Source: Haloferax litoreum (GTDB lineage: Archaea; Halobacteriota; Halobacteria; Halobacteriales; Haloferacaceae). Taken from it: DNA of 64,000 nucleotides. The position numbers and the translations under genes were made by a program. Shown here piece by piece: positions 1 to 64,000 of this stretch. The notes under the pieces were generated by a model. The model saw only the letters and a list, made by a program, of their open reading frames with translations. It was not told the DNA's origin and did not search any database. Location: contig NZ_WKJO01000001.1 in NCBI RefSeq assembly GCF_009674605.1, positions 1,550,001-1,614,000 of the forward strand, written 5' to 3'. The first letter of the stretch is position 1. Every line of letters begins with the position of its first letter.

Positions 1-1020
1 CATCGAACTAATCGCCTCGTCGGCACGCTTGCGCTTGTAGGCGGCAAGCAGGCGGTCGAACTCCTCGTCTATCATCGCCTCGACCTGTTTCGCGGCCTGT
101 TCGCGCTGGGCCGCAGTCCGGTCGGTGACCGTCTCTAAGTCGTCGATGTCGTGGACGCGGACGCCGTCGACGTCGTCGGCGGCGGGGTCGACGTCGCGGG
201 GTTGTGCAATGTCGATGAGCATCGTCGCACCGGCCGCTTCGAGGTGTGCCGACTCGACGACGTAGTCTGGACTGCTCGTCGCTGTGATGACGATGTCGGC
301 GTCGACGAGCAACTCGCCGAGAGAGTCGAGTCCCGCGGCGGCGGTGATGCCCGGAATTTCGCGTGACAGATGCGCGGCGTGGGAGACGGTCCGGTTCGCG
401 ACGACCAACTCGGACACGTCGACGGACGCGAGTGCCTTTGCGGCGAGGGTGCCCATCTCGCCTGCGCCGACGACGAGGGCACGGGCGTCTTCGACGGGGT
501 GCCCCAGTTTCGAGCGAGCGAGTCTGACGGCGGCACTACCGAGCGAGACGGCACCTTCGTTGATGGCCGTCTCGTCGCGGGCGCGTTCGCCGACGTGGAT
601 GGCTTTCATCAGTGCGTCTTCGAGCATTGGCCCGATGCTCCCGGCGTCGTGGGCCGCCTCGAACGCGTCCTTGAGTTGCCCGAGAATCTGGTCTTCGCCG
701 AGGACGAGCGATTCGAGACCCGACGCCACCCGCATCAGGTGGCGAAGGCTCTCTTCGTGGTCCATGTGGCGGACGCTCCCGTCTCGAACGTCGGGTGCGA
801 AGTCTTCCAGCGCACGGCGTCCATGGGTGGCGTCGTCGGTGACGACGTAGGCTTCTGCCCGGTTACACGTCTGCAGCGAAAACGCCTCCGTGACGCCCTC
901 ACACGCGAGCAGTCGAGCGACGACCGTCTCGACGTCGTCGCTCGACGCGGATTCTATCTCCTGAACGCTCGCCCGGTCGTGGGCGACGCTCACACCAGAG
1001 ATGACACCCGCGTTTCTCAT
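1..1020 (-). CDS. hemA: glutamyl-tRNA reductase, C-terminus cut by the window edge
   Basis: Reduces glutamyl-tRNA to glutamate-1-semialdehyde, the first committed step of C5 tetrapyrrole synthesis in the cytoplasm. The N-terminus reads MRNAGVISGVSVAHDRAS; the catalytic cysteine is Cys52 in TCNR, and a GAGEMG nucleotide-binding loop follows near residue 180. The reading frame is open to base 1, so the C-terminal dimerisation region is only partly present and the stop codon lies outside. The ATG overlaps the stop of the sirC-like gene by 4 bp, which implies translational coupling in a three-gene heme operon. The identification is firm. Confidence 0.95.
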   Translation of the reverse strand, partial: MRNAGVISGVSVAHDRASVQEIESASSDDVETVVARLLACEGVTEAFSLQTCNRAEAYVVTDDATHGRRALEDFAPDVRDGSVRHMDHEESLRHLMRVASGLESLVLGEDQILGQLKDAFEAAHDAGSIGPMLEDALMKAIHVGERARDETAINEGAVSLGSAAVRLARSKLGHPVEDARALVVGAGEMGTLAAKALASVDVSELVVANRTVSHAAHLSREIPGITAAAGLDSLGELLVDADIVITATSSPDYVVESAHLEAAGATMLIDIAQPRDVDPAADDVDGVRVHDIDDLETVTDRTAAQREQAAKQVEAMIDEEFDRLLAAYKRKRADEAISSM

Positions 1021-1664
1021 GAATCACCTCGCATTGTGTCTGTAATCACGCGCGCTGCCTCTCGTCGGGGGTTTGTATCCGCACTACGTAAAGCCTTCCA
1101 AACCGACGGGTCGCGCACGACGGCGCGAATCGCGTCACGGCGTTCGGCCGGCGAGTGGTCCGCGTCTTTGAGTTCGTCGCGGAGGTCGGCCGTCAATTCG
1201 GCCATCGCGCCGGCACCGTCGAGTTCGGCCTCGATGCGCTCACGCAGGTACTTCGACAGGGCCGGACTCGACCCGCCGGTTGTGATGGCCACGGACACAT
1301 CCCCGTCGTCCACGGTGGCGGGGACGACGACGCTCCCGGCCTCTCGTTCGCCGCTACGGTCTGCGCGGTTGACCAGCACGCCCCGTTCGCGGGCCGAGTC
1401 GACGATGGCGTCGTTCACCGCGGAATCGTTCGTCGCCGCGACGGCGAGTGCCGGGTCGAACCGGTCGAACCACTCGGAGATGTCGTCGGGTGCCGGGGCC
1501 GCACGCACGAGTTCGGCGTCGCCGAAGTCCCGGTCTGCGAACTCGGGGCTCACGACGACGGTCTGGGTCTCGCGGGCGAATCGCCGGGCTTTGCGGGCAC
1601 CGACAGGTCCACCTCCGAACACGAGGATGGTCTCGCCGGACAGGTCGTGAACCAGTGGAATCAT
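1017..1664 (-). CDS. precorrin-2 dehydrogenase / siroheme synthase N-domain protein
   Basis: 215 residues, matching the size of stand-alone SirC/Met8-like proteins. The N-terminal Rossmann fold begins MIPLVHDLSGETILVFGGG, with GGGPVGARKA as the NAD-binding loop, followed by the dimerisation and helical regions. It oxidises precorrin-2 to sirohydrochlorin and may also insert iron. It starts one base after the stop of the ahbAB-like gene and overlaps hemA, so the three genes are probably one transcript supplying siroheme to the alternative heme route. Chelatase activity cannot be judged from sequence alone. A symbol such as sirC would suit but is left blank. Confidence 0.88.
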   Translation of the reverse strand: MIPLVHDLSGETILVFGGGPVGARKARRFARETQTVVVSPEFADRDFGDAELVRAAPAPDDISEWFDRFDPALAVAATNDSAVNDAIVDSARERGVLVNRADRSGEREAGSVVVPATVDDGDVSVAITTGGSSPALSKYLRERIEAELDGAGAMAELTADLRDELKDADHSPAERRDAIRAVVRDPSVWKALRSADTNPRREAARVITDTMRGDS

Positions 1665-1665
1665 C

Positions 1666-2727
1666 TCACTCCGTGTTGGCGTCTGCTCGCTCGTCCAGTC
1701 TGATACCGGTCTTCTTCAAGATTCGGGTCGAGAACAACGTGTCCCAGTCGTCGTCACCGACCTCCCAGTGTTCACTCATGACCTCACGGACGCGCTCGAC
1801 GCGGGCGTCGCTCTCTGCTTTCGACCGGCCGTGGGTCATCGCGAAGAAGTTGTACGGCCAGACGCCCTCGTGTCGTGGCCGGCGGTAACAGTGGGTGACG
1901 AAGTCGAGCGAGGCGATTTCCGGGCCAACCTCCATCACGATGTCGTCGGGGACGTTCCAGACCGTCATCCCGTTCTCGCTGTACCCGAGGGCGTAGTGGT
2001 TCGGGATGACGCCGACGCGGCGGACCTTCCCTTCGACGTCGAAGCGTTTGATGGTCTCGACGACCCACGCGGTGTCCTGTCCGAGGGCGTCGGCGACGTC
2101 GGCGTACGGCGTCTCCGTGACCGGCAGACCGCCCTGAATCTCTAAGACCAAGTCGCGCTCGTCCGGGGTGAGCATGCGCTCGTCGGACGGTTCGACGTCG
2201 GGACCGAGGTGTGAGAGGTCGAGGTCACCGTCGGAGATGGGGCCGTCGAGGAGGAACTTCGCGCCGACGTGGAACTCGTGGCGTTTGGGCATGTTGTACG
2301 TCGGTTGCCCCGTCTCCGCCTCTATCTCGCCGAGTACCTCGTCGACACGTGATTCCGTGGCGACGGAGACGACGAACCACATGTTGAGGTGTGGGTGTTC
2401 TCGCTCGTAGTTGTGTGCGACCTCTCGGTGGGCGTTGACCTGCTCGGCCACGTCGTCGAATCGCTCCGGCGGGGCGTGCATGGCGACGAGCGTCGCCGTC
2501 CCGCCAATCTCTTCCGCGTTGACGAGTGCGCCGAACCGCGAGAGGATGCCTTCGTCGTCCAGTTCACGGATACGCCGACAGAGTTCCGACGCCGTCACGT
2601 CTACGCCGCGGTCACGGAGCGCCTCCGCTGCGGGTTCGAATGGACGTTCGACGACGGGGAATCCACCCTGAAAGGCGTTGACGATGGCGCGGTCGAGATG
2701 AGAGAGGTCCGCGTCCGCCTGTATCAT
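1666..2727 (-). CDS. ahbAB: fused siroheme decarboxylase AhbA-AhbB (Lrp/AsnC fold)
   Basis: 353 residues made of two Lrp/AsnC-like modules in tandem, each an N-terminal winged helix plus a ferredoxin-like domain. Module 1 spans roughly residues 1-165 and ends in the YNMPKRHEFHVG segment; module 2 spans roughly 180-335 and carries CYRRPRHEGVWPYNFF. In AhbA/AhbB these His/Tyr/Arg-rich segments bind siroheme and remove its acetate carboxyls to give didecarboxysiroheme. AhbA and AhbB are separate proteins in many archaea and sulfate reducers; here one polypeptide holds both halves. First gene of the heme operon. An Lrp-type regulator is less likely, given the operon and these motifs. Confidence 0.88.
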   Translation of the reverse strand: MIQADADLSHLDRAIVNAFQGGFPVVERPFEPAAEALRDRGVDVTASELCRRIRELDDEGILSRFGALVNAEEIGGTATLVAMHAPPERFDDVAEQVNAHREVAHNYEREHPHLNMWFVVSVATESRVDEVLGEIEAETGQPTYNMPKRHEFHVGAKFLLDGPISDGDLDLSHLGPDVEPSDERMLTPDERDLVLEIQGGLPVTETPYADVADALGQDTAWVVETIKRFDVEGKVRRVGVIPNHYALGYSENGMTVWNVPDDIVMEVGPEIASLDFVTHCYRRPRHEGVWPYNFFAMTHGRSKAESDARVERVREVMSEHWEVGDDDWDTLFSTRILKKTGIRLDERADANTE

Positions 2728-2864
2728 GGGCGTGACTCAGGATGCGAAGGGAATAAACGACTCGCTTATTCTCACGGGTGTGAGACGGCCTATTCGGTCG
2801 CTGACGAGTCTGTCAGGCCGAAATTCCGGTTATTCGGTGTTCGAAAAAGTACGGTAAAACGCGT

Positions 2865-3263
2865 TCAGGGAACGGGCGTGACGCGGTCGACGTGGTCCAG
2901 TGCTTCGAGGTTCTCGACGATGGCGTCGTGGTCGGCCGTCGCCTCGTAGTAGAACACGAGGTCGAAGGTCCCCTCACGGAGGAGTTGCTGGCACTCCCAG
3001 ACGAACTCGTCGTCCTCGACGCTGAGGCCCTGGAACTGGTTCGAGGAGAAGTCGGTGTCGTCGTTGCCGGCGTAAATCCACGCGTCGCCCTTGTCTGCGT
3101 GTTCGGAGATGACGTCGTTGATTGCGACGGTCAGTTCCTGCATCTCGAGGTCCTCGCGACCGCTGAGAGTCGTGTGGACGATAGCGCCGACCAACTCGAT
3201 GTCACCCGGTTCGAGCAGTGCGAGCGTCCGCTTGTAGAGGTCGTCGTCGATGGTCTCGCTCAT
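2865..3263 (-). CDS. DUF5778 family haloarchaeal protein
   Basis: Small acidic soluble protein of 132 residues beginning MSETIDDDLYKRTLALLEPG; an ATG two codons upstream (3269) is the alternative start. It matches my memory of the haloarchaea-restricted DUF5778 family. No catalytic motif, membrane segment or signal peptide is visible. The C-terminal half (FDLVFYYEATADHDAIVENL) suggests an alpha/beta fold. It is transcribed away from the cis-prenyltransferase gene at 3405, sharing a 141-bp divergent promoter region. Function unknown. Confidence 0.8.
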   Translation of the reverse strand: MSETIDDDLYKRTLALLEPGDIELVGAIVHTTLSGREDLEMQELTVAINDVISEHADKGDAWIYAGNDDTDFSSNQFQGLSVEDDEFVWECQQLLREGTFDLVFYYEATADHDAIVENLEALDHVDRVTPVP

Positions 3264-3404
3264 GGTCATCTCTTCTCGGGGAGGTACAAACGGATGGCGA
3301 TTCGTCGGTCAGATTCCTCTCGCAGTCGTCGTCACTCCGGCATCCGTTCTGCCCGACCGAGACGACCCACAAGACACATAGGCTCTGCATGCAACGAAAG
3401 GGAC

Positions 3405-4334
3405 ATGTTCGGGTGGGTCCGACGCGGCTTTCGACGCGCCTACGAGCGGGTGCTCTCTCGGGAAATCGACGACGGACCGACGCACGTCGCTATCATCCAA
3501 GACGGAAACCGCCGTTACGCGAGAAAGCAGGGTGACGACGCACCCGACGGTCACCGCGCGGGTGCACAGACCACAGAGAACGTCCTCGACTGGTGTGAGG
3601 AACTCGGCATCGAGGAGTTGACGCTGTACGCGTTCTCGACCGAGAACTTCGAGCGCCCTCCACACGAGCGCGAACCCCTCTTCGACCTCTTCGAGGACAA
3701 GTTGTACGAGTTCGCCGACGCCGAACGCGTCCACGACCGAGAAGTCGCCGTCCGCGCAATCGGGGAGGTGGACATGCTCCCCGAACGTGTCCGCGACGCC
3801 ATCGACTACGCCGAGTCACAGACCGGTGACTACGACAGTTTCACGCTCAACATCGCCCTCGCGTACGGCGGCCGAGCAGAACTGCTCAGTGCCGCCCGTG
3901 ACGTGTGCCGCGACGTCGAATCCGGCGTCCTCTCCCCCGACGACGTAGACGTCGAAGCGGTCGACCGCCACCTCTCGCGGCAACCCGTCCGCGACGTTGA
4001 CCTCATCATCCGCACCGGCGGCGACGAACGAACGTCGAACTTCCTGCCGTGGCACGCCAACGGGAACGAAGCGGCCGTCTACTTCTGTGCACCCTACTGG
4101 CCGGAGTTCTCGAAGATAGACCTGCTCCGCGGCATTCGGACCTACGAGTCGCGCGAGAAGTCGTGGCAACGGACGCGAACCGAACGCGCCGTCGCACTCG
4201 TCCGGGCCGTCGCGGAAGTCGAGTTCGAAGACGCCCGTGCTGTCGCGGGTCGCCTCCGCGAGCAACTGCCGTCGTCGGGTGCCGACGAGGTGTCTGCCGA
4301 GTTGGCGAAGCGGACCGACGAGACGGCGGACTGA
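3405..4334 (+). CDS. uppS: cis-prenyltransferase catalytic subunit (undecaprenyl/polyprenyl diphosphate synthase family)
   Basis: 309 residues. Elongates an allylic diphosphate with isopentenyl diphosphate to build the polyprenyl carrier used in N-glycosylation. Conserved region I is HVAIIQDGNRRYARKQG with catalytic Asp33 and the DGNRRYA form typical of archaea and eukaryotes; LTLYAFSTENF and LIIRTGGDERTSNFLPW are also present. The usual WQ..Y.E segment is altered to WHANGNEA, and there is no RxG motif at the C-terminus, which instead ends in an acidic tail. The ATG at 3405 was chosen because it opens MFGWVRRGFRRAYER, as in haloarchaeal homologues as I remember them; the frame is open further upstream. 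A second family member without the Asp lies at 5945-6649. Confidence 0.93.
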   Translation: MFGWVRRGFRRAYERVLSREIDDGPTHVAIIQDGNRRYARKQGDDAPDGHRAGAQTTENVLDWCEELGIEELTLYAFSTENFERPPHEREPLFDLFEDKLYEFADAERVHDREVAVRAIGEVDMLPERVRDAIDYAESQTGDYDSFTLNIALAYGGRAELLSAARDVCRDVESGVLSPDDVDVEAVDRHLSRQPVRDVDLIIRTGGDERTSNFLPWHANGNEAAVYFCAPYWPEFSKIDLLRGIRTYESREKSWQRTRTERAVALVRAVAEVEFEDARAVAGRLREQLPSSGADEVSAELAKRTDETAD

Positions 4335-4361
4335 GGGTCGTCGAAAACGGATTCTCCAGCG

Positions 4362-5726
4362 TTATTCGTCGCCCTGTGCCGCGCCGGCGTCGACGACGCG
4401 GCCGTAGAACAGAATCGCGTCGGTCGGTTTGTCGCGGATACAGAACAGGAACGGCCGGTCGAACCGGAGTTCGCCCCACGACGGGGGCAGTGACACTTCC
4501 ATGACGACTGCCGTCGCCGCCGCCGCCTCGGTTCCGTCTTCGTCCACGGAGACGAACGACTTGTGGAACACCTCGTCGACGAAGAGGCCACCGCCACCGT
4601 CTTCGACCATGCCACTGAAATCCGCGCCGGGGCCGAATGCGACGGGCATGCCGAGGTCCGAGAGCGCCGTCGACAACTGGACTTCCGTCTCGAACTCGAA
4701 CTTGGGCAACGCGAGTGTTCCCCTGGCGTCGCTCATCACGTCGAAGAGGCCAAACAACCGGTCGGCGGTGAGGTTCTGCTCGAACGACTCGAACTCGCCT
4801 TCGTCGGGGAGAATCAGCACCATCGACACCTCTTCTCCGATGTACGGCAACTCGACGGCCTGCGCGCCGGGTACCGACGCATAATTCAGCCGAGAGAACT
4901 CGTGGTGCATGAGCGGAACCGTCGATTCGGTGCCGTCCAGTGCGGTGAAGGTTCCCTCCTCGGTGTTTTCGGGGTCGAACTTGTGCAACCAACTCGCCAT
5001 GAAGTAGATGGCGTTAGTGAGCACGAGGATCGTCTGCGGGGTGATGGCGTCCGCCGGGAGCAGGTCTTCGATTCGGTCTTCGGTCTGGTCGGCGACCCAC
5101 TCGTTGATTCGCTCACGTTCGCCGTTCGGGTCGCCGCCGAAGTCCGCCCGGCGAAGGCCTGCGCCGTAATTCTCCTCTAAGAGTGCGAGGTAATCCTCGG
5201 AGAACGGGTAGTCCTCTTGCCCCCACAGTGCGTTCGCCACGGCCAACTGGAAGGCGTCGACTTCCGTGTCGTCGAAGCGGTCCGTGGTCGTCGCTCGACT
5301 GTCGAGTTCGGCTTGGAGGTCGGAAAAGGCAGGATGCACCTCCTCGCCGAGCGTGTAGTGGAGTGTCTCTTCCATCTGTTCGCGAGTGTCGCCGCGAGCG
5401 CCGGCGTAGGTCATCGCCAGCGCGACGGAGATGCTGTACGGCGAGAGGAACTGGTTGCTACCCGTTTTGGCCGCCAGATGGTTGTGCAGTTCGAGGGCGA
5501 ACGCGGCGTTCCCGGACGCGAGCGCGGCGAGTCGTTCGTCGTTGACGTTCGGTGACCCAGTCGGTGGTTCCTCTGTCGGCGTGTCTGTCGACGTCTCGGT
5601 CGGGGTATCTGTGGTGGGCGGTGCGGTCGTGTCCGTTTCGGGCGGGGACCCACCGTCGCCCGTACACCCTGCCACTGTCGCGGCGGCGAGGGCACCCGAG
5701 AGCGCGAGGAGTTCGCGACGCTTCAT
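4362..5726 (-). CDS. serpin-family protease inhibitor, Tat lipoprotein
   Basis: 454 residues. The N-terminus MKRRELLALSGALAAATVAGC combines a twin-arginine signal with a lipobox ending at Cys21; a Thr/Pro/Glu-rich linker follows to about residue 60, then a full serpin domain. Hallmarks are INEWVADQTEDRIEDLLP, LTNAIYFMASWLHKF and the C-terminal FDRPFLFCIRD. The reactive-centre hinge at about 396-405 reads EDGTEAAAAT, the small-residue pattern of inhibitory serpins; the scissile bond should lie in EVSLPP, with Val or Ser at P1. It is probably anchored outside the cell and aimed at a subtilisin- or elastase-like protease. The longer frame upstream of this ATG is rejected because the signal peptide would be internal. 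Confidence 0.93.
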   Translation of the reverse strand: MKRRELLALSGALAAATVAGCTGDGGSPPETDTTAPPTTDTPTETSTDTPTEEPPTGSPNVNDERLAALASGNAAFALELHNHLAAKTGSNQFLSPYSISVALAMTYAGARGDTREQMEETLHYTLGEEVHPAFSDLQAELDSRATTTDRFDDTEVDAFQLAVANALWGQEDYPFSEDYLALLEENYGAGLRRADFGGDPNGERERINEWVADQTEDRIEDLLPADAITPQTILVLTNAIYFMASWLHKFDPENTEEGTFTALDGTESTVPLMHHEFSRLNYASVPGAQAVELPYIGEEVSMVLILPDEGEFESFEQNLTADRLFGLFDVMSDARGTLALPKFEFETEVQLSTALSDLGMPVAFGPGADFSGMVEDGGGGLFVDEVFHKSFVSVDEDGTEAAAATAVVMEVSLPPSWGELRFDRPFLFCIRDKPTDAILFYGRVVDAGAAQGDE

Positions 5727-5768
5727 GTCGGAACGTTCACACAGTCGACAATATGTTTTCTGTAAGCC

Positions 5769-5782
5769 CAAACGGTCGTTTG
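5769..5782. promoter_or_regulatory. 14-bp palindrome upstream of the serpin gene
   Basis: CAAACG-GT-CGTTTG, two perfect 6-bp arms around GT, centred about 50 bp upstream of the serpin ATG. An AT-rich stretch (5750-5758) that could hold the TATA box lies between it and the start. Position and symmetry fit a regulator binding site; which protein binds is unknown. Confidence 0.4.
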
Positions 5783-5804
5783 AGTCACGGGCGGGCGCCT
5801 AAAA

Positions 5805-5966
5805 CCCGTGTCAGCACAGCTATCACGTGGTTTGGACTATCGTCCAAATTTCTGTTCCACCCTTCGGGCGCAACAGCGTTCGGACGGTTCGCTCGCGCTT
5901 ACCGTCCAAATCTCCGTATCGGCATAGCCGCCACGTGGTTCGCCCTACCGGCCGAACCTCCGCTGT
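5805..5966. repeat. diverged tandem repeat with hairpins between serpin and UppS-like genes
   Basis: A block centred on CACGTGGTT occurs at 5824 and again at 5932 (period 108 bp). Similarity extends on both sides: CGT.TC.GCA.AGC before it, and a CTAxCG-G/TCC core followed by CTGT after it. The first copy holds a perfect hairpin TTTGGAC-TATC-GTCCAAA (5831-5848); between the copies lies GGACGGT (5882-5888) with ACCGTCC (5901-5907). The second copy runs into the stop codon region of the cis-prenyltransferase-like gene. It may be a bidirectional terminator or the remains of a mobile repeat. Confidence 0.4.
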
Positions 5967-6649
5967 CTGTCCTGATAGTCCCGCAACGCCCGCAGGAAGT
6001 CGCGCTTCCGGAAGTCACGCCAGTTCACGTCGGTGAAGTACAGTTCCGCGTAGACCGACTGCCAAATCATGAAGTCGGAGAGGCGTTCGGCACCCGTCTT
6101 GACGACGAAGTCGGGTTCGTCGGGGAACACCAGTCGCTCTTCGATGTCGGTGCCGTCGATGTCGTCGGGGTCCAACTCGCCGGCGTCGACTTCTTCGGCG
6201 AGCGAACGGACGACGGCGGCGAACTCGCGTTTCCCGCCGAGGCCGATGTTGACCTGTACGGGAGCGTCGGCGCGTTCGGTGTCACCGGGTTCGCGGACGG
6301 CGATGGGGTACGGTGTATCGAGTTCGCGGAGTTCACGAGAGAGCGTCGGGACGACTGCCTCGTCGAGGACACTCACCGAGACGGTGACGCGTTCGGTCCC
6401 GTACTCGAACGCCCAGCGGATGGCGTCTTCGAGTTTGGCGTACGCACCCTGTTCTAACAGGTCGCGCTCGGTGATGACGAGGGCGACGTGCTCGGGTGCC
6501 GCCGTGTCGTCGAGGCGGAATCGGAGGGCGAGGTAGTAGTCGTACAGTCCCACGGAGGTCTGTACACGCGCCGACGTTTCTAACGCTTCGGGTTCGGCGT
6601 GATGTGCGGGTGTGCGGGTCGTCAGACGCGGGAGGAGCGTTCGAGTCAC
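5945..6649 (-). CDS. non-catalytic cis-prenyltransferase-like subunit (NgBR/Nus1-like)
   Basis: 234 residues from a GTG start (VTRTLLPRL). The protein aligns with undecaprenyl diphosphate synthases over most of its length, but region I, HVALVITERD (54-63), has Thr60 where the catalytic Asp should be, and the STEN motif has become SVLDE. Region V is kept: VKTGAERLSDFMIWQ, AELYFTD and DFRKRDFLRALRDYQ, and the last residues are RRFGR, so an RxG motif (RFG, 231-233) sits at the extreme C-terminus. Known heteromeric cis-prenyltransferases pair exactly such an Asp-less, RxG-bearing subunit with a catalytic one, here probably the protein at 3405-4334. Divergent from the DUF92 gene, with only 43 bp between the two GTG starts. 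Confidence 0.85.
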   Translation of the reverse strand: MTRTLLPRLTTRTPAHHAEPEALETSARVQTSVGLYDYYLALRFRLDDTAAPEHVALVITERDLLEQGAYAKLEDAIRWAFEYGTERVTVSVSVLDEAVVPTLSRELRELDTPYPIAVREPGDTERADAPVQVNIGLGGKREFAAVVRSLAEEVDAGELDPDDIDGTDIEERLVFPDEPDFVVKTGAERLSDFMIWQSVYAELYFTDVNWRDFRKRDFLRALRDYQDRQRRFGR

Positions 6650-6692
6650 CGATGTCGGGAGGGTTAAGTGCGAGTCGGGGATACCGAACGAT

Positions 6693-8012
6693 GTGACTTC
6701 CACACTACGGCGAGCGGGTGGATTCGCGGTCGTCGGGACGCTGGCCCTCGCGGCCCCTAGTCTCGGCGCTGCCGCGTTCGCACCTTTCGCCGCAGTCGCG
6801 CTCTTGGCGGCCTTCGTCATCGACGACGGGCCGCTCTTCGAGCTGTTCGCCCGCCCCGGCGACCGGGAGGACGGCCGCCTCAACGGGTTGGCCGGCTTTT
6901 CGCTCGCCGCGACCGGGTTGGCGCTTCTGGCGACGGTCCCACGGGAACGGATGCCCCTCACGGTGTTCGTCGCAACCGTGCTGATACTCGCCTACGGGAA
7001 CCTCGGAGCGCGACTGGTGGATACGCGATTCGACGACGAGTTCCTCCACTCTGCCGGGTTCGTGGCCGCCGGCATCCTCGCCGGGACAGTCGGACAGGCA
7101 ACCGTCGTGAGTCTCACCGGCGACCCGATGGACCTCGCCCGGTTCACCTTCGTCGCCGCACTCGGTGCACTCGTCGCGGCACTCCTCCGGTCTGCGCTCT
7201 ACGAACGCGACGACCCCGTCGTCATGCTCACCGTGGGAATTGCACTGTGGGGCGTCGACTGGTTGGCCGGTCCCATCACGCCCACACAGACCGGCGTCTC
7301 GCTGTTGTTGACTGTCGCACTCGGCTACGCCGCCTACGCACTCGGAACCGCCTCCGTCGCCGGCATGATTACTGGCGTGCTTCTCTTGCTCGTCGCCGTC
7401 GGGTTCGGTGGGTTCGGGTGGGCTCTCGCCCTCGCCTCGTTCTTCGGCATCGGCGCACTCGCGACCAAGTTCCGCTACGACCGAAAAGCCGAACGCGGCG
7501 TCGCCGAAGACAACGAGGGGGCGCGCGGCACGGGGAACGTGCTCGGCAACTCGGCCGTCTCGCTCCTCGCCGTCGTCGGGTTCGCCGCGATGGAGACGAT
7601 TGGACACCAACTCGGTAGCGACCTGTTCGTCCTCGCGTTCGCCGGGTCTGTCGCGGCCGCGATGAGCGACACACTCTCCAGCGAAATCGGTGGCCTGTTC
7701 GACAACCCTCGACTCATCACGTCGCTCAGGCGCGTCCCGCCGGGAACCGACGGTGCGGTCACGTGGCAGGGCGAACTCGCAGGCATCGTCGGCGCGGGAC
7801 TCGTCGCCGGTATCGCGTACGTGTCGCTTCCGCTCCCGATTCCGAATTCGGCGGCGGCGGTCGCAATTCTCGTGGGCGGCGTCGTCGGCATGACTGTCGA
7901 TAGTCTCCTCGGTGCAACCGTCGAGGGTGCCGGCCTCGGCAATCAGGCGGTCAACTTCCTCATGACGCTCGGCGGTGCGTTGGGTGCGGTCGTCGCGTGG
8001 ATTCCACTGTGA
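6693..8012 (+). CDS. DUF92 family integral membrane protein (phytol/polyprenol-kinase-like)
   Basis: 439 residues with roughly nine to ten hydrophobic segments. The conserved C-terminal half carries ALATKFRYDRKAERGVAE, ARGTGNVLGNSAVS, AMSDTLSSEIG and the VSWxG-like TWQGELAGIVGAG, which place it in DUF92 (TMEM19/VTE6 relatives, some of which phosphorylate phytyl phosphate with CTP). The archaeal role is not established; a prenol or prenyl-phosphate kinase is a fair guess because two cis-prenyltransferase-family genes are adjacent. The GTG start at 6693 is preferred over the ATG at 6612, which would overlap the divergent gene. Confidence 0.85.
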   Translation: MTSTLRRAGGFAVVGTLALAAPSLGAAAFAPFAAVALLAAFVIDDGPLFELFARPGDREDGRLNGLAGFSLAATGLALLATVPRERMPLTVFVATVLILAYGNLGARLVDTRFDDEFLHSAGFVAAGILAGTVGQATVVSLTGDPMDLARFTFVAALGALVAALLRSALYERDDPVVMLTVGIALWGVDWLAGPITPTQTGVSLLLTVALGYAAYALGTASVAGMITGVLLLLVAVGFGGFGWALALASFFGIGALATKFRYDRKAERGVAEDNEGARGTGNVLGNSAVSLLAVVGFAAMETIGHQLGSDLFVLAFAGSVAAAMSDTLSSEIGGLFDNPRLITSLRRVPPGTDGAVTWQGELAGIVGAGLVAGIAYVSLPLPIPNSAAAVAILVGGVVGMTVDSLLGATVEGAGLGNQAVNFLMTLGGALGAVVAWIPL

Positions 8013-8407
8013 CCGTCCGCCTCGCCCGCCCCGAGGACCGGGGCACACTCTCGTCGCTCCACGGACTTCTCAGCCACCCGTCCCCCGAACTCTTCGACGC
8101 GTGGCCAGCCGTCGGAACGCTCCTCGTCTCCGTCGATTCTGACGACCATCCGGTGGGCTATCTCCTCGGCGTCGGCGACCACCTCGCCGAACTCGTCGTC
8201 GCCCCGGACGCCCGCAGGGAGGGTCGTGCTACTGCACTCGTCGAAGCGTATCAGGCACGCCACTCGGACGCGTCGCTCACGTTACTGGTCCATCCGGAAA
8301 ACGAGGGCGCACGAGCGTGTTACGATGCACTCGGGTTCCGTCACGACGAACGTGTCGGCGACGCGTTCGACGGTGACGACGCGATTCGTCTCGTCTACGA
8401 CGGGTGA
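8009..8407 (+). CDS. GNAT family N-acetyltransferase
   Basis: 132 residues beginning VTVRLARPEDRG from a GTG that overlaps the DUF92 stop (GTGA), so probably co-translated with it; an ATG four codons earlier (7997) is the alternative. The acetyl-CoA loop is LVVAPDARREGRATALVEA and the C-terminal NEGARACYDALGFRH is typical of the fold. The strand order before the CoA loop is shorter than in RimI. Substrate unknown. Confidence 0.85.
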   Translation: MTVRLARPEDRGTLSSLHGLLSHPSPELFDAWPAVGTLLVSVDSDDHPVGYLLGVGDHLAELVVAPDARREGRATALVEAYQARHSDASLTLLVHPENEGARACYDALGFRHDERVGDAFDGDDAIRLVYDG

Positions 8408-8441
8408 GCCAACGCTATACGACAGGTGAAGTGCGACGCCC

Positions 8442-9818
8442 CTACGTCAACAGTTGGTCGGCGGTCCTGACACGGACGCTGACGGGTTTCTTCACGTACT
8501 CGCCCTTCGAACGGGCGACGAGGTCACCGACGCCGCGTTGGGCCGCGATGTCGACGAGTTTCTGACTCGCCTCGCCGTCGACGACGACGAGTCGGGGGGC
8601 CGGTTCGGTCTGTTCGAGCGTGTCGTAAATCTTCTCGACGGCGACTTCGTCCAGTAGGTCGAGTTCCGAATCGAGGAGGCGAGCGAGTCCGCTGCCGTCG
8701 GTAATCGTCTCGCGGACGTGGTCCGAAAGCGACAGCGTCGGGTGGACGGGGTCGACCGCTTCGGCGACTGCCTCGGACTCGTCGAACACGTCGTCTGGGG
8801 CGTGTTCTGCGTCTGCGCTGGTGTCGGCCTCTGTCGTCTTTTCGACGGTGACCGTCCCGCCGTTGTCGGAACTCGCTTCGGGAACCGCATCGGTGGGGCC
8901 ATCTGCGGGTGGAGTCGACGACGAACCGTCAGTCGTCGGCGACTCCGGGCGAGGGTCCGACGGAACTCCCGGCGTGTCACCGGCGGCAGCGACTGCGGCC
9001 CGGTAGTCACCGTCGTCCGGAAGCGAGGAGAATGCGACCTTGTTTCGGAGGGCACGGATGACCGCGGCGCGGTCGAGGTCCTCGACAGACTGTTTGTCGG
9101 GGGCGAACGCGACGTAGTCCACGTCGCCAACTTGCGAGAGTTCGCGGAGGATGAGTTCCCCGCCACGGTCGCCGTCCAAGAACGTCGTGACCGTGCGTTC
9201 TTGCGTGAGCGTGGCCACGTCGTCGGGGATGTTGGTCCCCTCGACGGCGACGGCGTTCTTGATACCGAATCGGAGGAGCGTCAACACGTCTGCACGACCT
9301 TCGACGACGATAATGGCGTCGGAGTCGGCGACACGTGGTCCTGCCGGCAGGCCGTGGTACTCGGTGATGTCCTCGACGCGGACGCTCTCTTTGACCTCTT
9401 CGAGAATCTCGGAAGAGGTCATGACGGTGTCGTCGAACGACTCCGTGAGCAGTTCCTTGGCGCGTTCGACGACCATCCGGCGCTTCGCTTCGCGAACGTC
9501 TTCGATGTTCGTGACTTCGATGACGGCCTGACACGGTCCGACGCGCGTGAGCGTCTCCAGCGAGGCGGCGAGGATGGCCGTCTCGACTTTGTCGAGACTA
9601 CTCGCGATGGTCATCTGACCGAACGAGTGGCCGTTTTCGGAGTCTATCTGTACGTCTATCCGACCGACCTTGGAAGATTGTTGGAGGTCACGGAGGTCGA
9701 GTTCGTCGCCGAGGAGGCCCTCGGTTTGCCCGAAGACAGCCCCGACGACGTCGCTCCGTTCGACTACTCCGTCGGCGGAGATGGAGGCGTGAATGAGATA
9801 TTTTGCAGTGTCGTCCAT
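8442..9818 (-). CDS. dnaG: archaeal DnaG (primase-like TOPRIM protein, exosome-associated)
   Basis: 458 residues beginning MDDTAKYLIHASISADGVVE, the conserved archaeal DnaG N-terminus. The TOPRIM domain has VVEGRAD at 171-177 and TTFLDGDRGG about 40 residues on (Glu and DxD metal ligands). A Pro/Ser/Thr/Asp-rich linker of about 100 residues (290-390) precedes a conserved C-terminal domain. In archaea this protein binds the RNA exosome core through Csl4 and promotes degradation of A-rich RNA; primer synthesis has also been reported. GGGAGG lies 10 nt before the ATG, and the leader is unusual (see findings). Confidence 0.95.
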   Translation of the reverse strand: MDDTAKYLIHASISADGVVERSDVVGAVFGQTEGLLGDELDLRDLQQSSKVGRIDVQIDSENGHSFGQMTIASSLDKVETAILAASLETLTRVGPCQAVIEVTNIEDVREAKRRMVVERAKELLTESFDDTVMTSSEILEEVKESVRVEDITEYHGLPAGPRVADSDAIIVVEGRADVLTLLRFGIKNAVAVEGTNIPDDVATLTQERTVTTFLDGDRGGELILRELSQVGDVDYVAFAPDKQSVEDLDRAAVIRALRNKVAFSSLPDDGDYRAAVAAAGDTPGVPSDPRPESPTTDGSSSTPPADGPTDAVPEASSDNGGTVTVEKTTEADTSADAEHAPDDVFDESEAVAEAVDPVHPTLSLSDHVRETITDGSGLARLLDSELDLLDEVAVEKIYDTLEQTEPAPRLVVVDGEASQKLVDIAAQRGVGDLVARSKGEYVKKPVSVRVRTADQLLT

Positions 9819-9827
9819 TGGTGAAGT

Positions 9828-9841
9828 CCTCCCGGAGGAGG
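9828..9841 (-). promoter_or_regulatory. Shine-Dalgarno of dnaG inside a potential hairpin
   Basis: On the transcript CCTCC-TCCG-GGAGG folds on itself, so the GGAGG that should pair with 16S rRNA can be masked. A run of ATC repeats (9841-9868) lies just before it. Leadered genes with clear ribosome binding sites are the minority in this window. Confidence 0.45.
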
Positions 9842-9889
9842 TGATGATGTGATGATGGTGATGATGTCATGGGTGGAACCCACGAACGT

Positions 9890-9900
9890 CTTTATATAAG
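9890..9900 (-). promoter_or_regulatory. TATA box of dnaG
   Basis: CTTATATAAAG on the minus strand. Expected initiation about 25 nt downstream falls near 9870, giving a leader of roughly 50 nt before the dnaG ATG. The box is near-symmetrical and could also fire to the right, but no rightward gene follows. Confidence 0.65.
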
Positions 9901-9963
9901 TCGTGCCCGAGGGAAATATCTATCGTGGCCGACGATTCGAACGCGGCAGTCGCTCCTTCACGA

Positions 9964-10707
9964 TTACGACTCTCTGCGGAGTGACGCCACTGTCTCACCA
10001 GCGGTGCGACAGAACTCGGCCGGGTCCGACGGGTCGTCGTGTTCGACGATTGCCCACTCGACGAACCCGTCTCGGGCGGCGGCGAGACAGGCGTCGACGT
10101 CGAGTTCCCCATCCCCGAGCGAGACGGGACGACCACCACGCTCGGCGTCCGCATCGAGGACCACGTCTTTGAGGTGAACGAGTGGCGTGCGGTCGGCGTA
10201 TCGGTCGAGATAGTCGACGGGGTCGTATCCGGCGGCCAGCACCCACGCGAGGTCCAGTTCGAACCCCACGCCGGATTCCTCGGCGAGTCTGTCGAGTGCG
10301 GGTTCGCCCGCGACGGTCTGGAGTTCGTGGTCGTGGTTGTGATAGAGGAGTCTGAACCCTCGGTCGTCACACTTCGCCGTCAGGTCGTCGAGTCGGTGTG
10401 CTGTCTCGTCGACTGTCTGAGCGTCTGCGAACGCCTCTGGTGGGAGGTAGGGGACGACGAGTGTCTCCACGCCGAGTGCGCCGTATCGTTCGCAGACTGC
10501 GTCGAGGTCGGATTCGAGTTCGTCGACACCGACGTGTGCGGCGGGTGCCGTCAGGCCCGTGTCGGACAGTGTCGTCCGTATCGTGTCGCCGTCGTCGAAT
10601 CCCGCGAATTCGACGCCGTCGAACCCGGCGTCTGCGGCGCGTTCGACCAGCGCCGAAGTCGGTTCGTCGAGTGCGCGGAGCGAGTACAACTGGATGCCGA
10701 AGTTCAT
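9964..10707 (-). CDS. sugar phosphate isomerase/epimerase-like TIM barrel protein
   Basis: 247 residues, the normal length for AP-endonuclease-2/xylose-isomerase-like barrels (COG1082). It begins MNFGIQLYSLRALDEP; barrel strands include FDGVEFAGF, YHNHDHE and VHLKDV. Candidate metal ligands are the Glu of GVEFAG, His/Asp of NHDHEL, the Glu of FELD and the His of LVHLKD. No signal peptide. It lies next to, but is not coupled with, dnaG. Substrate unknown; inositol catabolism or sugar epimerisation are known roles of relatives. Confidence 0.85.
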   Translation of the reverse strand: MNFGIQLYSLRALDEPTSALVERAADAGFDGVEFAGFDDGDTIRTTLSDTGLTAPAAHVGVDELESDLDAVCERYGALGVETLVVPYLPPEAFADAQTVDETAHRLDDLTAKCDDRGFRLLYHNHDHELQTVAGEPALDRLAEESGVGFELDLAWVLAAGYDPVDYLDRYADRTPLVHLKDVVLDADAERGGRPVSLGDGELDVDACLAAARDGFVEWAIVEHDDPSDPAEFCRTAGETVASLRRES

Positions 10708-10896
10708 ACACCGACGCTCTCACGGGATGTGGGAAATTGTTCCGGCGGTGACCACTGTCGAGCACCGGTCACACCGGCGACGACTGCGGAAATCACAGCG
10801 ACCCCCGGATGGCATACTTCCACGCCCTATGAGTGGTCTGAGAAATTCGTCACCGCGTATTGAAGAAAAATATTCTCCAATACGATGCAACGTAGG

Positions 10897-10925
10897 ACAA
10901 TAGGGTAAGATTTACGTTCTATTGT
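10897..10925. promoter_or_regulatory. inverted repeat upstream of the DUF3311-symporter operon
   Basis: ACAATAG (10897-10903) and CTATTGT (10919-10925) form perfect 7-bp arms around 15 bp that contain GATTTACG, the likely TATA region for the ATG at 10944. An operator that brackets the TATA box would block TBP/TFB binding. Confidence 0.45.
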
Positions 10926-10943
10926 TAACTATGGTCTCCAAGC

Positions 10944-11159
10944 ATGACGAGAGCACGCATCGATTACCTCTGGATTGCGACGTTCGCAGTCCTCGTGACG
11001 TTCGCCGTCCCGTGGTTCCTCTGGGGAGATAGTCGGGTGTTCGCCGGACTTCCACTGTGGCTCTGGTGGCACATCGGCTGGATGGGACTGACAGCGGTGG
11101 TCTTTCACCTGTTCACGCGCCGGGCGTGGGACCGCGGAATCGTCGAGGGGGCCCGCTGA
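10944..11159 (+). CDS. DUF3311 small membrane protein, symporter partner
   Basis: 71 residues with two hydrophobic segments (about 8-27 and 34-57). The pattern PWFLW and LPLWLWWHIGW is characteristic of DUF3311. Its TGA shares one base with the ATG of the following SSS-family symporter. Small two-helix proteins encoded directly before SSS transporters are a recurring arrangement and are presumed accessory subunits. Confidence 0.85.
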   Translation: MTRARIDYLWIATFAVLVTFAVPWFLWGDSRVFAGLPLWLWWHIGWMGLTAVVFHLFTRRAWDRGIVEGAR

Positions 11160-12658
11160 TGGTCTCCGCACTCGGTATCCAACTCGGCGTCGTCGGCGTC
11201 TACCTCGTGGTGGCCCTCGCAGTCGGGTTGCTCGCGTACCGCCTCACGAGTAAAGACGCCGAGGACTACTACCTCGCGGGGCGCTCTATCGGAACCGTCG
11301 TCCTCCTGTTCACTACCTTCGCGACGCTCCTGTCCGCGTTCACGTTCTTCGGCGGTCCTGACCTCGCGTTCCGTGCCGGTCCCGAGTGGATTCTGGTGAT
11401 GGGCGTCATGGACGGCGTCCTGTTCGCCATCCTCTGGTACGTCGTCGGCTACAAACAGTGGCTCGTCGGCAAGGCCCACGGCTACGTGACGCTCGGCGAG
11501 ATGCTCGGTGACCGCTTCGGGTCGAAGCGCCTCCGGGCCGTCGTCGCGGGTATCAGCCTCTTTTGGCTGTTCCCGTACGTGATGCTCCAGCAGATGGGTG
11601 CCGGTGAAGCCATCGTCGGCCTCACGAACGGAATCGTCCCGTACTGGGCCGGTGCCGCCGGTATCACGGTGTTCATGATTGCCTACGTCGTCATCGCCGG
11701 TCTGCGCGGCGTCGCGTGGACCGACACGCTCCAAGGCCTGTTCATGCTCGGCGTCGTCTGGCTCGCCGTCGGGTGGGTCGCGACTGCCGCAGGCGGACCC
11801 AGTTCCCTCTCGAACGCGCTCGCGACGAACAAACCAGAGTTCCTCGCCCTCGGCGGCGGCCTCTACACCCCGCAGTTCATCATCTCGACTGCCGTTACCA
11901 TCGCCTTCGGCGTGGCGATGTTCCCGCAAATCAACCAGCGGTTCTTCGTCGCCAAGTCGGGGGCAGTCCTCAAGCGCTCGTTCGCCCTGTGGCCTGTCCT
12001 CGTCGTCTTACTGTTCGTCCCTGCCTTCATCCTCGGGACGTGGGCGGCAGGTCTCGGTATCTCGGTCCCAGAAGGCGCGAACGTCCTGCCGGTCCTCCTC
12101 AACGAGTACACGCCCGTCTGGTTCGCCGCCCTCGTCGTCGCCGGTGCGATGGCCGCGATGATGTCCTCGTCGGACTCGATGCTCCTCTCCGGGTCGTCGT
12201 ACTTCACCCGTGACCTCTACCGGCCGTTCGTCGACGCCTCGCTGAGCGAGGACCGGGAAGCGTGGATTGCGCGCATCGGTGTCGCACTGTTCGCGACGCT
12301 GACGTTCGTCGCCAGTCTGTTCCGCCCCGGAACGCTCATCGAAGTCGGTGACACCGCGTTCGGCGGGTTCGCGCAGATGGCGCTCCCCGTCATCATCGCA
12401 CTCTACTGGGCGAAGACGAACCGCTCTGGCATGTTCGCCGGCATCCTCGGTTCACAGGCGTTCTACCTTGCACACGTCTTCGTGCCGACGGTCGAACTCG
12501 CGGGCGTCTCGGTGTTCGGCCCGACGTACCTCACGTGGGACTTCGCCCTCTGGGGGATGCTCCTCTCCGCCGTCTTGACGGTCGGCGTCTCTGCGTTCAC
12601 GGCTACCGCACCCGAAGAGAACCAGCGTCGGTTCTCCGAAGGACTGCGAGCCGACTGA
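11159..12658 (+). CDS. sodium:solute symporter (SSS family)
   Basis: 499 residues and about 13 membrane helices. The start MVSALGIQLGVVGVYL is chosen at the ATG overlapping the DUF3311 stop; the frame is open further upstream, inside that gene. SSS signatures include DYYLAGRSIGTVVL near residue 37 and, in the middle, MFPQINQRFFVAKS and MMSSSDSMLLSGSSYFTRD, the latter holding the Ser-rich sodium-site helix. It is closest in feel to pantothenate/carboxylate-type symporters, but the substrate cannot be told from sequence. Acts in the cytoplasmic membrane with the DUF3311 protein. Confidence 0.92.
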   Translation: MVSALGIQLGVVGVYLVVALAVGLLAYRLTSKDAEDYYLAGRSIGTVVLLFTTFATLLSAFTFFGGPDLAFRAGPEWILVMGVMDGVLFAILWYVVGYKQWLVGKAHGYVTLGEMLGDRFGSKRLRAVVAGISLFWLFPYVMLQQMGAGEAIVGLTNGIVPYWAGAAGITVFMIAYVVIAGLRGVAWTDTLQGLFMLGVVWLAVGWVATAAGGPSSLSNALATNKPEFLALGGGLYTPQFIISTAVTIAFGVAMFPQINQRFFVAKSGAVLKRSFALWPVLVVLLFVPAFILGTWAAGLGISVPEGANVLPVLLNEYTPVWFAALVVAGAMAAMMSSSDSMLLSGSSYFTRDLYRPFVDASLSEDREAWIARIGVALFATLTFVASLFRPGTLIEVGDTAFGGFAQMALPVIIALYWAKTNRSGMFAGILGSQAFYLAHVFVPTVELAGVSVFGPTYLTWDFALWGMLLSAVLTVGVSAFTATAPEENQRRFSEGLRAD

Positions 12659-12736
12659 GCTCTCGCGCTACCTGAACTCCGCTGACTAGCGCCTTCCGAC
12701 TCGCCCTCCGGCACACTTGCTGCCACCGTGGGGAGG

Positions 12737-12742
12737 TTTATT
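12737..12742 (+). promoter_or_regulatory. TATA box of the amphi-Trp gene
   Basis: TTTATT centred 28 bp before the ATG at 12767, with no Shine-Dalgarno between, so a leaderless transcript is expected. Confidence 0.55.
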
Positions 12743-12766
12743 CCCTTGTGCGACAATTGTTCTCTC

Positions 12767-13051
12767 ATGCCTGAAGAAGTTCTGTTCAAATCCGAGAACC
12801 GACAGAGCCGTGCCGAAATCGCGTCGTACCTCCGTGCCGTCGCCGACAAACTGGACGCTGGCGAGCCGATTACACTGAAAGCGGGCGACCAGTCCGTGAC
12901 GATGGACCCGCCGGCGTCGCCGACGTTCGAGGTGAAAGCCGAACGCGAAGGCCCCGCGGGACAACCCGGCGAACTGAGCATCGAGTTCGAACTGGAGTGG
13001 GACGAAGACGGCGGCGACGGCGGCGCGGGCGGCGGCTTGGAAATCGAGTGA
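12767..13051 (+). CDS. amphi-Trp domain-containing protein
   Basis: 94 residues, MPEEVLFKSENRQSRAEIAS. The charged EVLFKSE opening, the RAEIASYLRAVADKLDAG helix and the FEVKAERE and LSIEFELEW strands match the amphi-Trp domain, a small alpha/beta module named for a conserved amphipathic segment and Trp. A Gly/Asp-rich tail ends the protein. Amphi-Trp proteins occur widely in haloarchaea; the function is not known. Preceded by its own TATA box. Confidence 0.85.
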   Translation: MPEEVLFKSENRQSRAEIASYLRAVADKLDAGEPITLKAGDQSVTMDPPASPTFEVKAEREGPAGQPGELSIEFELEWDEDGGDGGAGGGLEIE

Positions 13052-13111
13052 GGCGGTTCGCCCGCTCCGAACGAATACTTTTTTGACACCTCTGCGAGTC
13101 GTCACGCCACC

Positions 13112-13594
13112 ATGCAGATTCGTCCACTCACCGACGACGACGTACCCTCCCTCGTCGACGACCTGTGGCTTCCCTTCGCCGACGAGATGGGTGGTATCGA
13201 CCAGTACGACGCACTGTCCGAGGACACCGACGTTCGCGCCGAGGCAGTCGAGTACCGTCGGAACCAACTCGACGACGAGGACAGACAGACGTTCGTCGCA
13301 GTGGACGACGACGCTGAACGGCGTCTCGTCGGGTATACGACCGTTTCGTATTCCGAGTCACCGCCAGTCTTCGCTCGCGGGGCGGTTGCGAAAGTGAAAG
13401 ACCTCTACGTCGCGCCCGACGCTCGGGGCGACGGACTCGGAACACGATTACTCGAACGGGTACACGAGTGGGGGCGCGAACGCGGGTGTGAACGCGCCGC
13501 GTTGAGCGTCCACGTCCGCAACGAGGCGGCACAGTCCTGCTACGAGTCGATGGGGTACGAGACGCGGTACGTGAAGATGGACCGACCCCTGTGA
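13112..13594 (+). CDS. GNAT family N-acetyltransferase
   Basis: 160 residues. The acetyl-CoA loop is DLYVAPDARGDGLGTRLLER, containing the R-G-D-G-L-G form of the Q/RxxGxG/A motif, and NEAAQSCYESMGYETRYVKM is the standard C-terminal substrate-side segment. The N-terminal MQIRPLTDDDVPSLVD is typical of the fold. Monocistronic by spacing. Substrate unknown. Confidence 0.88.
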   Translation: MQIRPLTDDDVPSLVDDLWLPFADEMGGIDQYDALSEDTDVRAEAVEYRRNQLDDEDRQTFVAVDDDAERRLVGYTTVSYSESPPVFARGAVAKVKDLYVAPDARGDGLGTRLLERVHEWGRERGCERAALSVHVRNEAAQSCYESMGYETRYVKMDRPL

Positions 13595-13618
13595 ATCGCC
13601 GGACGACACCGATATCTA

Positions 13619-13636
13619 CCCCCGCGATTTCGGGGG
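13619..13636. terminator. GC-rich stem-loop after the GNAT gene
   Basis: CCCCCG-CGATTT-CGGGGG, a perfect 6-bp GC stem 25 bp after the stop of the preceding gene. There is no T-run, so this is a possible processing or pausing hairpin rather than a clear terminator. Confidence 0.3.
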
Positions 13637-13691
13637 CGTCATTCGACCACTAAACCCGAACCCTCAAATCTCCGCACACTAACCCCCGCGC

Positions 13692-14489
13692 ATGAACGAG
13701 TCGGGACACCAGGTGTTGATGGAGCAAGACGTGCTTCGTCATCGCCTGGACGACGACGACCTTCCCGAGTGGGCAGCGCAACACTATGAGACGTTCCGCG
13801 AAACGATGCTCGGTGACAACGACGGCGCACCCTTCCCGTGTTACTTCGGCGTCGAGTCTGAGCGAAACGGCGACGCCCTGTACACGTTCGTCGATTCGAT
13901 GACCGACAAAGACGCTCTGTTAGCGCTCCGGGACACGGTCTTGGAGTACCTCGACGTCTACCGCGACTACTCCGAGGCGTGTTCGCTCGTCACGTTCTTC
14001 AAACCGCCCGAAGAAGACCTGACCGAGGCCGATTACCACGAACGCCTGTGGCACATTCTTCAGTTCCTCCACGTCAACGACCCCGAACCGTGGCCGGAGG
14101 ACATTCCGACCGACCCCGACGATTCGACGTGGGAGTTCTCCTTCGGCGGCGAACCCATCTTCCCGACGACCCGCGCGCCGTTCTACGACGAGCGCCTGAG
14201 TCGCTACTGCCCGTGGGGGCTCGAAATCACGTTCCAGCCTCGGTCGCTGTTCGACGGTATCACCGCCGACACCGAGGCCGGACAGAAAGCCCGCTCCGTC
14301 ATTCAGAACCGCATCGAGGAGTACGACGGTGTCTGCCCGCACGCCGACCTCGGCGACTGGGGCGTCGAGGGTGACCGCGAGTGGCCGCAGTACATGTTCT
14401 CGTCGGACGAGTCGCAAGCACCCGACGAGTGCCCGATTCGCATCACGCGCGACCACCCGAAGGTGTCGATGGCACCGGCGGACGACTAA
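13692..14489 (+). CDS. YqcI/YcgG family protein
   Basis: 265 residues. Family hallmarks are [11 protein letters not shown] near residue 51, [21 protein letters not shown] and [15 protein letters not shown] followed by a C-terminal NRIEEYDG. No metal-binding or catalytic signature is obvious beyond conserved Cys/His/Trp residues, and there is no signal peptide. The next gene begins one base after its stop, so both are probably one transcript. Function is unknown in the family; the neighbour suggests small-molecule metabolism or detoxification. Confidence 0.82.
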
Positions 14490-14490
14490 C

Positions 14491-15051
14491 ATGGTCGACC
14501 TGCCGACCGATGCCGTCCTCGTCTGCATCGATATGCAGGTCGGGTTCGACGAACCGCGGTGGGGAACACGGAACAATCCCGAGATGGAAGCGCGCGTCGC
14601 GGACTTGCTCGCCGCGTGGCGCGACGCCGACGCGCCTGTGGTCCACGTCCGACACGACTCGACGGAATCGGACTCACCGCTCCGGAGCGATAGTGGGGGT
14701 TTCGACTGGAAACCAGAAGCCGAACCAACCTCGGGCGAACCCGTGTTCACGAAGCACGTCAACAGCGGATTCGTGGGCACCGACCTCGAATCGTGGCTCC
14801 GCGACCACGGCTACACGACGCTCGTCGTCTGCGGCCTTACGACCGACCACTGCGTCTCGACGACGACGCGGATGGCCGAAAATCTCGGCTTCGAGGTGTT
14901 CCTTCCCGAGGACGCGGTTGCGACGTTCGACCGCGAGGGACACGACGGGACGCACTACTCCGCCGACGAGATGCACCGAACTGCGCTGGCGCACCTGAAC
15001 GACGAATTTGCGGCAGTCGTCGAGACGGCGGACGTGTTGGCAACTCGCTGA
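14491..15051 (+). CDS. isochorismatase-like cysteine hydrolase
   Basis: 186 residues. The fold is recognised from [14 protein letters not shown] (catalytic Asp), [16 protein letters not shown] (Lys) and [18 protein letters not shown] with the nucleophilic Cys of DHCV. This is the complete Asp-Lys-Cys triad of the nicotinamidase/isochorismatase superfamily. It lacks the metal-site motif of true nicotinamidases, so an N-carbamoyl-amide or related hydrolase is more likely. The ATG at 14491 directly follows the YqcI/YcgG stop. Confidence 0.9.
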
Positions 15052-15133
15052 CCACCGCGTCGGGAGCGTTCTGCCACTTGTGAAACCCGATTCGGTTACG
15101 TTCTGCCGCCTGTGTGGTGTGCTATTGTTACGC

Positions 15134-15145
15134 AAATATATTTAC
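15134..15145 (+). promoter_or_regulatory. TATA box of the MOT1-like permease
   Basis: AAATATATTTAC, a strong haloarchaeal box 24-35 bp upstream of the GTG at 15169. It supports that GTG as the real start, with a leaderless transcript. Confidence 0.65.
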
Positions 15146-15168
15146 CGAACCACAGAAAATGTCCCGCC

Positions 15169-16269
15169 GTGGGCGTCTCGTTCCTCTCTCGCGACAACCT
15201 CGCCCTCGAATTCACGTGGAACGAGTTCACGGGCGCGGTAGGAGATTCGGTTACGGTCCTCCCTATCGTCGTCGCGCTCTCACTTCTCTCGGACCTCTCG
15301 CTGACGCTCGTCCTCTTCTGGTTCGGCGTCTTCCAAATCGTCTGGGGCCTCTACTACGGCGTTCCACTGTCCGTCGAACCGATGAAAGCGCTGGCCGCAC
15401 TGGTCCTCGCGGGTACTGTCACGACGACCGAAGCACTCGTCGCCGGGGGCCTTCTCGGCGTCGTCTTACTCGGTATCGGCCGGACGAACTCACTCGAACG
15501 AGTGAGTCGGTACATCGGCGCACCCGTCGTTCGCGGTGTTCAGTTCGGCGTCGCTCTCGTCTTGCTCGAAACAGGACTCTCGCTCGGGTTCTCGGACCCC
15601 GGTCTGGCCGCCCTCGCCGGCGGTATCGTCGTCCTCGCGGTTCTCCTCGGTCGGTGGAACCTGAGCGCCTTCGCGGTGCTCCTCGTCGGTGGCGGCATCG
15701 CCGCGTTTCACACCGGTCTCCCCACGCCGACGCTCCCCTCGCTCGATGGGGCGTTCCTCGTCTCGCCTGCGGGTGTGACCGCCTCGGCAGTAGAGGGTGC
15801 CGCCGGCCAGTTGGCGATGACCGTCGGCAACGCCGCACTCGCCACGTCCGTCCTCCTCGCGGATTACTTCGACCGCGACATCTCGGCCGACGAACTCGCG
15901 ACGAGTATGGGTGTGATGAATCTCACGGCCCTCCCCTTCGGTGGGTTCCCAATGTGCCACGGAAGCGGCGGTGTCGCCGGCAAGTATGCCTTCGGCGCTC
16001 GAACCGCCGCCGCGAACGTGATTCTGGGCGTCGGGTACGTCGTCGTCGCCCTCGTCGCAGTCGAACTCGTCGCCGCGTACCCACTCGCGATGCTCGGCGT
16101 CGTGCTGACGGTTATCGCCCTCCAACTCGGCCGGACGAGTATTCAGAAGACGGACGAGTACGTGCTGGTCGTCGGGATTGGCATCCTTGGTGTGGTCGTT
16201 AATCTGGGCGTGGCGTTCGTCGCCGGTGTTGGTGTGTGGTTGGGGTGGACGCGGTGGACTGGACAGTGA
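15169..16269 (+). CDS. SulP/MOT1-like molybdate or sulfate permease
   Basis: 366 residues and about ten hydrophobic helices, without the STAS domain of classical SulP proteins. Signatures of the MOT1 group are FTGAVGDSVTVLPIVVAL near the N-terminus, YGVPLSVEPMKALAA, and MNLTALPFGGFPMCHGSGGVAGKYAFGAR. MOT1 proteins carry molybdate with high affinity. The GTG start rests on the strong TATA box 24-35 bp upstream; the frame extends back to 15112 but that would run through the promoter. No molybdenum-cofactor gene is adjacent, so the substrate is inferred from family only. Confidence 0.85.
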   Translation: MGVSFLSRDNLALEFTWNEFTGAVGDSVTVLPIVVALSLLSDLSLTLVLFWFGVFQIVWGLYYGVPLSVEPMKALAALVLAGTVTTTEALVAGGLLGVVLLGIGRTNSLERVSRYIGAPVVRGVQFGVALVLLETGLSLGFSDPGLAALAGGIVVLAVLLGRWNLSAFAVLLVGGGIAAFHTGLPTPTLPSLDGAFLVSPAGVTASAVEGAAGQLAMTVGNAALATSVLLADYFDRDISADELATSMGVMNLTALPFGGFPMCHGSGGVAGKYAFGARTAAANVILGVGYVVVALVAVELVAAYPLAMLGVVLTVIALQLGRTSIQKTDEYVLVVGIGILGVVVNLGVAFVAGVGVWLGWTRWTGQ

Positions 16270-16489
16270 GTGTCGTGAGAGAATACTCGTGGGTCGGTTG
16301 GCCGGACCGGCGAACCCCACCGCGACGTGCCACGTCGTGGCTTCGTGTGCGTACGAGCGAGAGTGACGTTCGAGACACTTTCTGCCGACCCTGAAATAGC
16401 GTCAAGTGACTCTGGGTTGTCGAGTATCGTATGTGGGGAGCGCGCATCGCACGGCGAAGACCGTCACCGAACGTGAGGTGGCAACGCCG

Positions 16490-17281
16490 ATGAATCGACG
16501 TACTGTGTTGAAGACGGCCGCACTCGGACTCGGCGGCGGGGCACTCTCGACCGGGGTCGTCGCGGGGTCGTCGAGAGGAACGACACAGACGGAAACGCGG
16601 ACACTCACTCTCGCAGCAAACGGCCCTGTCGAGTACACGCTCACCGTCGACGGGAACCTCGAACCCGACACGGACGGCGGAGATTTCTCCGCGGACGGCG
16701 ACGAGGAAGTCCAGTCGCCGGCCTTCGAGGCCGTCTCACGGATGCGCGACGAGACTGGCCCCATAGAGAACGCCGGGGGGACGAGGTATCTCGGTGACCG
16801 GTACCTCGTGAGCGGAATCGTCGAGGTGTGGGGACTCGAAACCAACGGCTACGACGTGCACTTCTACGTCGATGGGTCGCACGCGGGGTCCACGCACGAC
16901 GCCGACGACGACGGCGTGTTAGTCGACGACGTTGGGGAGTTCAGACCCGACCGCTCGGTGATGATAACGGCGAACGGACCGATTGCGTACGAACTGTGGA
17001 CCCCGACGACGGAGGTGTCTCCTGACACCGACTCTGGGGACTTCTCGGCCGACTCGAACGACACGCCCACAGACAACGGCGACGGAACGGTGACCGTGAC
17101 GGACGAGACGGGACCGATTCCCGACGACGCGGGCGGGGCGCACTTCCTCGGTGACCGGTACCGCTTCTCCGGGTCCATCGAGGAGTTCGACCTGCAGTAC
17201 GACGCCTCGCGCTACGAGGCGTACGTCTATATCGACGAACGGACCGTCGACCCGGTCGACGTCCGCAACAACGTGTTCTGA
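16490..17281 (+). CDS. Tat-exported protein with two tandem repeats, function unknown
   Basis: 263 residues. The Tat signal MNRRTVLKTAALGLGGGALS has no lipobox Cys, so the protein is predicted to be secreted in folded form. The mature part is a duplication of about 100 residues. Each copy opens with ANGP.xY, then DTDxGDFSAD, then DETGPI..(D/N)AGG, then a LGDRY..SG segment and a strand ending in (Y/V)xD. The first copy covers roughly residues 43-140 and the second 147-245. No catalytic motif is visible; repeated acidic beta-rich units could bind calcium or polysaccharide. A regulator gene follows 64 bp later under its own TATA box. Confidence 0.75.
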   Translation: MNRRTVLKTAALGLGGGALSTGVVAGSSRGTTQTETRTLTLAANGPVEYTLTVDGNLEPDTDGGDFSADGDEEVQSPAFEAVSRMRDETGPIENAGGTRYLGDRYLVSGIVEVWGLETNGYDVHFYVDGSHAGSTHDADDDGVLVDDVGEFRPDRSVMITANGPIAYELWTPTTEVSPDTDSGDFSADSNDTPTDNGDGTVTVTDETGPIPDDAGGAHFLGDRYRFSGSIEEFDLQYDASRYEAYVYIDERTVDPVDVRNNVF

Positions 17282-17314
17282 GCGGTGTCGGAACAGACGA
17301 CACGGGTCTGTTAC

Positions 17315-17323
17315 TTTATATAA
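17315..17323 (+). promoter_or_regulatory. TATA box of the CARF-like regulator
   Basis: TTTATATAA, 23-31 bp upstream of the ATG at 17346 with no intervening Shine-Dalgarno: a leaderless promoter separating this gene from the upstream secreted protein. Confidence 0.65.
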
Positions 17324-17345
17324 CTACCCCGCCGACGTACCACGT

Positions 17346-18272
17346 ATGCAGACGCACATCGTTCCCGTCGGGTTCGACTACGACCGACTCATCGCGCCAC
17401 TCATCCGCGATCAGTTGGATGTCGACCGCGTCATCCTCCTCGAAGGGGCCGTCGGGAGCGAGGCGAACGTCGAGTACTCGATGAACCTCTCCGGGAAGTT
17501 GGAGAAAGACTTCGAGAACCTCCTCGGCGCGGAGACAGAACGCGTCGTCGTCCACGACGTGTACGACTACGACGCCGCGTTCGAGCAAGCGTACGACCTC
17601 ATCAACGCCGAACTCGACGCCGACGACGAGATGCGGGGAGACGACGAGGAACCCGGCGAAGTCTGGGTGAACGTGAGCGCAATGCCGCGGCCCGTCTCGT
17701 TCGCGTTCGCCACGGCGGCCCACTCCATCATGGTGGAGCGACAGGCCGACAGAGACCGCATCCACACCTACTACACCGCCCCCGAGAAGTATCTGGAGAC
17801 CGAACTCGCCGAGGAACTTCGCTCCGGTCGTGACCTGCTCGAATCCATCCTCGAATCGGGCGAGATAGACGAGGCGGAGATTCGCGAACGACTCGACGTG
17901 TCGTCCGACCTCCTCTCGGAGTTCGACGAACGCGGGACGACCATCGGCGCGAAGCAAATCGGTGAGCGCCACATCGTCGAACTCCCCGTCGCCTCCTTCT
18001 CGAACGTCAAACCGTTCGAGGAAGTCATCCTCTTCAAACTCGGCGAACACGGCGAGTTCGGGTCCGTCTCGGAACTCGCAGAAGCGCTGGCCCGCGAGAT
18101 GAACGAAGAGTACACCGACTCCTTCCGGTCGAAGGTCATCTACAACGTCGACCGCCTCGGCCCCGGTGGGAAAGGCTACATCGAGCAGGAAGAACGCGGG
18201 AAGTCCTATCGAACGCGACTCTCCCGTATCGGCGAGTTGTGGGTCCGCGCGCACGCCGATAGCGACGAGTAG
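17346..18272 (+). CDS. HFX_2341/DUF6293-type transcriptional regulator (CARF-like sensor plus winged helix)
   Basis: 308 residues. The N-terminal half (1-150) is a Rossmann-like domain opening QTHIVPVGFDYDRLIAPLI, with the G-F-D turn seen in CARF domains of Csa3-type regulators, and later WVNVSAMPRPVSFAFATAA in place of the usual T-G-G-T ligand loop. The C-terminal part (about 215-300) looks like a winged helix: FGSVSELAEALAREMNEEY and KVIYNVDRLGPGGKGYIEQ. It matches the haloarchaeal family NCBI names HFX_2341. No CRISPR locus is nearby. The ligand and target genes are unknown. Confidence 0.8.
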   Translation: MQTHIVPVGFDYDRLIAPLIRDQLDVDRVILLEGAVGSEANVEYSMNLSGKLEKDFENLLGAETERVVVHDVYDYDAAFEQAYDLINAELDADDEMRGDDEEPGEVWVNVSAMPRPVSFAFATAAHSIMVERQADRDRIHTYYTAPEKYLETELAEELRSGRDLLESILESGEIDEAEIRERLDVSSDLLSEFDERGTTIGAKQIGERHIVELPVASFSNVKPFEEVILFKLGEHGEFGSVSELAEALAREMNEEYTDSFRSKVIYNVDRLGPGGKGYIEQEERGKSYRTRLSRIGELWVRAHADSDE

Positions 18273-18564
18273 GACCGACGTGCCGTCGTCGCTCCTCGGG
18301 GGTCGATGCGGGGAGACGAGTCGAGCGTGAACGTCGAACAGCACGTTTCTGTGCGGTCTGGCCGCGTCCCACTATAAGAACCTTCGGCGAGGGTGTGCCA
18401 CTCACCCCCACGTGCGCAGTTCTTAGGTTCTTCTTCGACCTACCGCTTGTCGGGTGAACCGAACGAACCGTTGCCGAGTGCGTGCCTCAGTTCCCGCCGT
18501 GGCGACACCAGTCGATTGGTTGCCCATCCTGTACACCGTCCACTCTCCCCTCTCCCCCTACATT

Positions 18565-19620
18565 TCAGAATTCCAGACCCACCGGGTCGTCAGTTGGCGC
18601 TAACGGACTCCGTGGAAGCCCTTCCGGCGGTTCCGGGAGGTTGTACGCGCTCGGTGCGACGTCGTTCGGGCCATCTGCGTAGAACACCGACGCGAGCAGT
18701 TGGATGTGGTCGCGCCCGACGCCGAGTTCGAACTGACCGCCGCCGTAGAGTGACATCCCCCGTTCGTGGGCGTACTCGATGGTCTCGAAGAGTGATTCGA
18801 CGGTGCCGAACCGCGAGGGCTTGATGTTCAGCCACGATGGTTCGAACGGCAGTTCTTCTACGGATTCGACGCCCGTAATCGGGGAGTCCCACGAGACCCG
18901 GCCTTGGTGGCCGTCGAACAGCGGTCGGGTCTCGTCGGTGAACGCGGGGTCTTCGACGACTGCGTCGGGGAATCCGGAGAGGACGCGTTCGTAGAGGGCC
19001 GGGTCGGGGGCCTGGTCGACCTCGGTCCCCTCGTACTGCCCCTTCAGGTCGAGGATTCTGACGCACTCGTGGTCGGCGAGCGACGCCACGAGGTCGTCGT
19101 CCCAGTCTGAGGTGGGGTCGAGTTTGAACTCGCAGTCTGGGTCACGGTCGAGGAGCATCTCGACGCGGTCGGCAGACGGCGGGTCGCCGAGGCGGGTACT
19201 CACGACGAACCGCACCGGGTCGCGTTCGCGGCCAACCGCGGTGGCGAGGTCCGTGTCGTTCTGACGAAGCGCGAGGTCCAAGCCGGCGGATTCGAGCGCC
19301 CAGCGGCGATAGTGTTCGGACGTGGCGCGTTCGGGGTCTTTCGTCGGAAAGAGCGCAACGTCGTCGAGGGTGGCCGAGAAGTCAGCGAACGAGTCGTACG
19401 ACCCCGCGAGGTCGAACACGTCGTCCGGCGCGTCGGCGAGGGCGTCGTGGTCTGCTGCGTCGTAGGTCACGTCTTCGCCGCGGCCGACGTGTCCGTCGCC
19501 AGCGAGTGCGAAGATGGTGGTCTTACGGAGGAACCCGCTCGACGTGTCGCTCTCGTGGCGCGTGCGGGAGACGGAGTCGACGGTCAGCGGCAGGTCTGCC
19601 ACTCGGTCGAAGAAGGTCAT
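18565..19620 (-). CDS. enolase-superfamily (mandelate racemase/OSBS-like) protein
   Basis: 351 residues. A capping domain of about 115 residues is followed by a barrel whose strand-end motifs read EFKLDPTSDW, ILDLKGQYEG (Asp), VEDPAF (Glu), VSWDSPITG (Asp) and LNIKPSRFG (Lys), then GGGQFELGVGR. The Asp-Glu-Asp metal triad and the Lys of the sixth strand are present, but the first strand has KLD rather than KxK. The superfamily covers racemases, dehydratases and o-succinylbenzoate synthase; no menaquinone genes are adjacent, so the reaction is not assigned. The 292-bp gap to the preceding gene shows nothing convincing. Confidence 0.75.
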   Translation of the reverse strand: MTFFDRVADLPLTVDSVSRTRHESDTSSGFLRKTTIFALAGDGHVGRGEDVTYDAADHDALADAPDDVFDLAGSYDSFADFSATLDDVALFPTKDPERATSEHYRRWALESAGLDLALRQNDTDLATAVGRERDPVRFVVSTRLGDPPSADRVEMLLDRDPDCEFKLDPTSDWDDDLVASLADHECVRILDLKGQYEGTEVDQAPDPALYERVLSGFPDAVVEDPAFTDETRPLFDGHQGRVSWDSPITGVESVEELPFEPSWLNIKPSRFGTVESLFETIEYAHERGMSLYGGGQFELGVGRDHIQLLASVFYADGPNDVAPSAYNLPEPPEGLPRSPLAPTDDPVGLEF

Positions 19621-19710
19621 CGGGTGACAGGTTGGGCGCGGCGCGGCAAAAGCGTACGTCCCGAATCGACGTTCGTGGATGGTCGGCCCAGACCGCGCGG
19701 TATCCCCTCT

Positions 19711-20448
19711 TCAGACTGCACCGCGTTCGACTTTCACGACGCGAGTCGAGAAGGCGAGGAACGTCGCAGTCAACGTCAACACGACGGCACCTGCGGCGGC
19801 GAGTTCGTGGGCCGGCGCGACGTGCTGGACGACACCGTCGAGAATTGGCTCGGCCGGGATGAGCGTGTGGTGTGGCGTTCCGACCAGCGGGACGAAGTAG
19901 TCGACGACGTCGTTGAAGCCGTACCAGAGGACGGCGGCGAAGACGGCGACGATGGGGAACTTCGCGTAGCGTTGGATGAGGAACGCTTCCACGACCATCG
20001 CGAGGTGACTCCAGAAGAGGAAGTTGTACATCGCCCAGTGGAGGTACGAGAAGTCGCTCTTGAATACGAGCAAGACGTACGGTGTCCACAACCCGAGTTT
20101 GAGACACCCGAAGAACGCGAGGGCGTTGAGGTACTCGTTAGAGCGGCCGAGTTTCCACAACGCCAGCGAGAGGGCGATAAACAGCGTCGCGACGGGACTG
20201 TCGGGGACGAACGGCCACATCACGACGGGTTCGATGCTGAACTGAAACCCGTAGTACCAAAAACCGAAGGCGGTGCCGACGAGGTTGATAGCGACGACGA
20301 CCCACGCGACGTTGAGGCCGAAGTTTTCGAGCCACTCCGGAAGTGGGTTGAGCCACCGCGGCAGGTCTGCCGTCGCGGGTAATTCGTCGTCGCCGAAGAG
20401 AGACCTCGGGTCGTCGAGTAGTCGGCGCAATCGCGTCACCGCGTCCAT
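19711..20448 (-). CDS. DUF1405 family membrane protein
   Basis: 245 residues starting [19 protein letters not shown]; an in-frame ATG 16 codons earlier (20496) is the alternative. About six hydrophobic segments follow a short cytoplasmic region. Characteristic stretches are [25 protein letters not shown] and [18 protein letters not shown], the DUF1405 pattern seen in Bacillus YpjA. Function unknown. Divergent from pdxS with 123 bp between the starts. Confidence 0.85.
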
Positions 20449-20541
20449 ACTCACGCCGAAGCGTGGGGAAGTGAAAGCGGTGCCGGTCTCACCCATGGGG
20501 GACGGTGTCGGATGAGAACCGCTGACGGTCGGAAGAGATTG

Positions 20542-20547
20542 CTTAAG
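20542..20547 (+). promoter_or_regulatory. TATA-like box of pdxS
   Basis: CTTAAG centred 27 bp upstream of the ATG at 20572, the usual haloarchaeal leaderless spacing. Confidence 0.45.
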
Positions 20548-20571
20548 TGTACCCAGTCGCAAGCCACGAAT

Positions 20572-21480
20572 ATGGCTGAGGAGACCGACCTGGAGGAACT
20601 CCGGCGCGGCACTGAACTCGTCAAACGCGGGTTCGCACAGATGCAGAAAGGCGGCGTCATCATGGACGTCGTCAACGCTGAGCAAGCAAAGATAGCCGAA
20701 GAAGTCGGGGCAGTGGCCGTCATGTCTCTCGAGGCGGTTCCGGCCGACATCCGCAAGCGTGGCGGTGTCTCTCGGATGGCCGACCCGGAGAAGGTCGAAG
20801 AGATTATCGACGCCGTCTCTATCCCGGTGATGGGAAAGGCGCGTATCGGCCACTACACCGAGGCCCAGATTCTCGAAGCCGTCGGCGTCGACATGGTCGA
20901 CGAGAGTGAAGTGCTCACCCCCGCCGACAACGAGTACCACATCGACAAGCGCGACTTCACCGCGCCGTTCGTCTGTGGCGCACGCAACCTCCCCGAGGCG
21001 CTCCGCCGCATCAACGAGGGCGCGGCGATGATTCGCACGAAGGGCGAGGCTGGCACGGGCGACGTGAACCAGGCGGTCACCCACCAGCGAACTATCAAGA
21101 ACCAGATTCGTACGCTCACCGGACTGAACTTCGACGAACGCGAGAAGTGGGCCCGCGAGCACGAAGCACCTGCCGAACTCGTCCACGAGACGGCCGAGAT
21201 GGGCCGCCTGCCCGTCGTCAACTTCGCGGCCGGCGGTATCGCTACCCCGGCAGACGCGGCACTCATGATGTACCACGAGTGCGACGGCATCTTCGTCGGG
21301 TCCGGCATCTTCGGTGCCGAGGACCCAGAGAAGATGGGCACGGCGGTCGTCGAGGCGGTCAACAACTGGGACGACCCGGAGAAACTCGCCGAAATCGCCA
21401 CGGGCATCGGCAAGGGCATGAAGGGCGAGGCGAACGTCGACATGCCCGAAGAGAAGAAACTGCAGGGCCGCGGCGTCTAA
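20572..21480 (+). CDS. pdxS: pyridoxal 5'-phosphate synthase lyase subunit
   Basis: 302 residues, the normal PdxS length. PdxS condenses ribose 5-phosphate, glyceraldehyde 3-phosphate and ammonia (from PdxT) to PLP in a dodecameric barrel. Diagnostic segments are [49 protein letters not shown] (with the Schiff-base Lys) and the phosphate loop [17 protein letters not shown]. The glutaminase pdxT is not adjacent. The ATG at 20572 is favoured by family length and a TATA-like CTTAAG 27 bp upstream. Confidence 0.97.
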
Positions 21481-21544
21481 CTCGGTCTACGACGGACGCT
21501 TCTCATTCTCTCGTTCGATTGCGCGAACGCGGTGAGACGGTCGA

Positions 21545-22042
21545 TTACGCGAGAGTGCGCTTCTTTTCTTTCGACTCGGAGTCTGTCTCGTCCTCTTCGG
21601 CGAGGAGGACCGTCACCGGACCGTCGAACTTGAGCATGATGGACTGCGTGGTGTCGCGAGAGATGAGTTTCCCCGTGGGCGAGCGACGGCGACCCGAGAT
21701 GAACAGATGGTCACACGCTTCCCACTGGGCCGTCTCCAGGACGGAGTCCACTTCGGGGCCGATGTCGGCCACGACACGGTACTCCACGTCGAGACCATCG
21801 AGTGCCTCGCGGGCGAGTCGCTTCGCCCGGCGGCGCGCCGACTCCGTCGCTTGGTCCACACCGTAGACGACGTCGGACGACCCGACGTCGGCGAGGGCGG
21901 ACCGGGTCTCTTCGAACTCGTCGTTCGGGATGACGGTGAGGACGACGAGTTCTGCCCCGCTTCCGGCAGCGAATTCGCCGGCCTCTCGGAGGATACGCTT
22001 CGACCGCTCGTTGGGAGTCACGACGACGAGTGCTCGGTTCAT
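21545..22042 (-). CDS. universal stress protein (UspA) domain protein
   Basis: 165 residues beginning MNRALVVVTPNERSKRILREAG. One Usp domain is visible: an N-terminal strand, the VVADIGPEVDSVLE segment and the CDHLFISGRRRSPTGKLISRD region. The ATP-binding G-2x-G-9x-G-S/T motif is modified to GRRRSPTGKL followed by RDTTQSI, so nucleotide binding is uncertain. A charged C-terminal tail ends ESKEKKRTLA. Stand-alone gene. Confidence 0.82.
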   Translation of the reverse strand: MNRALVVVTPNERSKRILREAGEFAAGSGAELVVLTVIPNDEFEETRSALADVGSSDVVYGVDQATESARRRAKRLAREALDGLDVEYRVVADIGPEVDSVLETAQWEACDHLFISGRRRSPTGKLISRDTTQSIMLKFDGPVTVLLAEEDETDSESKEKKRTLA

Positions 22043-22175
22043 GTTCCAAACTTCTCGCGTTTGTGAGAAAAGTCTTCTCGGAATCGTGTTACCACTGACC
22101 ATGTGAACTCGCCACGGCCTCTCAGTCGGGAGAATTCGTGAAGAATGAGCGTGTGGGAGGGAGTCTCAACAACGC

Positions 22176-23057
22176 TCAGATATCGAATACTTCCGCCCCG
22201 CTTCCGACGCGGGTCTTGTAGGCGCGGGCGGCAACGTCCGCCCCGTCGAAGGCTTCGACCATCGCCGCGGCGACGCGCGTTCGGTCACGTTCACCACAGA
22301 CAGCGAGCACCGATGGGCCGGCACCGGAGACGGTGACCCCGTCTGCACCCGCGGCGAGGGCCGAGGACCGAACGTCGTTGTACCCGGTGATGAGTTCGGC
22401 CCGCGCCGGCGTGACGATTCGGTCGTCCATCCCCGCGCCGACGAGGGCAGGGTCGCGTCGGCACATCCCGACCGAAAGTGTCGCCGCCCGGCCGACAGTG
22501 TGGACGATGTCTTCCATGCTCGCGGTGTCGGGAACGACGCGCCGTGCGTCGCGGGTCGAGACGGCGATTTCGGGGAGACAGGCGACCAGTGGAATGTCGG
22601 CATCGACGGTGGTGACGCCCTCGTCTGTCGCGACGGTGAACCCACCGAGAAGCGCGGGTGCGACGTTGTCGGCGTGTGCTTCGCCCGAGACGACTGCCTC
22701 TCCTTCGGCAGCGACCGGAACGAGTTCTTCGCGGGAGAGTCCCCTGTCGTACAACTCGTTCAGGGCGAGGGCGGCGGCGGCGGAACTCGCGGCGGACGAC
22801 CCGAGACCCGACGACGGGCGAACGCCCTTGTCGATGCGGATGTGTGCGGGTGCGTCGAGTGCCTCCGCGACGGCACCGACGACGTTTCGGTCCGGGTCTG
22901 TGGGGATGTACTGACTCCCGACACCCGTCACTTCGATTGTTGTCCGGTCCGCTCGCTCGACGTGAACGACGTCTGCCGGGCGGTCGAGAGCCACGCCGAA
23001 GACGTCGAACCCACTTCCGAGATTGGCGCTCGTGGCGGGTGCGCGGACCGTAACCAT
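22176..23057 (-). CDS. thrB: homoserine kinase
   Basis: 293 residues. A GHMP-family kinase phosphorylating homoserine for threonine synthesis. N-terminal APATSANLGSGFDVFGVALD is diagnostic for ThrB; the phosphate-binding loop PSSGLGSSAASSAAA lies at about 81-95, and the C-terminal VSGAGPSVLAVC is the third GHMP motif. Threonine synthase and homoserine dehydrogenase are not in the window. Monocistronic by spacing (78 bp from the histidine kinase gene). Confidence 0.95.
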   Translation of the reverse strand: MVTVRAPATSANLGSGFDVFGVALDRPADVVHVERADRTTIEVTGVGSQYIPTDPDRNVVGAVAEALDAPAHIRIDKGVRPSSGLGSSAASSAAAALALNELYDRGLSREELVPVAAEGEAVVSGEAHADNVAPALLGGFTVATDEGVTTVDADIPLVACLPEIAVSTRDARRVVPDTASMEDIVHTVGRAATLSVGMCRRDPALVGAGMDDRIVTPARAELITGYNDVRSSALAAGADGVTVSGAGPSVLAVCGERDRTRVAAAMVEAFDGADVAARAYKTRVGSGAEVFDI

Positions 23058-23135
23058 GCCCCGGAGTTGCCGTATCGCAGATAAAAATGTGGCGAACGTC
23101 GCATTCGGACGGTGTCTCGGCGTCGGAGTCCCGTC

Positions 23136-24881
23136 TCAGTCGTCCATCGACTCTGCGGGAACCGCCTCGTCGTCCGGTTTCGTTGCCGATTCGATGCCGC
23201 TGAACTCGAACCGAGCGCCGCCTGCGGACGACGACGTCAACGAAACCGACCACCCGTGTGCCTCGGCGATGGACTTGACGATTGGGAGGCCGAACCCAGT
23301 CCCGTCTTCGTGTGTCGTGTAGCCTCGTTCGAACACGTCTTCGCGTTCAGGTTCGGGGATACCGGGACCGTCGTCTTCGACGTAGAAGCCATCGTCTCGC
23401 TGGCCGACGGTGACAGTGACAGCGTCGCCGCCCGCACCTCTTTCTGTCGTCGTCCCGTGTTCCACAGCGTTCCGAAACAGGTTCTCGAACAGTTGTCGGA
23501 GACGGCCCCGGTCGGCGACGACAGTCGTCTCGGTGCGGACGTCGAGCGTCGCGTCGCCGACGGCGACACTGCTCCACGCCTCGTGTGCGACGGTGCGAAG
23601 CGCGACGGGTGAGACGTCGGTGAGCGTCTCTCCCTGGCGAGCGAGGGTGAGCAAGTCTTCGATAATCGTCTCCATCCGGTCGTGGGCGTCTTCGACGCGC
23701 TCGAAGTACTCGTCGTCGCCCGTCTCGTGTGCCAATTCGAGGTAGCCACGGGCGACAGTCAGTGGGTTTCGCAAGTCGTGTGAGACGACGGACGCGAACT
23801 CTTCGAGACGGTCGTTCTGCCGCTTCAGTCTGCGTTCGCGCTCTTTGCGCGCGGTGATGTCACGGACGAGGAGGAGCGTTCCGGTAGTCGCAGCGTCTTC
23901 ACCGAGTTGCGTCGTGTTCACGAGGAAATCTCGCTCCACACCGTCGGTGGTCATCGTCACCTCGGACCTCGATGGGTCGTCGACGGCCGCCATCACCGCC
24001 GAAGGAAGCGTCTGTTCGGCGGGGAGACCGTACGAATCGACGAGAGGTCTGGCGAGCAATTGTTCACCAGACGGGTTCACGTCGAGGATTCTGTTGTCTC
24101 CGTCGAGGACGATTGCGGCCCCGTCCATCGACTCGACGGCGGACTCCCAGGCGATAGGGACGACGGTGAAGAGGCGATGACGGAAGACGTTCCACGCGAC
24201 GACCGTAGACGTCAGTGAGAACGCCAGTGCGGGGAGGTTCAACCCTGGAACGGGACTGGCGTCCACGACGTAGACGACGCCGCCGATAGCCGGGACGAGT
24301 CCCCCGACGAGCAGGCCGAACGTCTGTTTTCGGTAGATGCCGTCGGCGCGGAGCAGCGTTCGGAGGAGGACGCCGACGCCGACGAAGATGAGAATGTACG
24401 CGTAGACGATGAACGCGGTGAACGCGATGTTGTGGTCGTTCACGAGGACGACGTACCCACTCTGCCGCGAAAGCCAGAGGCCGTCCCAGATGAGGCCGTG
24501 CCACTGGTTCGTCAACGCGAGACCGGCAACGAGTGCCGAGAAGCTTCCAAGTCCGACCCACGCCGCGCGGGGGAAGTCGTCGAACCCGGCGTGGCGAAGC
24601 ACGTACGCCAGCCACAACAGGGGTAACGGCGCGATACCGAGGTAGCCGAGTTGGTTCAGGAGAACCTTGGCCGCGAAGTCCGTTCGAGAGAGTTCGAGGG
24701 CGTACATCCCCATCCAGAGACCGGAAGCGAACAGCAAGAGTGCGCCGAGGGTCGCACCGGGGACGAGGCGGCGCGCCGTCCGTCGACGGAGCAAGTAAAC
24801 GCCGAGAATCACGAAGAGGCCCGCACCGACTCCGAGCGGAATCGTGTAGGGTGTGGCCTGCCAGTGAGACGCGCCGTGCAT
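23136..24881 (-). CDS. 7TM histidine kinase with PAS domain
   Basis: 581 residues starting MHGASHWQATPYTIPLG. Seven hydrophobic segments (about 12-225) form the 7TM sensor module common in haloarchaea. A PAS domain follows (about 240-345), then a dimerisation/phosphoacceptor helix with FASVVSHDLRNPLTV (His of SHDLRNP) and a HATPase domain with N-box LFRNAVEHG, G1 VEDDGPGIPEP and G2 GTGFGLPIV. All catalytic elements are intact. No response regulator is adjacent, so the partner is unknown. The frame is open upstream, but this ATG begins the first membrane module. Confidence 0.92.
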   Translation of the reverse strand: MHGASHWQATPYTIPLGVGAGLFVILGVYLLRRRTARRLVPGATLGALLLFASGLWMGMYALELSRTDFAAKVLLNQLGYLGIAPLPLLWLAYVLRHAGFDDFPRAAWVGLGSFSALVAGLALTNQWHGLIWDGLWLSRQSGYVVLVNDHNIAFTAFIVYAYILIFVGVGVLLRTLLRADGIYRKQTFGLLVGGLVPAIGGVVYVVDASPVPGLNLPALAFSLTSTVVAWNVFRHRLFTVVPIAWESAVESMDGAAIVLDGDNRILDVNPSGEQLLARPLVDSYGLPAEQTLPSAVMAAVDDPSRSEVTMTTDGVERDFLVNTTQLGEDAATTGTLLLVRDITARKERERRLKRQNDRLEEFASVVSHDLRNPLTVARGYLELAHETGDDEYFERVEDAHDRMETIIEDLLTLARQGETLTDVSPVALRTVAHEAWSSVAVGDATLDVRTETTVVADRGRLRQLFENLFRNAVEHGTTTERGAGGDAVTVTVGQRDDGFYVEDDGPGIPEPEREDVFERGYTTHEDGTGFGLPIVKSIAEAHGWSVSLTSSSAGGARFEFSGIESATKPDDEAVPAESMDD

Positions 24882-24978
24882 GCAAAGGACTGGGTAGACA
24901 GGGGTTAAAACTCCAACCTTCGCTGTCCGAGACCGACCAATCAGAAAGGACTTTCCGACGCCCATCGAACCCCGGTCT

Positions 24979-26292
24979 ATGATAGGCATCGTCGGCGGCG
25001 GCATCGCGGGCCTCGCCGCGGCGCATCGACTCCGTAAACGGGGTCACGACGTTCGCATCTTCGAGGCGGCCGACTCACTCGGCGGTCTCGCGGCAACGTA
25101 CGAGACGAGGGGCGACGACATCGAACGGTACTACCACCACCTCTCGAAGTCCGAAGAGACCATCGTCGAACTCGCAGAGGAACTCGGCCTCGGCGACGAC
25201 CTTGAGTGGCGCATCGGCAAGAACGCCTACTACGTCGACGGTGTGGTCCACCCACTGGACACGGCGTGGCAAATCGCGGCGTACCCACACATGAGCCTCT
25301 ACGACAAGTTCCGCCTCGGTATGCTCACCCTCGGCGTCGACGTGCGCGGCGGCATTCCGGACTTCGACGCCTACGAGGAACTCGCGGAGTACGAACACAC
25401 GCCCATCCGCGACTTCGTGGTCGAACACACGACGCAGGGCGTCTACGACAACTTCGTCGAACCCCTCCTCGACGGCAAGTTCGGCGAGCGCAAAGACGAC
25501 GTGTCGGCGGCGTGGTTCCTCGGACGCGTCCGCTTCCGGGGGGAACGTGACCTGCTTCGCGGCGAACTGCTCGGCTACTTCGACGGCGGGTTCGCCCCGC
25601 TCATCGACGCCCTCGTGGACGCTGTCGGCCGCGAAAACATCCAAACCGGGTCGCGTGTCACCGGCCTCGACACCGACGACGGCGAAGTGAGCACGCTCAG
25701 GGTCGAGACCGACGACGGAACCGAGACACACGACGTCGATTCGGTGGTCGTCGCCGCGATGCCGAACGTCCTCGAAGACCTCACTGGCTTCCAGTGCGAC
25801 ATCGACTTCCAAGGTGCGGTCTGTGGCCTCGCCACGATGTCCGAGTCGCTGATGGACACCTACTGGCTCAACATCGCCCACGATGCGCCGTTCGGGTCCC
25901 TCATCGAGCACACGAACTTCGTCCCGCCGGAGCAGTACGGCGGCGACCACCTGCTCTACGTGGCGAGTTACGTTCAGGGGCCGCACGAAGACCTCTGGCA
26001 GATGGACGACGACGAAGTCGAGGACGTGTGGTTCGACGAAATCGAGGACATGTTCCCCGACTTCGACCGCTCTGTCGTCGAGGACTTCAAAATCGCCCGT
26101 AACCCGCGCGCCGGTCCGGTGTACGAACGGGGCTACCTCGACCTCGTCGTCCCCTACGACCTCGCGGACGACGTCGCCGACGGCGTCTACTACGCCGGCA
26201 TGGCCTCCGAGGCGCAGTACCCAGAGCGCTCGCTCAACGGTGGCATCGTCGCCGGATACGAAGTCGCCGACCGCATCGACGACCGACTGTAA
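24979..26292 (+). CDS. FAD-dependent amine-oxidase/phytoene-desaturase-like oxidoreductase
   Basis: 437 residues. FAD-binding loop VGGGIAGLAAAHRLRKRG at the N-terminus, then DSLGGLAATYETRGDDIER, resembling UDP-galactopyranose-mutase- and protoporphyrinogen-oxidase-like proteins. The middle carries YDNFVEPLLDGKFGERKDDVSAAWF and the C-terminal FAD motif is YYAGMASEAQYPERSLNGGIVAG. In other haloarchaea such proteins are thought to act on lipids or sugars; no substrate can be named. Divergent from the histidine kinase. Confidence 0.85.
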   Translation: MIGIVGGGIAGLAAAHRLRKRGHDVRIFEAADSLGGLAATYETRGDDIERYYHHLSKSEETIVELAEELGLGDDLEWRIGKNAYYVDGVVHPLDTAWQIAAYPHMSLYDKFRLGMLTLGVDVRGGIPDFDAYEELAEYEHTPIRDFVVEHTTQGVYDNFVEPLLDGKFGERKDDVSAAWFLGRVRFRGERDLLRGELLGYFDGGFAPLIDALVDAVGRENIQTGSRVTGLDTDDGEVSTLRVETDDGTETHDVDSVVVAAMPNVLEDLTGFQCDIDFQGAVCGLATMSESLMDTYWLNIAHDAPFGSLIEHTNFVPPEQYGGDHLLYVASYVQGPHEDLWQMDDDEVEDVWFDEIEDMFPDFDRSVVEDFKIARNPRAGPVYERGYLDLVVPYDLADDVADGVYYAGMASEAQYPERSLNGGIVAGYEVADRIDDRL

Positions 26293-26390
26293 GTCGGCGT
26301 CACGCCGCAGTTACGTTTCGACGGAGTTCGTGTCACGCTGAGCCACGCTTACCGGCAATCCACTACGAATCCGGAACCCCTTTTGGCGTC

Positions 26391-26408
26391 ACTGACTGAC
26401 CAGTCAGT
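26391..26408. promoter_or_regulatory. TetR operator palindrome at the efflux operon start
   Basis: ACTGACTG-AC-CAGTCAGT, two perfect 8-bp arms, ending two bases before the GTG of the TetR gene. In a leaderless transcript this position covers the initiation site, so occupancy by the TetR dimer would block the promoter. Confidence 0.65.
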
Positions 26409-26410
26409 TA

Positions 26411-27097
26411 GTGAGTTCTGACGCGACGCCGGACCAGTCTGTCCCCGACGAGGTCCACGACGAGTTGATGCAGGCGACGTATCGGGCACTGTGCGCCCAC
26501 GGGTACGCCGACTTGACGATGCAACGAATCGCCGACGAGGCAGGCAAGAGCAAGTCCCTCCTCCACTACCACTACGGGACGAAACGTGAGTTACTCGTCT
26601 CGTTCCTCGCGTACCTGCTGGACCGCTTCGAGGAGAAAGTCGAGGCAACTGAGGGCGACGCGCCACCGGAGCGACTTCGGTTCCTCCTCGACAAGATGGC
26701 CCCCGACGAGGACGACGACGGCGACTACGACCGATTCGGCCTCGCGTTGATGGAACTTCGGACGCAGGCACCGCACGACGAGGCGTACCGAGAGCAAATC
26801 GCCCAGAACGAGGCGGCCATCCGCGAGCGCTTCGCCGACATCGTCCGCGACGGTATCGAACAGGGTGTCTTCCGCGAGGTGGACGCCGACCAGACGGCCT
26901 CGCTTCTGTTCGCCGCACTCGATGGCGCACGTCTCCAGCGAGTCATCGTCTCCGGGTCCGACGCAGACGACGTGACTCGTTCGGCACACGACGCCCCCCA
27001 CGACGTTCGTGCCGCACTGGAGACGTTCGTCGTTTCGAACCTCCTCGTCGACGACGGTGAGGGAGAAACGAGCGTGGCGACGGAGGGTGACGAGTGA
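26411..27097 (+). CDS. TetR/AcrR family transcriptional repressor
   Basis: 228 residues from a GTG. The N-terminal helix-turn-helix reads YRALCAHGYADLTMQRIADE followed by AGKSKSLLHYHYGTKRELLVSF, the standard TetR signature. The C-terminal part is a divergent ligand-binding helical domain with an acidic loop (APDEDDDGDYDRF). Its stop overlaps the GTG of the MATE gene (GTGA), so the pair is an autoregulated efflux operon. An 18-bp palindrome lies directly before the start codon. Confidence 0.92.
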   Translation: MSSDATPDQSVPDEVHDELMQATYRALCAHGYADLTMQRIADEAGKSKSLLHYHYGTKRELLVSFLAYLLDRFEEKVEATEGDAPPERLRFLLDKMAPDEDDDGDYDRFGLALMELRTQAPHDEAYREQIAQNEAAIRERFADIVRDGIEQGVFREVDADQTASLLFAALDGARLQRVIVSGSDADDVTRSAHDAPHDVRAALETFVVSNLLVDDGEGETSVATEGDE

Positions 27098-28575
27098 GCG
27101 CCCGCGACGTCAACCTCACCGAGGGCGACCTGCTCAAACCGCTGTTGACGCTCTCGATTCCCATCGTCCTCTCGCAACTCATGCAGGTCGGCTACAACCT
27201 CGCCGACACCTTCTGGGTCGGACGCGTGGGCGAAGCAGCAGTGTCCGCGCTGTCGTTCTCGTGGCCGCTGGTCTTCCTCATGATATCCATCGGGATGGGG
27301 TTCACCGTCGCCGGAACCGTCCTCGTCGCCCAGAACAAGGGCGCGGGCAACCACGACAGAGTCGACCACGTTGCCGGCCAGACTATCGCGTTCGTCACGC
27401 TCTTGTCGATATTCTTCTCGGCCGTTGGCTACCTCCTCGCGCCGACTATCTTGCCCCTCATCGGGACGACGCCCGGCACTGAGGTCCACAACTTGGCCGT
27501 CGAGTACACGCGGACCATCTTCCTCGGTGTCTACTTCATGTTCGGCTTCTTCATCTTTCAGGCACTCCTGCGCGGGTGGGGCGACACGCGGACGCCGATG
27601 TTCCTCATGGCGTTCGGCGTCGCGCTGAACGTCATCATCGACCCGTTTCTCATCCTCGGGTTCGACGGTAACCCGCTGTTTGGCCTCTTCGGGCTCAACG
27701 CCCTCCAGTCGCAACTGTTCGCGGCCACGGGGTTCACTGGGTTCGGTGTGCAAGGTGCGGCCATCGCGACGGTGTTCGCGCGCGGACTCGGCGCACTCGT
27801 CGGGTTCGGCCTCCTCTTCTCCGGGCGGGTCGGCATCCAACTCTCGCCGCGTGACCTCGTGCTGAAGGCCGACACGGTGCGAAAAATCGTCAAAATCGGT
27901 GCCCCCACGAGCGTCGAGCAGTCGACCCGTGCACTCGGTGTCACGGCACTGACGGCCATCGTCGCGTTCGCCGGCGCGGAAGCAGTCGGCACCGACACCG
28001 CCGCGGCAGTCGCCGCCTTCGGTATCGGAATCCGCCTCAACTCGCTCGTGTTCCTCCCGGCAATCGGTCTCCAGCAGGGTATCGAGACGGTGGTCGGCCA
28101 GAACCTCGGCGCGGAGAAACCGGACCGCGCAGAGCACGGCGTCCACCTCGGCGCGGGCCTCATCGCCGGCGCACTCGTGTTCGTCTCTGCGGGGGCGTAC
28201 TTCTTCGCCGAACCCATCTTCTCGGTGTTCATCCCCGGCGAACCGAACGTCATCCAAATCGGCGTGGACTTCCTCCGCATCATCGCACCGTCGTATCTGT
28301 TCCTCGGCGTCTTCCGGGTCGTCTCCGGTGGGTTCCGTGGAAGCGGGTCCACGCGGACGGCGATGATATTCACGCTCCTCTCGCTGTGGGTGTTCCGCAT
28401 CCCGCCGGCGTACCTCCTCGTCGCCTACGGCGGCATGGGTGTCACCGGCGTCTGGTGGGCGATATCGCTGTCGAACGTCGTCGCTGCCGTCGCCGCGTTC
28501 GCGTGGTTCACGCGCGGGACGTGGAAAGACAACGTCGTCGACTCGCCGCGGATGGCCGCAGCGGCGGACGACTAA
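27094..28575 (+). CDS. MATE family multidrug efflux transporter
   Basis: 493 residues and 12 predicted membrane helices in two pseudo-symmetric halves. N-terminal LTLSIPIVLSQLMQVGYNLAD followed by TFWVGRVGEAAVSALS is the NorM/DinF signature, and TPMFLMAFGVALNVIIDPFLI the matching segment of helix 5. It probably exports organic cations or dyes using a sodium or proton gradient. The GTG start overlaps the TetR stop. Drug identity cannot be inferred. Confidence 0.93.
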   Translation: MSARDVNLTEGDLLKPLLTLSIPIVLSQLMQVGYNLADTFWVGRVGEAAVSALSFSWPLVFLMISIGMGFTVAGTVLVAQNKGAGNHDRVDHVAGQTIAFVTLLSIFFSAVGYLLAPTILPLIGTTPGTEVHNLAVEYTRTIFLGVYFMFGFFIFQALLRGWGDTRTPMFLMAFGVALNVIIDPFLILGFDGNPLFGLFGLNALQSQLFAATGFTGFGVQGAAIATVFARGLGALVGFGLLFSGRVGIQLSPRDLVLKADTVRKIVKIGAPTSVEQSTRALGVTALTAIVAFAGAEAVGTDTAAAVAAFGIGIRLNSLVFLPAIGLQQGIETVVGQNLGAEKPDRAEHGVHLGAGLIAGALVFVSAGAYFFAEPIFSVFIPGEPNVIQIGVDFLRIIAPSYLFLGVFRVVSGGFRGSGSTRTAMIFTLLSLWVFRIPPAYLLVAYGGMGVTGVWWAISLSNVVAAVAAFAWFTRGTWKDNVVDSPRMAAAADD

Positions 28576-28593
28576 AACAGGAGTTCGGCGACC

Positions 28594-29187
28594 TTACGCC
28601 GTCTCTTCGTCGACGTCTTGCAGACCGGGTGCCGCGTTCACATCTACGTTCTCCGGTTCGTCGGTGCCGCCGACGTTGACCTCGCCAGTCTCGTCTTCGA
28701 CGTACACGTCGTCGGCGAACCCGCCTTCTGCGTGTGGGTGGACGGGATTGTCCAACTTCTCCAGCGTCGCGGGTGCGTCCGGAATCTCCATCGTCCGGAA
28801 GTCACCGAGTGGGTTGGCGATGTCGATGTCGTAGCGCTCGAAGAACTCTTCGTAGCGTTCGTAGTGGGCTTCGAGTTCGTCCGCGGGGAACTCCATCATC
28901 TCGGTCCACCCGTAGTTGTAGAAGTCGAAGTTGGCCTGAATGTGAGTTATCTCACGGGCCTCGGCCTCCGGGAACCCGGCGTCGAGGGCCGCGAGATAGG
29001 TGTCGAAGGTACACTCGAAGAACGCCGCCATGTGGGCTTCGCGCTCGTCCCGGTGGTCCGGGTCGGCGCGTTCGCCGAAGATGCGCACGTGCAGGTCGAC
29101 CATCTTCTCGGTGGCGATGTCACCGATGACGGGCATGGTGAGAGCCTTCTTCGTCGCAAAGTGGCGGATGTTCTGACGAATCTTCAT
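28594..29187 (-). CDS. DUF6149 family haloarchaeal protein
   Basis: 197 residues beginning MKIRQNIRHFATKKALTMPV, the opening I associate with DUF6149. A soluble acidic protein rich in His and aromatic residues (HIQANFDFYNYGWTEMMEF). The C-terminal 40 residues are strongly acidic and probably disordered. No catalytic motif is recognised. Convergent with the MATE gene and divergent from the wHTH regulator gene. Confidence 0.78.
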   Translation of the reverse strand: MKIRQNIRHFATKKALTMPVIGDIATEKMVDLHVRIFGERADPDHRDEREAHMAAFFECTFDTYLAALDAGFPEAEAREITHIQANFDFYNYGWTEMMEFPADELEAHYERYEEFFERYDIDIANPLGDFRTMEIPDAPATLEKLDNPVHPHAEGGFADDVYVEDETGEVNVGGTDEPENVDVNAAPGLQDVDEETA

Positions 29188-29252
29188 TCAGTCGCCGGCT
29201 TAGGGTCGAATACACGTAAAGACCACGCCTATGGAGGTGCTGAACGAGATTT

Positions 29253-29278
29253 CACGACGTGTTTTATTGTATCACGTG
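29253..29278 (+). promoter_or_regulatory. promoter of the zinc-ribbon regulator, TATA flanked by CACG palindromes
   Basis: TTTTATTG (29262-29269) is the TATA box, 27 bp before the ATG at 29293. CACG-A-CGTG (29253-29261) abuts it on one side and CACGTG (29273-29278) on the other, a likely pair of operator sites. Confidence 0.5.
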
Positions 29279-29292
29279 TTCATGTCCTGACT

Positions 29293-30207
29293 ATGAGCGA
29301 CTCCGCATCAATCCGCGAGGACTCGGTCCTCGACTGCGACGACTGCCTCTCTCCCGCCGAGGCGTTCGCAATCGTCGCCGACGAGACGCGACTGACCATC
29401 CTCGAAGCACTCTGGGAGTCACCTGACCGCCCAGTCCCCTTCTCCGAGTTGCGCCGCCGTGTCGGCGTCGACGACAGCGCACGCTTCAACTATCACCTCG
29501 GCAAACTCCGCGGCCAATTCGTCCACAAGACTGAGGAGGGCTACGACTTCCGCCACGCCGGTGAGAAAGTGGTCCGCGCCGTACTCGCAGGGACGTTCAA
29601 CGAAGACCCGGTCCTTCCCGCGTTCCCCGCGCCAGGGTCGTGTGTCTCGTGTGGTGGCCCACTCGAAGCAGACTACGGCGACGAGAAACTCACAATCGCC
29701 TGTGCCGACGCCGACTGCGGGCGAGTCCACGCGCACGAGGAGTTCCCTCCGGGTGGCCTCCAGAACCGGTCGACTGACGCGCTTCTCTCGGCGTTCGACC
29801 AGCGAGTGAGACACCTCCACTGTCTCGCCGCCGACGGCGTCTGCCCCGAGTGCGGCGGGACCACGAGTACCGAACTCTCCCGAGACACCGACCCGTTCGA
29901 ACTCGACGTGGTCGTAAACCACCGCTGTGCGCAGTGTGCGTACGAGGCAGTCTCGCCCGTCGGACTGGTCTTACTCGACGAGTCCACCGTCCTCGGGTTC
30001 CTCTCGTCGCGGGGCGACGACGTGTGTGGGACGCCGTTCTGGCGGTTCTCGTGGGTCGTCGGCGACGAGGCACTCACTATCGTCGACGACGACCCGTGGC
30101 GCATCAGCGTCCGTATCGAACACGAGTCGGACGCGCTCGTCGTCGAACTCGACGAGACGCTCGCGTGCATCGATTCGCGCGTCGAACACCTCGGCGAGAT
30201 TGCATAA
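29293..30207 (+). CDS. winged-helix (ArsR-like) regulator with two zinc ribbons
   Basis: 304 residues starting MSDSASIREDSVLDCDDCLS. Residues about 18-95 form an ArsR-type winged helix (AFAIVADETRLTILEALWES followed by VGVDDSARFNYHLGKLRGQF). Then come two Cys clusters, CVSCGGP...C.....C and CPECGGT...CAQC, each able to hold zinc. The rest is a beta-rich haloarchaea-specific domain, probably a ligand sensor. Such wHTH proteins are abundant in haloarchaea and mostly uncharacterised. The frame is open far upstream, but this ATG is placed by the TATA box and the domain start. Confidence 0.85.
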   Translation: MSDSASIREDSVLDCDDCLSPAEAFAIVADETRLTILEALWESPDRPVPFSELRRRVGVDDSARFNYHLGKLRGQFVHKTEEGYDFRHAGEKVVRAVLAGTFNEDPVLPAFPAPGSCVSCGGPLEADYGDEKLTIACADADCGRVHAHEEFPPGGLQNRSTDALLSAFDQRVRHLHCLAADGVCPECGGTTSTELSRDTDPFELDVVVNHRCAQCAYEAVSPVGLVLLDESTVLGFLSSRGDDVCGTPFWRFSWVVGDEALTIVDDDPWRISVRIEHESDALVVELDETLACIDSRVEHLGEIA

Positions 30208-30217
30208 ATTCGGTACG

Positions 30218-30231
30218 GTAAGCCGGCTTAC
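30218..30231. promoter_or_regulatory. 14-bp perfect palindrome GTAAGCCGGCTTAC
   Basis: Self-complementary over all 14 bases, just after the regulator gene and before a TATA-like AAAAATATC. The half-site GCTTAC occurs again at 30246-30251, so two or three binding sites could surround the promoter of the next gene. Confidence 0.5.
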
Positions 30232-30295
30232 AAAAATATCATTCTGCTTACCCTTTTGGTATAGGGGGTCGTCCGTCTAGACGAGGAGAACGAAC

Positions 30296-30652
30296 ATGAC
30301 CCACGACAACAAACTCGGTCTTCCAGACGCACTTGACAAGCGTCCGGATGGAATTGGAACGCTCGGAGACACGGTGTTCGTCGCACTCGCGGCAGTGGTC
30401 GGTATCTTCGTCGCGACGCTCGCCGCCACACTCGTCGCTCCCCTCGGACCGGGAGTCGGCCTCGTGGCCCTCTTCGTCGGATGGCCACTCGGATTCCTCG
30501 TCACGGCGCTCGGGTTCCGTGCGGGCATCGGCGTGGTCGTCAGGACGGGTGCCCCCGCACTGGTTCGTGACGCCCTCCGCCGGACCCGCGCACCGACCCG
30601 CGTCGCTGCCGACGGTGGTCGACCGGACGACGTGCCGTGCGACTGCCACTAG
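30296..30652 (+). CDS. small haloarchaeal membrane protein
   Basis: 118 residues with two adjacent hydrophobic helices (about 26-48 and 53-80) joined by a short Pro-Gly turn. It ends in a basic region and a Cys-rich tip (DDVPCDCH). GAGGAG lies 8 nt before the ATG, one of the few clear ribosome binding sites in the window. I recognise no family. It lies directly downstream of a wHTH regulator gene and a palindrome, so it may be that regulator's target. Confidence 0.6.
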   Translation: MTHDNKLGLPDALDKRPDGIGTLGDTVFVALAAVVGIFVATLAATLVAPLGPGVGLVALFVGWPLGFLVTALGFRAGIGVVVRTGAPALVRDALRRTRAPTRVAADGGRPDDVPCDCH

Positions 30653-30818
30653 TCGGCAATCGCTCCCCCGAACTGAGTAACTCCCTCGCGACCCGGCTAT
30701 CTCTGCCCGCGAACCGGCTATTCTCTCCGTTTCTCGTCTCTCGTGGCGGATTTCCGCTGACTAAACAATCATGAGGGAGATAGCAATCCACATTAACCCC
30801 GAATACAAACGTCGGGTC

Positions 30819-32060
30819 ATGAGTCAATCGTACGTGATCGTCGGCGACGGCATCGCGGGGGCCTCAGCGGCCGAGACCCTCCGTGAGGAGGAACCCGATG
30901 CCGACATCACAATCATCACGGACGAGGGTGAACCCCTGTACAATCGCATCCTGATCAAAGAGTTCGCGAAGGGCAAACTTCCCGAAGCGCCCATCTCCAT
31001 CCACGACGAATCGTGGTACGACGACCGGGATGTCGACCTCGTTCTGAACACGCTCGTCACGGACATCGACCCCGACGCGCACACGCTCACCGCCCACGAC
31101 GGCACCGAGTACGAGTACGACAAACTCCTCCTCGCCATCGGTGGCACCCCGACCCAACTCCCCGTCGAGAACTCCGACGCGGAAGGCATCCACCACTTCT
31201 GGACGTTCCAGGACGCCCGCGACATCAAAGAGCACATCGAACAGGCGGACAACTCCGTCGTCATCGGTGCGGGCCTCCTCGGCATCGACCTCGCGGCCAT
31301 CACCGCCGCACAGGGCGTCGAAGGCAAGTACCTCATGCGCGGCAAGGCGTGGTGGCGCTACGCGCTCTCGCAGGAAGGCGCGGAGATTATCCACAACGCG
31401 CTCCGCGAGCGAAACGTCGAACCGGTCTTCGACTCCGGTGTCGACCACTTCGAGATGGATGATGACGGCGTCGTCACGGCCGCTATCGACCCCAACGGCG
31501 ACCGCTACCCCGCCGACTTCGTCGGCATCGCCATCGGCCTGAACTTCAACACGGAGATTCTCAGCGGCACGGACATCGAGTACGACACCGGCATCTACGT
31601 GGACGAGTACATGCGGACGAACCACGACGACATCTTCGCGGCCGGTGACATCACCGAGTTCCACGACGTCATCCTCGGCGAGCGTGCACAGAACGGTGCG
31701 TGGGGCTCCGCCAAGGAACAGGGAACCATCGCGGCCAAGAACATGGTCGACTACGGCTCTGCGGAGTTCCGCTGGGTCTCGTCGTACTCCATCACTCACT
31801 TCGACTTCCCGTTCCTCTCGTTCGGTCACCCGACCCTCGGCGACGAGAGTGTCGAAGCCAAGTACTCCGACACCGAGTGGCGGCGTCTCGCCATCAAGGA
31901 CGGCAAAATCGTCGGCGGCGTCCTCATCGGCGACCTCTCGCCGCAGACGAAGTACAAGAAACTCATGCGCGAACAGGTCGACGTCAGCGGTCAGTTGGAG
32001 ACACTCGTGAAGCAGGACTTCCAACTCGAAGACCTCGAAGGCGCGGCGGCCGAACAGTAA
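30819..32060 (+). CDS. NAD(P)/FAD-dependent oxidoreductase, ferredoxin/rubredoxin-reductase type
   Basis: 413 residues starting MSQSYVIVGDGIAGASAAET. FAD loop GDGIAG at 9-14, the LLLAIGGTP motif, a second Rossmann loop VVIGAGLLGIDLAAITA for NAD(P)H, and the IFAAGDITEF FAD-ribityl motif. The C-terminal domain includes DFPFLSFGHPTLGD. The overall layout is that of the NirB-N/rubredoxin-reductase-like class with a redox-partner-binding tail, so it probably passes electrons to an iron-sulfur protein. The start is placed by the N-terminal Rossmann strand. Confidence 0.9.
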   Translation: MSQSYVIVGDGIAGASAAETLREEEPDADITIITDEGEPLYNRILIKEFAKGKLPEAPISIHDESWYDDRDVDLVLNTLVTDIDPDAHTLTAHDGTEYEYDKLLLAIGGTPTQLPVENSDAEGIHHFWTFQDARDIKEHIEQADNSVVIGAGLLGIDLAAITAAQGVEGKYLMRGKAWWRYALSQEGAEIIHNALRERNVEPVFDSGVDHFEMDDDGVVTAAIDPNGDRYPADFVGIAIGLNFNTEILSGTDIEYDTGIYVDEYMRTNHDDIFAAGDITEFHDVILGERAQNGAWGSAKEQGTIAAKNMVDYGSAEFRWVSSYSITHFDFPFLSFGHPTLGDESVEAKYSDTEWRRLAIKDGKIVGGVLIGDLSPQTKYKKLMREQVDVSGQLETLVKQDFQLEDLEGAAAEQ

Positions 32061-32244
32061 CCGGCCAGACCCTCCCGTTTTCTCCCTCTCTCAGCACCGA
32101 CTGCGCCTCATCGAGAGGCACCTTGCGGTACTCGATTGACTCACCCTTCTGCGACGCTCTCTTCGTCTCCTCGCGCCCGGCCCAGTCGGGCCACGACGTG
32201 ACTGCTGACTGTAATATCCCCTCCCGTCTGCAAGTTCTGGCAAA

Positions 32245-32252
32245 CATTTATG
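32245..32252 (+). promoter_or_regulatory. TATA box of the 79-aa protein gene
   Basis: CATTTATG centred 28 bp upstream of the ATG at 32277; no ribosome binding site, so leaderless. Confidence 0.5.
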
Positions 32253-32276
32253 TCATTTGGTGGCATGTGTTACCAT

Positions 32277-32516
32277 ATGTCATCTAAGGACGAACAGCCC
32301 ACGTCTGCGCCAGACGTCACCACGTCGCCCGTCGTCGTTCCCGTGACTGACGTGCCCGCCGGTGTTCGGGTTCACCACTTCGACGAACTCAGTGAGCAGA
32401 CCCAGCACGCCCTCGCAACTGTGTCCCACTCGGGTCGTCTCGACATCGACCCGACCGCCACGCGCCTCTCGCGTGGCGACGTCGTCGTCTTCACCAAATA
32501 TTTCCGGGTCCAGTAA
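32277..32516 (+). CDS. small haloarchaeal protein, possible DUF7979 type
   Basis: 79 residues. A low-complexity N-terminus is followed by VRVHHFDELSEQTQHALATV and FTKYFRVQ at the very end. The HFDEL..... and F.KY.RV pattern reminds me of a recently defined haloarchaeal domain (DUF7979), but I am not certain. Soluble, acidic, no Cys. The ATG is placed 28 bp after a TATA-like CATTTATG. Confidence 0.6.
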   Translation: MSSKDEQPTSAPDVTTSPVVVPVTDVPAGVRVHHFDELSEQTQHALATVSHSGRLDIDPTATRLSRGDVVVFTKYFRVQ

Positions 32517-32645
32517 TCGCTGACGACGGCCAACCGACCCGTTTTCACACCACTTCGTTCGACGCTCTGTCGAGTCACTGCTGACCGTCGGTCCGGTCGG
32601 CGAGGACCGAAGTGGTTTTCCACGCTTCGCCGCCTATCGGCGGAC

Positions 32646-33068
32646 ATGGCTGCAGGTGGCGGACAAGGGACGATGACGCTCGCGTTCGAACTAGAGGCCC
32701 TCAAACGCCTCGCAGACCCGAACGCGGCGTTCGCGGACGCTCGCACGTGGACGAAGTACGTCGGCGTCGTGAGCGAGAAACCGACGTACGTCGTGACGAA
32801 CTTCACCCGGAAAGAGCGCATCCGTCAGGACTTCTTCTCCGGTCCACGCGGCGTCGAAGAGAGTCTCGAGAACGTGATGCGACAGTTCGACACCGACAGA
32901 CACGTCTTCGTCGGGACCAGCGACGACGACAGGGCCATCGCCGAAGAGACTGGGTGGGAGTACCTCGCCGTCGAAGACGCGGCGGACGCGGCCGAGTGGC
33001 CCATCGCCGAGGACGACGAGTCGGTGGAAGACCCGTTCGAGGACGACGGGCGCGACGATTGGCCGTAG
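32646..33068 (+). CDS. haloarchaeal conserved protein (perhaps DUF7124)
   Basis: 140 residues. The core [20 protein letters not shown] and [20 protein letters not shown], followed by a [20 protein letters not shown] strand-helix unit, suggests a compact alpha/beta domain with an acidic disordered tail. It resembles a haloarchaea-only family I associate with DUF7124. An internal ATG at 32673 is the alternative start, but a TATA-like TTTTCC 26-33 bp before 32646 favours the longer form. Function unknown. Confidence 0.62.
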
Positions 33069-33147
33069 TGGACCGGAGCACTCCGTCCTCCAGCGGTTTG
33101 TTCGCCTATCGAAAGCACTAATCAGCAACGGCACCTCTTACTCGCTG

Positions 33148-34074
33148 ATGAGTCACCAGTTGCCTGACGTACAGGCCTCTCAGCCGGACGTAACCGTCGG
33201 GCTCAGCCAGGTCGGCGTCACAGGCGTCGAGAAGCTCGTCAAGATTGCCCGCGACGGAAAACGTCCGCTCGTCTTGATGGCGGAGTTCGAAGTCTTCGTC
33301 GACCTCCCGAGTGGTCGCAAGGGCATCGACATGAGCCGAAATATGCAGGTCATCGACGAGGTTCTCGAAGCCGCCGTCTCCGAACCCGCCTACCGGGTCG
33401 AAGACATGTGCGGTGACGCCGCCGAACGTCTCCTCGCGAAACACGAGTACACCACGACGGCGGAGGTTCGGATGACTGCCGAACTCGTCGTCCGTGAAGA
33501 TACTCCGGCCAGCGGACTGGCAACCCAGAGTACCGCACAGATTATCGCCAGTTCGACGGCCACCGAAGACGGGACCCGCGAAGAAATCGGGGCCGAAGTC
33601 GTCGGGATGACCGTCTGTCCCTGTTCGCAGGGGATGTCAGCTTCCCGCGCCCGCGACGTGCTTCAGGACCTCGCCGTCGACGACGACACTATCGAAGAAT
33701 TCCTCGAGAAGGTCCCCCAACCCGGCCACTCCCAGCGCGGTCACGCGACGCTCACCGTCGAGACGGAAGGGTCTCCCAACGTCGACCTCATGGACCTCAT
33801 CGACATCGCCCGCGACTCGATGTCGGCGCGTATCTACAACCTCGCCAAGCGCCCGGACGAAGACCACATGACGTACCACGCCCACGCGAACGCGAAGTTC
33901 GTCGAAGACTGCGTCCGGTCGATGGCCGAGATGTCTGTGGAGGAACTCGCACACCTCCCGGACGACGCAGTGGTCCACATGAAGCAGTCGAACGACGAGT
34001 CGATTCACCAGCACAACGCCCACGCGGAACGCGAAGTGACGCTGGGTCAACTGCGGGACGAACTCGACGCCTAA
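33148..34074 (+). CDS. mptA: GTP cyclohydrolase MptA (FolE2-type)
   Basis: 308 residues. It converts GTP to a 7,8-dihydroneopterin cyclic phosphate, starting archaeal pterin and archaeosine-precursor synthesis. Family signatures are [32 protein letters not shown] (the Cys metal ligand of CPCSQ) and [15 protein letters not shown]. The length fits the FolE2/MptA family. A hairpin plus T-run follows its stop, before the convergent regulator gene. Confidence 0.95.
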
Positions 34075-34094
34075 CGCACTCGGTGCGCTGTTTT
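34075..34094 (+). terminator. stem-loop and T-run after mptA
   Basis: CGCAC-TCG-GTGCG followed by CTGTTTT, starting directly at the mptA stop. It would end the mptA transcript before the convergent gene. Confidence 0.5.
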
Positions 34095-34104
34095 CGACTC
34101 GTTG

Positions 34105-34908
34105 TTACAACGGGAGCGGTGCTGCTGCTTCCCACCGGGGGTCGAACGTCCCCCTGAGGTCTGCCGCGAAATCCGGGTCCTTCAGGTCTATCATCGCGAA
34201 CACCTGTCCGGGGTCCAGTGGGTTCGGCACCTCGATACAGACTTCCACGTCGTCGATGAGGTTGAACACGCCCGTGAGGTTCTCCGCCGTCCGCACGTGG
34301 AAGTCTGGGTGGTCGGAGAGTCGGTTCATGTACCGCTCGCCGACGCTCTCTGGCAGGCTATCGACGAGGTCCGGCGACATGAGAATCGAGACTTCCACGC
34401 CGCGTTCGAGTGCCGCTTCGAGTTCTTCGACGACGAGGTCACCGACCGCCCCGAGGTCGAATTGCGGCGACATCGTTCCGGCGACCATCACGAGCGAATC
34501 GTCCGCCGCGGCTAACCGCTCGACGAGGAGGTCTATCGTCTCGTCTGCGCCGACGGCAGCAGTCCAGAACTGGTCGTGGACCGGTTCTGCGGCGTCGAGT
34601 TCGTCGTTCAGTTCGTCGACGACGGCCTCGTACTGCTGGGCCTTCTCGTCTAGCTCCTGTCGCTTGCTCTCGAGGAGGCGGTCCAGCGCCATGTCGGGTT
34701 CGACGGCGACGTACTTCTTCGGCCGACTCGCCGCCTGACTCCGAATGAGGTGGTACTGTTCGAGACTGTTCAGCACGTCGTAGATGCGGCCCATCGGCAC
34801 GTCGCTCGCTCGCGACAACTCTTTCGCTGTCGTCGCCCCCGTTCGCAGAAGTGCGCGGTACGCCCGCGCTTCGTACTCAGATAATCCGAGATCTCGAAGA
34901 CTAGCCAT
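34105..34908 (-). CDS. TrmB-family transcriptional regulator
   Basis: 267 residues starting MASLRDLGLSEYEARAYRAL, the canonical TrmB winged-helix opening; PMGRIYDVLNSLEQYHLIRS is the recognition helix and wing. A coiled coil (about 80-115) leads to a PLD-like C-terminal domain of the TrmB regulator type. TrmB proteins sense sugars or other small molecules. An ATG 11 codons upstream is rejected because the TATA-like TTTATAA (minus strand, about 34932-34938) would lie too close to it. Target genes unknown. Confidence 0.88.
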   Translation of the reverse strand: MASLRDLGLSEYEARAYRALLRTGATTAKELSRASDVPMGRIYDVLNSLEQYHLIRSQAASRPKKYVAVEPDMALDRLLESKRQELDEKAQQYEAVVDELNDELDAAEPVHDQFWTAAVGADETIDLLVERLAAADDSLVMVAGTMSPQFDLGAVGDLVVEELEAALERGVEVSILMSPDLVDSLPESVGERYMNRLSDHPDFHVRTAENLTGVFNLIDDVEVCIEVPNPLDPGQVFAMIDLKDPDFAADLRGTFDPRWEAAAPLPL

Positions 34909-34983
34909 GCATCGTCTGTCTCGTTTCTTCGTTATAAACAAACCGGATGTTTACACCACGTGCCAGTTGGCTGGCGTGGCGAC

Positions 34984-36633
34984 TCAGGCGTCCGATGTGA
35001 CTGAGGAGACAGCCTCCATCAACTCGTCTGGAGTGGTTGCTTCGTATGTGACTGCCCCCGAACTGACAACAGCGGTGTCCGCGTCGATGTCGGCTTCAGG
35101 GACGACGACTGCCTCGTGGTCGGCGACGCGGAGTGCAGCACGATGGAGGTCGGAACCGACGTCACCACCGATTTCGACGACGAGTGGGTCACGGAGAAGT
35201 CGCGCCGCGACAGTCCCGTACTCGGCGACTTGGACGCCGATGCGGTCCCACGCGCCGGCGAAGGCACCGATGGCCTCCTCGGCGACGTCCCGATAGCCCT
35301 CGGTTCCCGTGAGGACGGCGAGGTCGACCAATGCGTTGGCCATCTCGACGTTGCCGTCGATGGGGCGCAGCGGCGACGAGAGGAGTCCTTCGCCGGTCGC
35401 GGGACCGTCGACGAACGACCCATCTTCGAAGAGTTCGTCGATGGCGGCGTCGGCGACGTCGGTCGCAAAGTCGAGGAACGGGTCGCCCGCGACCGAATCG
35501 TCACCGAGAACTTGTCGCGCACGACAGGCGGCGGCGACGACGCGCGCGTGGTCTTCGAGGAGGAGTGACTCGCCGACAGCACCGCCCGAGTGGAAGCGCG
35601 TGACGACGCCGTCGTCTACGAGGTCTTCGGCGACGCGGTGGAGTGCACGCTCTGCGAACTCACGGGCGCGTTCGTCGTCGGTGAGTCCCGCGAGGACCAA
35701 CAGTGCGTCCACTGCGAGGGCGTTGCCGCCGGCGTACACCGTGAGGTCGGTCCGCGGTCCGGGGGAGTTCTCGCGTCCTTCCGCACCGAGGAGATAGTAG
35801 TCGGTGCCGGCGGCAGGACCCATGCTCCCGCCGAATCCGGTCCCGGTCCACAGCGAGTCGATGAGGAACGAGGCGGTCTGGACCGCCGGGTCGAGGTAGG
35901 CGTCTTCGCCGGTGTAGCGATACCCGTTGGCGAACGCCCGGAGGAGGGCGGCGTTCGATTCGAGCGTCTTCTCTCGGTTCGGTTTCGTCCACGCAGCGTC
36001 GTCGGCATATCGGAAGAACCCGCCTTCGACGGGGTCGAACAGGCCGTCACGAATCGCGTCGAGGGTCCGGAGCGCTCGCTGTCTGTCGCGTTTGAGCGCG
36101 AACTCGACCGTGCGCGGGAGTGGGAACTTGGCAGCGTCGCCCCACCCGGCGTGTGCCTCGTCGAAGGTGACCTCGAGTTGCCCGGCGAGGTGCGCTTCGA
36201 TTTGGGGGGTGACGTCGCCAGCTGGAGGCAAGTCGCCGGCGAGTGCCCGCGGGAGTCGCCCGGCGTCGGCACCCTTCTTCTCCCAGACTTCGCGGACCCG
36301 GTCGATGACCTGTCGCATCCCGTCGGGCCCGATGAACGTCGCGCCAGTGATGGGTCGGCCGTCCGGCGCGAGGAACACCGTCGAGGGGAACCCGCCCATG
36401 TTGTACCGCTCGCGGATGCGCGGGTGGCGGTCGACGTTCACACGAATCGGGACGAACCCATCGTTGAGATTTGCGGCGATGCGTGGTTCCGCGTACGTCT
36501 CGGCGTCCATCTGGTGACAGTCCTCGCACCACGTCGCCGTCAGCGACAGGAGAATCGGCTTTGCTGTCGCCTCTGCCTCGGCGAACGCGTCGGGGCCCCA
36601 CGGCCGCCATTCGACGCGCGTCTCGTCGGTCAT
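34984..36633 (-). CDS. thioredoxin-domain DUF255 protein (YyaL/SPATA20-like)
   Basis: 549 residues. The N-terminal thioredoxin-like domain (1-125) has the redox pair in WCEDC (Cys36, Cys39) and the cis-Pro loop NMGGFPSTVF. The remainder is an (alpha/alpha)6-barrel like that of N-acylglucosamine epimerases/glycosidases, with GGFFRYADDAAW and SNAALLRAFANGYRYTG. It is about 100-150 residues shorter than bacterial YyaL. No signal peptide, so cytoplasmic. The substrate of the barrel is unknown. Confidence 0.9.
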   Translation of the reverse strand: MTDETRVEWRPWGPDAFAEAEATAKPILLSLTATWCEDCHQMDAETYAEPRIAANLNDGFVPIRVNVDRHPRIRERYNMGGFPSTVFLAPDGRPITGATFIGPDGMRQVIDRVREVWEKKGADAGRLPRALAGDLPPAGDVTPQIEAHLAGQLEVTFDEAHAGWGDAAKFPLPRTVEFALKRDRQRALRTLDAIRDGLFDPVEGGFFRYADDAAWTKPNREKTLESNAALLRAFANGYRYTGEDAYLDPAVQTASFLIDSLWTGTGFGGSMGPAAGTDYYLLGAEGRENSPGPRTDLTVYAGGNALAVDALLVLAGLTDDERAREFAERALHRVAEDLVDDGVVTRFHSGGAVGESLLLEDHARVVAAACRARQVLGDDSVAGDPFLDFATDVADAAIDELFEDGSFVDGPATGEGLLSSPLRPIDGNVEMANALVDLAVLTGTEGYRDVAEEAIGAFAGAWDRIGVQVAEYGTVAARLLRDPLVVEIGGDVGSDLHRAALRVADHEAVVVPEADIDADTAVVSSGAVTYEATTPDELMEAVSSVTSDA

Positions 36634-36764
36634 GTCCAGTCATGTGCAGTGGATGCGGGTAAGCGCTTCGAGGCCACGTGGTACGGGACGGCGCAGTCGT
36701 TCGATTCTCTTCGGCCTCAGCCGGGGACAAAAGGGCTATGGGCCGTGACCCGGTAGAGACGAGC

Positions 36765-37262
36765 ATGCGAACGCGCACGCTTCTCGCGCTCTTGCTCCTC
36801 ATCCCCCTCTCTGACGCGTTGTTGCTCGTGGTCGTCGCGCAGTACATCGACCTCGTTCCCACCGTCGCGCTGGTGGTCCTGACCGGGTTAGTCGGTATGC
36901 TGCTCGTCCGTGCCGAGGGGCGACACACCTTGCGAAATCTCCAGACGAAGTTCGCCCGTGGCGACCTTCCGACGAACGAACTGATGGACGGTGGCCTCCT
37001 CATCGCGGCGGGTGCCTTCCTCCTTACGCCGGGCCTCGTCACCGACACGATTGGCTTTCTCATTGCCATCCCCGTGACGCGGTATCCCATCCGTGAGGTA
37101 CTCAAGCGCGTCGTCGTCAAACCGTACCTCGACAAGCAGGCCGGTGGGTTCGTCACCGGCGACGTGTGGACCGCCGGGTTCCCACAGGACGATACCGGCG
37201 GCGACGGCGTCTACGACGCCGACCCGGACTCGTACCGCTTCGGCGGCCAAGACTCGGAGTAA
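36765..37262 (+). CDS. FxsA family membrane protein
   Basis: 165 residues. Hydrophobic helices at about 4-25, 27-47 and 76-105 with the FxsA signatures PLSDALLLVVVAQYI and LIAAGAFLLTPGLVTDTIGF. The C-terminus is acidic and cytoplasmic. In E. coli FxsA relieves phage T7 exclusion by the F plasmid when overproduced; the normal role is unclear. The ATG at 36765 gives the family's usual N-terminus. Confidence 0.9.
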   Translation: MRTRTLLALLLLIPLSDALLLVVVAQYIDLVPTVALVVLTGLVGMLLVRAEGRHTLRNLQTKFARGDLPTNELMDGGLLIAAGAFLLTPGLVTDTIGFLIAIPVTRYPIREVLKRVVVKPYLDKQAGGFVTGDVWTAGFPQDDTGGDGVYDADPDSYRFGGQDSE

Positions 37263-37443
37263 CGGTTCTCTGTCTCTTTCGACGTTCTCCCCCCGTTCGA
37301 GCGCCTGCACTGGGAGTGCAAACACAATCTGTCAGCTGGTCCCGAATCGGCCGACGACGGCGACATTCACTAACACGGACCAACGCTGGTTCGAAAAGAA
37401 AGTCTTAAAATCAACAGCGCACAACGAGTGAATGCGCTTACCT

Positions 37444-37517
37444 GGGCCAATAGCTCAGTCAGGTTGAGCGCTCGGCTGATAACCGGGAGGCCCGCGGTTC
37501 AAATCCGCGTTGGCCCA
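37444..37517 (+). tRNA. tRNA-Ile (GAT anticodon)
   Basis: 74 nt, no intron, 3' CCA not encoded. Acceptor stem GGGCCAA/TTGGCCC is a perfect 7 bp, discriminator A at 37517. D arm GCTC...GAGC; anticodon stem CTCGG/CCGGG with loop CTGATAA and anticodon GAT at 37478-37480; T arm CGCGG-TTCAAAT-CCGCG. Reads AUC/AUU codons. A TATA-like TCTTAAAATC (about 37402-37411) lies 33-42 bp upstream. Confidence 0.96.
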
Positions 37518-37551
37518 CTCCAATCGGCAACGATTCGTCGCCGATGGGAGT
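37517..37551 (+). other. long hairpin directly after tRNA-Ile
   Basis: ACTCCAATCGGC (37517-37528) pairs with GCCGATGGGAGT (37540-37551) at 11 of 12 positions, and the loop can extend by ACG/CGT. It begins at the discriminator base, so it is either a 3' trailer structure guiding RNase Z cleavage or a terminator. Confidence 0.55.
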
Positions 37552-37830
37552 TTGGGGCTTACACTCCCCGGCCACCCAACTTCTGCAGTCTACAACGACC
37601 GATAGAGCGTCGTCTGTCGCATCACACTGACTCACGTTCTAACAGAACCATCTCTCAGTGTGTGGGCAGCACCGCGTAGACACATGCAGGAAATTTCAGC
37701 AGATAGTTAGAATTCGGGGCTCTTAAAGCCAAAATTTTCGACCGAGCTGGCGAGATATCGCAGAATTTGTGTTTGATTGTGTCGAACAGGGGTAACCTAT
37801 TTATGGAGCCATGATGTGCTATCAACCAAC
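37552..37830 (+). other. gene-free stretch with nested hairpins and a promoter
   Basis: With the tRNA trailer hairpin this is the 313-bp gap between tRNA-Ile and the next gene. CACACTGA (37623-37630) pairs with TCAGTGTG (37655-37662), enclosing GTTCT-AAC-AGAAC (37636-37648); this could be a small structured RNA. The AT-rich part from 37690 onward holds GGCT-CTTAA-AGCC and ends with the TATA box of the next gene. I see no open frame with coding character. Confidence 0.4.
37798..37805 (+). promoter_or_regulatory. TATA box of the DUF1059-like gene
   Basis: TATTTATG, 26-33 bp upstream of the ATG at 37831, consistent with a leaderless transcript. Confidence 0.55.
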
Positions 37831-38019
37831 ATGGTCTTCAAACTCTCCTGTCTCTACGGATGTGAGTTCACAACCACTGCGGACTCCCGCGAGGACGTCG
37901 GCGTCCTCGTGATGGAACACATGGACGACGAACACGACACGCCCGTGGACCCACTCGAAGTGGGCGAACTGGCGCTGAAGAGTCACGATGGCGCGCTATC
38001 GACCAGACAGTCGAACTGA
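37831..38019 (+). CDS. small DUF1059-like protein
   Basis: 62 residues, MVFKLSCLYGCEFTTTADSR. The pattern F.LSC...C.F...A.S.EDV...V..HM.DEH resembles DUF1059, small proteins with Cys and His residues that may bind a metal; here Cys7 and Cys11 and a late His pair fit loosely. It starts 26-33 bp after a TATTTATG box, which supports it as a real gene despite its size. Confidence 0.6.
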   Translation: MVFKLSCLYGCEFTTTADSREDVGVLVMEHMDDEHDTPVDPLEVGELALKSHDGALSTRQSN

Positions 38020-38185
38020 AACAATTCAATCAGGTCGTCCCCGGTGTGAGTCTGCCACTATTTCACATCCAGTTGGATACCACGTCGGAGCAGTCGCACG
38101 GTTTTGTGAACCTAAACAGCTATCGACGAACAAATTTACTCAGTTCTGTATTCCAGTAGTATTAAAGTCGTACACGACATATGTG

Positions 38186-38320
38186 ATGGTGATGCCAACC
38201 ATCGACGTCTCCGAACACCTGTACCGCCAGCTCCAGTCCGCTGCCGACGGCGATGACCTCGACGCGGCGATGTGGAAGATGGTCGGTCGCTACCAGCGCG
38301 GCAACACGCCTGGCGACTAA
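38186..38320 (+). CDS. very small protein, possible ribbon-helix-helix/antitoxin-like
   Basis: 44 residues from ATG 38186, or 42 from ATG 38192. A short strand (MPTIDVSEHLYRQLQS) followed by two helices (LDAAMWKMVGRYQ) resembles small ribbon-helix-helix or VapB-like proteins of haloarchaea. A TATTAAAG box sits about 25 bp upstream, consistent with leaderless initiation. No toxin gene is adjacent. Family not certain. Confidence 0.5.
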   Translation: MVMPTIDVSEHLYRQLQSAADGDDLDAAMWKMVGRYQRGNTPGD

Positions 38321-38401
38321 ACAGGTTCGAGACACCCAACCCGACCGCTCTTGCGGTCATCATCAACCCCTCTCGTCGCGGTATGCCCTTTTCGCGACGA
38401 G

Positions 38402-38410
38402 TTCATTTAT
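38402..38410 (+). promoter_or_regulatory. TATA box of the SUI1-like gene
   Basis: TTCATTTAT, 38-46 bp before the GTG at 38448. Slightly farther than leaderless spacing, so a leader of about 14 nt is likely. Confidence 0.4.
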
Positions 38411-38447
38411 CGCCGAGAGCGGCGGCGCTGTTTCGTCGTACACAGCG

Positions 38448-38819
38448 GTGGTCACAGCCGAGAGTCCTCCGAACGTAGATAGCCACTTATCCACAGAACG
38501 CCTCCGAGAACTCGTGGCAAAAGAGACCAAAGATTTCTCCGCTATCAGCGGCCTGCCCGACGAACTCGGCATCGACGACGACCTCTCGAAGGTCGGTCAA
38601 GTGCTTTCGATTCGGAGAGACACACGTCGGTACGGTAAACCGATGACCATCGTCTCCGGGTTCGAGATGGACCGCGCCGAGATGAAAGCGCTCGCGTCGG
38701 AACTCAAGCGTCGACTGGCCTGCGGTGGGACTGTCCTCGACGACGAGATAGAACTACAGGGGAACCACGTCGAACGCGCACGAGACATTCTCGACGAACT
38801 CGGCTATCAGGTCGCGTGA
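38448..38819 (+). CDS. eIF1/SUI1-family translation factor paralogue
   Basis: 123 residues from a GTG start. The SUI1 fold occupies about 50-123: RYGKPMTIVSGFEMDRAEMK, LKRRLACGGTVLDDEIELQG, NHVERARDILDELGYQVA. Archaeal aIF1 normally carries a zinc-binding CGLP...C.C stretch before this; here it reads SGLPDELGIDDDL with no Cys. An extra N-terminal segment of about 25 residues precedes it. It may bind the small ribosomal subunit as a specialised initiation factor or inhibitor. The GTG is the first plausible start after the TATA box. Confidence 0.8.
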   Translation: MVTAESPPNVDSHLSTERLRELVAKETKDFSAISGLPDELGIDDDLSKVGQVLSIRRDTRRYGKPMTIVSGFEMDRAEMKALASELKRRLACGGTVLDDEIELQGNHVERARDILDELGYQVA

Positions 38820-38860
38820 GCGTCGCACGCGCGCCTCGGCGTCACACTGAACCGACCTCG

Positions 38861-39883
38861 TCATCCGACGAACGAGGTGACGCCGAGACTCTCGGCGAGT
38901 AACCACACGAGGAAGAGCACGTAGGTTGCGAGCAGGACGTACGCCTCACCGCGAGTCAGTGCCATCTCTGTTCGGAGGACGGCGAAGAAGACGATGGATG
39001 CACCGGTCAGGAAACTCATCATCGGGACCACTTCGTCGAAGACGACGATGGTCCCACCCGCGACGAGGATACCGACGGGGAGGGCGACGAGCAAGGCGAA
39101 GACGTTGCTCCCAAAGACGTTCGCGAGACTCATCGCCGCATTGCCCTGACGAGCAGCGGTCACGCTGACGAACGTGTCCGGGAGACTCGTCCCGGCCGCC
39201 ACGACAGTCAACCCCCAGAGGAACGGCGACGTGCCGAACACCTCACCGAACCCGACTGCCGACCGGACGAGCAGTTCGGCCCCGGCGAGGATGATGCCGA
39301 GCGAGACGACGAGGACGACCCACTGCCGCCGCGGGTCGATATCAGTGACGCTCGCAGTGAGCGTCGCGCGGTGGTCCAACGTGTCGTGGTACTGCATGAA
39401 CAGGTAGAGGCCGTACAGTGCGAGTGGGATGAGCGCGAGCGGACGGGTGACGAAGCCTTCGAGACTGGTCGGACTGCCGAATGGCTGGTAGATGACGGCG
39501 AGCGAGAACGTGAGCACGAGAACGGCCAGTGAGAGGAGGTAGAACTGGGCTTCCTTGTACACGAGGTCACGGTTCGACGCCAGTCGTTGTCCCTCGCCGG
39601 CGAGCGCGGACACCGCCGGAATCACGAGGATGTTGAACACTGCCGACCCGACGACGGCACCGATACCGATGTCGAACGCGCCGTAGCGCAGGGTGGCGAT
39701 GACGATACTCGACAACTCTGGGAAACTGGACCCGACGGCGGCGATGATAGCCCCTTGTACGATGGCCGGCAGGCCGTAGTACGCGCCGAGTCGGTCTGAG
39801 GCCTGTACGAGGTAGTCACCACCCTTCCACGCGAGGGCCGCACCGACGCCGGCGAATAGGACGAGAACTGAAACCGATGCCAC
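38861..39883 (-). CDS. sodium/calcium antiporter (CaCA family)
   Basis: 340 residues and ten predicted helices in two repeats. The alpha-repeat motifs GSSFPELSSI (51-60) and GTSLPDTFVS (231-240) hold the cation-binding acidic residues, one Glu and one Asp. Similar to the YrbG/NCX_Mj group. It probably exports calcium in exchange for sodium at the cytoplasmic membrane. Stand-alone gene. Confidence 0.92.
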   Translation of the reverse strand: MASVSVLVLFAGVGAALAWKGGDYLVQASDRLGAYYGLPAIVQGAIIAAVGSSFPELSSIVIATLRYGAFDIGIGAVVGSAVFNILVIPAVSALAGEGQRLASNRDLVYKEAQFYLLSLAVLVLTFSLAVIYQPFGSPTSLEGFVTRPLALIPLALYGLYLFMQYHDTLDHRATLTASVTDIDPRRQWVVLVVSLGIILAGAELLVRSAVGFGEVFGTSPFLWGLTVVAAGTSLPDTFVSVTAARQGNAAMSLANVFGSNVFALLVALPVGILVAGGTIVVFDEVVPMMSFLTGASIVFFAVLRTEMALTRGEAYVLLATYVLFLVWLLAESLGVTSFVG

Positions 39884-39954
39884 ATCTGACTATCGCGTGC
39901 GGGTGACAAAAAACACCTCGGACAGGAGAGCAGGACCAGAAGGTGGGGGAACGC

Positions 39955-41172
39955 TCAGAAGCCTTCTCGGAGGTACACGTCGCGCTGGCTGAACACGTCC
40001 CGGAGGACGCCACCGACAGTCGAGTCGTCGACGGTGAGGTACTCGGTTCGTGCCAGTTCGTCCGCCGAGCGAGACCCGACGAGCAGTTGCGAGAGCGCCC
40101 CGATTTCGGCGGTCACACCCGGTTCTTCGCTCGTCGGTTCGACTGACGCCTCGCCGTCGGCGACGACGACGCGGAACGTCTCGTCGTTCCACGGACACCG
40201 GTCGTCGGTCACGCCGAGCACGAACTCGCCGTCCGCGTTCGTCGGGAACGACACCGCTTCGAGCGCCGCCGGGACGTCGACGATGCGGACCATCGGGCCG
40301 GGCTTGATTTCGACTGTCGCCGCTCGTGGGTCGGTCAGGTCGTCGATGAGGTGCGTCCGTTCGTGTGCTCCTGCGATGACCACCTCGTCTACCTGCGAGT
40401 CGTGGTCGCGGAGGAAACGCAGGAGGTGTCGTCTGGCCTCGGCATCGACGCCGGCGAGTTCGTCGACGTGCATCGTCCGCGAGTCCCAGTCACCTTTTAC
40501 GCGGTAGACGACGTACCCTCGCAAGTCACCGTCACGTTCCCACCCGTATACGTACGGGTCTTGGTCCCAACTTCGGAAGATACGGTGTCGCCACCAGCCT
40601 TCGGTTCGGTCGAGGGCGAGGTCTTCGGTGGCCGATTCGGTGTACACCTCGTCCAGACGTGCCCAGTCGTCGGCGTCGAGGCGGACGAACTCGCCTTTCG
40701 CCTCCGGACTCACCGCTGTGAGTTCTTCCGGCGGAACTGTCGTCTTCGTGTAGTTGTTGGTTGTCGCCCATCCGAATCGCCGGTAGAACTCGTACTTGAA
40801 CGGCCAGAGTGCCGAGAGATACCGCCCGGAGTCGCGGAACTCGACGAGCAGTTGGTCGAGCATCGTGGTGATGTGGCCCTGCCGACGTGCCTCGGGTGGT
40901 GAGGCGACGGCGGAGATTCCCGGGAGTGGATGCCACTCGCCGCGCACGCGCGCTACGTAGTCGTAGAAGGCACAGACTGTCACGAGGTCCGATGCATCGA
41001 GCGCATCGGGTGGTGTCTCAGCCGCGGTGTCGTAGAGACCACGCGGGAAGTAGATGTCCGGGTCAGGGAGACTGGTGTCGTCCCAATCGGGGCCGTCTTC
41101 CGGACGGAAGGCGTAACTGAGGAACTCGCGGTAGGTGTCGCGGTGGTCCTCGGGAAGCGGGTGGAGGTGCAT
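39955..41172 (-). CDS. Eis-like GNAT acetyltransferase with SCP2 domain
   Basis: 405 residues starting MHLHPLPEDHRDTYREFLSY. Two GNAT-like domains (the first with the CoA loop VASPPEARRQGHITTMLDQLL) are followed by an SCP2/sterol-carrier-like domain ending in DVFSQRDVYLREGF, where the C-terminal carboxylate acts as general base in Eis enzymes. The length matches the Eis family of multi-acetylating aminoglycoside/lysine acetyltransferases. The much longer upstream frame is not coding. The substrate in archaea is unknown. Confidence 0.9.
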   Translation of the reverse strand: MHLHPLPEDHRDTYREFLSYAFRPEDGPDWDDTSLPDPDIYFPRGLYDTAAETPPDALDASDLVTVCAFYDYVARVRGEWHPLPGISAVASPPEARRQGHITTMLDQLLVEFRDSGRYLSALWPFKYEFYRRFGWATTNNYTKTTVPPEELTAVSPEAKGEFVRLDADDWARLDEVYTESATEDLALDRTEGWWRHRIFRSWDQDPYVYGWERDGDLRGYVVYRVKGDWDSRTMHVDELAGVDAEARRHLLRFLRDHDSQVDEVVIAGAHERTHLIDDLTDPRAATVEIKPGPMVRIVDVPAALEAVSFPTNADGEFVLGVTDDRCPWNDETFRVVVADGEASVEPTSEEPGVTAEIGALSQLLVGSRSADELARTEYLTVDDSTVGGVLRDVFSQRDVYLREGF

Positions 41173-41295
41173 AAAATCGGTCCGTCGTCCTGCGATATAT
41201 GTTTTGGGAGGTGGCGTGAGTCGGTGACGAGACGGGACCACCGAGGTGCCCCGAGAACCGTGTGATTCACGTCGCCGCGGCCCCGACGCGTCACC

Positions 41296-41517
41296 ATGAG
41301 CGAGATGCGGAGTTCGTTTTTGAAGCGGGGGAACCTGCTCCTCGTGGCCGTCGTGACACTGGGAATCGTCATCCCCGGTATCGCACGACGGTTCCTCGGT
41401 GAGGCAGGGTACAACACCCTCGGGATGGTCGTGTTCGTCCTCGGGTACGCAGGCATGATATTCGTCGTCTGGTACGGCTGGATTCGGCCGCTCGACATCT
41501 CTGGCCCGGACCGATAA
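41296..41517 (+). CDS. small two-helix membrane protein
   Basis: 73 residues. Hydrophobic segments at about 13-30 and 41-62, separated by a charged turn (RRFLGEAGYN), with a short soluble C-terminus. No family recognised. Divergent from the Eis-like gene, 123 bp apart. Confidence 0.6.
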   Translation: MSEMRSSFLKRGNLLLVAVVTLGIVIPGIARRFLGEAGYNTLGMVVFVLGYAGMIFVVWYGWIRPLDISGPDR

Positions 41518-41633
41518 CGCCCGCACGTCACTGTCTCGACTATCCACCCCAATATCGTGGGCGAGTGTCGCCCAATCGGAGCGGGAATAACGGAACTTTG
41601 ATAGTCGATTCGAACCGACCGAGAAAACAAGAG

Positions 41634-41885
41634 ATGCTTCCCCTTCAACTCATCGACAGCTTCCTGCTCAATTACAACATTGGGCAGGCGCTGTTGCTCG
41701 TGTTCGTCTTGACGACGGTCGGGGCGCTGCCACTGAAGTCGCGTCGAGTCCTCGGCATCAACACTATCGTCTTCGGCCTCATCTTCCTGTTGACGCCGCA
41801 GGCGCTGGCAAAGCCGCACTACCTGTTCCTCGGCATCGCGCTGCTCATCGCTGGCCCCATCCTCTACGCGACGGGCAACCGATAA
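41634..41885 (+). CDS. small membrane protein
   Basis: 83 residues from MLPLQLIDSFLLNYNIGQAL. Three hydrophobic stretches (about 13-28, 37-50 and 58-78). No recognised domain. An in-frame ATG 23 codons earlier is the alternative start, but that extension is polar and unlike the rest. The neighbouring small membrane protein is similar only in size, not in sequence. Confidence 0.6.
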   Translation: MLPLQLIDSFLLNYNIGQALLLVFVLTTVGALPLKSRRVLGINTIVFGLIFLLTPQALAKPHYLFLGIALLIAGPILYATGNR

Positions 41886-41942
41886 CCGACGACCGACCCG
41901 CTGACGACGACTTCTCTCCACTTCGACTCCCAAGAACGCGAC

Positions 41943-41950
41943 GTTTAAAC
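41943..41950 (+). promoter_or_regulatory. TATA box of the DUF5815 gene
   Basis: GTTTAAAC, a palindromic TATA-type element centred 27 bp before the ATG at 41974; no ribosome binding site follows. Confidence 0.5.
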
Positions 41951-41973
41951 AGTGAGAACCGTAACGCACGGGT

Positions 41974-42504
41974 ATGTCTGAACCGCGCGTTCCCGGCGGT
42001 CGCGGGGCGATACTGGACCTGCCCTGCGGTGAACAAAAGCGCGTCCGGGAACTCGACTTGGGCAAACGAGAGTTCGACTGTCCCTGTGGCGGCACCCACG
42101 CCGTCGTCATGGACGTGCACCCACCGGACCGATTCCTCCCGGAGTTCCTCGTCGAAATCCTCCAGAGTACCATCGAGACGACGAGCGAGGACATGCCCGA
42201 GTTCGGGACGGCGCACCTGATGGGCATCGTCCTCGAAGAGTTCCCCGAGGCAGTCGTCTCCGAAGATGTCTCCGACGACGGCGAGATGGGCGCGGGCATC
42301 GTCTGGGTCACCGATTTCGATTCTCGAAGACTCCACGAGATTATCGTCGAACTCGTCGTCGAACTCATGGAACACGCCGTCAGTCACGCCAACGACGACA
42401 GCGTCATCTCCGAGTTCGAGTCCAAGATGCTCCAGTTCGACGTGAGCGAGTTCGTCGAGGAGTATCGCGCGCAGCGTGACTTGGACCCCGGTCCGTACGC
42501 CTGA
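41974..42504 (+). CDS. DUF5815 family protein
   Basis: 176 residues. An N-terminal Cys-containing beta unit (LDLPCGEQKR and FDCPCGGTHAVVMDVHPPDRF) could form a zinc knuckle from CG and CPCG pairs. A helical, strongly acidic C-terminal domain follows (IIVELVVELMEHAVSHAND). I associate the sequence with the haloarchaeal DUF5815 family. Soluble; function unknown. Confidence 0.8.
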   Translation: MSEPRVPGGRGAILDLPCGEQKRVRELDLGKREFDCPCGGTHAVVMDVHPPDRFLPEFLVEILQSTIETTSEDMPEFGTAHLMGIVLEEFPEAVVSEDVSDDGEMGAGIVWVTDFDSRRLHEIIVELVVELMEHAVSHANDDSVISEFESKMLQFDVSEFVEEYRAQRDLDPGPYA

Positions 42505-42544
42505 ACAACTACGACGCGGCTAGGCGGCCAGTCTTCCGTCTCTT

Positions 42545-43567
42545 CTACTCGAACCGAATCTGTCCACCCGCCGGGTCCAGCGTCGCCGTCGCCCCCAGCG
42601 GAAGCGGGACGTTCGGGTCGGCGTGGCCGAATTCCACGTCGAACACCGCCGTCGCGTCGGGATTGTACTCGTCGAGGACGGACACGACTTCTTCGCGTAG
42701 TTGCTCGCCGTAATCCGCCGGCGGTTCCCACTCCAACTCGGGCGAGTACGTCCGCGGTCGGCCCATCAGGAGGCCATCGAAGCGTTCGAGCAGGCCGCGC
42801 TCACCCATCGCGCGGAGCGTGTATTTCACCTCACGAGGGACAGGAACGTCCTCGGACGTTTCGAGGGCAAGTATCGTGCCGTCCAGTTCCTCCGCGGATG
42901 GGAGGTAGCGGTCGGTCTGGAGGTGCCACTTCACGATGGCGAACGACCCGCCCCAGAGTCGACCGGTCACACGTTCGTCTCCGTGCCACGACCGCCCAGT
43001 GTTTTCACGCCACTCTCGCGGCTCTTCGGTGTCGAAGTCGAACCACTCGTCGGTCCACTCGTCGGCCGGTTCGACGACACCGAGCGACTGCTCGAAGAAC
43101 GCGCGTCTGAGGTACCGTTCCACGTAGGGGTGGATTTCGGGGTCGAGGGTGAGCGTCGGGTGGAGGGTCGCACCGTAACTCACGATGCCGTGGTTCCAGA
43201 GGAACAACCTGATGTTGTCGTTGTCGCTGAACCCGTAGAAGCGCGTCGGCGAGGCGGCCAACCGGTCCGGGTCGAGGTGCTTCAGGACACGAATCTGGTC
43301 GTCGCCACCGGTCACGGTGACCACGCCGTCGATGGCCGAGTCCTCGAACGCATCCATGATGTCCTCTGCGCGCGCTTGCGGGTTGTCCTTCAACCACTCC
43401 CAGTCTCTCCGGGCCGTCTCGAAGACGACCGGTTCGAGGTCGAACGTCTCGCGAAGTCGCGCACACGCACGGTCTCGCAGCGAGTCGTCGATGGGGCGGG
43501 AGGGTGCGACGATTGCAACCTGACTCCCCGGTTCGAGTGGCGGGGGCGTCGTGAACACACGAGGCAT
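42545..43567 (-). CDS. S66 peptidase, MccF/LD-carboxypeptidase-like
   Basis: 340 residues. The triad of the family appears complete: Ser114 in YGFSDND, Glu236 in LALETSED and His315 in EFGHAD, close to the Ser118/Glu243/His311 spacing I recall for MccF. N-terminal VAIVAPSRPIDD is the Rossmann-like opening. Haloarchaea lack murein, so LD-carboxypeptidase activity on peptidoglycan is unlikely; MccF-type cleavage of aminoacyl-sulfamates or peptide-nucleotides is the more credible reaction. The start at 43567 fits the family N-terminus. Divergent from carB. Confidence 0.9.
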   Translation of the reverse strand: MPRVFTTPPPLEPGSQVAIVAPSRPIDDSLRDRACARLRETFDLEPVVFETARRDWEWLKDNPQARAEDIMDAFEDSAIDGVVTVTGGDDQIRVLKHLDPDRLAASPTRFYGFSDNDNIRLFLWNHGIVSYGATLHPTLTLDPEIHPYVERYLRRAFFEQSLGVVEPADEWTDEWFDFDTEEPREWRENTGRSWHGDERVTGRLWGGSFAIVKWHLQTDRYLPSAEELDGTILALETSEDVPVPREVKYTLRAMGERGLLERFDGLLMGRPRTYSPELEWEPPADYGEQLREEVVSVLDEYNPDATAVFDVEFGHADPNVPLPLGATATLDPAGGQIRFE

Positions 43568-43679
43568 GACACGTACTCGTTTCAACCCCGTGAAAAGCCT
43601 TTGCCGGGGCGTACACCGCCGTTTGGCAACTTTTTCGAAATTCGCAATCCTGTTTCGGACCTCGTAATTTTTCGCCGGA

Positions 43680-43687
43680 CTTATTAC
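43680..43687 (+). promoter_or_regulatory. TATA box of carB
   Basis: CTTATTAC centred 27 bp before the ATG at 43711; no Shine-Dalgarno, so leaderless. Confidence 0.5.
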
Positions 43688-43710
43688 GATGTGCGGATTG
43701 GATTGCATCG

Positions 43711-46700
43711 ATGACCGACGAGGACACGACACCCGGTACCCCGACAGGAACCGAGGACCGGACGATTTTGCTCATCGGAAGTGGCCCGATCCAGATTGGA
43801 CAGGCGGCGGAATTCGACTACTCCGGCGCGCAGGCCTGCCGCGCGCTCCGAGAAGAAGGCGCACGAGTTGTCCTCGTCAACTCGAACCCCGCGACCATCA
43901 TGACCGACCCCGAGATGGCCGACAAGGTCTACATCGAACCCATCACGACCGAAGCCATCTCCGAGATTATCCGGAAAGAACGCCCCGACGGCGTCATCGC
44001 CGGACTGGGGGGCCAGACGGGACTGAACGTCACGGCCGAGTTAGCAGAAGAAGGCGTCCTCGACGAGTTCGACGTGGACATCATGGGGACGCCGCTGGAC
44101 ACCATCTACGCGACGGAAGACCGCGACCTCTTCCGCCAGCGTATGGAGAAGATTGGACAACCCGTCCCACGCTCGACGACCATCTCGCTGGAAGACGGTG
44201 AGAAAGTCTCGAACATCACCGAGGCGGACCTCGAAGAACGCGTCGAAGACGCTGTCGACGACGTCGGCGGCCTCCCCGTCATCGCCCGCACGACGTACAC
44301 GCTCGGCGGGTCTGGTTCCGGCGTCGTCCACGAGATGGACGAACTCGTCAGCCGCGTCCGCAAGGGGCTTCGCCTCTCGCGCAACAGCGAAGTGCTCATC
44401 ACGGAGTCCATCTCCGGGTGGGTCGAACTGGAGTACGAGGTGATGCGCGACGCCGACGACTCGTGTATCATCATCTGCAACATGGAGAACATCGACCCGA
44501 TGGGGATTCACACCGGCGAGTCCACCGTCGTCACCCCATCGCAGGTCATTCCCGACGAAGGACACCAGGAGATGCGTAACGCCGCGCTCGAAGTCATCCG
44601 CGAACTCGGCATTCAGGGTGGCTGTAACATCCAGTTCGCGTGGCACGACGACGGCACGCCCGGCGGCGAGTACCGCGTCGTCGAAGTGAACCCGCGCGTC
44701 TCTCGCTCCTCTGCGCTCGCCTCGAAAGCGACTGGCTACCCAATCGCCCGCGTAACGGCGAAAGTCGCTCTCGGAAAGCGCCTCCACGAGATTACCAACG
44801 AGATTACCGGCGAGACCACCGCCGCCTTCGAACCCGCAATCGACTACGTCGTCACGAAGGTTCCGCGCTGGCCCAAGGACAAGTTCACCGACGTGGACTT
44901 CGAACTCTCGACGGCCATGAAGTCCACGGGCGAGGCGATGGCCATCGGGCGGACGTTCGAAGAGTCCCTGATGAAGGCGCTTCGCTCCTCTGAGTACGAC
45001 CCCGCCGCCGACTGGGACGAAGTATCCGACGAGGAACTCGAAGCGGACTACCTCGTGAAGCCGACCCCCGACCGCCCGTACGCCATCTTCGAGGCGTTCG
45101 AACGCGGCTACACGGTCGACGACGTGGTCGAACTCACCGGCATCGAAGAGTGGTACGTCGAGCGCTTCGGCCGCATCGTCGAATCCGTCGAAGCGGCGTC
45201 CGAAGGCGACTTCGCCGCCGCCGCGTCCGCCGGTCACACGAACGCCAGCATCGCCACGGCGACTGGGACGAGCGTCGGCGACGTCGAACAGCAAGTCCCC
45301 GGCCGCACGTACAAACAGGTCGACACCTGTGCCGGCGAGTTCGCCGCGCAGACGCCGTACTACTACTCGGCCCGCAAGCCCGAGTTCTTCCGCGGGCCGT
45401 TCGAAGGCGAATCCGCAGGGAACGAACTCCGCGTCGACCGCGACATGGAGAGCGTCGTCGTCGTCGGCGGCGGCCCGATTCGCATCGGACAGGGTGTCGA
45501 GTTCGACTACTGTTCGGTCCACGCGGTGCAGGCCCTCCGCGAGATGGGTATCGACGCGCACGTCGTCAACAACAACCCCGAGACGGTCTCGACCGACTAC
45601 GACACCTCCGACGGCCTGTTCTTCGAACCCATCACGGCCGAAGAAGTGGCCGACGTCATCGAGGCAATCGACGCCGACGGCGTGATGCTCCAGTTCGGTG
45701 GGCAGACCTCAGTCAACATCGGCCACCCGCTCGAAACCGAACTCAAGCGCCGCGGCGTGGACTGTGAGATTCTCGGCACGACCATCGACGCGATGGACCT
45801 CGCCGAGGACCGCGACCGGTTCAACCGCCTGATGGACGACCTCGGCATCCTGCAACCGCAGGGTGGCTCTGCGACGAGCGAGGCCGAGGCACTCGACCTC
45901 GCCAACGACCTCGGCTACCCCGTCCTCGTTCGCCCGTCGTACGTCCTCGGTGGCCGCGCGATGGACGTGGTTCACTCCGACGAGGAACTCTGTGAGTACA
46001 TCGAGGAAGCGGTCCGCGTCTCGCCGGACAAGCCAATCCTCATCGACGAGTTCCTCGCCGACGGCGTCGAACTCGACGTGGACGCCGTCTCCGACGGCGA
46101 ACGCGTCCTCATCGGTGGCGTGATGGAACACGTCGAGGCAGCCGGTGTCCACTCCGGTGACTCCGCGTGTATGATTCCGCCGCGCTCGCTCGACGACGAG
46201 ACGATGGGCCGCGTCCGCGAAGTCACGGAAGACATCGCCAAAGCCCTCGGGACGGTCGGTCTGATGAACGTCCAACTCGCCGTGAAGCAGAACGACGACG
46301 GCTCGAACGACGTGTACGTCCTCGAAGCCAACCCGCGCTCGTCGCGCACGGTCCCGTTCGTCTCGAAGGCGACGGGCGTGCCGATTGCGAAACTCGCGGC
46401 GAAGGTCATGGCCGGCAACACGCTGGACGAACTCGACGCGACCGAACAGATTCCCGAGCAAGTCTCGGTCAAAGAAGTCGTCCTCCCGTTCGACCGCCTG
46501 CCGGGGTCGGACCCGCGTCTCGGCCCGGAGATGAAGTCGACGGGCGAGGTCATGGGCACTGCAACCACGTTCGGCAAGGCCTACGAGAAGGCGCAAATCG
46601 CGGCGAACGACGCCATCCCGCGCGACGGGACGATATTCGTCGACCTCGCCGACCCAGAGTTCCCCGACGCCGACAGCGGTGAGGGACAGGAACTCCTCGA

Positions 46701-46959
46701 CGCGTTCGCTGAGTACTACGACGTACTCACGCCCGACGACGTGGACGACCTGCTGACGCTCCTCCGCGAGGGCGACATCGACTTCGTGGTCTCCCGTGAC
46801 CGCGAGACGCTCATCGACTGCGTCGAAGAGGAAGTCGGGTACTTCTCGACGTACGCCTCTGCGAAGGCGGCGCTCGAAGCACGCGGCGCGACGGACGAGG
46901 ACATCGACGTTCTCCCCGTCTCCGAGCGCCCGCGCAACGTCGCCAACTGGGGCCAGTAA
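43711..46959 (+). CDS. carB: carbamoyl phosphate synthase large subunit
   Basis: 1082 residues, the full CarB length. Two homologous ATP-grasp synthase halves are visible: ILLIGSGPIQIGQAAEFDYS opens the first and VVVVGGGPIRIGQGVEFDYC the second (near residue 585). Each has its RTTYTLGGSGSG or RPSYVLGGRAMD loop and a VNPR(V)SRSSAL or ANPRSSRTVPF motif. The C-terminal allosteric domain (about 945-1082) is present. Makes carbamoyl phosphate for arginine and pyrimidines with CarA, which is not adjacent. Confidence 0.97.
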   Translation: MTDEDTTPGTPTGTEDRTILLIGSGPIQIGQAAEFDYSGAQACRALREEGARVVLVNSNPATIMTDPEMADKVYIEPITTEAISEIIRKERPDGVIAGLGGQTGLNVTAELAEEGVLDEFDVDIMGTPLDTIYATEDRDLFRQRMEKIGQPVPRSTTISLEDGEKVSNITEADLEERVEDAVDDVGGLPVIARTTYTLGGSGSGVVHEMDELVSRVRKGLRLSRNSEVLITESISGWVELEYEVMRDADDSCIIICNMENIDPMGIHTGESTVVTPSQVIPDEGHQEMRNAALEVIRELGIQGGCNIQFAWHDDGTPGGEYRVVEVNPRVSRSSALASKATGYPIARVTAKVALGKRLHEITNEITGETTAAFEPAIDYVVTKVPRWPKDKFTDVDFELSTAMKSTGEAMAIGRTFEESLMKALRSSEYDPAADWDEVSDEELEADYLVKPTPDRPYAIFEAFERGYTVDDVVELTGIEEWYVERFGRIVESVEAASEGDFAAAASAGHTNASIATATGTSVGDVEQQVPGRTYKQVDTCAGEFAAQTPYYYSARKPEFFRGPFEGESAGNELRVDRDMESVVVVGGGPIRIGQGVEFDYCSVHAVQALREMGIDAHVVNNNPETVSTDYDTSDGLFFEPITAEEVADVIEAIDADGVMLQFGGQTSVNIGHPLETELKRRGVDCEILGTTIDAMDLAEDRDRFNRLMDDLGILQPQGGSATSEAEALDLANDLGYPVLVRPSYVLGGRAMDVVHSDEELCEYIEEAVRVSPDKPILIDEFLADGVELDVDAVSDGERVLIGGVMEHVEAAGVHSGDSACMIPPRSLDDETMGRVREVTEDIAKALGTVGLMNVQLAVKQNDDGSNDVYVLEANPRSSRTVPFVSKATGVPIAKLAAKVMAGNTLDELDATEQIPEQVSVKEVVLPFDRLPGSDPRLGPEMKSTGEVMGTATTFGKAYEKAQIAANDAIPRDGTIFVDLADPEFPDADSGEGQELLDAFAEYYDVLTPDDVDDLLTLLREGDIDFVVSRDRETLIDCVEEEVGYFSTYASAKAALEARGATDEDIDVLPVSERPRNVANWGQ

Positions 46960-47082
46960 TCGGCCACCGCTCGACGCGAACGGCCCTCCTTTTCGACCGC
47001 CGAACCCGCTGACCATCGGTTCGTCTGGCCTGACTTTTGACGCCTTCACGAAGGTTATTGAGGTTGGACGCTATGCGCAGGT

Positions 47083-47808
47083 ATGACACGGAAGCGCGGC
47101 CGCGTCCTCGTCGCCGGTGCGACGGGTCGAACCGGCCGACTGGTCCTCGACACGCTGGCGGAGACGCCGTTCGTCGTGAGGGCGCTCACCCGCGACTCCG
47201 ACGCGGAAGCGACACTTCGCGCACAGGGTGCGGACGAAGTCGTCGTCGGTGACCTCCTCGACCGAGACGACGTCCGAGAGGCGGTCCTCGACGTCGACGC
47301 CGTCGTCTCGACTGTCGGTGTCGCCTTCGGCCTCGAGACGATTCGCGGTGACCTCGTCGATGGCACCGGTATCGAGAACCTCGTGGACGCCGCGACTGCC
47401 GCTGGCGTCCAACGATTCGTCCTCACGTCGTCCATCGGGGTCGGCGATTCGAAAGACGGCCTCCCGCTGTCGCTCCGCGCGATTCTGACCGCCGCCGGCG
47501 TCCTCTCGGCGAAGGCACGAAGCGAAGAGCGACTTCGAGACGCACCACTCGACCACACCATCGTTCGACCGGGTGCACTGACCGACGCGCCGGCGACCGG
47601 CGAGGTTCTCGTCGGCGAGGGTGGGGACTCCGTCTGTGGAAGTATTCCGCGAGCGGACGTGGCTAACGTCCTCACGAGTTCACTATTCACGGAGACGACG
47701 GAGAATCGGACGTTCGAAATCGTCTCACGACCGGGGCTTCGCGGCCGACCGAACAACGTCGTCGATATCCAGTGGCAGCCAGTTCCGCGGGTCGAACCCG
47801 CCGATTAG
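47083..47808 (+). CDS. NAD(P)-binding SDR-type oxidoreductase (NmrA-like)
   Basis: 241 residues. Rossmann loop GATGRTGRLVLDTL near the N-terminus, DLLDRDDVREAVLDVDAVV for the NADP ribose side, and RFVLTSSIGVGDSKDG. No YxxxK catalytic pair is evident, which favours an atypical/NmrA-like or complex-I-assembly-type SDR over a true dehydrogenase. Its stop overlaps the stop of the convergent NAD kinase by 4 bp. Confidence 0.85.
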   Translation: MTRKRGRVLVAGATGRTGRLVLDTLAETPFVVRALTRDSDAEATLRAQGADEVVVGDLLDRDDVREAVLDVDAVVSTVGVAFGLETIRGDLVDGTGIENLVDAATAAGVQRFVLTSSIGVGDSKDGLPLSLRAILTAAGVLSAKARSEERLRDAPLDHTIVRPGALTDAPATGEVLVGEGGDSVCGSIPRADVANVLTSSLFTETTENRTFEIVSRPGLRGRPNNVVDIQWQPVPRVEPAD

Positions 47809-48626
47809 TCGAGTTTTCCCAGCGCTTCGAAGAAGTCTGCGGTCGGACCGGCGAGTCGGACCGATGAGTCGGACTGTTCGATGCGAATCTCGGTCGGTGT
47901 CGAGACGGTCCTGCGAGTCCGCCCGTCGCCGACGACGACGGCAGAGTCGGCGTCTGTGACCGTCACGGTCACCGTCGCATCCAACGGGACGACGAGCGAA
48001 GGCATCCCCTCGCGTGCGGCCATCTCGGTGACGACGAGTCCGTCGACGCCGGGGTGGACGAGCGGCCCGCCTTCGCTGAGGTTGTAGGCCGTACTCCCCG
48101 CTGGTGTCGTGACGAGGACGCCGTCTGCGTGGCCGCCGGAGTAGAGTGACCCGTCGACGCGGACCTCCAGCCCTGCACCACCGCCGTGGCCTCGTCGCGG
48201 CCCGTGGACGACGACTTCGTTCATCGAGGGGTCCATCTCCCAGTCGTCGCCGCGGGCGACGATGCGCGGCACCTCGCGGACCGACGGCGTGCCCTCGCGG
48301 AACGCGGAGACGGCGCTCAGCACTTCGTCGATGGCGTCGTCGGGTGAGACGGCGTTCAAGAAGCCGACTTCTCCGAGATTCACGCCGAGGATGGGGACGC
48401 CGTTCGCCCCTCTCGCGGCGTAGAGAAACGTCCCGTCGCCGCCGATGCTCACCACGAGGTCACACGCGTCGAACGCCTCGACTGGGACCCCGGTGACGTC
48501 CAACTCCTCGGCCGTCGCGTCGTCGACGACTGCTTCGACATCGACGGCCGCGAGTGCCTCGCACATGTCTGCGGCGAGGTACGCGGCCCGACTATTGCCC
48601 TTCTGCGCGACGATGCCGACCTTCAT
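47805..48626 (-). CDS. NAD kinase
   Basis: 273 residues starting MKVGIVAQKGNSRAAYLAAD. The phosphate-binding GGDGT motif is at 62-66 in VVSIGGDGTFLYAARG; LGVNLGEVGFLNAV and SGGHADGVLVTTPAGSTAY are further conserved NadK segments. It phosphorylates NAD to NADP. The frame runs 9 codons further upstream, but the MKVGIV strand is the usual N-terminus. Another NAD kinase could exist elsewhere in the genome. Confidence 0.93.
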   Translation of the reverse strand: MKVGIVAQKGNSRAAYLAADMCEALAAVDVEAVVDDATAEELDVTGVPVEAFDACDLVVSIGGDGTFLYAARGANGVPILGVNLGEVGFLNAVSPDDAIDEVLSAVSAFREGTPSVREVPRIVARGDDWEMDPSMNEVVVHGPRRGHGGGAGLEVRVDGSLYSGGHADGVLVTTPAGSTAYNLSEGGPLVHPGVDGLVVTEMAAREGMPSLVVPLDATVTVTVTDADSAVVVGDGRTRRTVSTPTEIRIEQSDSSVRLAGPTADFFEALGKLD

Positions 48627-48770
48627 AACCCGCGGTTCTACGTCACCGGGCAAAAGCCCACCGTCACGTCACCAAGTGGCGCGTCTACGGGAAACGTTCA
48701 TGGGGGCCCCTGCCGACGTTGAACTGATGGCAGGCACGGGCGTCGACCTTCCGAACCAACGGTGGTCTCC

Positions 48771-49874
48771 GTGAGCGACGACGATTGGTTCGAGCGAGCG
48801 CTCCGCGAGGAGGACGACGCGGAGGCCGAGCCAACCGATGCGGACACCGAGACACAGGACGAAGCAACCGAAGGGAGAGACGAGTCTGCTGACGACGGTG
48901 AGACCGAGCACTCCGAAGCCAGCACCGACGCGGAGGGCGCGTCTACGAATAGTCCGTCCGACGACTCACCACAGGACGACTTCGCTTCCGACGCGGGCGA
49001 GGACCCGTTCGCGACGAACTTCGCCGAGGCGTTCGAGAACGCCCCGATGCCGGATGTCGACGGCACCGGTGGTGAGTTCGGCGACCCCTCAGGTGACGGA
49101 GTGGGAGACGACTTCTGGGGGAGTTCTGATTCGCAGCGACAGTCGCCGCAGTTCGACGACGAGGAGTTCGAATCGGACATCGACCGCATCGACATCGGTG
49201 TCGATGGCCTCGACGAGATGATTCTCGGCGGTGTCCCGAAGCGGTCGCTCATGGTGACCATCGGCAGCGCCGGGACGGGGAAGACGACGTTCGGCCTCCA
49301 GTTCCTCTACAAGACGCTACGAGACGGTGGCAGCGGCGTCTACATCACCCTCGAAGAAAGTCGCCGTCGAATCCTCGACACCGCCGACGAGAAAGGCTGG
49401 AACTTCACCGAATACGAGGCCGATGGGAAACTCGCTATCGTCGATTTAGACCCGGTCGAGATGGCGAACAGTCTCTCCAGCATCCGAAACGACTTGCCAC
49501 GTCTCGTCGAAGACTTCGGCGCGGACCGCCTCGTCCTCGACTCGGTGTCCCTTCTGGAGATGATGTACGACCACCCGTCAAAGCGGCGCAGTGAGGTGTT
49601 CGACTTCACTCGCTCGTTGAAAGACGCCGGCGTGACGACGATGCTCACGTCCGAGGCGGACCAATCGAACCCGTACGTCTCTCGGCACGGCATCGTCGAG
49701 TACCTCTCCGATGCGGTGTTCGTCCTTCAGTACGTCCGCCCGGACGACTTCCGAGAGACGCGACTCGCAATCGAGATTCAGAAGATACGCGACGCGAACC
49801 ACTCCCGCGAGACGAAACCATACGAACTCACGAACGAGGGAATCAGCGTCTACCGGCAGGCGAATATTTTCTAA
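48771..49874 (+). CDS. RAD55/KaiC-like ATPase with a long acidic N-terminus
   Basis: 367 residues from a GTG (a GTG three codons earlier is possible). Residues 1-130 are low-complexity Asp/Glu/Ser/Thr. A single RecA-like domain follows: GLDEMILGGVPKRSLM, Walker A GSAGTGKT at 165-172, YITLEESRRRILD and Walker B DRLVLDSVSLLEMM. This is the KaiC-type layout (COG0467) but with only one ATPase copy. Related haloarchaeal proteins act in signalling or motility; no circadian kaiA/kaiB partners are seen. Confidence 0.88.
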   Translation: MSDDDWFERALREEDDAEAEPTDADTETQDEATEGRDESADDGETEHSEASTDAEGASTNSPSDDSPQDDFASDAGEDPFATNFAEAFENAPMPDVDGTGGEFGDPSGDGVGDDFWGSSDSQRQSPQFDDEEFESDIDRIDIGVDGLDEMILGGVPKRSLMVTIGSAGTGKTTFGLQFLYKTLRDGGSGVYITLEESRRRILDTADEKGWNFTEYEADGKLAIVDLDPVEMANSLSSIRNDLPRLVEDFGADRLVLDSVSLLEMMYDHPSKRRSEVFDFTRSLKDAGVTTMLTSEADQSNPYVSRHGIVEYLSDAVFVLQYVRPDDFRETRLAIEIQKIRDANHSRETKPYELTNEGISVYRQANIF

Positions 49875-49965
49875 GACCCACCGTTTACCGTTCGGAGTCA
49901 CCAGAGGTGGCCCGCTATTCGCGTGCGACCCCACTGTTATCCGCGTGCATCACCTATTCTGGTAT

Positions 49966-50298
49966 ATGGCAGATGATAAACAGGGCAGAGATGAGCAAGC
50001 GGACCGTAAAGAGGAACGTCAGCGTGAGCGGGAGATAGAGGAGGCCCGGGCCCGCGGCGATGAAAAGGAACCGATGGGTGATGACCCAAGTGGGCGACTT
50101 GGTCATCTCGATGAAGCACTCGAATCTCACGACTACCCAGCCACGACAAATGAGTTGGTCGAGGCCTATGGTGAGTACGAACTCGAAACACAGAGCGGTG
50201 AGAAATCCCTCGAGGACGTACTCTCTTCGACTAAAGACCAAACGTACGATTCAGCCGACGACGTTCGCAGACGGGTACTGGGACTCATAGGCCGATAG
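49966..50298 (+). CDS. DUF5789 family protein
   Basis: 110 residues, MADDKQGRDEQADRKEERQR. A highly charged coiled-coil-like N-terminus is followed by HLDEALESHDYPATTNELVE and SADDVRRRVLGLIG. The second half matches the DUF5789 pattern as I recall it (a helical domain around SHDYPATT). Known only from haloarchaea. Composition is less GC-biased than its neighbours. The true start is the ATG 91 bp after the RAD55-like stop. Confidence 0.75.
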   Translation: MADDKQGRDEQADRKEERQREREIEEARARGDEKEPMGDDPSGRLGHLDEALESHDYPATTNELVEAYGEYELETQSGEKSLEDVLSSTKDQTYDSADDVRRRVLGLIGR

Positions 50299-50415
50299 TA
50301 CAACGAATCCAACACACTCATCTTGCAGGTTGACTGCCTGTGCTGAGATACGCTTCGTCTGTCGTTCCCTCTCCTTGAACTCACCCTCTCTATTCAGCAT
50401 GCAACGTCTGTCAGT

Positions 50416-50432
50416 TGTTGAGTGTCTCAACA
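50416..50432. terminator. stem-loop between convergent genes
   Basis: TGTTGAG-TGT-CTCAACA, a perfect 7-bp stem in the 169-bp gap between the DUF5789 gene and the convergent membrane protein gene. It could stop transcription from both sides; no long T-run is present. Confidence 0.35.
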
Positions 50433-50467
50433 GCGCCACTCGATGCTGTCGACGCCCAGCAACGCAG

Positions 50468-51319
50468 TCAGACCGCCTCTCCGACTTCGTCGCCCACTCG
50501 TGAGCGCCGCTCTCGCGGAACCGCGAGGACGAACTTGATGGCCAGCGTCGCGGCGATGGCCGCCGGCAGGACCGTGAACACGATGACGAGCACCGATACG
50601 GTAACCTCGCCTTCAGTGAAGAGGAGGAACGTCGCGAGCGTGAGCGTCGGCGCGAGAACCGCACCGAACACGAGACTGACTCCTGCGAGGGTGTACCCCC
50701 ACTGTCGCCCTCGCCAGAGCCAGATTCCACTGACGACGAGTGCCGGAACGACGACGGTGAGGTCGAGGAAGTGTGAAATCATCGCCTGTGGGCCGACTTC
50801 CGCGACGAGGAGTGGTTCCGTCCCGGTGAGCGTGGCGGGAACGACTTCGGAGAGCCACAAGAAGGCGAGTCCGAGGGCAATCACGACCAAGAACGCGCCG
50901 TAGACTCGTCCCGAGACGCGCCCAGATAACTGGTCGTGAACCTCCTCCGCGTCGGTGGTCACGACGCCGCCCACGAACGTGAACAGCGAGAGCGAAAAGA
51001 GGGCGGCGTACCCGAGGAAGAACTCGTTGAACGCCACCTGCAGGCCGATAGACGCCCACATGTACGTCATGTACGCGAGTGACCCGAGCCAGACGATGCG
51101 TCCCCGGAGCGACCCACGCACAGTAAACCAGAGGCCGAGTGCTACCACGGGGACGCCGACTGCGAGCATCATCAGGTCCTGTGCGAAGTACGTCGGGAGG
51201 AGTGCGGGTGCGTCGTTGTAGTGTCCCGGTCTGAAGAGTCCGAGGAGGGCTGAAACGACAGATAGCACGACGAGTACGCTCGTCGTGACGACCTGCCAGC
51301 GTCGAATGGATGTCGTCAT
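50468..51319 (-). CDS. multi-pass membrane protein, unassigned
   Basis: 283 residues starting MTTSIRRWQVVTTSVLVVLS. Seven to eight hydrophobic helices with short loops; conspicuous polar or aromatic positions include FNEFFLGYAALFS and AMISHFLDLTVVVPAL. I recognise no family. The C-terminus is basic (AVPRERRSRVG). A cluster of three direct repeats lies about 130-195 bp upstream. Confidence 0.7.
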   Translation of the reverse strand: MTTSIRRWQVVTTSVLVVLSVVSALLGLFRPGHYNDAPALLPTYFAQDLMMLAVGVPVVALGLWFTVRGSLRGRIVWLGSLAYMTYMWASIGLQVAFNEFFLGYAALFSLSLFTFVGGVVTTDAEEVHDQLSGRVSGRVYGAFLVVIALGLAFLWLSEVVPATLTGTEPLLVAEVGPQAMISHFLDLTVVVPALVVSGIWLWRGRQWGYTLAGVSLVFGAVLAPTLTLATFLLFTEGEVTVSVLVIVFTVLPAAIAATLAIKFVLAVPRERRSRVGDEVGEAV

Positions 51320-51451
51320 CGGTGAACCACCACTGAGTGATACGTCGAAGAGCAGGATAACCCAGTTCGACGGTCCCCGGAGGGTGAGAACGTCGGCGCA
51401 GCGGAACGTATTCACTCAGGGTGCGCCCGGTGCGAGAAGGTGAGGGGGGAG

Positions 51452-51515
51452 GGAACGTGTCCGAGGGTGGTGTGGAACGTGCCCGAAGTAGGGGGAGAGG
51501 TTGGAACGTGTCCGA
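51452..51515. repeat. three direct repeats GGAACGTGyCCGA
   Basis: 13-bp copies at 51452-51464, 51474-51486 and 51503-51515, the second differing by one base. They lie between the stop of the nitroreductase gene and the start of the membrane protein gene (both minus strand). The intervening DNA is G-rich on the plus strand. Confidence 0.6.
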
Positions 51516-51531
51516 GGGGGCGTCTCCCTGC

Positions 51532-52203
51532 TCAGTCGTCAGCAGGTGCGGCAGGTGCCTCGTGTTCTGGCGCGAAGTCTTCGTAGTGGACGACTTCGTC
51601 GACGGGGCGACGGTACTTGGCCTCGGCCTGCAGTTCGCCGGCGTCTTCGGCGGGGATACCCATCGTCATGAGCATGACCGGTTCGTACTGCTCGCCGTCG
51701 ATGTCGAACGCGTCGAGGACGGCGTCGGGGTCGAACCCACCGATGGGGCAGGTGGCGACACCCTCGTCCCACGCGGCGTGCATGAGTGCCATCGCGACCA
51801 GTGACGTAGAGCGAACGGTCCAGACGCGGCGCTCCTGTTCTGGCAGGTCCGCCATGCCGGCGATGTTTTCGAGGATGCCGTCGCGGACCTCCTCGTTCGG
51901 GAGGTAGCCCTTTTCGAGCATATCGTCGGCGACGGTTTCTGCGTGTGCCTCGGGGTCTTTGTTGCCCAGGACGATGACCGACGCGGCGGCACCCGTGACG
52001 TGTTCTTGGTCGTAGGAAGCCTCGCGCAGGGCCGCTTTGGTCTCGTCTTCCCGGAGGACGACGAACTCCCACGGCTGAAGGTTGTAACTCGACGGTGCCT
52101 GAATCGCGTTCTCGAAGATTGTCTCGAGCGTTTCGTCGTCGAGCGGTTCGTCAGCGTATTCGTGGACCGAACGACGAGTCGTCACGACCTCTGTGAAGTC
52201 CAT
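51532..52203 (-). CDS. nitroreductase family FMN oxidoreductase
   Basis: 223 residues. N-terminal TRRSVHEYADEPLDDETLE is the FMN-phosphate binding RRS motif; APSSYNLQPWEFVVL and CPIGGFDPDAVLDAF complete the nitroreductase fold. The length fits NfsB/YodC-like enzymes, which reduce quinones or nitroaromatics with NAD(P)H. The physiological substrate is unknown. A Pro/Ala-rich tail ends the protein. Confidence 0.92.
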   Translation of the reverse strand: MDFTEVVTTRRSVHEYADEPLDDETLETIFENAIQAPSSYNLQPWEFVVLREDETKAALREASYDQEHVTGAAASVIVLGNKDPEAHAETVADDMLEKGYLPNEEVRDGILENIAGMADLPEQERRVWTVRSTSLVAMALMHAAWDEGVATCPIGGFDPDAVLDAFDIDGEQYEPVMLMTMGIPAEDAGELQAEAKYRRPVDEVVHYEDFAPEHEAPAAPADD

Positions 52204-52333
52204 CGTTCCCCTCCAAGGACGATACGATAATAGGGCGTTGCAATGCGGGCTAAACCGCCGATTCCAGTGTGTTCGCAGGCCTCATTCCACTGATTTCACC
52301 AGGTGACACTCGTGTCACTTGGGCCGGGGTGCT

Positions 52334-52768
52334 TCACCGGACAATCGTCACCGGAACTGGTGCGCGACGGACGACTTCTTCGGCGACACTCCCGAGAACG
52401 AATCGTGAGACACCGGTCCGTCCGTGACTCCCCATCACGACGTGGTCGTAGTCCGCCTCTTCGCTACTCAACACGTCCACGATGGTCTTCGCAGGATTCC
52501 CAACGTCGATGACGTCATCGGCCATCCGGTCGTCGTCGACGAGGCCCACTTCCGCTTTCACCTCGGCGAACGTCTCGCGCGCCTCGCGTTTCTCGTCTTG
52601 GTACCACTCCTCGGACCCGCTGAGTGCTCGTTCTCGATAGTCGGCGTCTGCGGGGTTGATGACTTTCAAGAGCGTGAATCGAGCGTTCGGCCACTCCGAG
52701 ACGGCGAACCGAAGCGCAGCGACAGACTGCGGTGACCCATCGACGGGGACGAGGACGTGTTCGGCCAT
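52334..52768 (-). CDS. universal stress protein (ATP-binding UspA type)
   Basis: 144 residues from MAEHVLVPVDGSPQSVAALR. The nucleotide motif is complete: VVMGSHGRTGVSRFVLGSVAEE fits G-2x-G-9x-G-S, unlike the other Usp in this window. The N-terminal VPVDGS strand is canonical. Probably a homodimeric stress ATPase or signalling protein. Confidence 0.92.
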   Translation of the reverse strand: MAEHVLVPVDGSPQSVAALRFAVSEWPNARFTLLKVINPADADYRERALSGSEEWYQDEKREARETFAEVKAEVGLVDDDRMADDVIDVGNPAKTIVDVLSSEEADYDHVVMGSHGRTGVSRFVLGSVAEEVVRRAPVPVTIVR

Positions 52769-52856
52769 ATCTTCGCCTACTCGGCAGGAGGACAAAAACC
52801 GCCCGGCGAAACGGGTGCCGCCACCGTTGTCACGTGGACGCGCTGTCGTTCTATCG

Positions 52857-54740
52857 TCAGTCGCCGTGCCGCGTCACGCAGGTCGACAGGCCCTTCAGTT
52901 CGACTGGTTCGGAGTTGTCCGGCGAGTAGACGACCATCTGACCCTTCTCCATGTACGGCACCTTGTCTTCGAGGTTCGGCGGGATGTTGACGCTCTTGAT
53001 GGCGTCTTCGTCGCCGAGGTTGAGGACGACTTTCGTGTTGATTTGCTTGAAGACGGAGTCGGCGATGTCCTGTGGGTCCTGCGTGATGAGGAACAACCCG
53101 AGTCGCTCTTTTCGGCCCTGTTTAGCCGCCTCGGTGAACTTCTCAATGACCTTCCGCGCCTGCACGGTGTCGGCGTTGGTCAAGAAGTTGTGCGCCTCGT
53201 CCATCCCGAGGACCAGCGGTGTCTCCTTGATTCGCTCGCTGGTCGGGTCGTTCGAGAGTTTGTCGTCGATGAGGAGTGCAGAGACGGCGAGGACGAACAG
53301 TTCTTTCGCCCGACTCGACGAGAGGTGGTACGTTGGGACGACGGTCAATCCGCCGGGACGGACGAGTTCGTGGTCGAGGTCCGTGATGGGTCGTGCGTCT
53401 TGGTCGAACACGCCGTTCGGGACGCCGCGAACCCGACGTTTCACCGCGTCGAACGTGGCCTCGTGGACGCGACCCGACTCGTCGAGTTCCTCTTTGAGCG
53501 CGGGGTCGTCGAGGAACGTCAGGAACTCGCGGTAGGTTCCGCTGTCGCCGTAGTTGCGGAAGAAGCGGTTGAGGAGTTCCAGCAACGCCGGGTACTGGTT
53601 GTCGTTGAGGCTACTGCCGGCGACCAACCACGGCAGGTCGCGGGCCATCGAGAAGGGGATGGTGAACTCCAACTGCTCCGCCCTGTGGTTCGACCCGGGG
53701 TACGACGACCCGTCCATCTTCGGGACGAGTGCGAGCGTGTCGTCGTGCCCGCCGTGGGCGATACCTTCACGCTCGTAGCGTCGGGCGGTTTCGTCGTCCA
53801 TGTCCGGGTTGTCGTCGTGCATCTGTGCGTACTCGTCTTGCGGGTCGAACTGGACGACTGCGGTCTGCACCTGGCGCCCGTCGTCCATCTCGTAAGTGCG
53901 CTCCGACGAGAGGTACTGCCGAAGCATGTTCTTCGACCCGTGCGTCTTTCCGGACCCCGTCCCCCCGGCGACGAGCGTGTGTCGAAACACGAGTGGGTCA
54001 CCGTCGGTGTAGTCGTCTTTCAGTCGGTAGTCGATGGTCGGCGGTTGGGCCGCCGTTCTGACTTTCTCCCCACCGACGGAGAGGTGGCCGAGGAAGACAC
54101 CGGCTTCGGGAATCTTCAGGCCGGTCTTGATTTGCGTCGCGTCGTCTGCTTCACCCACCGTCGCGCCGGGTTTGGGCACGCGGTCCACCATCCGGCGCTT
54201 GAGGTCGCCGCGGTCCGAAAAGAGGACGGCGATGGGTTCGAGTTCGGCCATGAACTTGTAGTCGCGTTCTTCGAACTCGTCGGATGGGCGGCGCATCGCA
54301 CGCCGCGCGTGAATCTCGGTGGCGTCGTCGGCCTGGAACTCCTGGGCGTATTCGAGGCCGACGATGCGACAGAACAGCAGTTCGTCGTCGGGGTAGGGGA
54401 CGATGAGGTACTTCCCGAGGCGGACGTGTTCGCGGTTCCCGGCCGTGACGAACGCACGGAGCGTCGTCCGTTCGTGGTCTTCGGAGACGCGGAGGCCCTG
54501 TGAGACGGCTATCGCGCCGACACCGCGTTCGGTGCCGACGGGGTCGGCGTCGTACTCCTCGAACTGGAGGTCACCGCCAGTGCCTGCGCCTGCCTCGGCA
54601 GTGGACGACGCGGACTCGTCGTCCGTCTGGTGGGTCTCGGTGTCGTCGTCACCCGAGGGGCGTCGACCCTCGCGTTCGTCTCGGTCCGTCCCGTCGGTGT
54701 CGTCGCCGACGTAGTCGTTGAAGTCCCCCAGGTCGGTCAT
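52857..54740 (-). CDS. herA: HerA-family DNA translocase/helicase
   Basis: 627 residues. An acidic disordered N-terminus (1-60) is followed by a HAS-barrel-like domain and a RecA-like ATPase with Walker A GGTGSGKT at 259-266 and Walker B LVLGMDEAHNF. The sensor segment LFLITQDPQDIADSVFKQI is typical of HerA/FtsK-like motors. HerA forms a hexamer that works with NurA in DNA-end resection with Mre11-Rad50. The NurA gene lies on the same strand upstream, separated by one opposed small gene. Confidence 0.9.
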   Translation of the reverse strand: MTDLGDFNDYVGDDTDGTDRDEREGRRPSGDDDTETHQTDDESASSTAEAGAGTGGDLQFEEYDADPVGTERGVGAIAVSQGLRVSEDHERTTLRAFVTAGNREHVRLGKYLIVPYPDDELLFCRIVGLEYAQEFQADDATEIHARRAMRRPSDEFEERDYKFMAELEPIAVLFSDRGDLKRRMVDRVPKPGATVGEADDATQIKTGLKIPEAGVFLGHLSVGGEKVRTAAQPPTIDYRLKDDYTDGDPLVFRHTLVAGGTGSGKTHGSKNMLRQYLSSERTYEMDDGRQVQTAVVQFDPQDEYAQMHDDNPDMDDETARRYEREGIAHGGHDDTLALVPKMDGSSYPGSNHRAEQLEFTIPFSMARDLPWLVAGSSLNDNQYPALLELLNRFFRNYGDSGTYREFLTFLDDPALKEELDESGRVHEATFDAVKRRVRGVPNGVFDQDARPITDLDHELVRPGGLTVVPTYHLSSSRAKELFVLAVSALLIDDKLSNDPTSERIKETPLVLGMDEAHNFLTNADTVQARKVIEKFTEAAKQGRKERLGLFLITQDPQDIADSVFKQINTKVVLNLGDEDAIKSVNIPPNLEDKVPYMEKGQMVVYSPDNSEPVELKGLSTCVTRHGD

Positions 54741-54892
54741 GTTCCAACGCTTGCAGGCGGTGTGTAAAAATCCTCACGTCGCCGAGGCGGCCCGGTGGCG
54801 TCGCACGTTCGACCACCGGTATTGCCGTGCGCTCTCGTGCGTGTGTCACGTTCCCGCGGACGACTTTTCTGTGTCGAATCCGTATAGCACGC

Positions 54893-55249
54893 ATGCTTCT
54901 CGTCCGCGGCCACGGTGGTGGGACGGCGCTCACCGGAACCATCTTCGAACGAGGTGAGGAAGCGCCGACGTATCGCGGTGCGCCCAACGAAGATGCGCCC
55001 TACGTCTGGGTCTGCGACGAGTTCTACGAAGTCGAAAGCGGTGGGAGTGAGACGGTCATCGACGGCCGGACGATTCGAGTCGCGTTCGACACGCCACTCC
55101 CGCGAGGATTCGACACCCGCGAACAGGCGCTGACGGCCGCAAAAGAACATATCCGGACCCAGTTCGCACGCGTCGGCGTCGACAGCGATGCGGTTCGAAT
55201 CGAAGTCATCAGACCCGACGAAGAGGGACGACCGGAGGAGACGACGTGA
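54893..55249 (+). CDS. small haloarchaeal protein between herA and nurA (perhaps DUF7113)
   Basis: 118 residues, MLLVRGHGGGTALTGTIFER. A beta-rich core (PYVWVCDEFYEVESGG, RTIRVAFDTPLPRGFDTREQ) and a helical end (ALTAAKEHIRTQFARVGV). I associate it weakly with DUF7113. Its stop is one base from the stop of nurA on the other strand, and its promoter region is shared with herA. Conservation of this placement would point to a role in end resection. Confidence 0.65.
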   Translation: MLLVRGHGGGTALTGTIFERGEEAPTYRGAPNEDAPYVWVCDEFYEVESGGSETVIDGRTIRVAFDTPLPRGFDTREQALTAAKEHIRTQFARVGVDSDAVRIEVIRPDEEGRPEETT

Positions 55250-55250
55250 C

Positions 55251-56525
55251 TTACTCGTCTTCGTCCACCCAGCGGATGTTGTCGTAGCTTTTCATCAGGT
55301 CCGACCCGAGTTTCTCCGCGAGTTTTCGTCTGAGGGCGGCCTTCTCGCCGACGCTCACCCGCGCCAGTTCGTCTGCTTTCTCGACTGCGAGTGGCGGTCC
55401 ACGCGTCGCCGCGACGTCGCGCACGACGTGGCGCATCAGTTTCTCTCGCGTCGCTTCGTCCTTGGTGAACGCGTAGGGTGCCTCGACTCGGTAACAGACG
55501 TCGGTTCGCGGGTCGTACAGCACGAAGAACGTGACCGTGTAGTCTGCCGGGTCGAGGTGTCGTTCGACGCCGAACGCGTCGCCATCGGCGCTCATCTGCC
55601 GGTCCGACCCGCCGCGAGAGACGAACCAGTTCGTAAACGTCAGCGCGTCGGTCCGCCTGTCGTCTCCGTCTGGCCCCTCGTGTCGTTCGAGGAGTCTGAC
55701 GAAGAACGAGGCGTCGTCGACCCACGGGACGTCGCCCGACCCGTTCTCGCGGAAGTGTCTCTGTACCGTGCGAACGATGTGCTTCGCGCCGGGGTTCTTG
55801 ACGAACCCAGTGATGGGAACGTCGCGCTCGACGAATCGCTCGACGAGACGGACGTAGTTCTCGACGATGGCTGTCGGTTTCGCGTCGCGGGCGAGGTCCT
55901 TGAGTTCCGCGTCGCGGTCCCGCCAGTTCAGGAGTTGCTTCGGGTAGAGTGGCCCGTCGAGGACGAGGAGGTCCGACACGTCGTCGGCGTGTTCGAGTGC
56001 GTGGGCGCTCTCTGCGAGGTACAACGAGAGCGCGTGGACGACGCCCTCGGCGTAGCGGTTGACTCGGGGCGCGCGGAGAATACGTCTGCGGGCGTACCCC
56101 TCGTCGGACTTGTGCCACTCGTCGGTATCGAAGACGGAGAACGAGTCACGGGTGTGCACGGTCATGACGATAGACCGCGAGCGGTGGAGGTCGAGGTCAG
56201 ACGGTTCGGCCGCCATCGCGGCGTGGGCCACGTCGAGGACGAGGCCGTTCTTGAACGTCGTCGGGTTGATGGTCCCCGAGTCGAGGCCGTGGACCGTCGG
56301 AAACGGTGCGTCGACGAGTGCAACGTCGTCGATGGCCGCCGCGTGGAGGCGTTGCTCGCCGACCGGTTCGACGATTGGATTCTCACCATCGACCGGCACG
56401 AGTGGGTCTAACCACGATTCCCAGACCGTCCGTGCGAGGTCCTCGTAGTCGGTGTCGTCGACCGAGTCGGCGATGGAACTCGCCATGGAGGCGATGTCGT
56501 CCACGTGGACGGGGTCGAGGGTCAT
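55251..56525 (-). CDS. nurA: NurA-domain 5'-3' nuclease
   Basis: 424 residues. The NurA core is recognised from VHGLDSGTINPTTFKNG (first Asp metal ligand), LLVLDGPLYPKQL (second Asp) and the C-terminal VEKADELARVSVGEKAALRR helix. Together these fit the RNase-H-like fold. NurA degrades DNA ends with HerA, encoded about 0.5 kb away on the same strand. A longer N-terminus than in Sulfolobus precedes the first motif. Confidence 0.88.
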   Translation of the reverse strand: MTLDPVHVDDIASMASSIADSVDDTDYEDLARTVWESWLDPLVPVDGENPIVEPVGEQRLHAAAIDDVALVDAPFPTVHGLDSGTINPTTFKNGLVLDVAHAAMAAEPSDLDLHRSRSIVMTVHTRDSFSVFDTDEWHKSDEGYARRRILRAPRVNRYAEGVVHALSLYLAESAHALEHADDVSDLLVLDGPLYPKQLLNWRDRDAELKDLARDAKPTAIVENYVRLVERFVERDVPITGFVKNPGAKHIVRTVQRHFRENGSGDVPWVDDASFFVRLLERHEGPDGDDRRTDALTFTNWFVSRGGSDRQMSADGDAFGVERHLDPADYTVTFFVLYDPRTDVCYRVEAPYAFTKDEATREKLMRHVVRDVAATRGPPLAVEKADELARVSVGEKAALRRKLAEKLGSDLMKSYDNIRWVDEDE

Positions 56526-56633
56526 ACCTCGGCGTCGTCGCCGACGGTGAAAAATCCGACCGTCTTCTGACCCGTGGGAGATAGCTCGGTCCCGGCACGC
56601 TCATATCACTTCGTTTCCAAGCTTCCGGTGACG

Positions 56634-57293
56634 ATGTCAGTCAGCGCGGTCGGGTTCGACCTCGACTACACACTCGCCGTCCCCACACGGGACCGCGAGA
56701 CAATCCTCTCTGAGGCCGCGGCAGCGGCGGGTGCACCGCCACTCTCTCGAGAGGCGTATCTCCGGGCACACCAAGAGAACCTCACGCGCGAGACGCGCGC
56801 GCCGATTTTCGAGGACCTGCTCGCCGAACACGACTCCGCCGTCGACCCAGAACACGTCGCGACGGCGTACCGGGAGCGCATCACGGATGCAGTCGTCCCT
56901 GTCGGCGGCGTCGAAGCGATGCTCACCGGTCTCCGGACGACGTACCGAGTCGGTCTCTTGACCAACGGTCCAGTCGTCGCACAGGAGGACAAAATCGACA
57001 AACTCGGGTGGCGAGACCACTTCGATACGGCGCTCGTGACCGGTGCACTTCCCGCGGGAAAACCGGACGTTCGGTCCTTCGAAGCGCTCCTCGATGGCCT
57101 CGATACCTCACCCGAAGAGACCGTCTACGTCGGCGATAGCGTCCACCACGACATCGCCGGCGCGTACGATGCCGGAATGCTTCCGGTGCAGGTCGTCGGT
57201 TCTGACTGCGACGACCCGGACCCGCGTGCTATCGCGCACATCCCGCGCGAGACGTTGCCGACCAGACTCCCAGAACTCCTCGCAGACCTGTAA
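56634..57293 (+). CDS. HAD-superfamily hydrolase
   Basis: 219 residues from MSVSAVGFDLDYTLAVPTRD. Motif I FDLDYT with the nucleophilic Asp, motif II LLTNGP, motif III Lys in AGKPDVRSFE and motif IV VYVGDSVHHDIAGAYDAG are all present, with a helical cap of class I type. Likely a phosphatase of the phosphoglycolate/pyrophosphatase-like group. Substrate unknown. Its stop abuts the stop of the next gene on the other strand. Confidence 0.92.
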   Translation: MSVSAVGFDLDYTLAVPTRDRETILSEAAAAAGAPPLSREAYLRAHQENLTRETRAPIFEDLLAEHDSAVDPEHVATAYRERITDAVVPVGGVEAMLTGLRTTYRVGLLTNGPVVAQEDKIDKLGWRDHFDTALVTGALPAGKPDVRSFEALLDGLDTSPEETVYVGDSVHHDIAGAYDAGMLPVQVVGSDCDDPDPRAIAHIPRETLPTRLPELLADL

Positions 57294-57728
57294 TCACGCC
57301 GTTTCGGCGTGGTCGGTATCGCTGTCTTCTCCCGTCCCATCTGCACCGTCGGCCTCGAGCGCTGCGACCAGTGCGCGGAAGGCAGGAAGCGTCCACTTGA
57401 CCTGCGCACCGTCTTCGACGAACACGAGCGTTCGCGGCGGGCGGACAGCCTTGGGTCGAACCCGAAGGCCCTGTTCACCGGCCGCCTCAGCGGTCACGTC
57501 GGGGTGCGAGACGAACTCGATGCGTGCTCGGTCGGGTTGGACGTACACTTCGGCGACGCGCGTGTCGTTCGCTGCAACCGCGTACGCGAAGGCACCGTCG
57601 TCGGTCGGTTCCACGTCGGGGTCGGCATCGACCACCGAGAGCATCGCGAACGCTGCTTCGTGGCCGGTCAGTTCGGAGGCGAGTAGTTGCGCGATGCGTG
57701 TCCCGTCGGCGAGTCTGTCGACGACCAT
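57294..57728 (-). CDS. conserved haloarchaeal protein, unassigned
   Basis: 144 residues beginning MVVDRLADGTRIAQLLASEL. An alpha/beta domain of about 120 residues (TRVAEVYVQPDRARIEFVS, LRVRPKAVRPPRTLVFVE) is followed by an acidic tail. No domain recognised and no catalytic motif. It lies 60 bp after the DUF2240 gene on the same strand, and the two may be co-transcribed. Confidence 0.65.
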   Translation of the reverse strand: MVVDRLADGTRIAQLLASELTGHEAAFAMLSVVDADPDVEPTDDGAFAYAVAANDTRVAEVYVQPDRARIEFVSHPDVTAEAAGEQGLRVRPKAVRPPRTLVFVEDGAQVKWTLPAFRALVAALEADGADGTGEDSDTDHAETA

Positions 57729-57788
57729 ACTCCTCGTTCGGCGGCGAGTGGTTTCGGGGTGTCGCTTCGAGAGCAGTGTGAAGCGCGT

Positions 57789-58235
57789 CTATCCGGACAG
57801 ACCGTGCTTCGCCTTCGACGCCGCTTCGTCCACGTCCACGTCTTTCTCGCGGGCGAAGAGAACGGCGGCGGCCTCTGCGGTCACGCCGAGATTCGACTGG
57901 CGTTCGTTGATGCCGGCAACGGCCGCCTGCTTTTCGATGCCGGCGGCGACGCAGGCGTCGAGAATCTGCTCGAAGGCAGACTGCTCGCGAAGGACAGATG
58001 CGTCGGGTTCGAACTCTTCGGGAATCTGGACGTCGGCGGGGTCGAATGCCGCGACGACGTCGCCGTCGTCGCGTTCGACGAGTCCGCGACCTGCGGCGAG
58101 GTCGATGAGGCGCTTGGCTTGGTCGGGTGAGAACCAGTCGCGGTCGAGGGACAGGGCGACGACGAACTCGCCTTCGCCCAGTCGGGTCGACCCGTGCTGA
58201 CGGAAGGGGACGGCGACGGTGACGTCGAGACTCAT
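57789..58235 (-). CDS. DUF2240 family protein
   Basis: 148 residues. MSLDVTVAVPFRQHGSTRLG followed by FVVALSLDRDWFSPDQAKRL matches DUF2240, an archaeal domain whose first part resembles a winged helix. The C-terminal half (FEQILDACVAAGIEKQAAVA) is helical. No biochemical role is known. Divergent from rps8e, with which it shares a 129-bp promoter region. Confidence 0.85.
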   Translation of the reverse strand: MSLDVTVAVPFRQHGSTRLGEGEFVVALSLDRDWFSPDQAKRLIDLAAGRGLVERDDGDVVAAFDPADVQIPEEFEPDASVLREQSAFEQILDACVAAGIEKQAAVAGINERQSNLGVTAEAAAVLFAREKDVDVDEAASKAKHGLSG

Positions 58236-58364
58236 CGGTTCGACGGCGGGTGCGGGTGAACTAAACGGTTTGTGTTGCTCGCGGCGGTCTCAGAGCGTGC
58301 TGTGGCACCACTTGACGAGAGTTGATTCGAGCGATTCAAGTAGTCACCGAGGTTTTTACCCCGT

Positions 58365-58739
58365 ATGAAGGACCAAGGACGCTCCAAGCGGAAGCGGACC
58401 GGTGGACGGCTCAAGCCGTCTTCGAACAAGAAGCGCTACCAGCTGGGTCGAGAACCCGCCGCGACGACGGTTGGCGAACCCCGATTCCAGGTCATCGACT
58501 CCCGCGGTAACAACGAGAAGCTCCGCATGCTCTCGACCAACGTCGCGCAGGTCGCCGACGGTGCCGAGGTCACGGAAGCCGACATCGAAGGTGTCGTCGA
58601 CAACCCGTCGAACGTCAACTACGCTCGCCGGAACATCATCACGAAGGGTTCCATCATCGACACGAGCGCCGGTCGCGCCCGCGTCACGTCCCGACCCGGA
58701 CAGGACGGTCAGGTCAACGCAGTTCTCGTCGAAGAGTAA
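58365..58739 (+). CDS. rps8e: ribosomal protein S8e (eS8)
   Basis: 124 residues, beginning MKDQGRSKRKRTGGRLKPSS, then NKKRYQLGREPAATTVGEPR. The archaeal short form of eS8, lacking the eukaryotic insertion. KVGRG-like repeats are replaced by NIITKGSIIDTSAGRARVTS. Component of the small ribosomal subunit. A textbook hairpin and T-run terminator follows its stop. Confidence 0.97.
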   Translation: MKDQGRSKRKRTGGRLKPSSNKKRYQLGREPAATTVGEPRFQVIDSRGNNEKLRMLSTNVAQVADGAEVTEADIEGVVDNPSNVNYARRNIITKGSIIDTSAGRARVTSRPGQDGQVNAVLVEE

Positions 58740-58748
58740 CCTCTTTCA

Positions 58749-58779
58749 CCGCGTCGAGATTCGACGCGGCCCCGTTTTT
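58749..58779 (+). terminator. terminator of rps8e
   Basis: CCGCGTCGA-GAT-TCGACGCGG, a perfect 9-bp stem with a 3-nt loop, followed by CCCCG and TTTTT. It lies 10 bp after the stop codon and is the clearest terminator in the window. Confidence 0.7.
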
Positions 58780-58895
58780 GCAGGCTGAGCGACAGCGACG
58801 CGTACGCGTGGGTACTGCACGTCGACCCCTGTCGAAATCGTTCGCAACCGAGAAAAACTGCGATAGCGTACTGTTCGGGGAGCGGTGGGGCCCGT

Positions 58896-59897
58896 TCAGG
58901 GCGTCGGTGCGGCCTTCTGGAGTGCCGTCTCGGCGATGTTGCCACCGTAGTCGGCGCTCCGCGAGACGGAGTCGACGACGAGGCCGAGCAGTTGTGCACG
59001 GCCCGGGTCGAGGTCACGGAGGAGTTCGTCGATTTTACGGGCGCGTTCGTCGATTTCCTGCACCGCCTCGCGGGACTCGTTCGCGAGACGGGTCGCTTCG
59101 TTGCTGTCTTCGGCGAAGAGGGCGTCCATACCGCCGTTGACGACTTTCTTCGACTCTTCGAACAGTTCCTCGATGGCCGCGATAATCTCTTCGCTCACCG
59201 GTTGTTCGAAGTTCAACGAGAGGTGTGCAATCTTCGTCGCGTGGTCGCCGATGCGTTCGAGTTGGCGCGCCGCGGACTGGTAGTCGAAACAGACCTCACG
59301 GGGGAGGCCGAGTTCCTCGGCGGCCTTCGGGGTGCGGAGCGTCGCACGGAAGATTCGGGAGACGACCATCCAGAGGCGGTCCACGTCGTCGTCGCGCTGA
59401 ATGACGTCGTGGGCGAGGTCTTCGTCCATCTCTGCGATGGCGGCGATGGCGTCTTCGAGCATCGAGAGGGCGATGAGTCGCATGCGCGTGACCGCGTTGT
59501 GGATGGAGAGTTCCGACGAGTCGAGGAGGTCACGGATGACGACGCGGTCACGGGTCTCTTCGAGAACTTCGAGGCCGACGAGGCTCTGGGTGGCCTCCCG
59601 GATAGTCCGGCGCTGGTCGGTCGTGATTCGTCCACTCTCCAGCGCGATGATGTCGAACCCGCTGACGTACATCGTCATGACCGCGCGCGTGAGTTCGTCA
59701 CCTTCGAGGTTCGAGATGTCGAGCGTCCCTTCGGTTCGTTCCTCTTCGGACCGCGGCGTCAAGAACAGCGAGTCGCCCTCGGGATAGAACTCGACTTCGC
59801 TCCCGGCGGAGACGCCGTTCTCGGTCGCCCAGTCTTTGGGAATAGAGACAGTGTAGGTGGAACCGCCCGTCACCTGCACCTTTCGGGTTTCGACCAT
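58896..59897 (-). CDS. phoU: PhoU-family phosphate regulator with N-terminal SpoVT/AbrB domain
   Basis: 333 residues. Residues 1-48 form a swapped-hairpin AbrB-type DNA-binding domain (MVETRKVQVTGGSTYTVSIP then KDWATENGVSAGSEVEFYP). Two helical PhoU repeats follow, with RQLERIGDHATKIAH carrying the E-x-x-x-D metal motif and a weaker second copy near SRSADYGGNIAETA. The fusion suggests that this PhoU can bind DNA directly and control the divergent pst operon. A leaderless promoter is predicted. Confidence 0.9.
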   Translation of the reverse strand: MVETRKVQVTGGSTYTVSIPKDWATENGVSAGSEVEFYPEGDSLFLTPRSEEERTEGTLDISNLEGDELTRAVMTMYVSGFDIIALESGRITTDQRRTIREATQSLVGLEVLEETRDRVVIRDLLDSSELSIHNAVTRMRLIALSMLEDAIAAIAEMDEDLAHDVIQRDDDVDRLWMVVSRIFRATLRTPKAAEELGLPREVCFDYQSAARQLERIGDHATKIAHLSLNFEQPVSEEIIAAIEELFEESKKVVNGGMDALFAEDSNEATRLANESREAVQEIDERARKIDELLRDLDPGRAQLLGLVVDSVSRSADYGGNIAETALQKAAPTP

Positions 59898-60168
59898 ACG
59901 CGTCTCTGGACCTCATCGCACAATAAAACTGTCTATACCTATATACTAATTGAACGGATTACCATCTAGGTACGAGAACAGACGAAATTGGGCCGTATTT
60001 CTCGACTGTTCCGACTGCTCTGGAGTCGGACGTGGTCGTTCATATCCCCGTACAGCAGTACGTACACGGATGCCGTGACAGCAGTTCACACTCGCCAGAC
60101 CCGTATATTTTGGGCTGTGACGGCACGCCCTCTCTCGGCGTGATCGAAGGCGTTGTCATCCGTGTCAC

Positions 60169-60185
60169 ACATATCAGAACATATC
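60169..60185 (+). promoter_or_regulatory. ACATATC direct repeats upstream of pstS
   Basis: ACATATC at 60169-60175 and at 60179-60185, exactly 10 bp apart, so both lie on the same face of the helix just upstream of the TATA boxes. A candidate phosphate-response site. Confidence 0.45.
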
Positions 60186-60207
60186 TCTATATATTTGTCA
60201 TAGCAGA

Positions 60208-60215
60208 GTATTTAC
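60208..60215 (+). promoter_or_regulatory. TATA box of pstS
   Basis: GTATTTAC, 22-29 bp before the ATG at 60237, with no Shine-Dalgarno between, so a leaderless pstS transcript is expected. Confidence 0.5.
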
Positions 60216-60236
60216 CCACAAATCGACTCGAAATCG

Positions 60237-61289
60237 ATGATGACGAGCAACACGGATGATGTCCTGTCTCGGCGTAAATTCCTGATCGCTTCCGGCGCTG
60301 TTGGCGTCGCTGGCCTCGCTGGATGTACCGAGAACAACACCGGCGGTTCGGACGGCGGCGACTCCGGTGGGTCGGAAGGCGGTGACTCCGACTCCGGTGG
60401 CGACGGGAGTGAGGAACTCTCGGGCGCAATCGACATCGCAGGCTCTTCGACCGTGTTCCCGCTCGCCACCGCGATGGCCGAGCGGTTCCAGAAGCAGAAC
60501 TCGGGCGTCAACATCAACATCCAGTCCACTGGCTCCGGTGGTGGCTTCGCGAACTACTTCTGTCCCGGTGACACCGACTTCAACAACGCGTCGCGCCCAA
60601 TCAAGGGCGAAGAGGAAAACCAGTGTGCAGACAACGACGTCACCCCCATCGAGCTCAAGGTTGCGACCGACGCCCTGACCGTCGTCGTCAACAACGACAA
60701 CGACTTCATCGGCGAGGGACTCACCGTCGAGCAACTCCAGACTATCTTCTCTGCCGAAGAAGCACCTACCACGTGGTCTGACGTGAACTCCGAGTGGCCC
60801 GACGAGGAAATCGAAATCTTCGGTCCCACTGACGCCTCCGGTACGTACGACTACTTCATCGAGGCCATCATCGGCGAGGAAGGTCCGGGCCACCGCCAGG
60901 ACTACTCCGCGACCGAACAGGACCGCACCATCATCCAGGGTGTCGAAGGCTCCGAGTACGCAATCGGCTACCTCGGCTTCGCGTACTACAGCGAGAACAC
61001 GGACTCCGTGCAGGCTGTCGCCGTCGAGAACGACGAAGGCAACTTCGTCGAACCATCGCTCGATACCGCACTCTCCGGCGAGTACAACCCACTCTCGCGC
61101 CCGCTCTTCACGTACCCCTCGCAAGGCTCTCTCGCAGAGGAACACGTCGCTGCCTTCGCTCGCTACTGGATGGAGAACTCCACGAGCAAGGAAATCGTCG
61201 CCGACGAAGTCGGCTACGTCCCGCTGGGTGACGACGAGCAGCAGGAGATGCTCGACAAACTCAACGCGGCCATCGAAGAGGCTAACTGA
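60237..61289 (+). CDS. pstS: phosphate ABC transporter substrate-binding protein
   Basis: 350 residues (349 if the second ATG is used). Tat lipoprotein signal SRRKFLIASGAVGVAGLAGC with lipid-attached Cys30, then a Gly/Ser/Asp-rich linker. The PstS domain opens AIDIAGSSTVFPLATAMAER with phosphate contacts in AGSSTVFP, STGSGGGFANYFCPGDTDF and GPTDASGTYDYF. It delivers phosphate to PstC/PstA outside the cytoplasmic membrane. First gene of the operon; promoter as described upstream. Confidence 0.95.
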   Translation: MMTSNTDDVLSRRKFLIASGAVGVAGLAGCTENNTGGSDGGDSGGSEGGDSDSGGDGSEELSGAIDIAGSSTVFPLATAMAERFQKQNSGVNINIQSTGSGGGFANYFCPGDTDFNNASRPIKGEEENQCADNDVTPIELKVATDALTVVVNNDNDFIGEGLTVEQLQTIFSAEEAPTTWSDVNSEWPDEEIEIFGPTDASGTYDYFIEAIIGEEGPGHRQDYSATEQDRTIIQGVEGSEYAIGYLGFAYYSENTDSVQAVAVENDEGNFVEPSLDTALSGEYNPLSRPLFTYPSQGSLAEEHVAAFARYWMENSTSKEIVADEVGYVPLGDDEQQEMLDKLNAAIEEAN

Positions 61290-61351
61290 ACCTCTATTGG
61301 CAGAATAGACTAACGAAGCGTTTTTTCATAACCCACGATTCATACAATCCA

Positions 61352-62311
61352 ATGAGCACAGATGACCTCGAAACTGACCTTACGCGGAAGACAGAAAATT
61401 CCCCGCGTGAGTTGCTGACGCGGTCGTTCTTTTTCTTGTGCGCGGCGTTGTCCGTCGTAACGACCATCAGCATCGTCGCACTCCTCGTCACCGAGGCGGC
61501 GAAGTTCTTCACACTCACTGCCCCACTGATGGGTGTCACGGGAGAAACGGCCTCGCTCGTCGACTTCCTCACGGGGACGACCTGGCAAATTCACAACCAG
61601 GAGTTCGGTGTGCTGGCACTCGTCTCGGCGACGCTGATGATTACCATCGGGTCAGCAATCATCGCTCTGCCGCTCGGTGTCGCGACGGCGATTTACCTGA
61701 GCGAATACGCGAGTAAACAGGCTCGCTCAGTTCTCAAGCCCGCCCTCGAAATTCTCGCTGGCGTGCCCACCGTCGTGTACGGGTTCTTCGCACTCATCTA
61801 CATCACGCCCGCGATTGGTGTCGTCTTACCCGGCATCGGGACGTTCAACATCCTCTCGGCGAGCATCGTCGTCGGTATCATGATTATCCCCATGGTCGCG
61901 TCCATCAGTGAAGACGCGATGTCCGCCGTCCCCGACGACCTCCGTCAGGCAGGGTACGGCATGGGCGCGACGAAGTTCGATGTGTCCACGGGCATCGTCG
62001 TCCCCGCCGCACTCTCCGGTATCTTCTCGTCGTTCATTCTCGCTCTCTCGCGCGCCATCGGCGAGACGATGGCCGTCACCGTCGCCGCGGGTGCGCAGGC
62101 GAAGTTCCTCAACCCCCTCGACCCCTCGTCGTACCTCGAAGGTGCGCTACCCATGACCGCGGCGATGGTCCAGTTGCTCACCGGTGACATCACGGGTGGC
62201 GGACTGGCCTACCGCAGTCTCTTCGCAATCGGTCTCGTCCTCTTCGTAATCACGCTCATCATGAACATCATCAGCGACTACGTCGCACAACGCTACCGGG
62301 AGGCGTACTGA
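61352..62311 (+). CDS. pstC: phosphate ABC transporter permease PstC
   Basis: 319 residues and six helices. The ABC permease EAA loop reads AMSAVPDDLRQAGYGMGATK, with IYLSEYASKQARSVLKP and GVPTVVYGFFALIYI as additional PstC segments. It lies 62 bp after pstS and one base before pstA. Confidence 0.95.
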   Translation: MSTDDLETDLTRKTENSPRELLTRSFFFLCAALSVVTTISIVALLVTEAAKFFTLTAPLMGVTGETASLVDFLTGTTWQIHNQEFGVLALVSATLMITIGSAIIALPLGVATAIYLSEYASKQARSVLKPALEILAGVPTVVYGFFALIYITPAIGVVLPGIGTFNILSASIVVGIMIIPMVASISEDAMSAVPDDLRQAGYGMGATKFDVSTGIVVPAALSGIFSSFILALSRAIGETMAVTVAAGAQAKFLNPLDPSSYLEGALPMTAAMVQLLTGDITGGGLAYRSLFAIGLVLFVITLIMNIISDYVAQRYREAY

Positions 62312-62312
62312 G

Positions 62313-63941
62313 ATGGCAACCCAAAGCGACACCGACCAGATACAAGGCTTCGGGCAAGTCAGCCGAACGACCGGTATCATCTTCCGGTACCTCCTCATGG
62401 GCGCGACGATGTTCGGTATCGTCACGCTGGCCATCCTCCTCGTCTACGTCGCCAACGACGCGATTCAACCGCTCACCGCAGACGCTGGATGGTATCTCGT
62501 CTTCTTCGCCACGTTCGTCGCTCCGTCGACGCTCGTCGGCGCGTACCTCTATCGGACGAACGTCGACGCACTCAAACTCGGCCTGTTAGTCGTCGGGATG
62601 CTCGCGGTGACACTGATGTTCAGCGGTGGTGTGGCTATCGTCTTCGTGGACATCGTTCCACCACTCGTCAGTCTCTCGTACGCGATTGGACTCGTCGTCC
62701 CCTTCGCCGCCGTCGTCCTCATGACCAAGTACGAGGACGCGATTCCGTTCACTGCGCGCGTCGCGGCGACAGGCGCTATCTTCTTCCTGTCGCTGTTCGG
62801 GATTCCGGGCTACTACCACAGCATCCCCGAGATGGTCCAGAAGATTCCCGTCGTCCCGACAGAGTGGGTCATCATCACGCTCGTCTTCGGCGGCGTCGTC
62901 GCCGTCGTCGTCGGCCAATACTTCGCCCGAATTCGTGAGAACGCGCGAGCGGGTGTCGTCGCTGGTGTCGCCGCCCTCGCAGCGACCGGCGTCGCCGCAG
63001 CATCCGGGATGTTCACCGGCGTCAATCCGACTGCACTCGCCGTCGTCGCGGCCGGTGCGTTCGTTCCGACTGCCGCCTACGCTGGCGGTGCAGCGCTCAC
63101 CCGTGAAGAGGAACGAATCGGCCTGCTGTTCGCGGCCGTCGTCATCGGCGGGTCTCTCGTCGGTGCCGGCGTCGTCGACGTGCTCGGCTTCGCCGGCCCA
63201 CAGTCGTGGGTCGACTGGCAGTTCCTCACGAGTTCGCACAGCGGAACCGCCGAGAACGCGGGACTCTATCCCGCTATCGGTGGGTCCATCCTCCTGATGG
63301 TCACCGTTGCGGCGCTGTCGTTCCCACTCGGCGTCGGTGCCGCGGTGTACCTCGAAGAGTACGCCCCGGACAACGTCTTCACGCGCTTCATCGACGTCAA
63401 CATCTCGAACCTCGCCGGTGTCCCCTCTGTCGTGTACGGGTTACTCGGACTGGGTGTGTTCGTCACCTACCTCGGCCAACCGACGGGGACAGTCCTCATC
63501 GGCGGTGCGACGCTGGCATTGCTCATCTTGCCCATCGTCATCATCTCCTCCCGAGAGGCGATTCGCTCTGTCCCGCAAGACATGCGACAGGCGTCCTACG
63601 GGATGGGGGCGACGCGATGGCAGACGGTCAAGAACGTCGTGCTCCCCGAGGCGTTCCCGGGAATCCTCACCGGAACTATCCTCGCACTGGGCCGGGCAAT
63701 CGGTGAAACTGCGCCGCTCATCATGATTGGCGCACCGAACGTCCTGTTCAACTTACCGACCGAACTCAGTTCGAAGGTCAGCGCCATGCCGCTGCAGGTG
63801 TACGCGTGGTCGAGTCTCTTCGCCAGCGAGGACTTCTACACGAAGGCCGTTCCGGCGGGTGTCGTCGTGTTGCTCGCGGTGCTGCTCGCGATGAACTCCG
63901 TCGCTATCGTCCTCAGGAACAAGTTCGAAAGCGAAAGCTAA
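62313..63941 (+). CDS. pstA: phosphate ABC transporter permease PstA with extra membrane domain
   Basis: 542 residues, nearly twice the usual 280-300. The first about 290 residues contain seven to eight extra hydrophobic helices of unknown role. The canonical PstA module follows: VGAAVYLEEYAPDNVFTRF, GVPSVVYGLLGLGVF and the EAA loop IRSVPQDMRQASYGMGATRW, ending IGETAPLIMIGAPNVLFN. One base separates it from pstC. Confidence 0.93.
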   Translation: MATQSDTDQIQGFGQVSRTTGIIFRYLLMGATMFGIVTLAILLVYVANDAIQPLTADAGWYLVFFATFVAPSTLVGAYLYRTNVDALKLGLLVVGMLAVTLMFSGGVAIVFVDIVPPLVSLSYAIGLVVPFAAVVLMTKYEDAIPFTARVAATGAIFFLSLFGIPGYYHSIPEMVQKIPVVPTEWVIITLVFGGVVAVVVGQYFARIRENARAGVVAGVAALAATGVAAASGMFTGVNPTALAVVAAGAFVPTAAYAGGAALTREEERIGLLFAAVVIGGSLVGAGVVDVLGFAGPQSWVDWQFLTSSHSGTAENAGLYPAIGGSILLMVTVAALSFPLGVGAAVYLEEYAPDNVFTRFIDVNISNLAGVPSVVYGLLGLGVFVTYLGQPTGTVLIGGATLALLILPIVIISSREAIRSVPQDMRQASYGMGATRWQTVKNVVLPEAFPGILTGTILALGRAIGETAPLIMIGAPNVLFNLPTELSSKVSAMPLQVYAWSSLFASEDFYTKAVPAGVVVLLAVLLAMNSVAIVLRNKFESES

Positions 63942-63950
63942 TACAAGTAC

Positions 63951-64000
63951 ATGAGTGATAAAGAGAATACAGCAGAGGTTGAATCTTCAAACATGACCGG
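63951..64000 (+). CDS. pstB: phosphate ABC transporter ATP-binding protein PstB, N-terminus only
   Basis: An ATG 10 bp after the pstA stop opens a frame of 16 codons (MSDKENTAEVESSNMT) that runs off the right edge. An acidic leader before the first strand is usual for haloarchaeal PstB. The assignment rests on operon position; no ATPase motif is inside the window. Confidence 0.75.
   Translation, partial: MSDKENTAEVESSNMT

Follow-up and report, generated by a model that had tools for sequence, protein, structure and literature searches.

A predicted surface-lipoprotein serpin of Haloferax litoreum lies between two uppS genes and shares an upstream palindrome with other lipoprotein genes

Among the serpins of archaea, Pnserpin of Pyrobaculum neutrophilum and Tk-serpin of Thermococcus kodakarensis are reported to be protease inhibitors in passages of Spence et al. 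2021 (PMC8233489). According to sections of the Pnserpin paper (PMC5297747), this protein, which like the Haloferax litoreum serpin described here has a valine at its likely P1 position, inhibits subtilisin, proteinase K, elastase, and chymotrypsin. These two proteins were compared with the haloarchaeal serpins by their published descriptions. The term "signal peptide" is absent from the Pnserpin paper (PMC5297747), whereas the haloarchaeal serpins form one group in which most members begin as Tat lipoproteins. Haloarchaeal serpins as such are not new: a serpin gene of Natrialba magadii, Nmag_2110, is already in print (PMC3403918), and serpins of Haloferax and Natrialba have been named as well (PMC8233489). 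The passage on Nmag_2110 in PMC3403918 mentions neither lipoprotein export nor a promoter element. Likewise, where PMC8233489 treats the Haloferax and Natrialba serpins, the word "lipoprotein" has 0 occurrences and a promoter element goes unmentioned. No account of haloarchaeal serpins as lipoproteins was found among the matches listed from the open-licence PubMed Central full texts.

The window analyzed here is a stretch of 64,000 nucleotides from the genome of Haloferax litoreum (contig NZ_WKJO01000001.1, positions 1,550,001 to 1,614,000), and the features under study are collected in Table 1. Our main reading, to which we give a probability of roughly 0.62, is that the locus encodes an inhibitory-type surface lipoprotein serpin that was inserted in the Haloferax ancestor and shares a regulatory element with exported lipoprotein genes.

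Table 1. Features of the serpin locus, with positions counted from the first nucleotide of the window
Feature	Position	Strand	Remarks
uppS1, cis-prenyltransferase domain, flank of the proposed insertion	3495..4163	+	PF01255
Likely P1-P1' codons, Val411-Ser412	4491..4496	-	alignment with antithrombin P1-P1'
Reactive-loop hinge EDGTEAAAAT, residues 396-405, P17-P8	4512..4541	-	hinge conserved in relatives
Serpin gene	4362..5726	-	454 aa; ATG at 5726; predicted Tat-exported lipoprotein
N-terminal Tat signal with its lipobox (MKRRELLALSGALAAATVAGC), residues 1-21	5664..5726	-	read directly
BRE/TATA-like core promoter GAAAACATATT, ~26 nt before ATG	5750..5760	-	conserved at fixed distance
Palindrome CAAACGACCGTTTG (CAAA-N6-TTTG), directly upstream of the core promoter	5769..5782	-	probable operator
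uppS2, partial-domain cis-prenyltransferase, other flank	5951..6271	-	PF01255

The sole Pfam match of the protein was PF00079 (Serpin; E=1.4e-109, 367 bits), whose alignment is nearly full length (residues 72-446 versus profile positions 2-369 of 370) and thus places the protein in the serpin superfamily; an NCBIfam search of the protein yielded no match. Together with a reading of the sequence, this confirmed what the earlier note had observed, namely a serpin reading frame with a hinge, Tat and lipobox signals, and cis-prenyltransferase flanks. The identity of the serpin and its motifs are beyond chance, and the genome holds a single copy of the gene. When the sequences of solved structures were searched, the best 60 matches were all serpins, with antithrombin at the top (E=4e-69), and the identity to antithrombin and serpin B3 was 33-38% among the matches listed. 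An AlphaFold2 model built from 46 sequences had a mean pLDDT of 85.5; confidence was low for the N-terminal 50 residues (the tether) and for loop 402-412 (pLDDT <50). Comparison of this model with solved serpins gave Z 43-49 among the best 50 rows listed, the maximum of 49.4 being reached with antithrombin 1br8 (rmsd 1.5 over 360 residues), and model and structural match thus both point to the serpin fold with an exposed reactive loop. By fold the protein is an ordinary family member; among the points in which it differs from antithrombin and serpin B3 are the lipobox and the halophile host, and it is a predicted surface-anchored variant that shares a promoter element with other genes.

Serpin matches were detected in 99 of the 391 genomes and 42 of the 86 genera sampled from the class, a few of them being fragments, which agrees with the earlier claim of a sporadic occurrence in archaea. 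In a FastTree phylogeny from which the loop was excluded, a branch with a local support of 100 set 126 haloarchaeal rows apart from 47 rows of bacteria and viral contigs. The closest non-haloarchaeal relatives among the matches listed (80 loci) were serpins of Chloroflexota, at ~50% identity. These Chloroflexota/Dehalococcoidia serpins are tree neighbours of the haloarchaeal ones with weak support (55) and, unlike them, fall on the bacterial and viral-contig side of the branch with support 100. Carriage by viruses was also considered and was rejected, as the five viral-contig serpins were only 31-41% identical in sequence and did not group with the haloarchaeal serpins in the phylogeny.

For the comparisons that follow, a set of 119 haloarchaeal serpins was used, which leaves aside an interrupted serpin (L112 of G065), the three fragments L190-L192, and a further fragment, G366:C167; six starts were set by hand and that of L075 was set later. 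The N-terminus of the Haloferax litoreum serpin, MKRRELLALSGALAAATVAGC, reads as a Tat motif followed by a lipobox ending at Cys21 under the usual definitions of these motifs. By this motif reading, it has the twin arginine, the hydrophobic stretch, and the lipobox cysteine near residue 21 of a Tat lipoprotein. An Arg-Arg or Lys-Arg start was present in all 119 serpins, but starts were partly chosen for that motif, so the lipobox count alone is independent. The lipobox cysteine is kept in 106 of the 119, in keeping with the Tat lipoprotein export signals noted earlier, and the other 13 have an Arg-Arg start without it. The serpins L110, L120, L127, L148, L151, L169, and L171-L173 show a Tat-like start (SRRxxLA..) and no lipobox cysteine, and several of them also lack the palindrome described below. 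On the basis of its signal motifs, the Haloferax litoreum serpin would use Tat export in a folded state, receive its lipid at Cys21, and stay attached to the membrane's outer face through a Thr/Pro/acid-rich tether (approximately residues 22-60).

The hinge of the reactive loop reads E396-D-G-T-E-A-A-A-A-T405 and follows the P17-P8 consensus of inhibitory serpins, E-x-G-T-x-small(4)-T. Its P15-P8 portion is nearly invariant among haloarchaeal serpins, and the hinge was recovered in 115 of 118 relatives with a permissive pattern and in 104 with a strict one, L189, which has no hinge, having been left out of this count only. The sequence thus supports an inhibitory-type hinge, as had been claimed for EDGTEAAAAT. 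The earlier guess that the P1-P1' bond lies within EVSLPP (residues 410-415) also fits, since V411 aligns with the P1 Arg of antithrombin and S412 with its P1', and Val411-Ser412 is the likely and best placed bond from this alignment. Ser occupies column 412 in 97 of the 119 serpins. The likely P1 residue is Glu in 53, Asp in 21, Thr in 18, Val in 16, and others in 11, so that it is acidic in 74 of the 119. From hinge to P1, the loop is one residue shorter than that of antithrombin if P1 is V411 and equal if it is S412, and loop length varies among the haloarchaeal relatives. Altered loop length is able to turn a serpin from an inhibitor into a substrate.

Conservation of the loop was analyzed with 89 non-redundant rows kept out of 118, a thinning applied solely here because several of the serpins are near-copies from related species. 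The entropy of residue 410, beside the likely P1, was above that of 99.7% of core columns (rank 0.997). The likely P1 is Val in Haloferax litoreum versus Glu in its closest relative (G012), and it also differs among tandem copies, being Asp, Thr, and Val in the three copies of G005 and Glu and Thr in the two of G003; the copies with Thr have one extra loop residue. This variable P1 region would look like a loop that changes specificity. By analogy with known serpins, the surface serpin would trap extracellular serine proteases by a suicide mechanism, in which the protease would cleave at approximately Val411-Ser412, the hinge strand would enter sheet A, and a covalent complex would form.

The gene neighbourhood is the same in all 15 Haloferax genomes, and in 13 of them the serpin adjoins the uppS genes, lying between uppS1 and uppS2 where present (in the draft G013 the uppS2 side is hidden by a contig end). 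uppS2 matches the second half of the PF01255 profile only. At the two empty sites, the matched ends of uppS1 and uppS2 are 43 nt apart in G001 and are separated in G010 by a 603-nt gap with a small ORF common to other genomes; no degraded serpin was detected in either site by tblastn (E<=1). In a midpoint-rooted tree of nine neighbouring proteins, G001 is placed inside the carriers as sister to G002 (98% identical), which argues that the serpin was lost in G001. G010 branches deeper, and its site could reflect either a loss of the serpin or an older empty site. Outside Haloferax, none of 104 serpin loci had an uppS gene within up to 6 kb of the serpin. Elsewhere in the family, 11 of 15 genomes have adjacent, convergent uppS genes whose domain matches lie 194-1240 nt apart, which is less than the 1365-nt serpin gene and leaves too little room for a serpin; in the remaining four the pair is separated. 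As a matter of sequence comparison, insertion before Haloferax radiated would be the simplest reading: the serpin gene would have been inserted between the convergent uppS1 and uppS2 in the Haloferax ancestor, lost at least once in the genus, and tandemly copied in some species. An insertion into an older locus had been proposed earlier, with a serpin at the same place in every relative named as the observation against it; the counts for carriers and for adjacent uppS pairs favour the insertion, two of the 15 Haloferax genomes being without the serpin and 0 of the 104 outside loci lying at this site.

Other features of these loci were recorded as well. Tandem serpins with different reactive loops lie between the uppS genes, two copies in G003 (L174 5779-8571) and three in G005 (L175 6499-12234), and a 179-aa ORF between two serpin copies of G005 has what we take to be a NUDIX-like motif. 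A small, partly hydrophobic ORF of ~120 aa between uppS2 and the serpin is conserved in one Haloferax clade (e.g., L184 of G009) and is kept in the serpin-less G010 (L177), and G004 and G011 have an additional 1.3 kb between uppS2 and the serpin. No recurrent protease or regulator partner was recognised by eye in the ~13 kb serpin loci outside Haloferax. Conserved neighbours were set aside as clues to a target or regulator, the recurring families being common to subsets of loci only, as expected of related genomes.

The 130 nt upstream of the 119 serpins, which come from mostly unrelated genomic places, share a common layout of (T)CAAA-N6-TTT(G/C)A, followed by a BRE/TATA-like element and then the ATG. 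In Haloferax litoreum the palindrome is CAAACGACCGTTTG, and we take GAAAACATATT to be the BRE/TATA-like core promoter, whose position relative to the ATG suggests a leaderless transcript. AAA-N6-TTT was present in 75 of the 119 upstream regions, with 44 lacking the exact form, versus 0, 8, 8, 14, 0, 0, and 0 of 119 for control spacers of N3, N4, N5, N7, N8, N9, and N10, respectively. The AAA of the palindrome is usually 55-57 nt from the ATG, and the Haloferax litoreum serpin likewise has the palindrome at this fixed distance. At -62..-52, the strict form preceded 60 of 103 serpin starts versus none of 1248 other genes of the serpin loci scanned, the starts of the latter being first ATGs and hence partly wrong. 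In each of the tandem serpins (two in G003, three in G005), the second half reads TCTG instead of TTTG. We infer that the palindrome may be the binding site of a regulator. A general lipoprotein promoter element was ruled out because 28 of 29 lipoprotein genes neighbouring serpins are without the palindrome at that position, the sole exception being the start of an interrupted serpin. The halolysin SptA promoter element, given as GAAAT-N7-ATTTC in a passage of PMC6085418, was rejected as the same site on account of its different spacing (N7 versus N6). Neither the conserved upstream palindrome nor the other genes carrying it appeared in the earlier note.

Searching the Haloferax litoreum genome with the spaced pattern gave 8 matches versus 6 for the reversed pattern, and three sites had the exact serpin distance, namely those of the serpin, a DUF4349 lipoprotein (Pfam E=1.6e-65), and a 224-aa Tat lipoprotein. 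Across 14 Haloferax genomes there were 32 palindrome sites versus 31 for the reversed control, compared with 37 versus 4 in 12 carriers of other genera and 30 versus 3 in 12 non-carriers. Since the Haloferax count does not exceed its control, what speaks for the element in this genus is the kind of gene downstream and the constant spacing, rather than how many matches there are. Specifically, 30 of the Haloferax sites were read, of which 23 had a CDS, all 23 encoding a lipobox (8 were serpins), and 21 had exactly one spacing. Reading 30 sites in each of the other two groups revealed 18 with a CDS and 14 with a lipobox in the carriers, and 11 and 5 in the non-carriers, respectively; the link between palindrome and lipoproteins is weaker in non-carrier genomes. 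When the non-serpin CDS behind the palindrome were pooled, 32 of 41 encoded a lipobox versus 29 of 1277 in the background (binomial p 7e-45, with orthologues counted repeatedly; 17 of 26 without Haloferax). The families recurring across genera, as judged by eye, were DUF4349, the 224-aa type, and one that we provisionally call SIMPL-like. From shared sequence, the genes behind (T)CAAA-N6-TTT(G/C)A probably constitute a haloarchaeal regulon of exported lipoproteins, and the palindrome upstream of the BRE/TATA box would place the serpin in this gene set. No account of a lipoprotein regulon with the palindrome was found among the matches listed from open-licence PubMed Central full texts.

The gene of the 224-aa Tat lipoprotein is at G000:C3:91200 (L211), and similar genes follow the palindrome in the majority of the 14 Haloferax genomes scanned and in G092. 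A known inhibitor fold was considered for this co-carrier and set aside after a Pfam search, which matched no family at E<=0.1. Genes behind the palindrome that do not encode lipoproteins (L246, L259, L393, L403, and L408, by eye) comprise two small membrane proteins, a secreted 501-aa protein, an ABC-type ATPase, and a Tat protein without lipobox; one of the non-carrier genes resembles an ABC ATPase.

As for the targets, the earlier note had named halolysins, the secreted subtilisin-like (S8) proteases. S8 proteases were detected in 48 of 49 serpin carriers versus 12 of 20 non-carriers (Fisher p 1.1e-4, kinship ignored), and within family f1 in 24 of 25 versus 12 of 20 (p 0.006). This comparison covers 69 hand-picked genomes out of 391 (49 of the 99 with a serpin match and 20 of the 292 without), with the non-carriers all from one family and G065, which has a stop in the serpin frame, counted as a carrier. 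It is possible, albeit doubtful, that the serpin acts specifically on halolysins secreted by the same cell, holding them in check and so sparing the envelope self-digestion. The association above is consistent with this, as are the serpin of G201 (L167 2204-7359), which is convergent with a Tat-type subtilisin (that genome's sole S8 match) at a distance of one gene, and the inhibition of subtilisin and proteinase K by Pnserpin, likewise with a likely P1 Val, in sections of PMC5297747. However, the association ignores phylogeny, and the control genome, Haloferax volcanii, and the closest relative G012 (a 720-contig draft) both carry the serpin with no S8 match found. Haloferax litoreum itself has five S8 matches in four frames; the palindrome is absent before both S8 genes with a readable upstream region (2 of the 4). 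Glu or Asp stands at the likely P1 in the majority of relatives, and an acidic P1 is poor for subtilisins. The halolysin target thus stands in part, backed by the co-occurrence but not by the S8-free Haloferax volcanii or the acidic P1 residues, while the hinge, export signals, sporadic occurrence, insertion, and P1 region of the earlier interpretation all held. Defense against foreign proteases, e.g., competitors' halolysins that activate toxin precursors extracellularly, would reconcile the S8 association with both of these observations. Such a role, unlikely as we consider it, is favoured by the predicted surface location, by the serpin of Haloferax volcanii, and by the likely P1 that differs between sister genomes and tandem copies. 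Passages of PMC12893001 describe that the halolysin HlyR4 activates antagonistic precursors in Haloferax mediterranei, and this antagonism would give a reason for blocking a halolysin at the surface. On the other hand, the word "serpin" is absent from the main text of that 2026 paper (PMC12893001), and an association with the cell's own S8 proteases fits self-protection equally well.

Two further readings would depart from a surface inhibitor altogether. A non-inhibitory serpin with a binding, storage, or chaperone-like role would be suggested by the loop one residue short of antithrombin length and by the acidic likely P1 of many relatives, but it appears improbable given the nearly invariant P15-P8 hinge, a type from which storage serpins such as ovalbumin differ. 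Very improbable, in our view, is a housekeeping intracellular inhibitor, as Spence et al. proposed for prokaryotic hub serpins in a passage that names Haloferax and Natrialba among the free-living prokaryotes with chordate-like serpins (PMC8233489). The lipobox finding matters because an intracellular location is what the literature expects of such serpins; the lipobox after a twin-arginine-type start in most haloarchaeal serpins and the lipobox proteins encoded by most other genes behind the palindrome both argue against that location.

An inhibitory-type serpin at the cell surface therefore remains our preferred reading. More tentatively, there may be a dedicated envelope regulon, with CAAA-N6-TTTG as its operator, for surface lipoproteins including the DUF4349 and SIMPL-like families, in which the serpin would be an anti-protease shield against halolysins in Haloferax antagonism; we hold this extension to be rather less than an even bet. 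If true, such a lipoprotein regulon would give archaea a counterpart to the envelope responses of bacteria. To explain why few prokaryotes keep serpins and most have lost them is named as a major goal in a passage of Spence et al. 2021 (PMC8233489), and a predicted surface-anchored serpin with a candidate operator and known secreted proteases, in the tractable Haloferax, would make this question of serpin retention testable.
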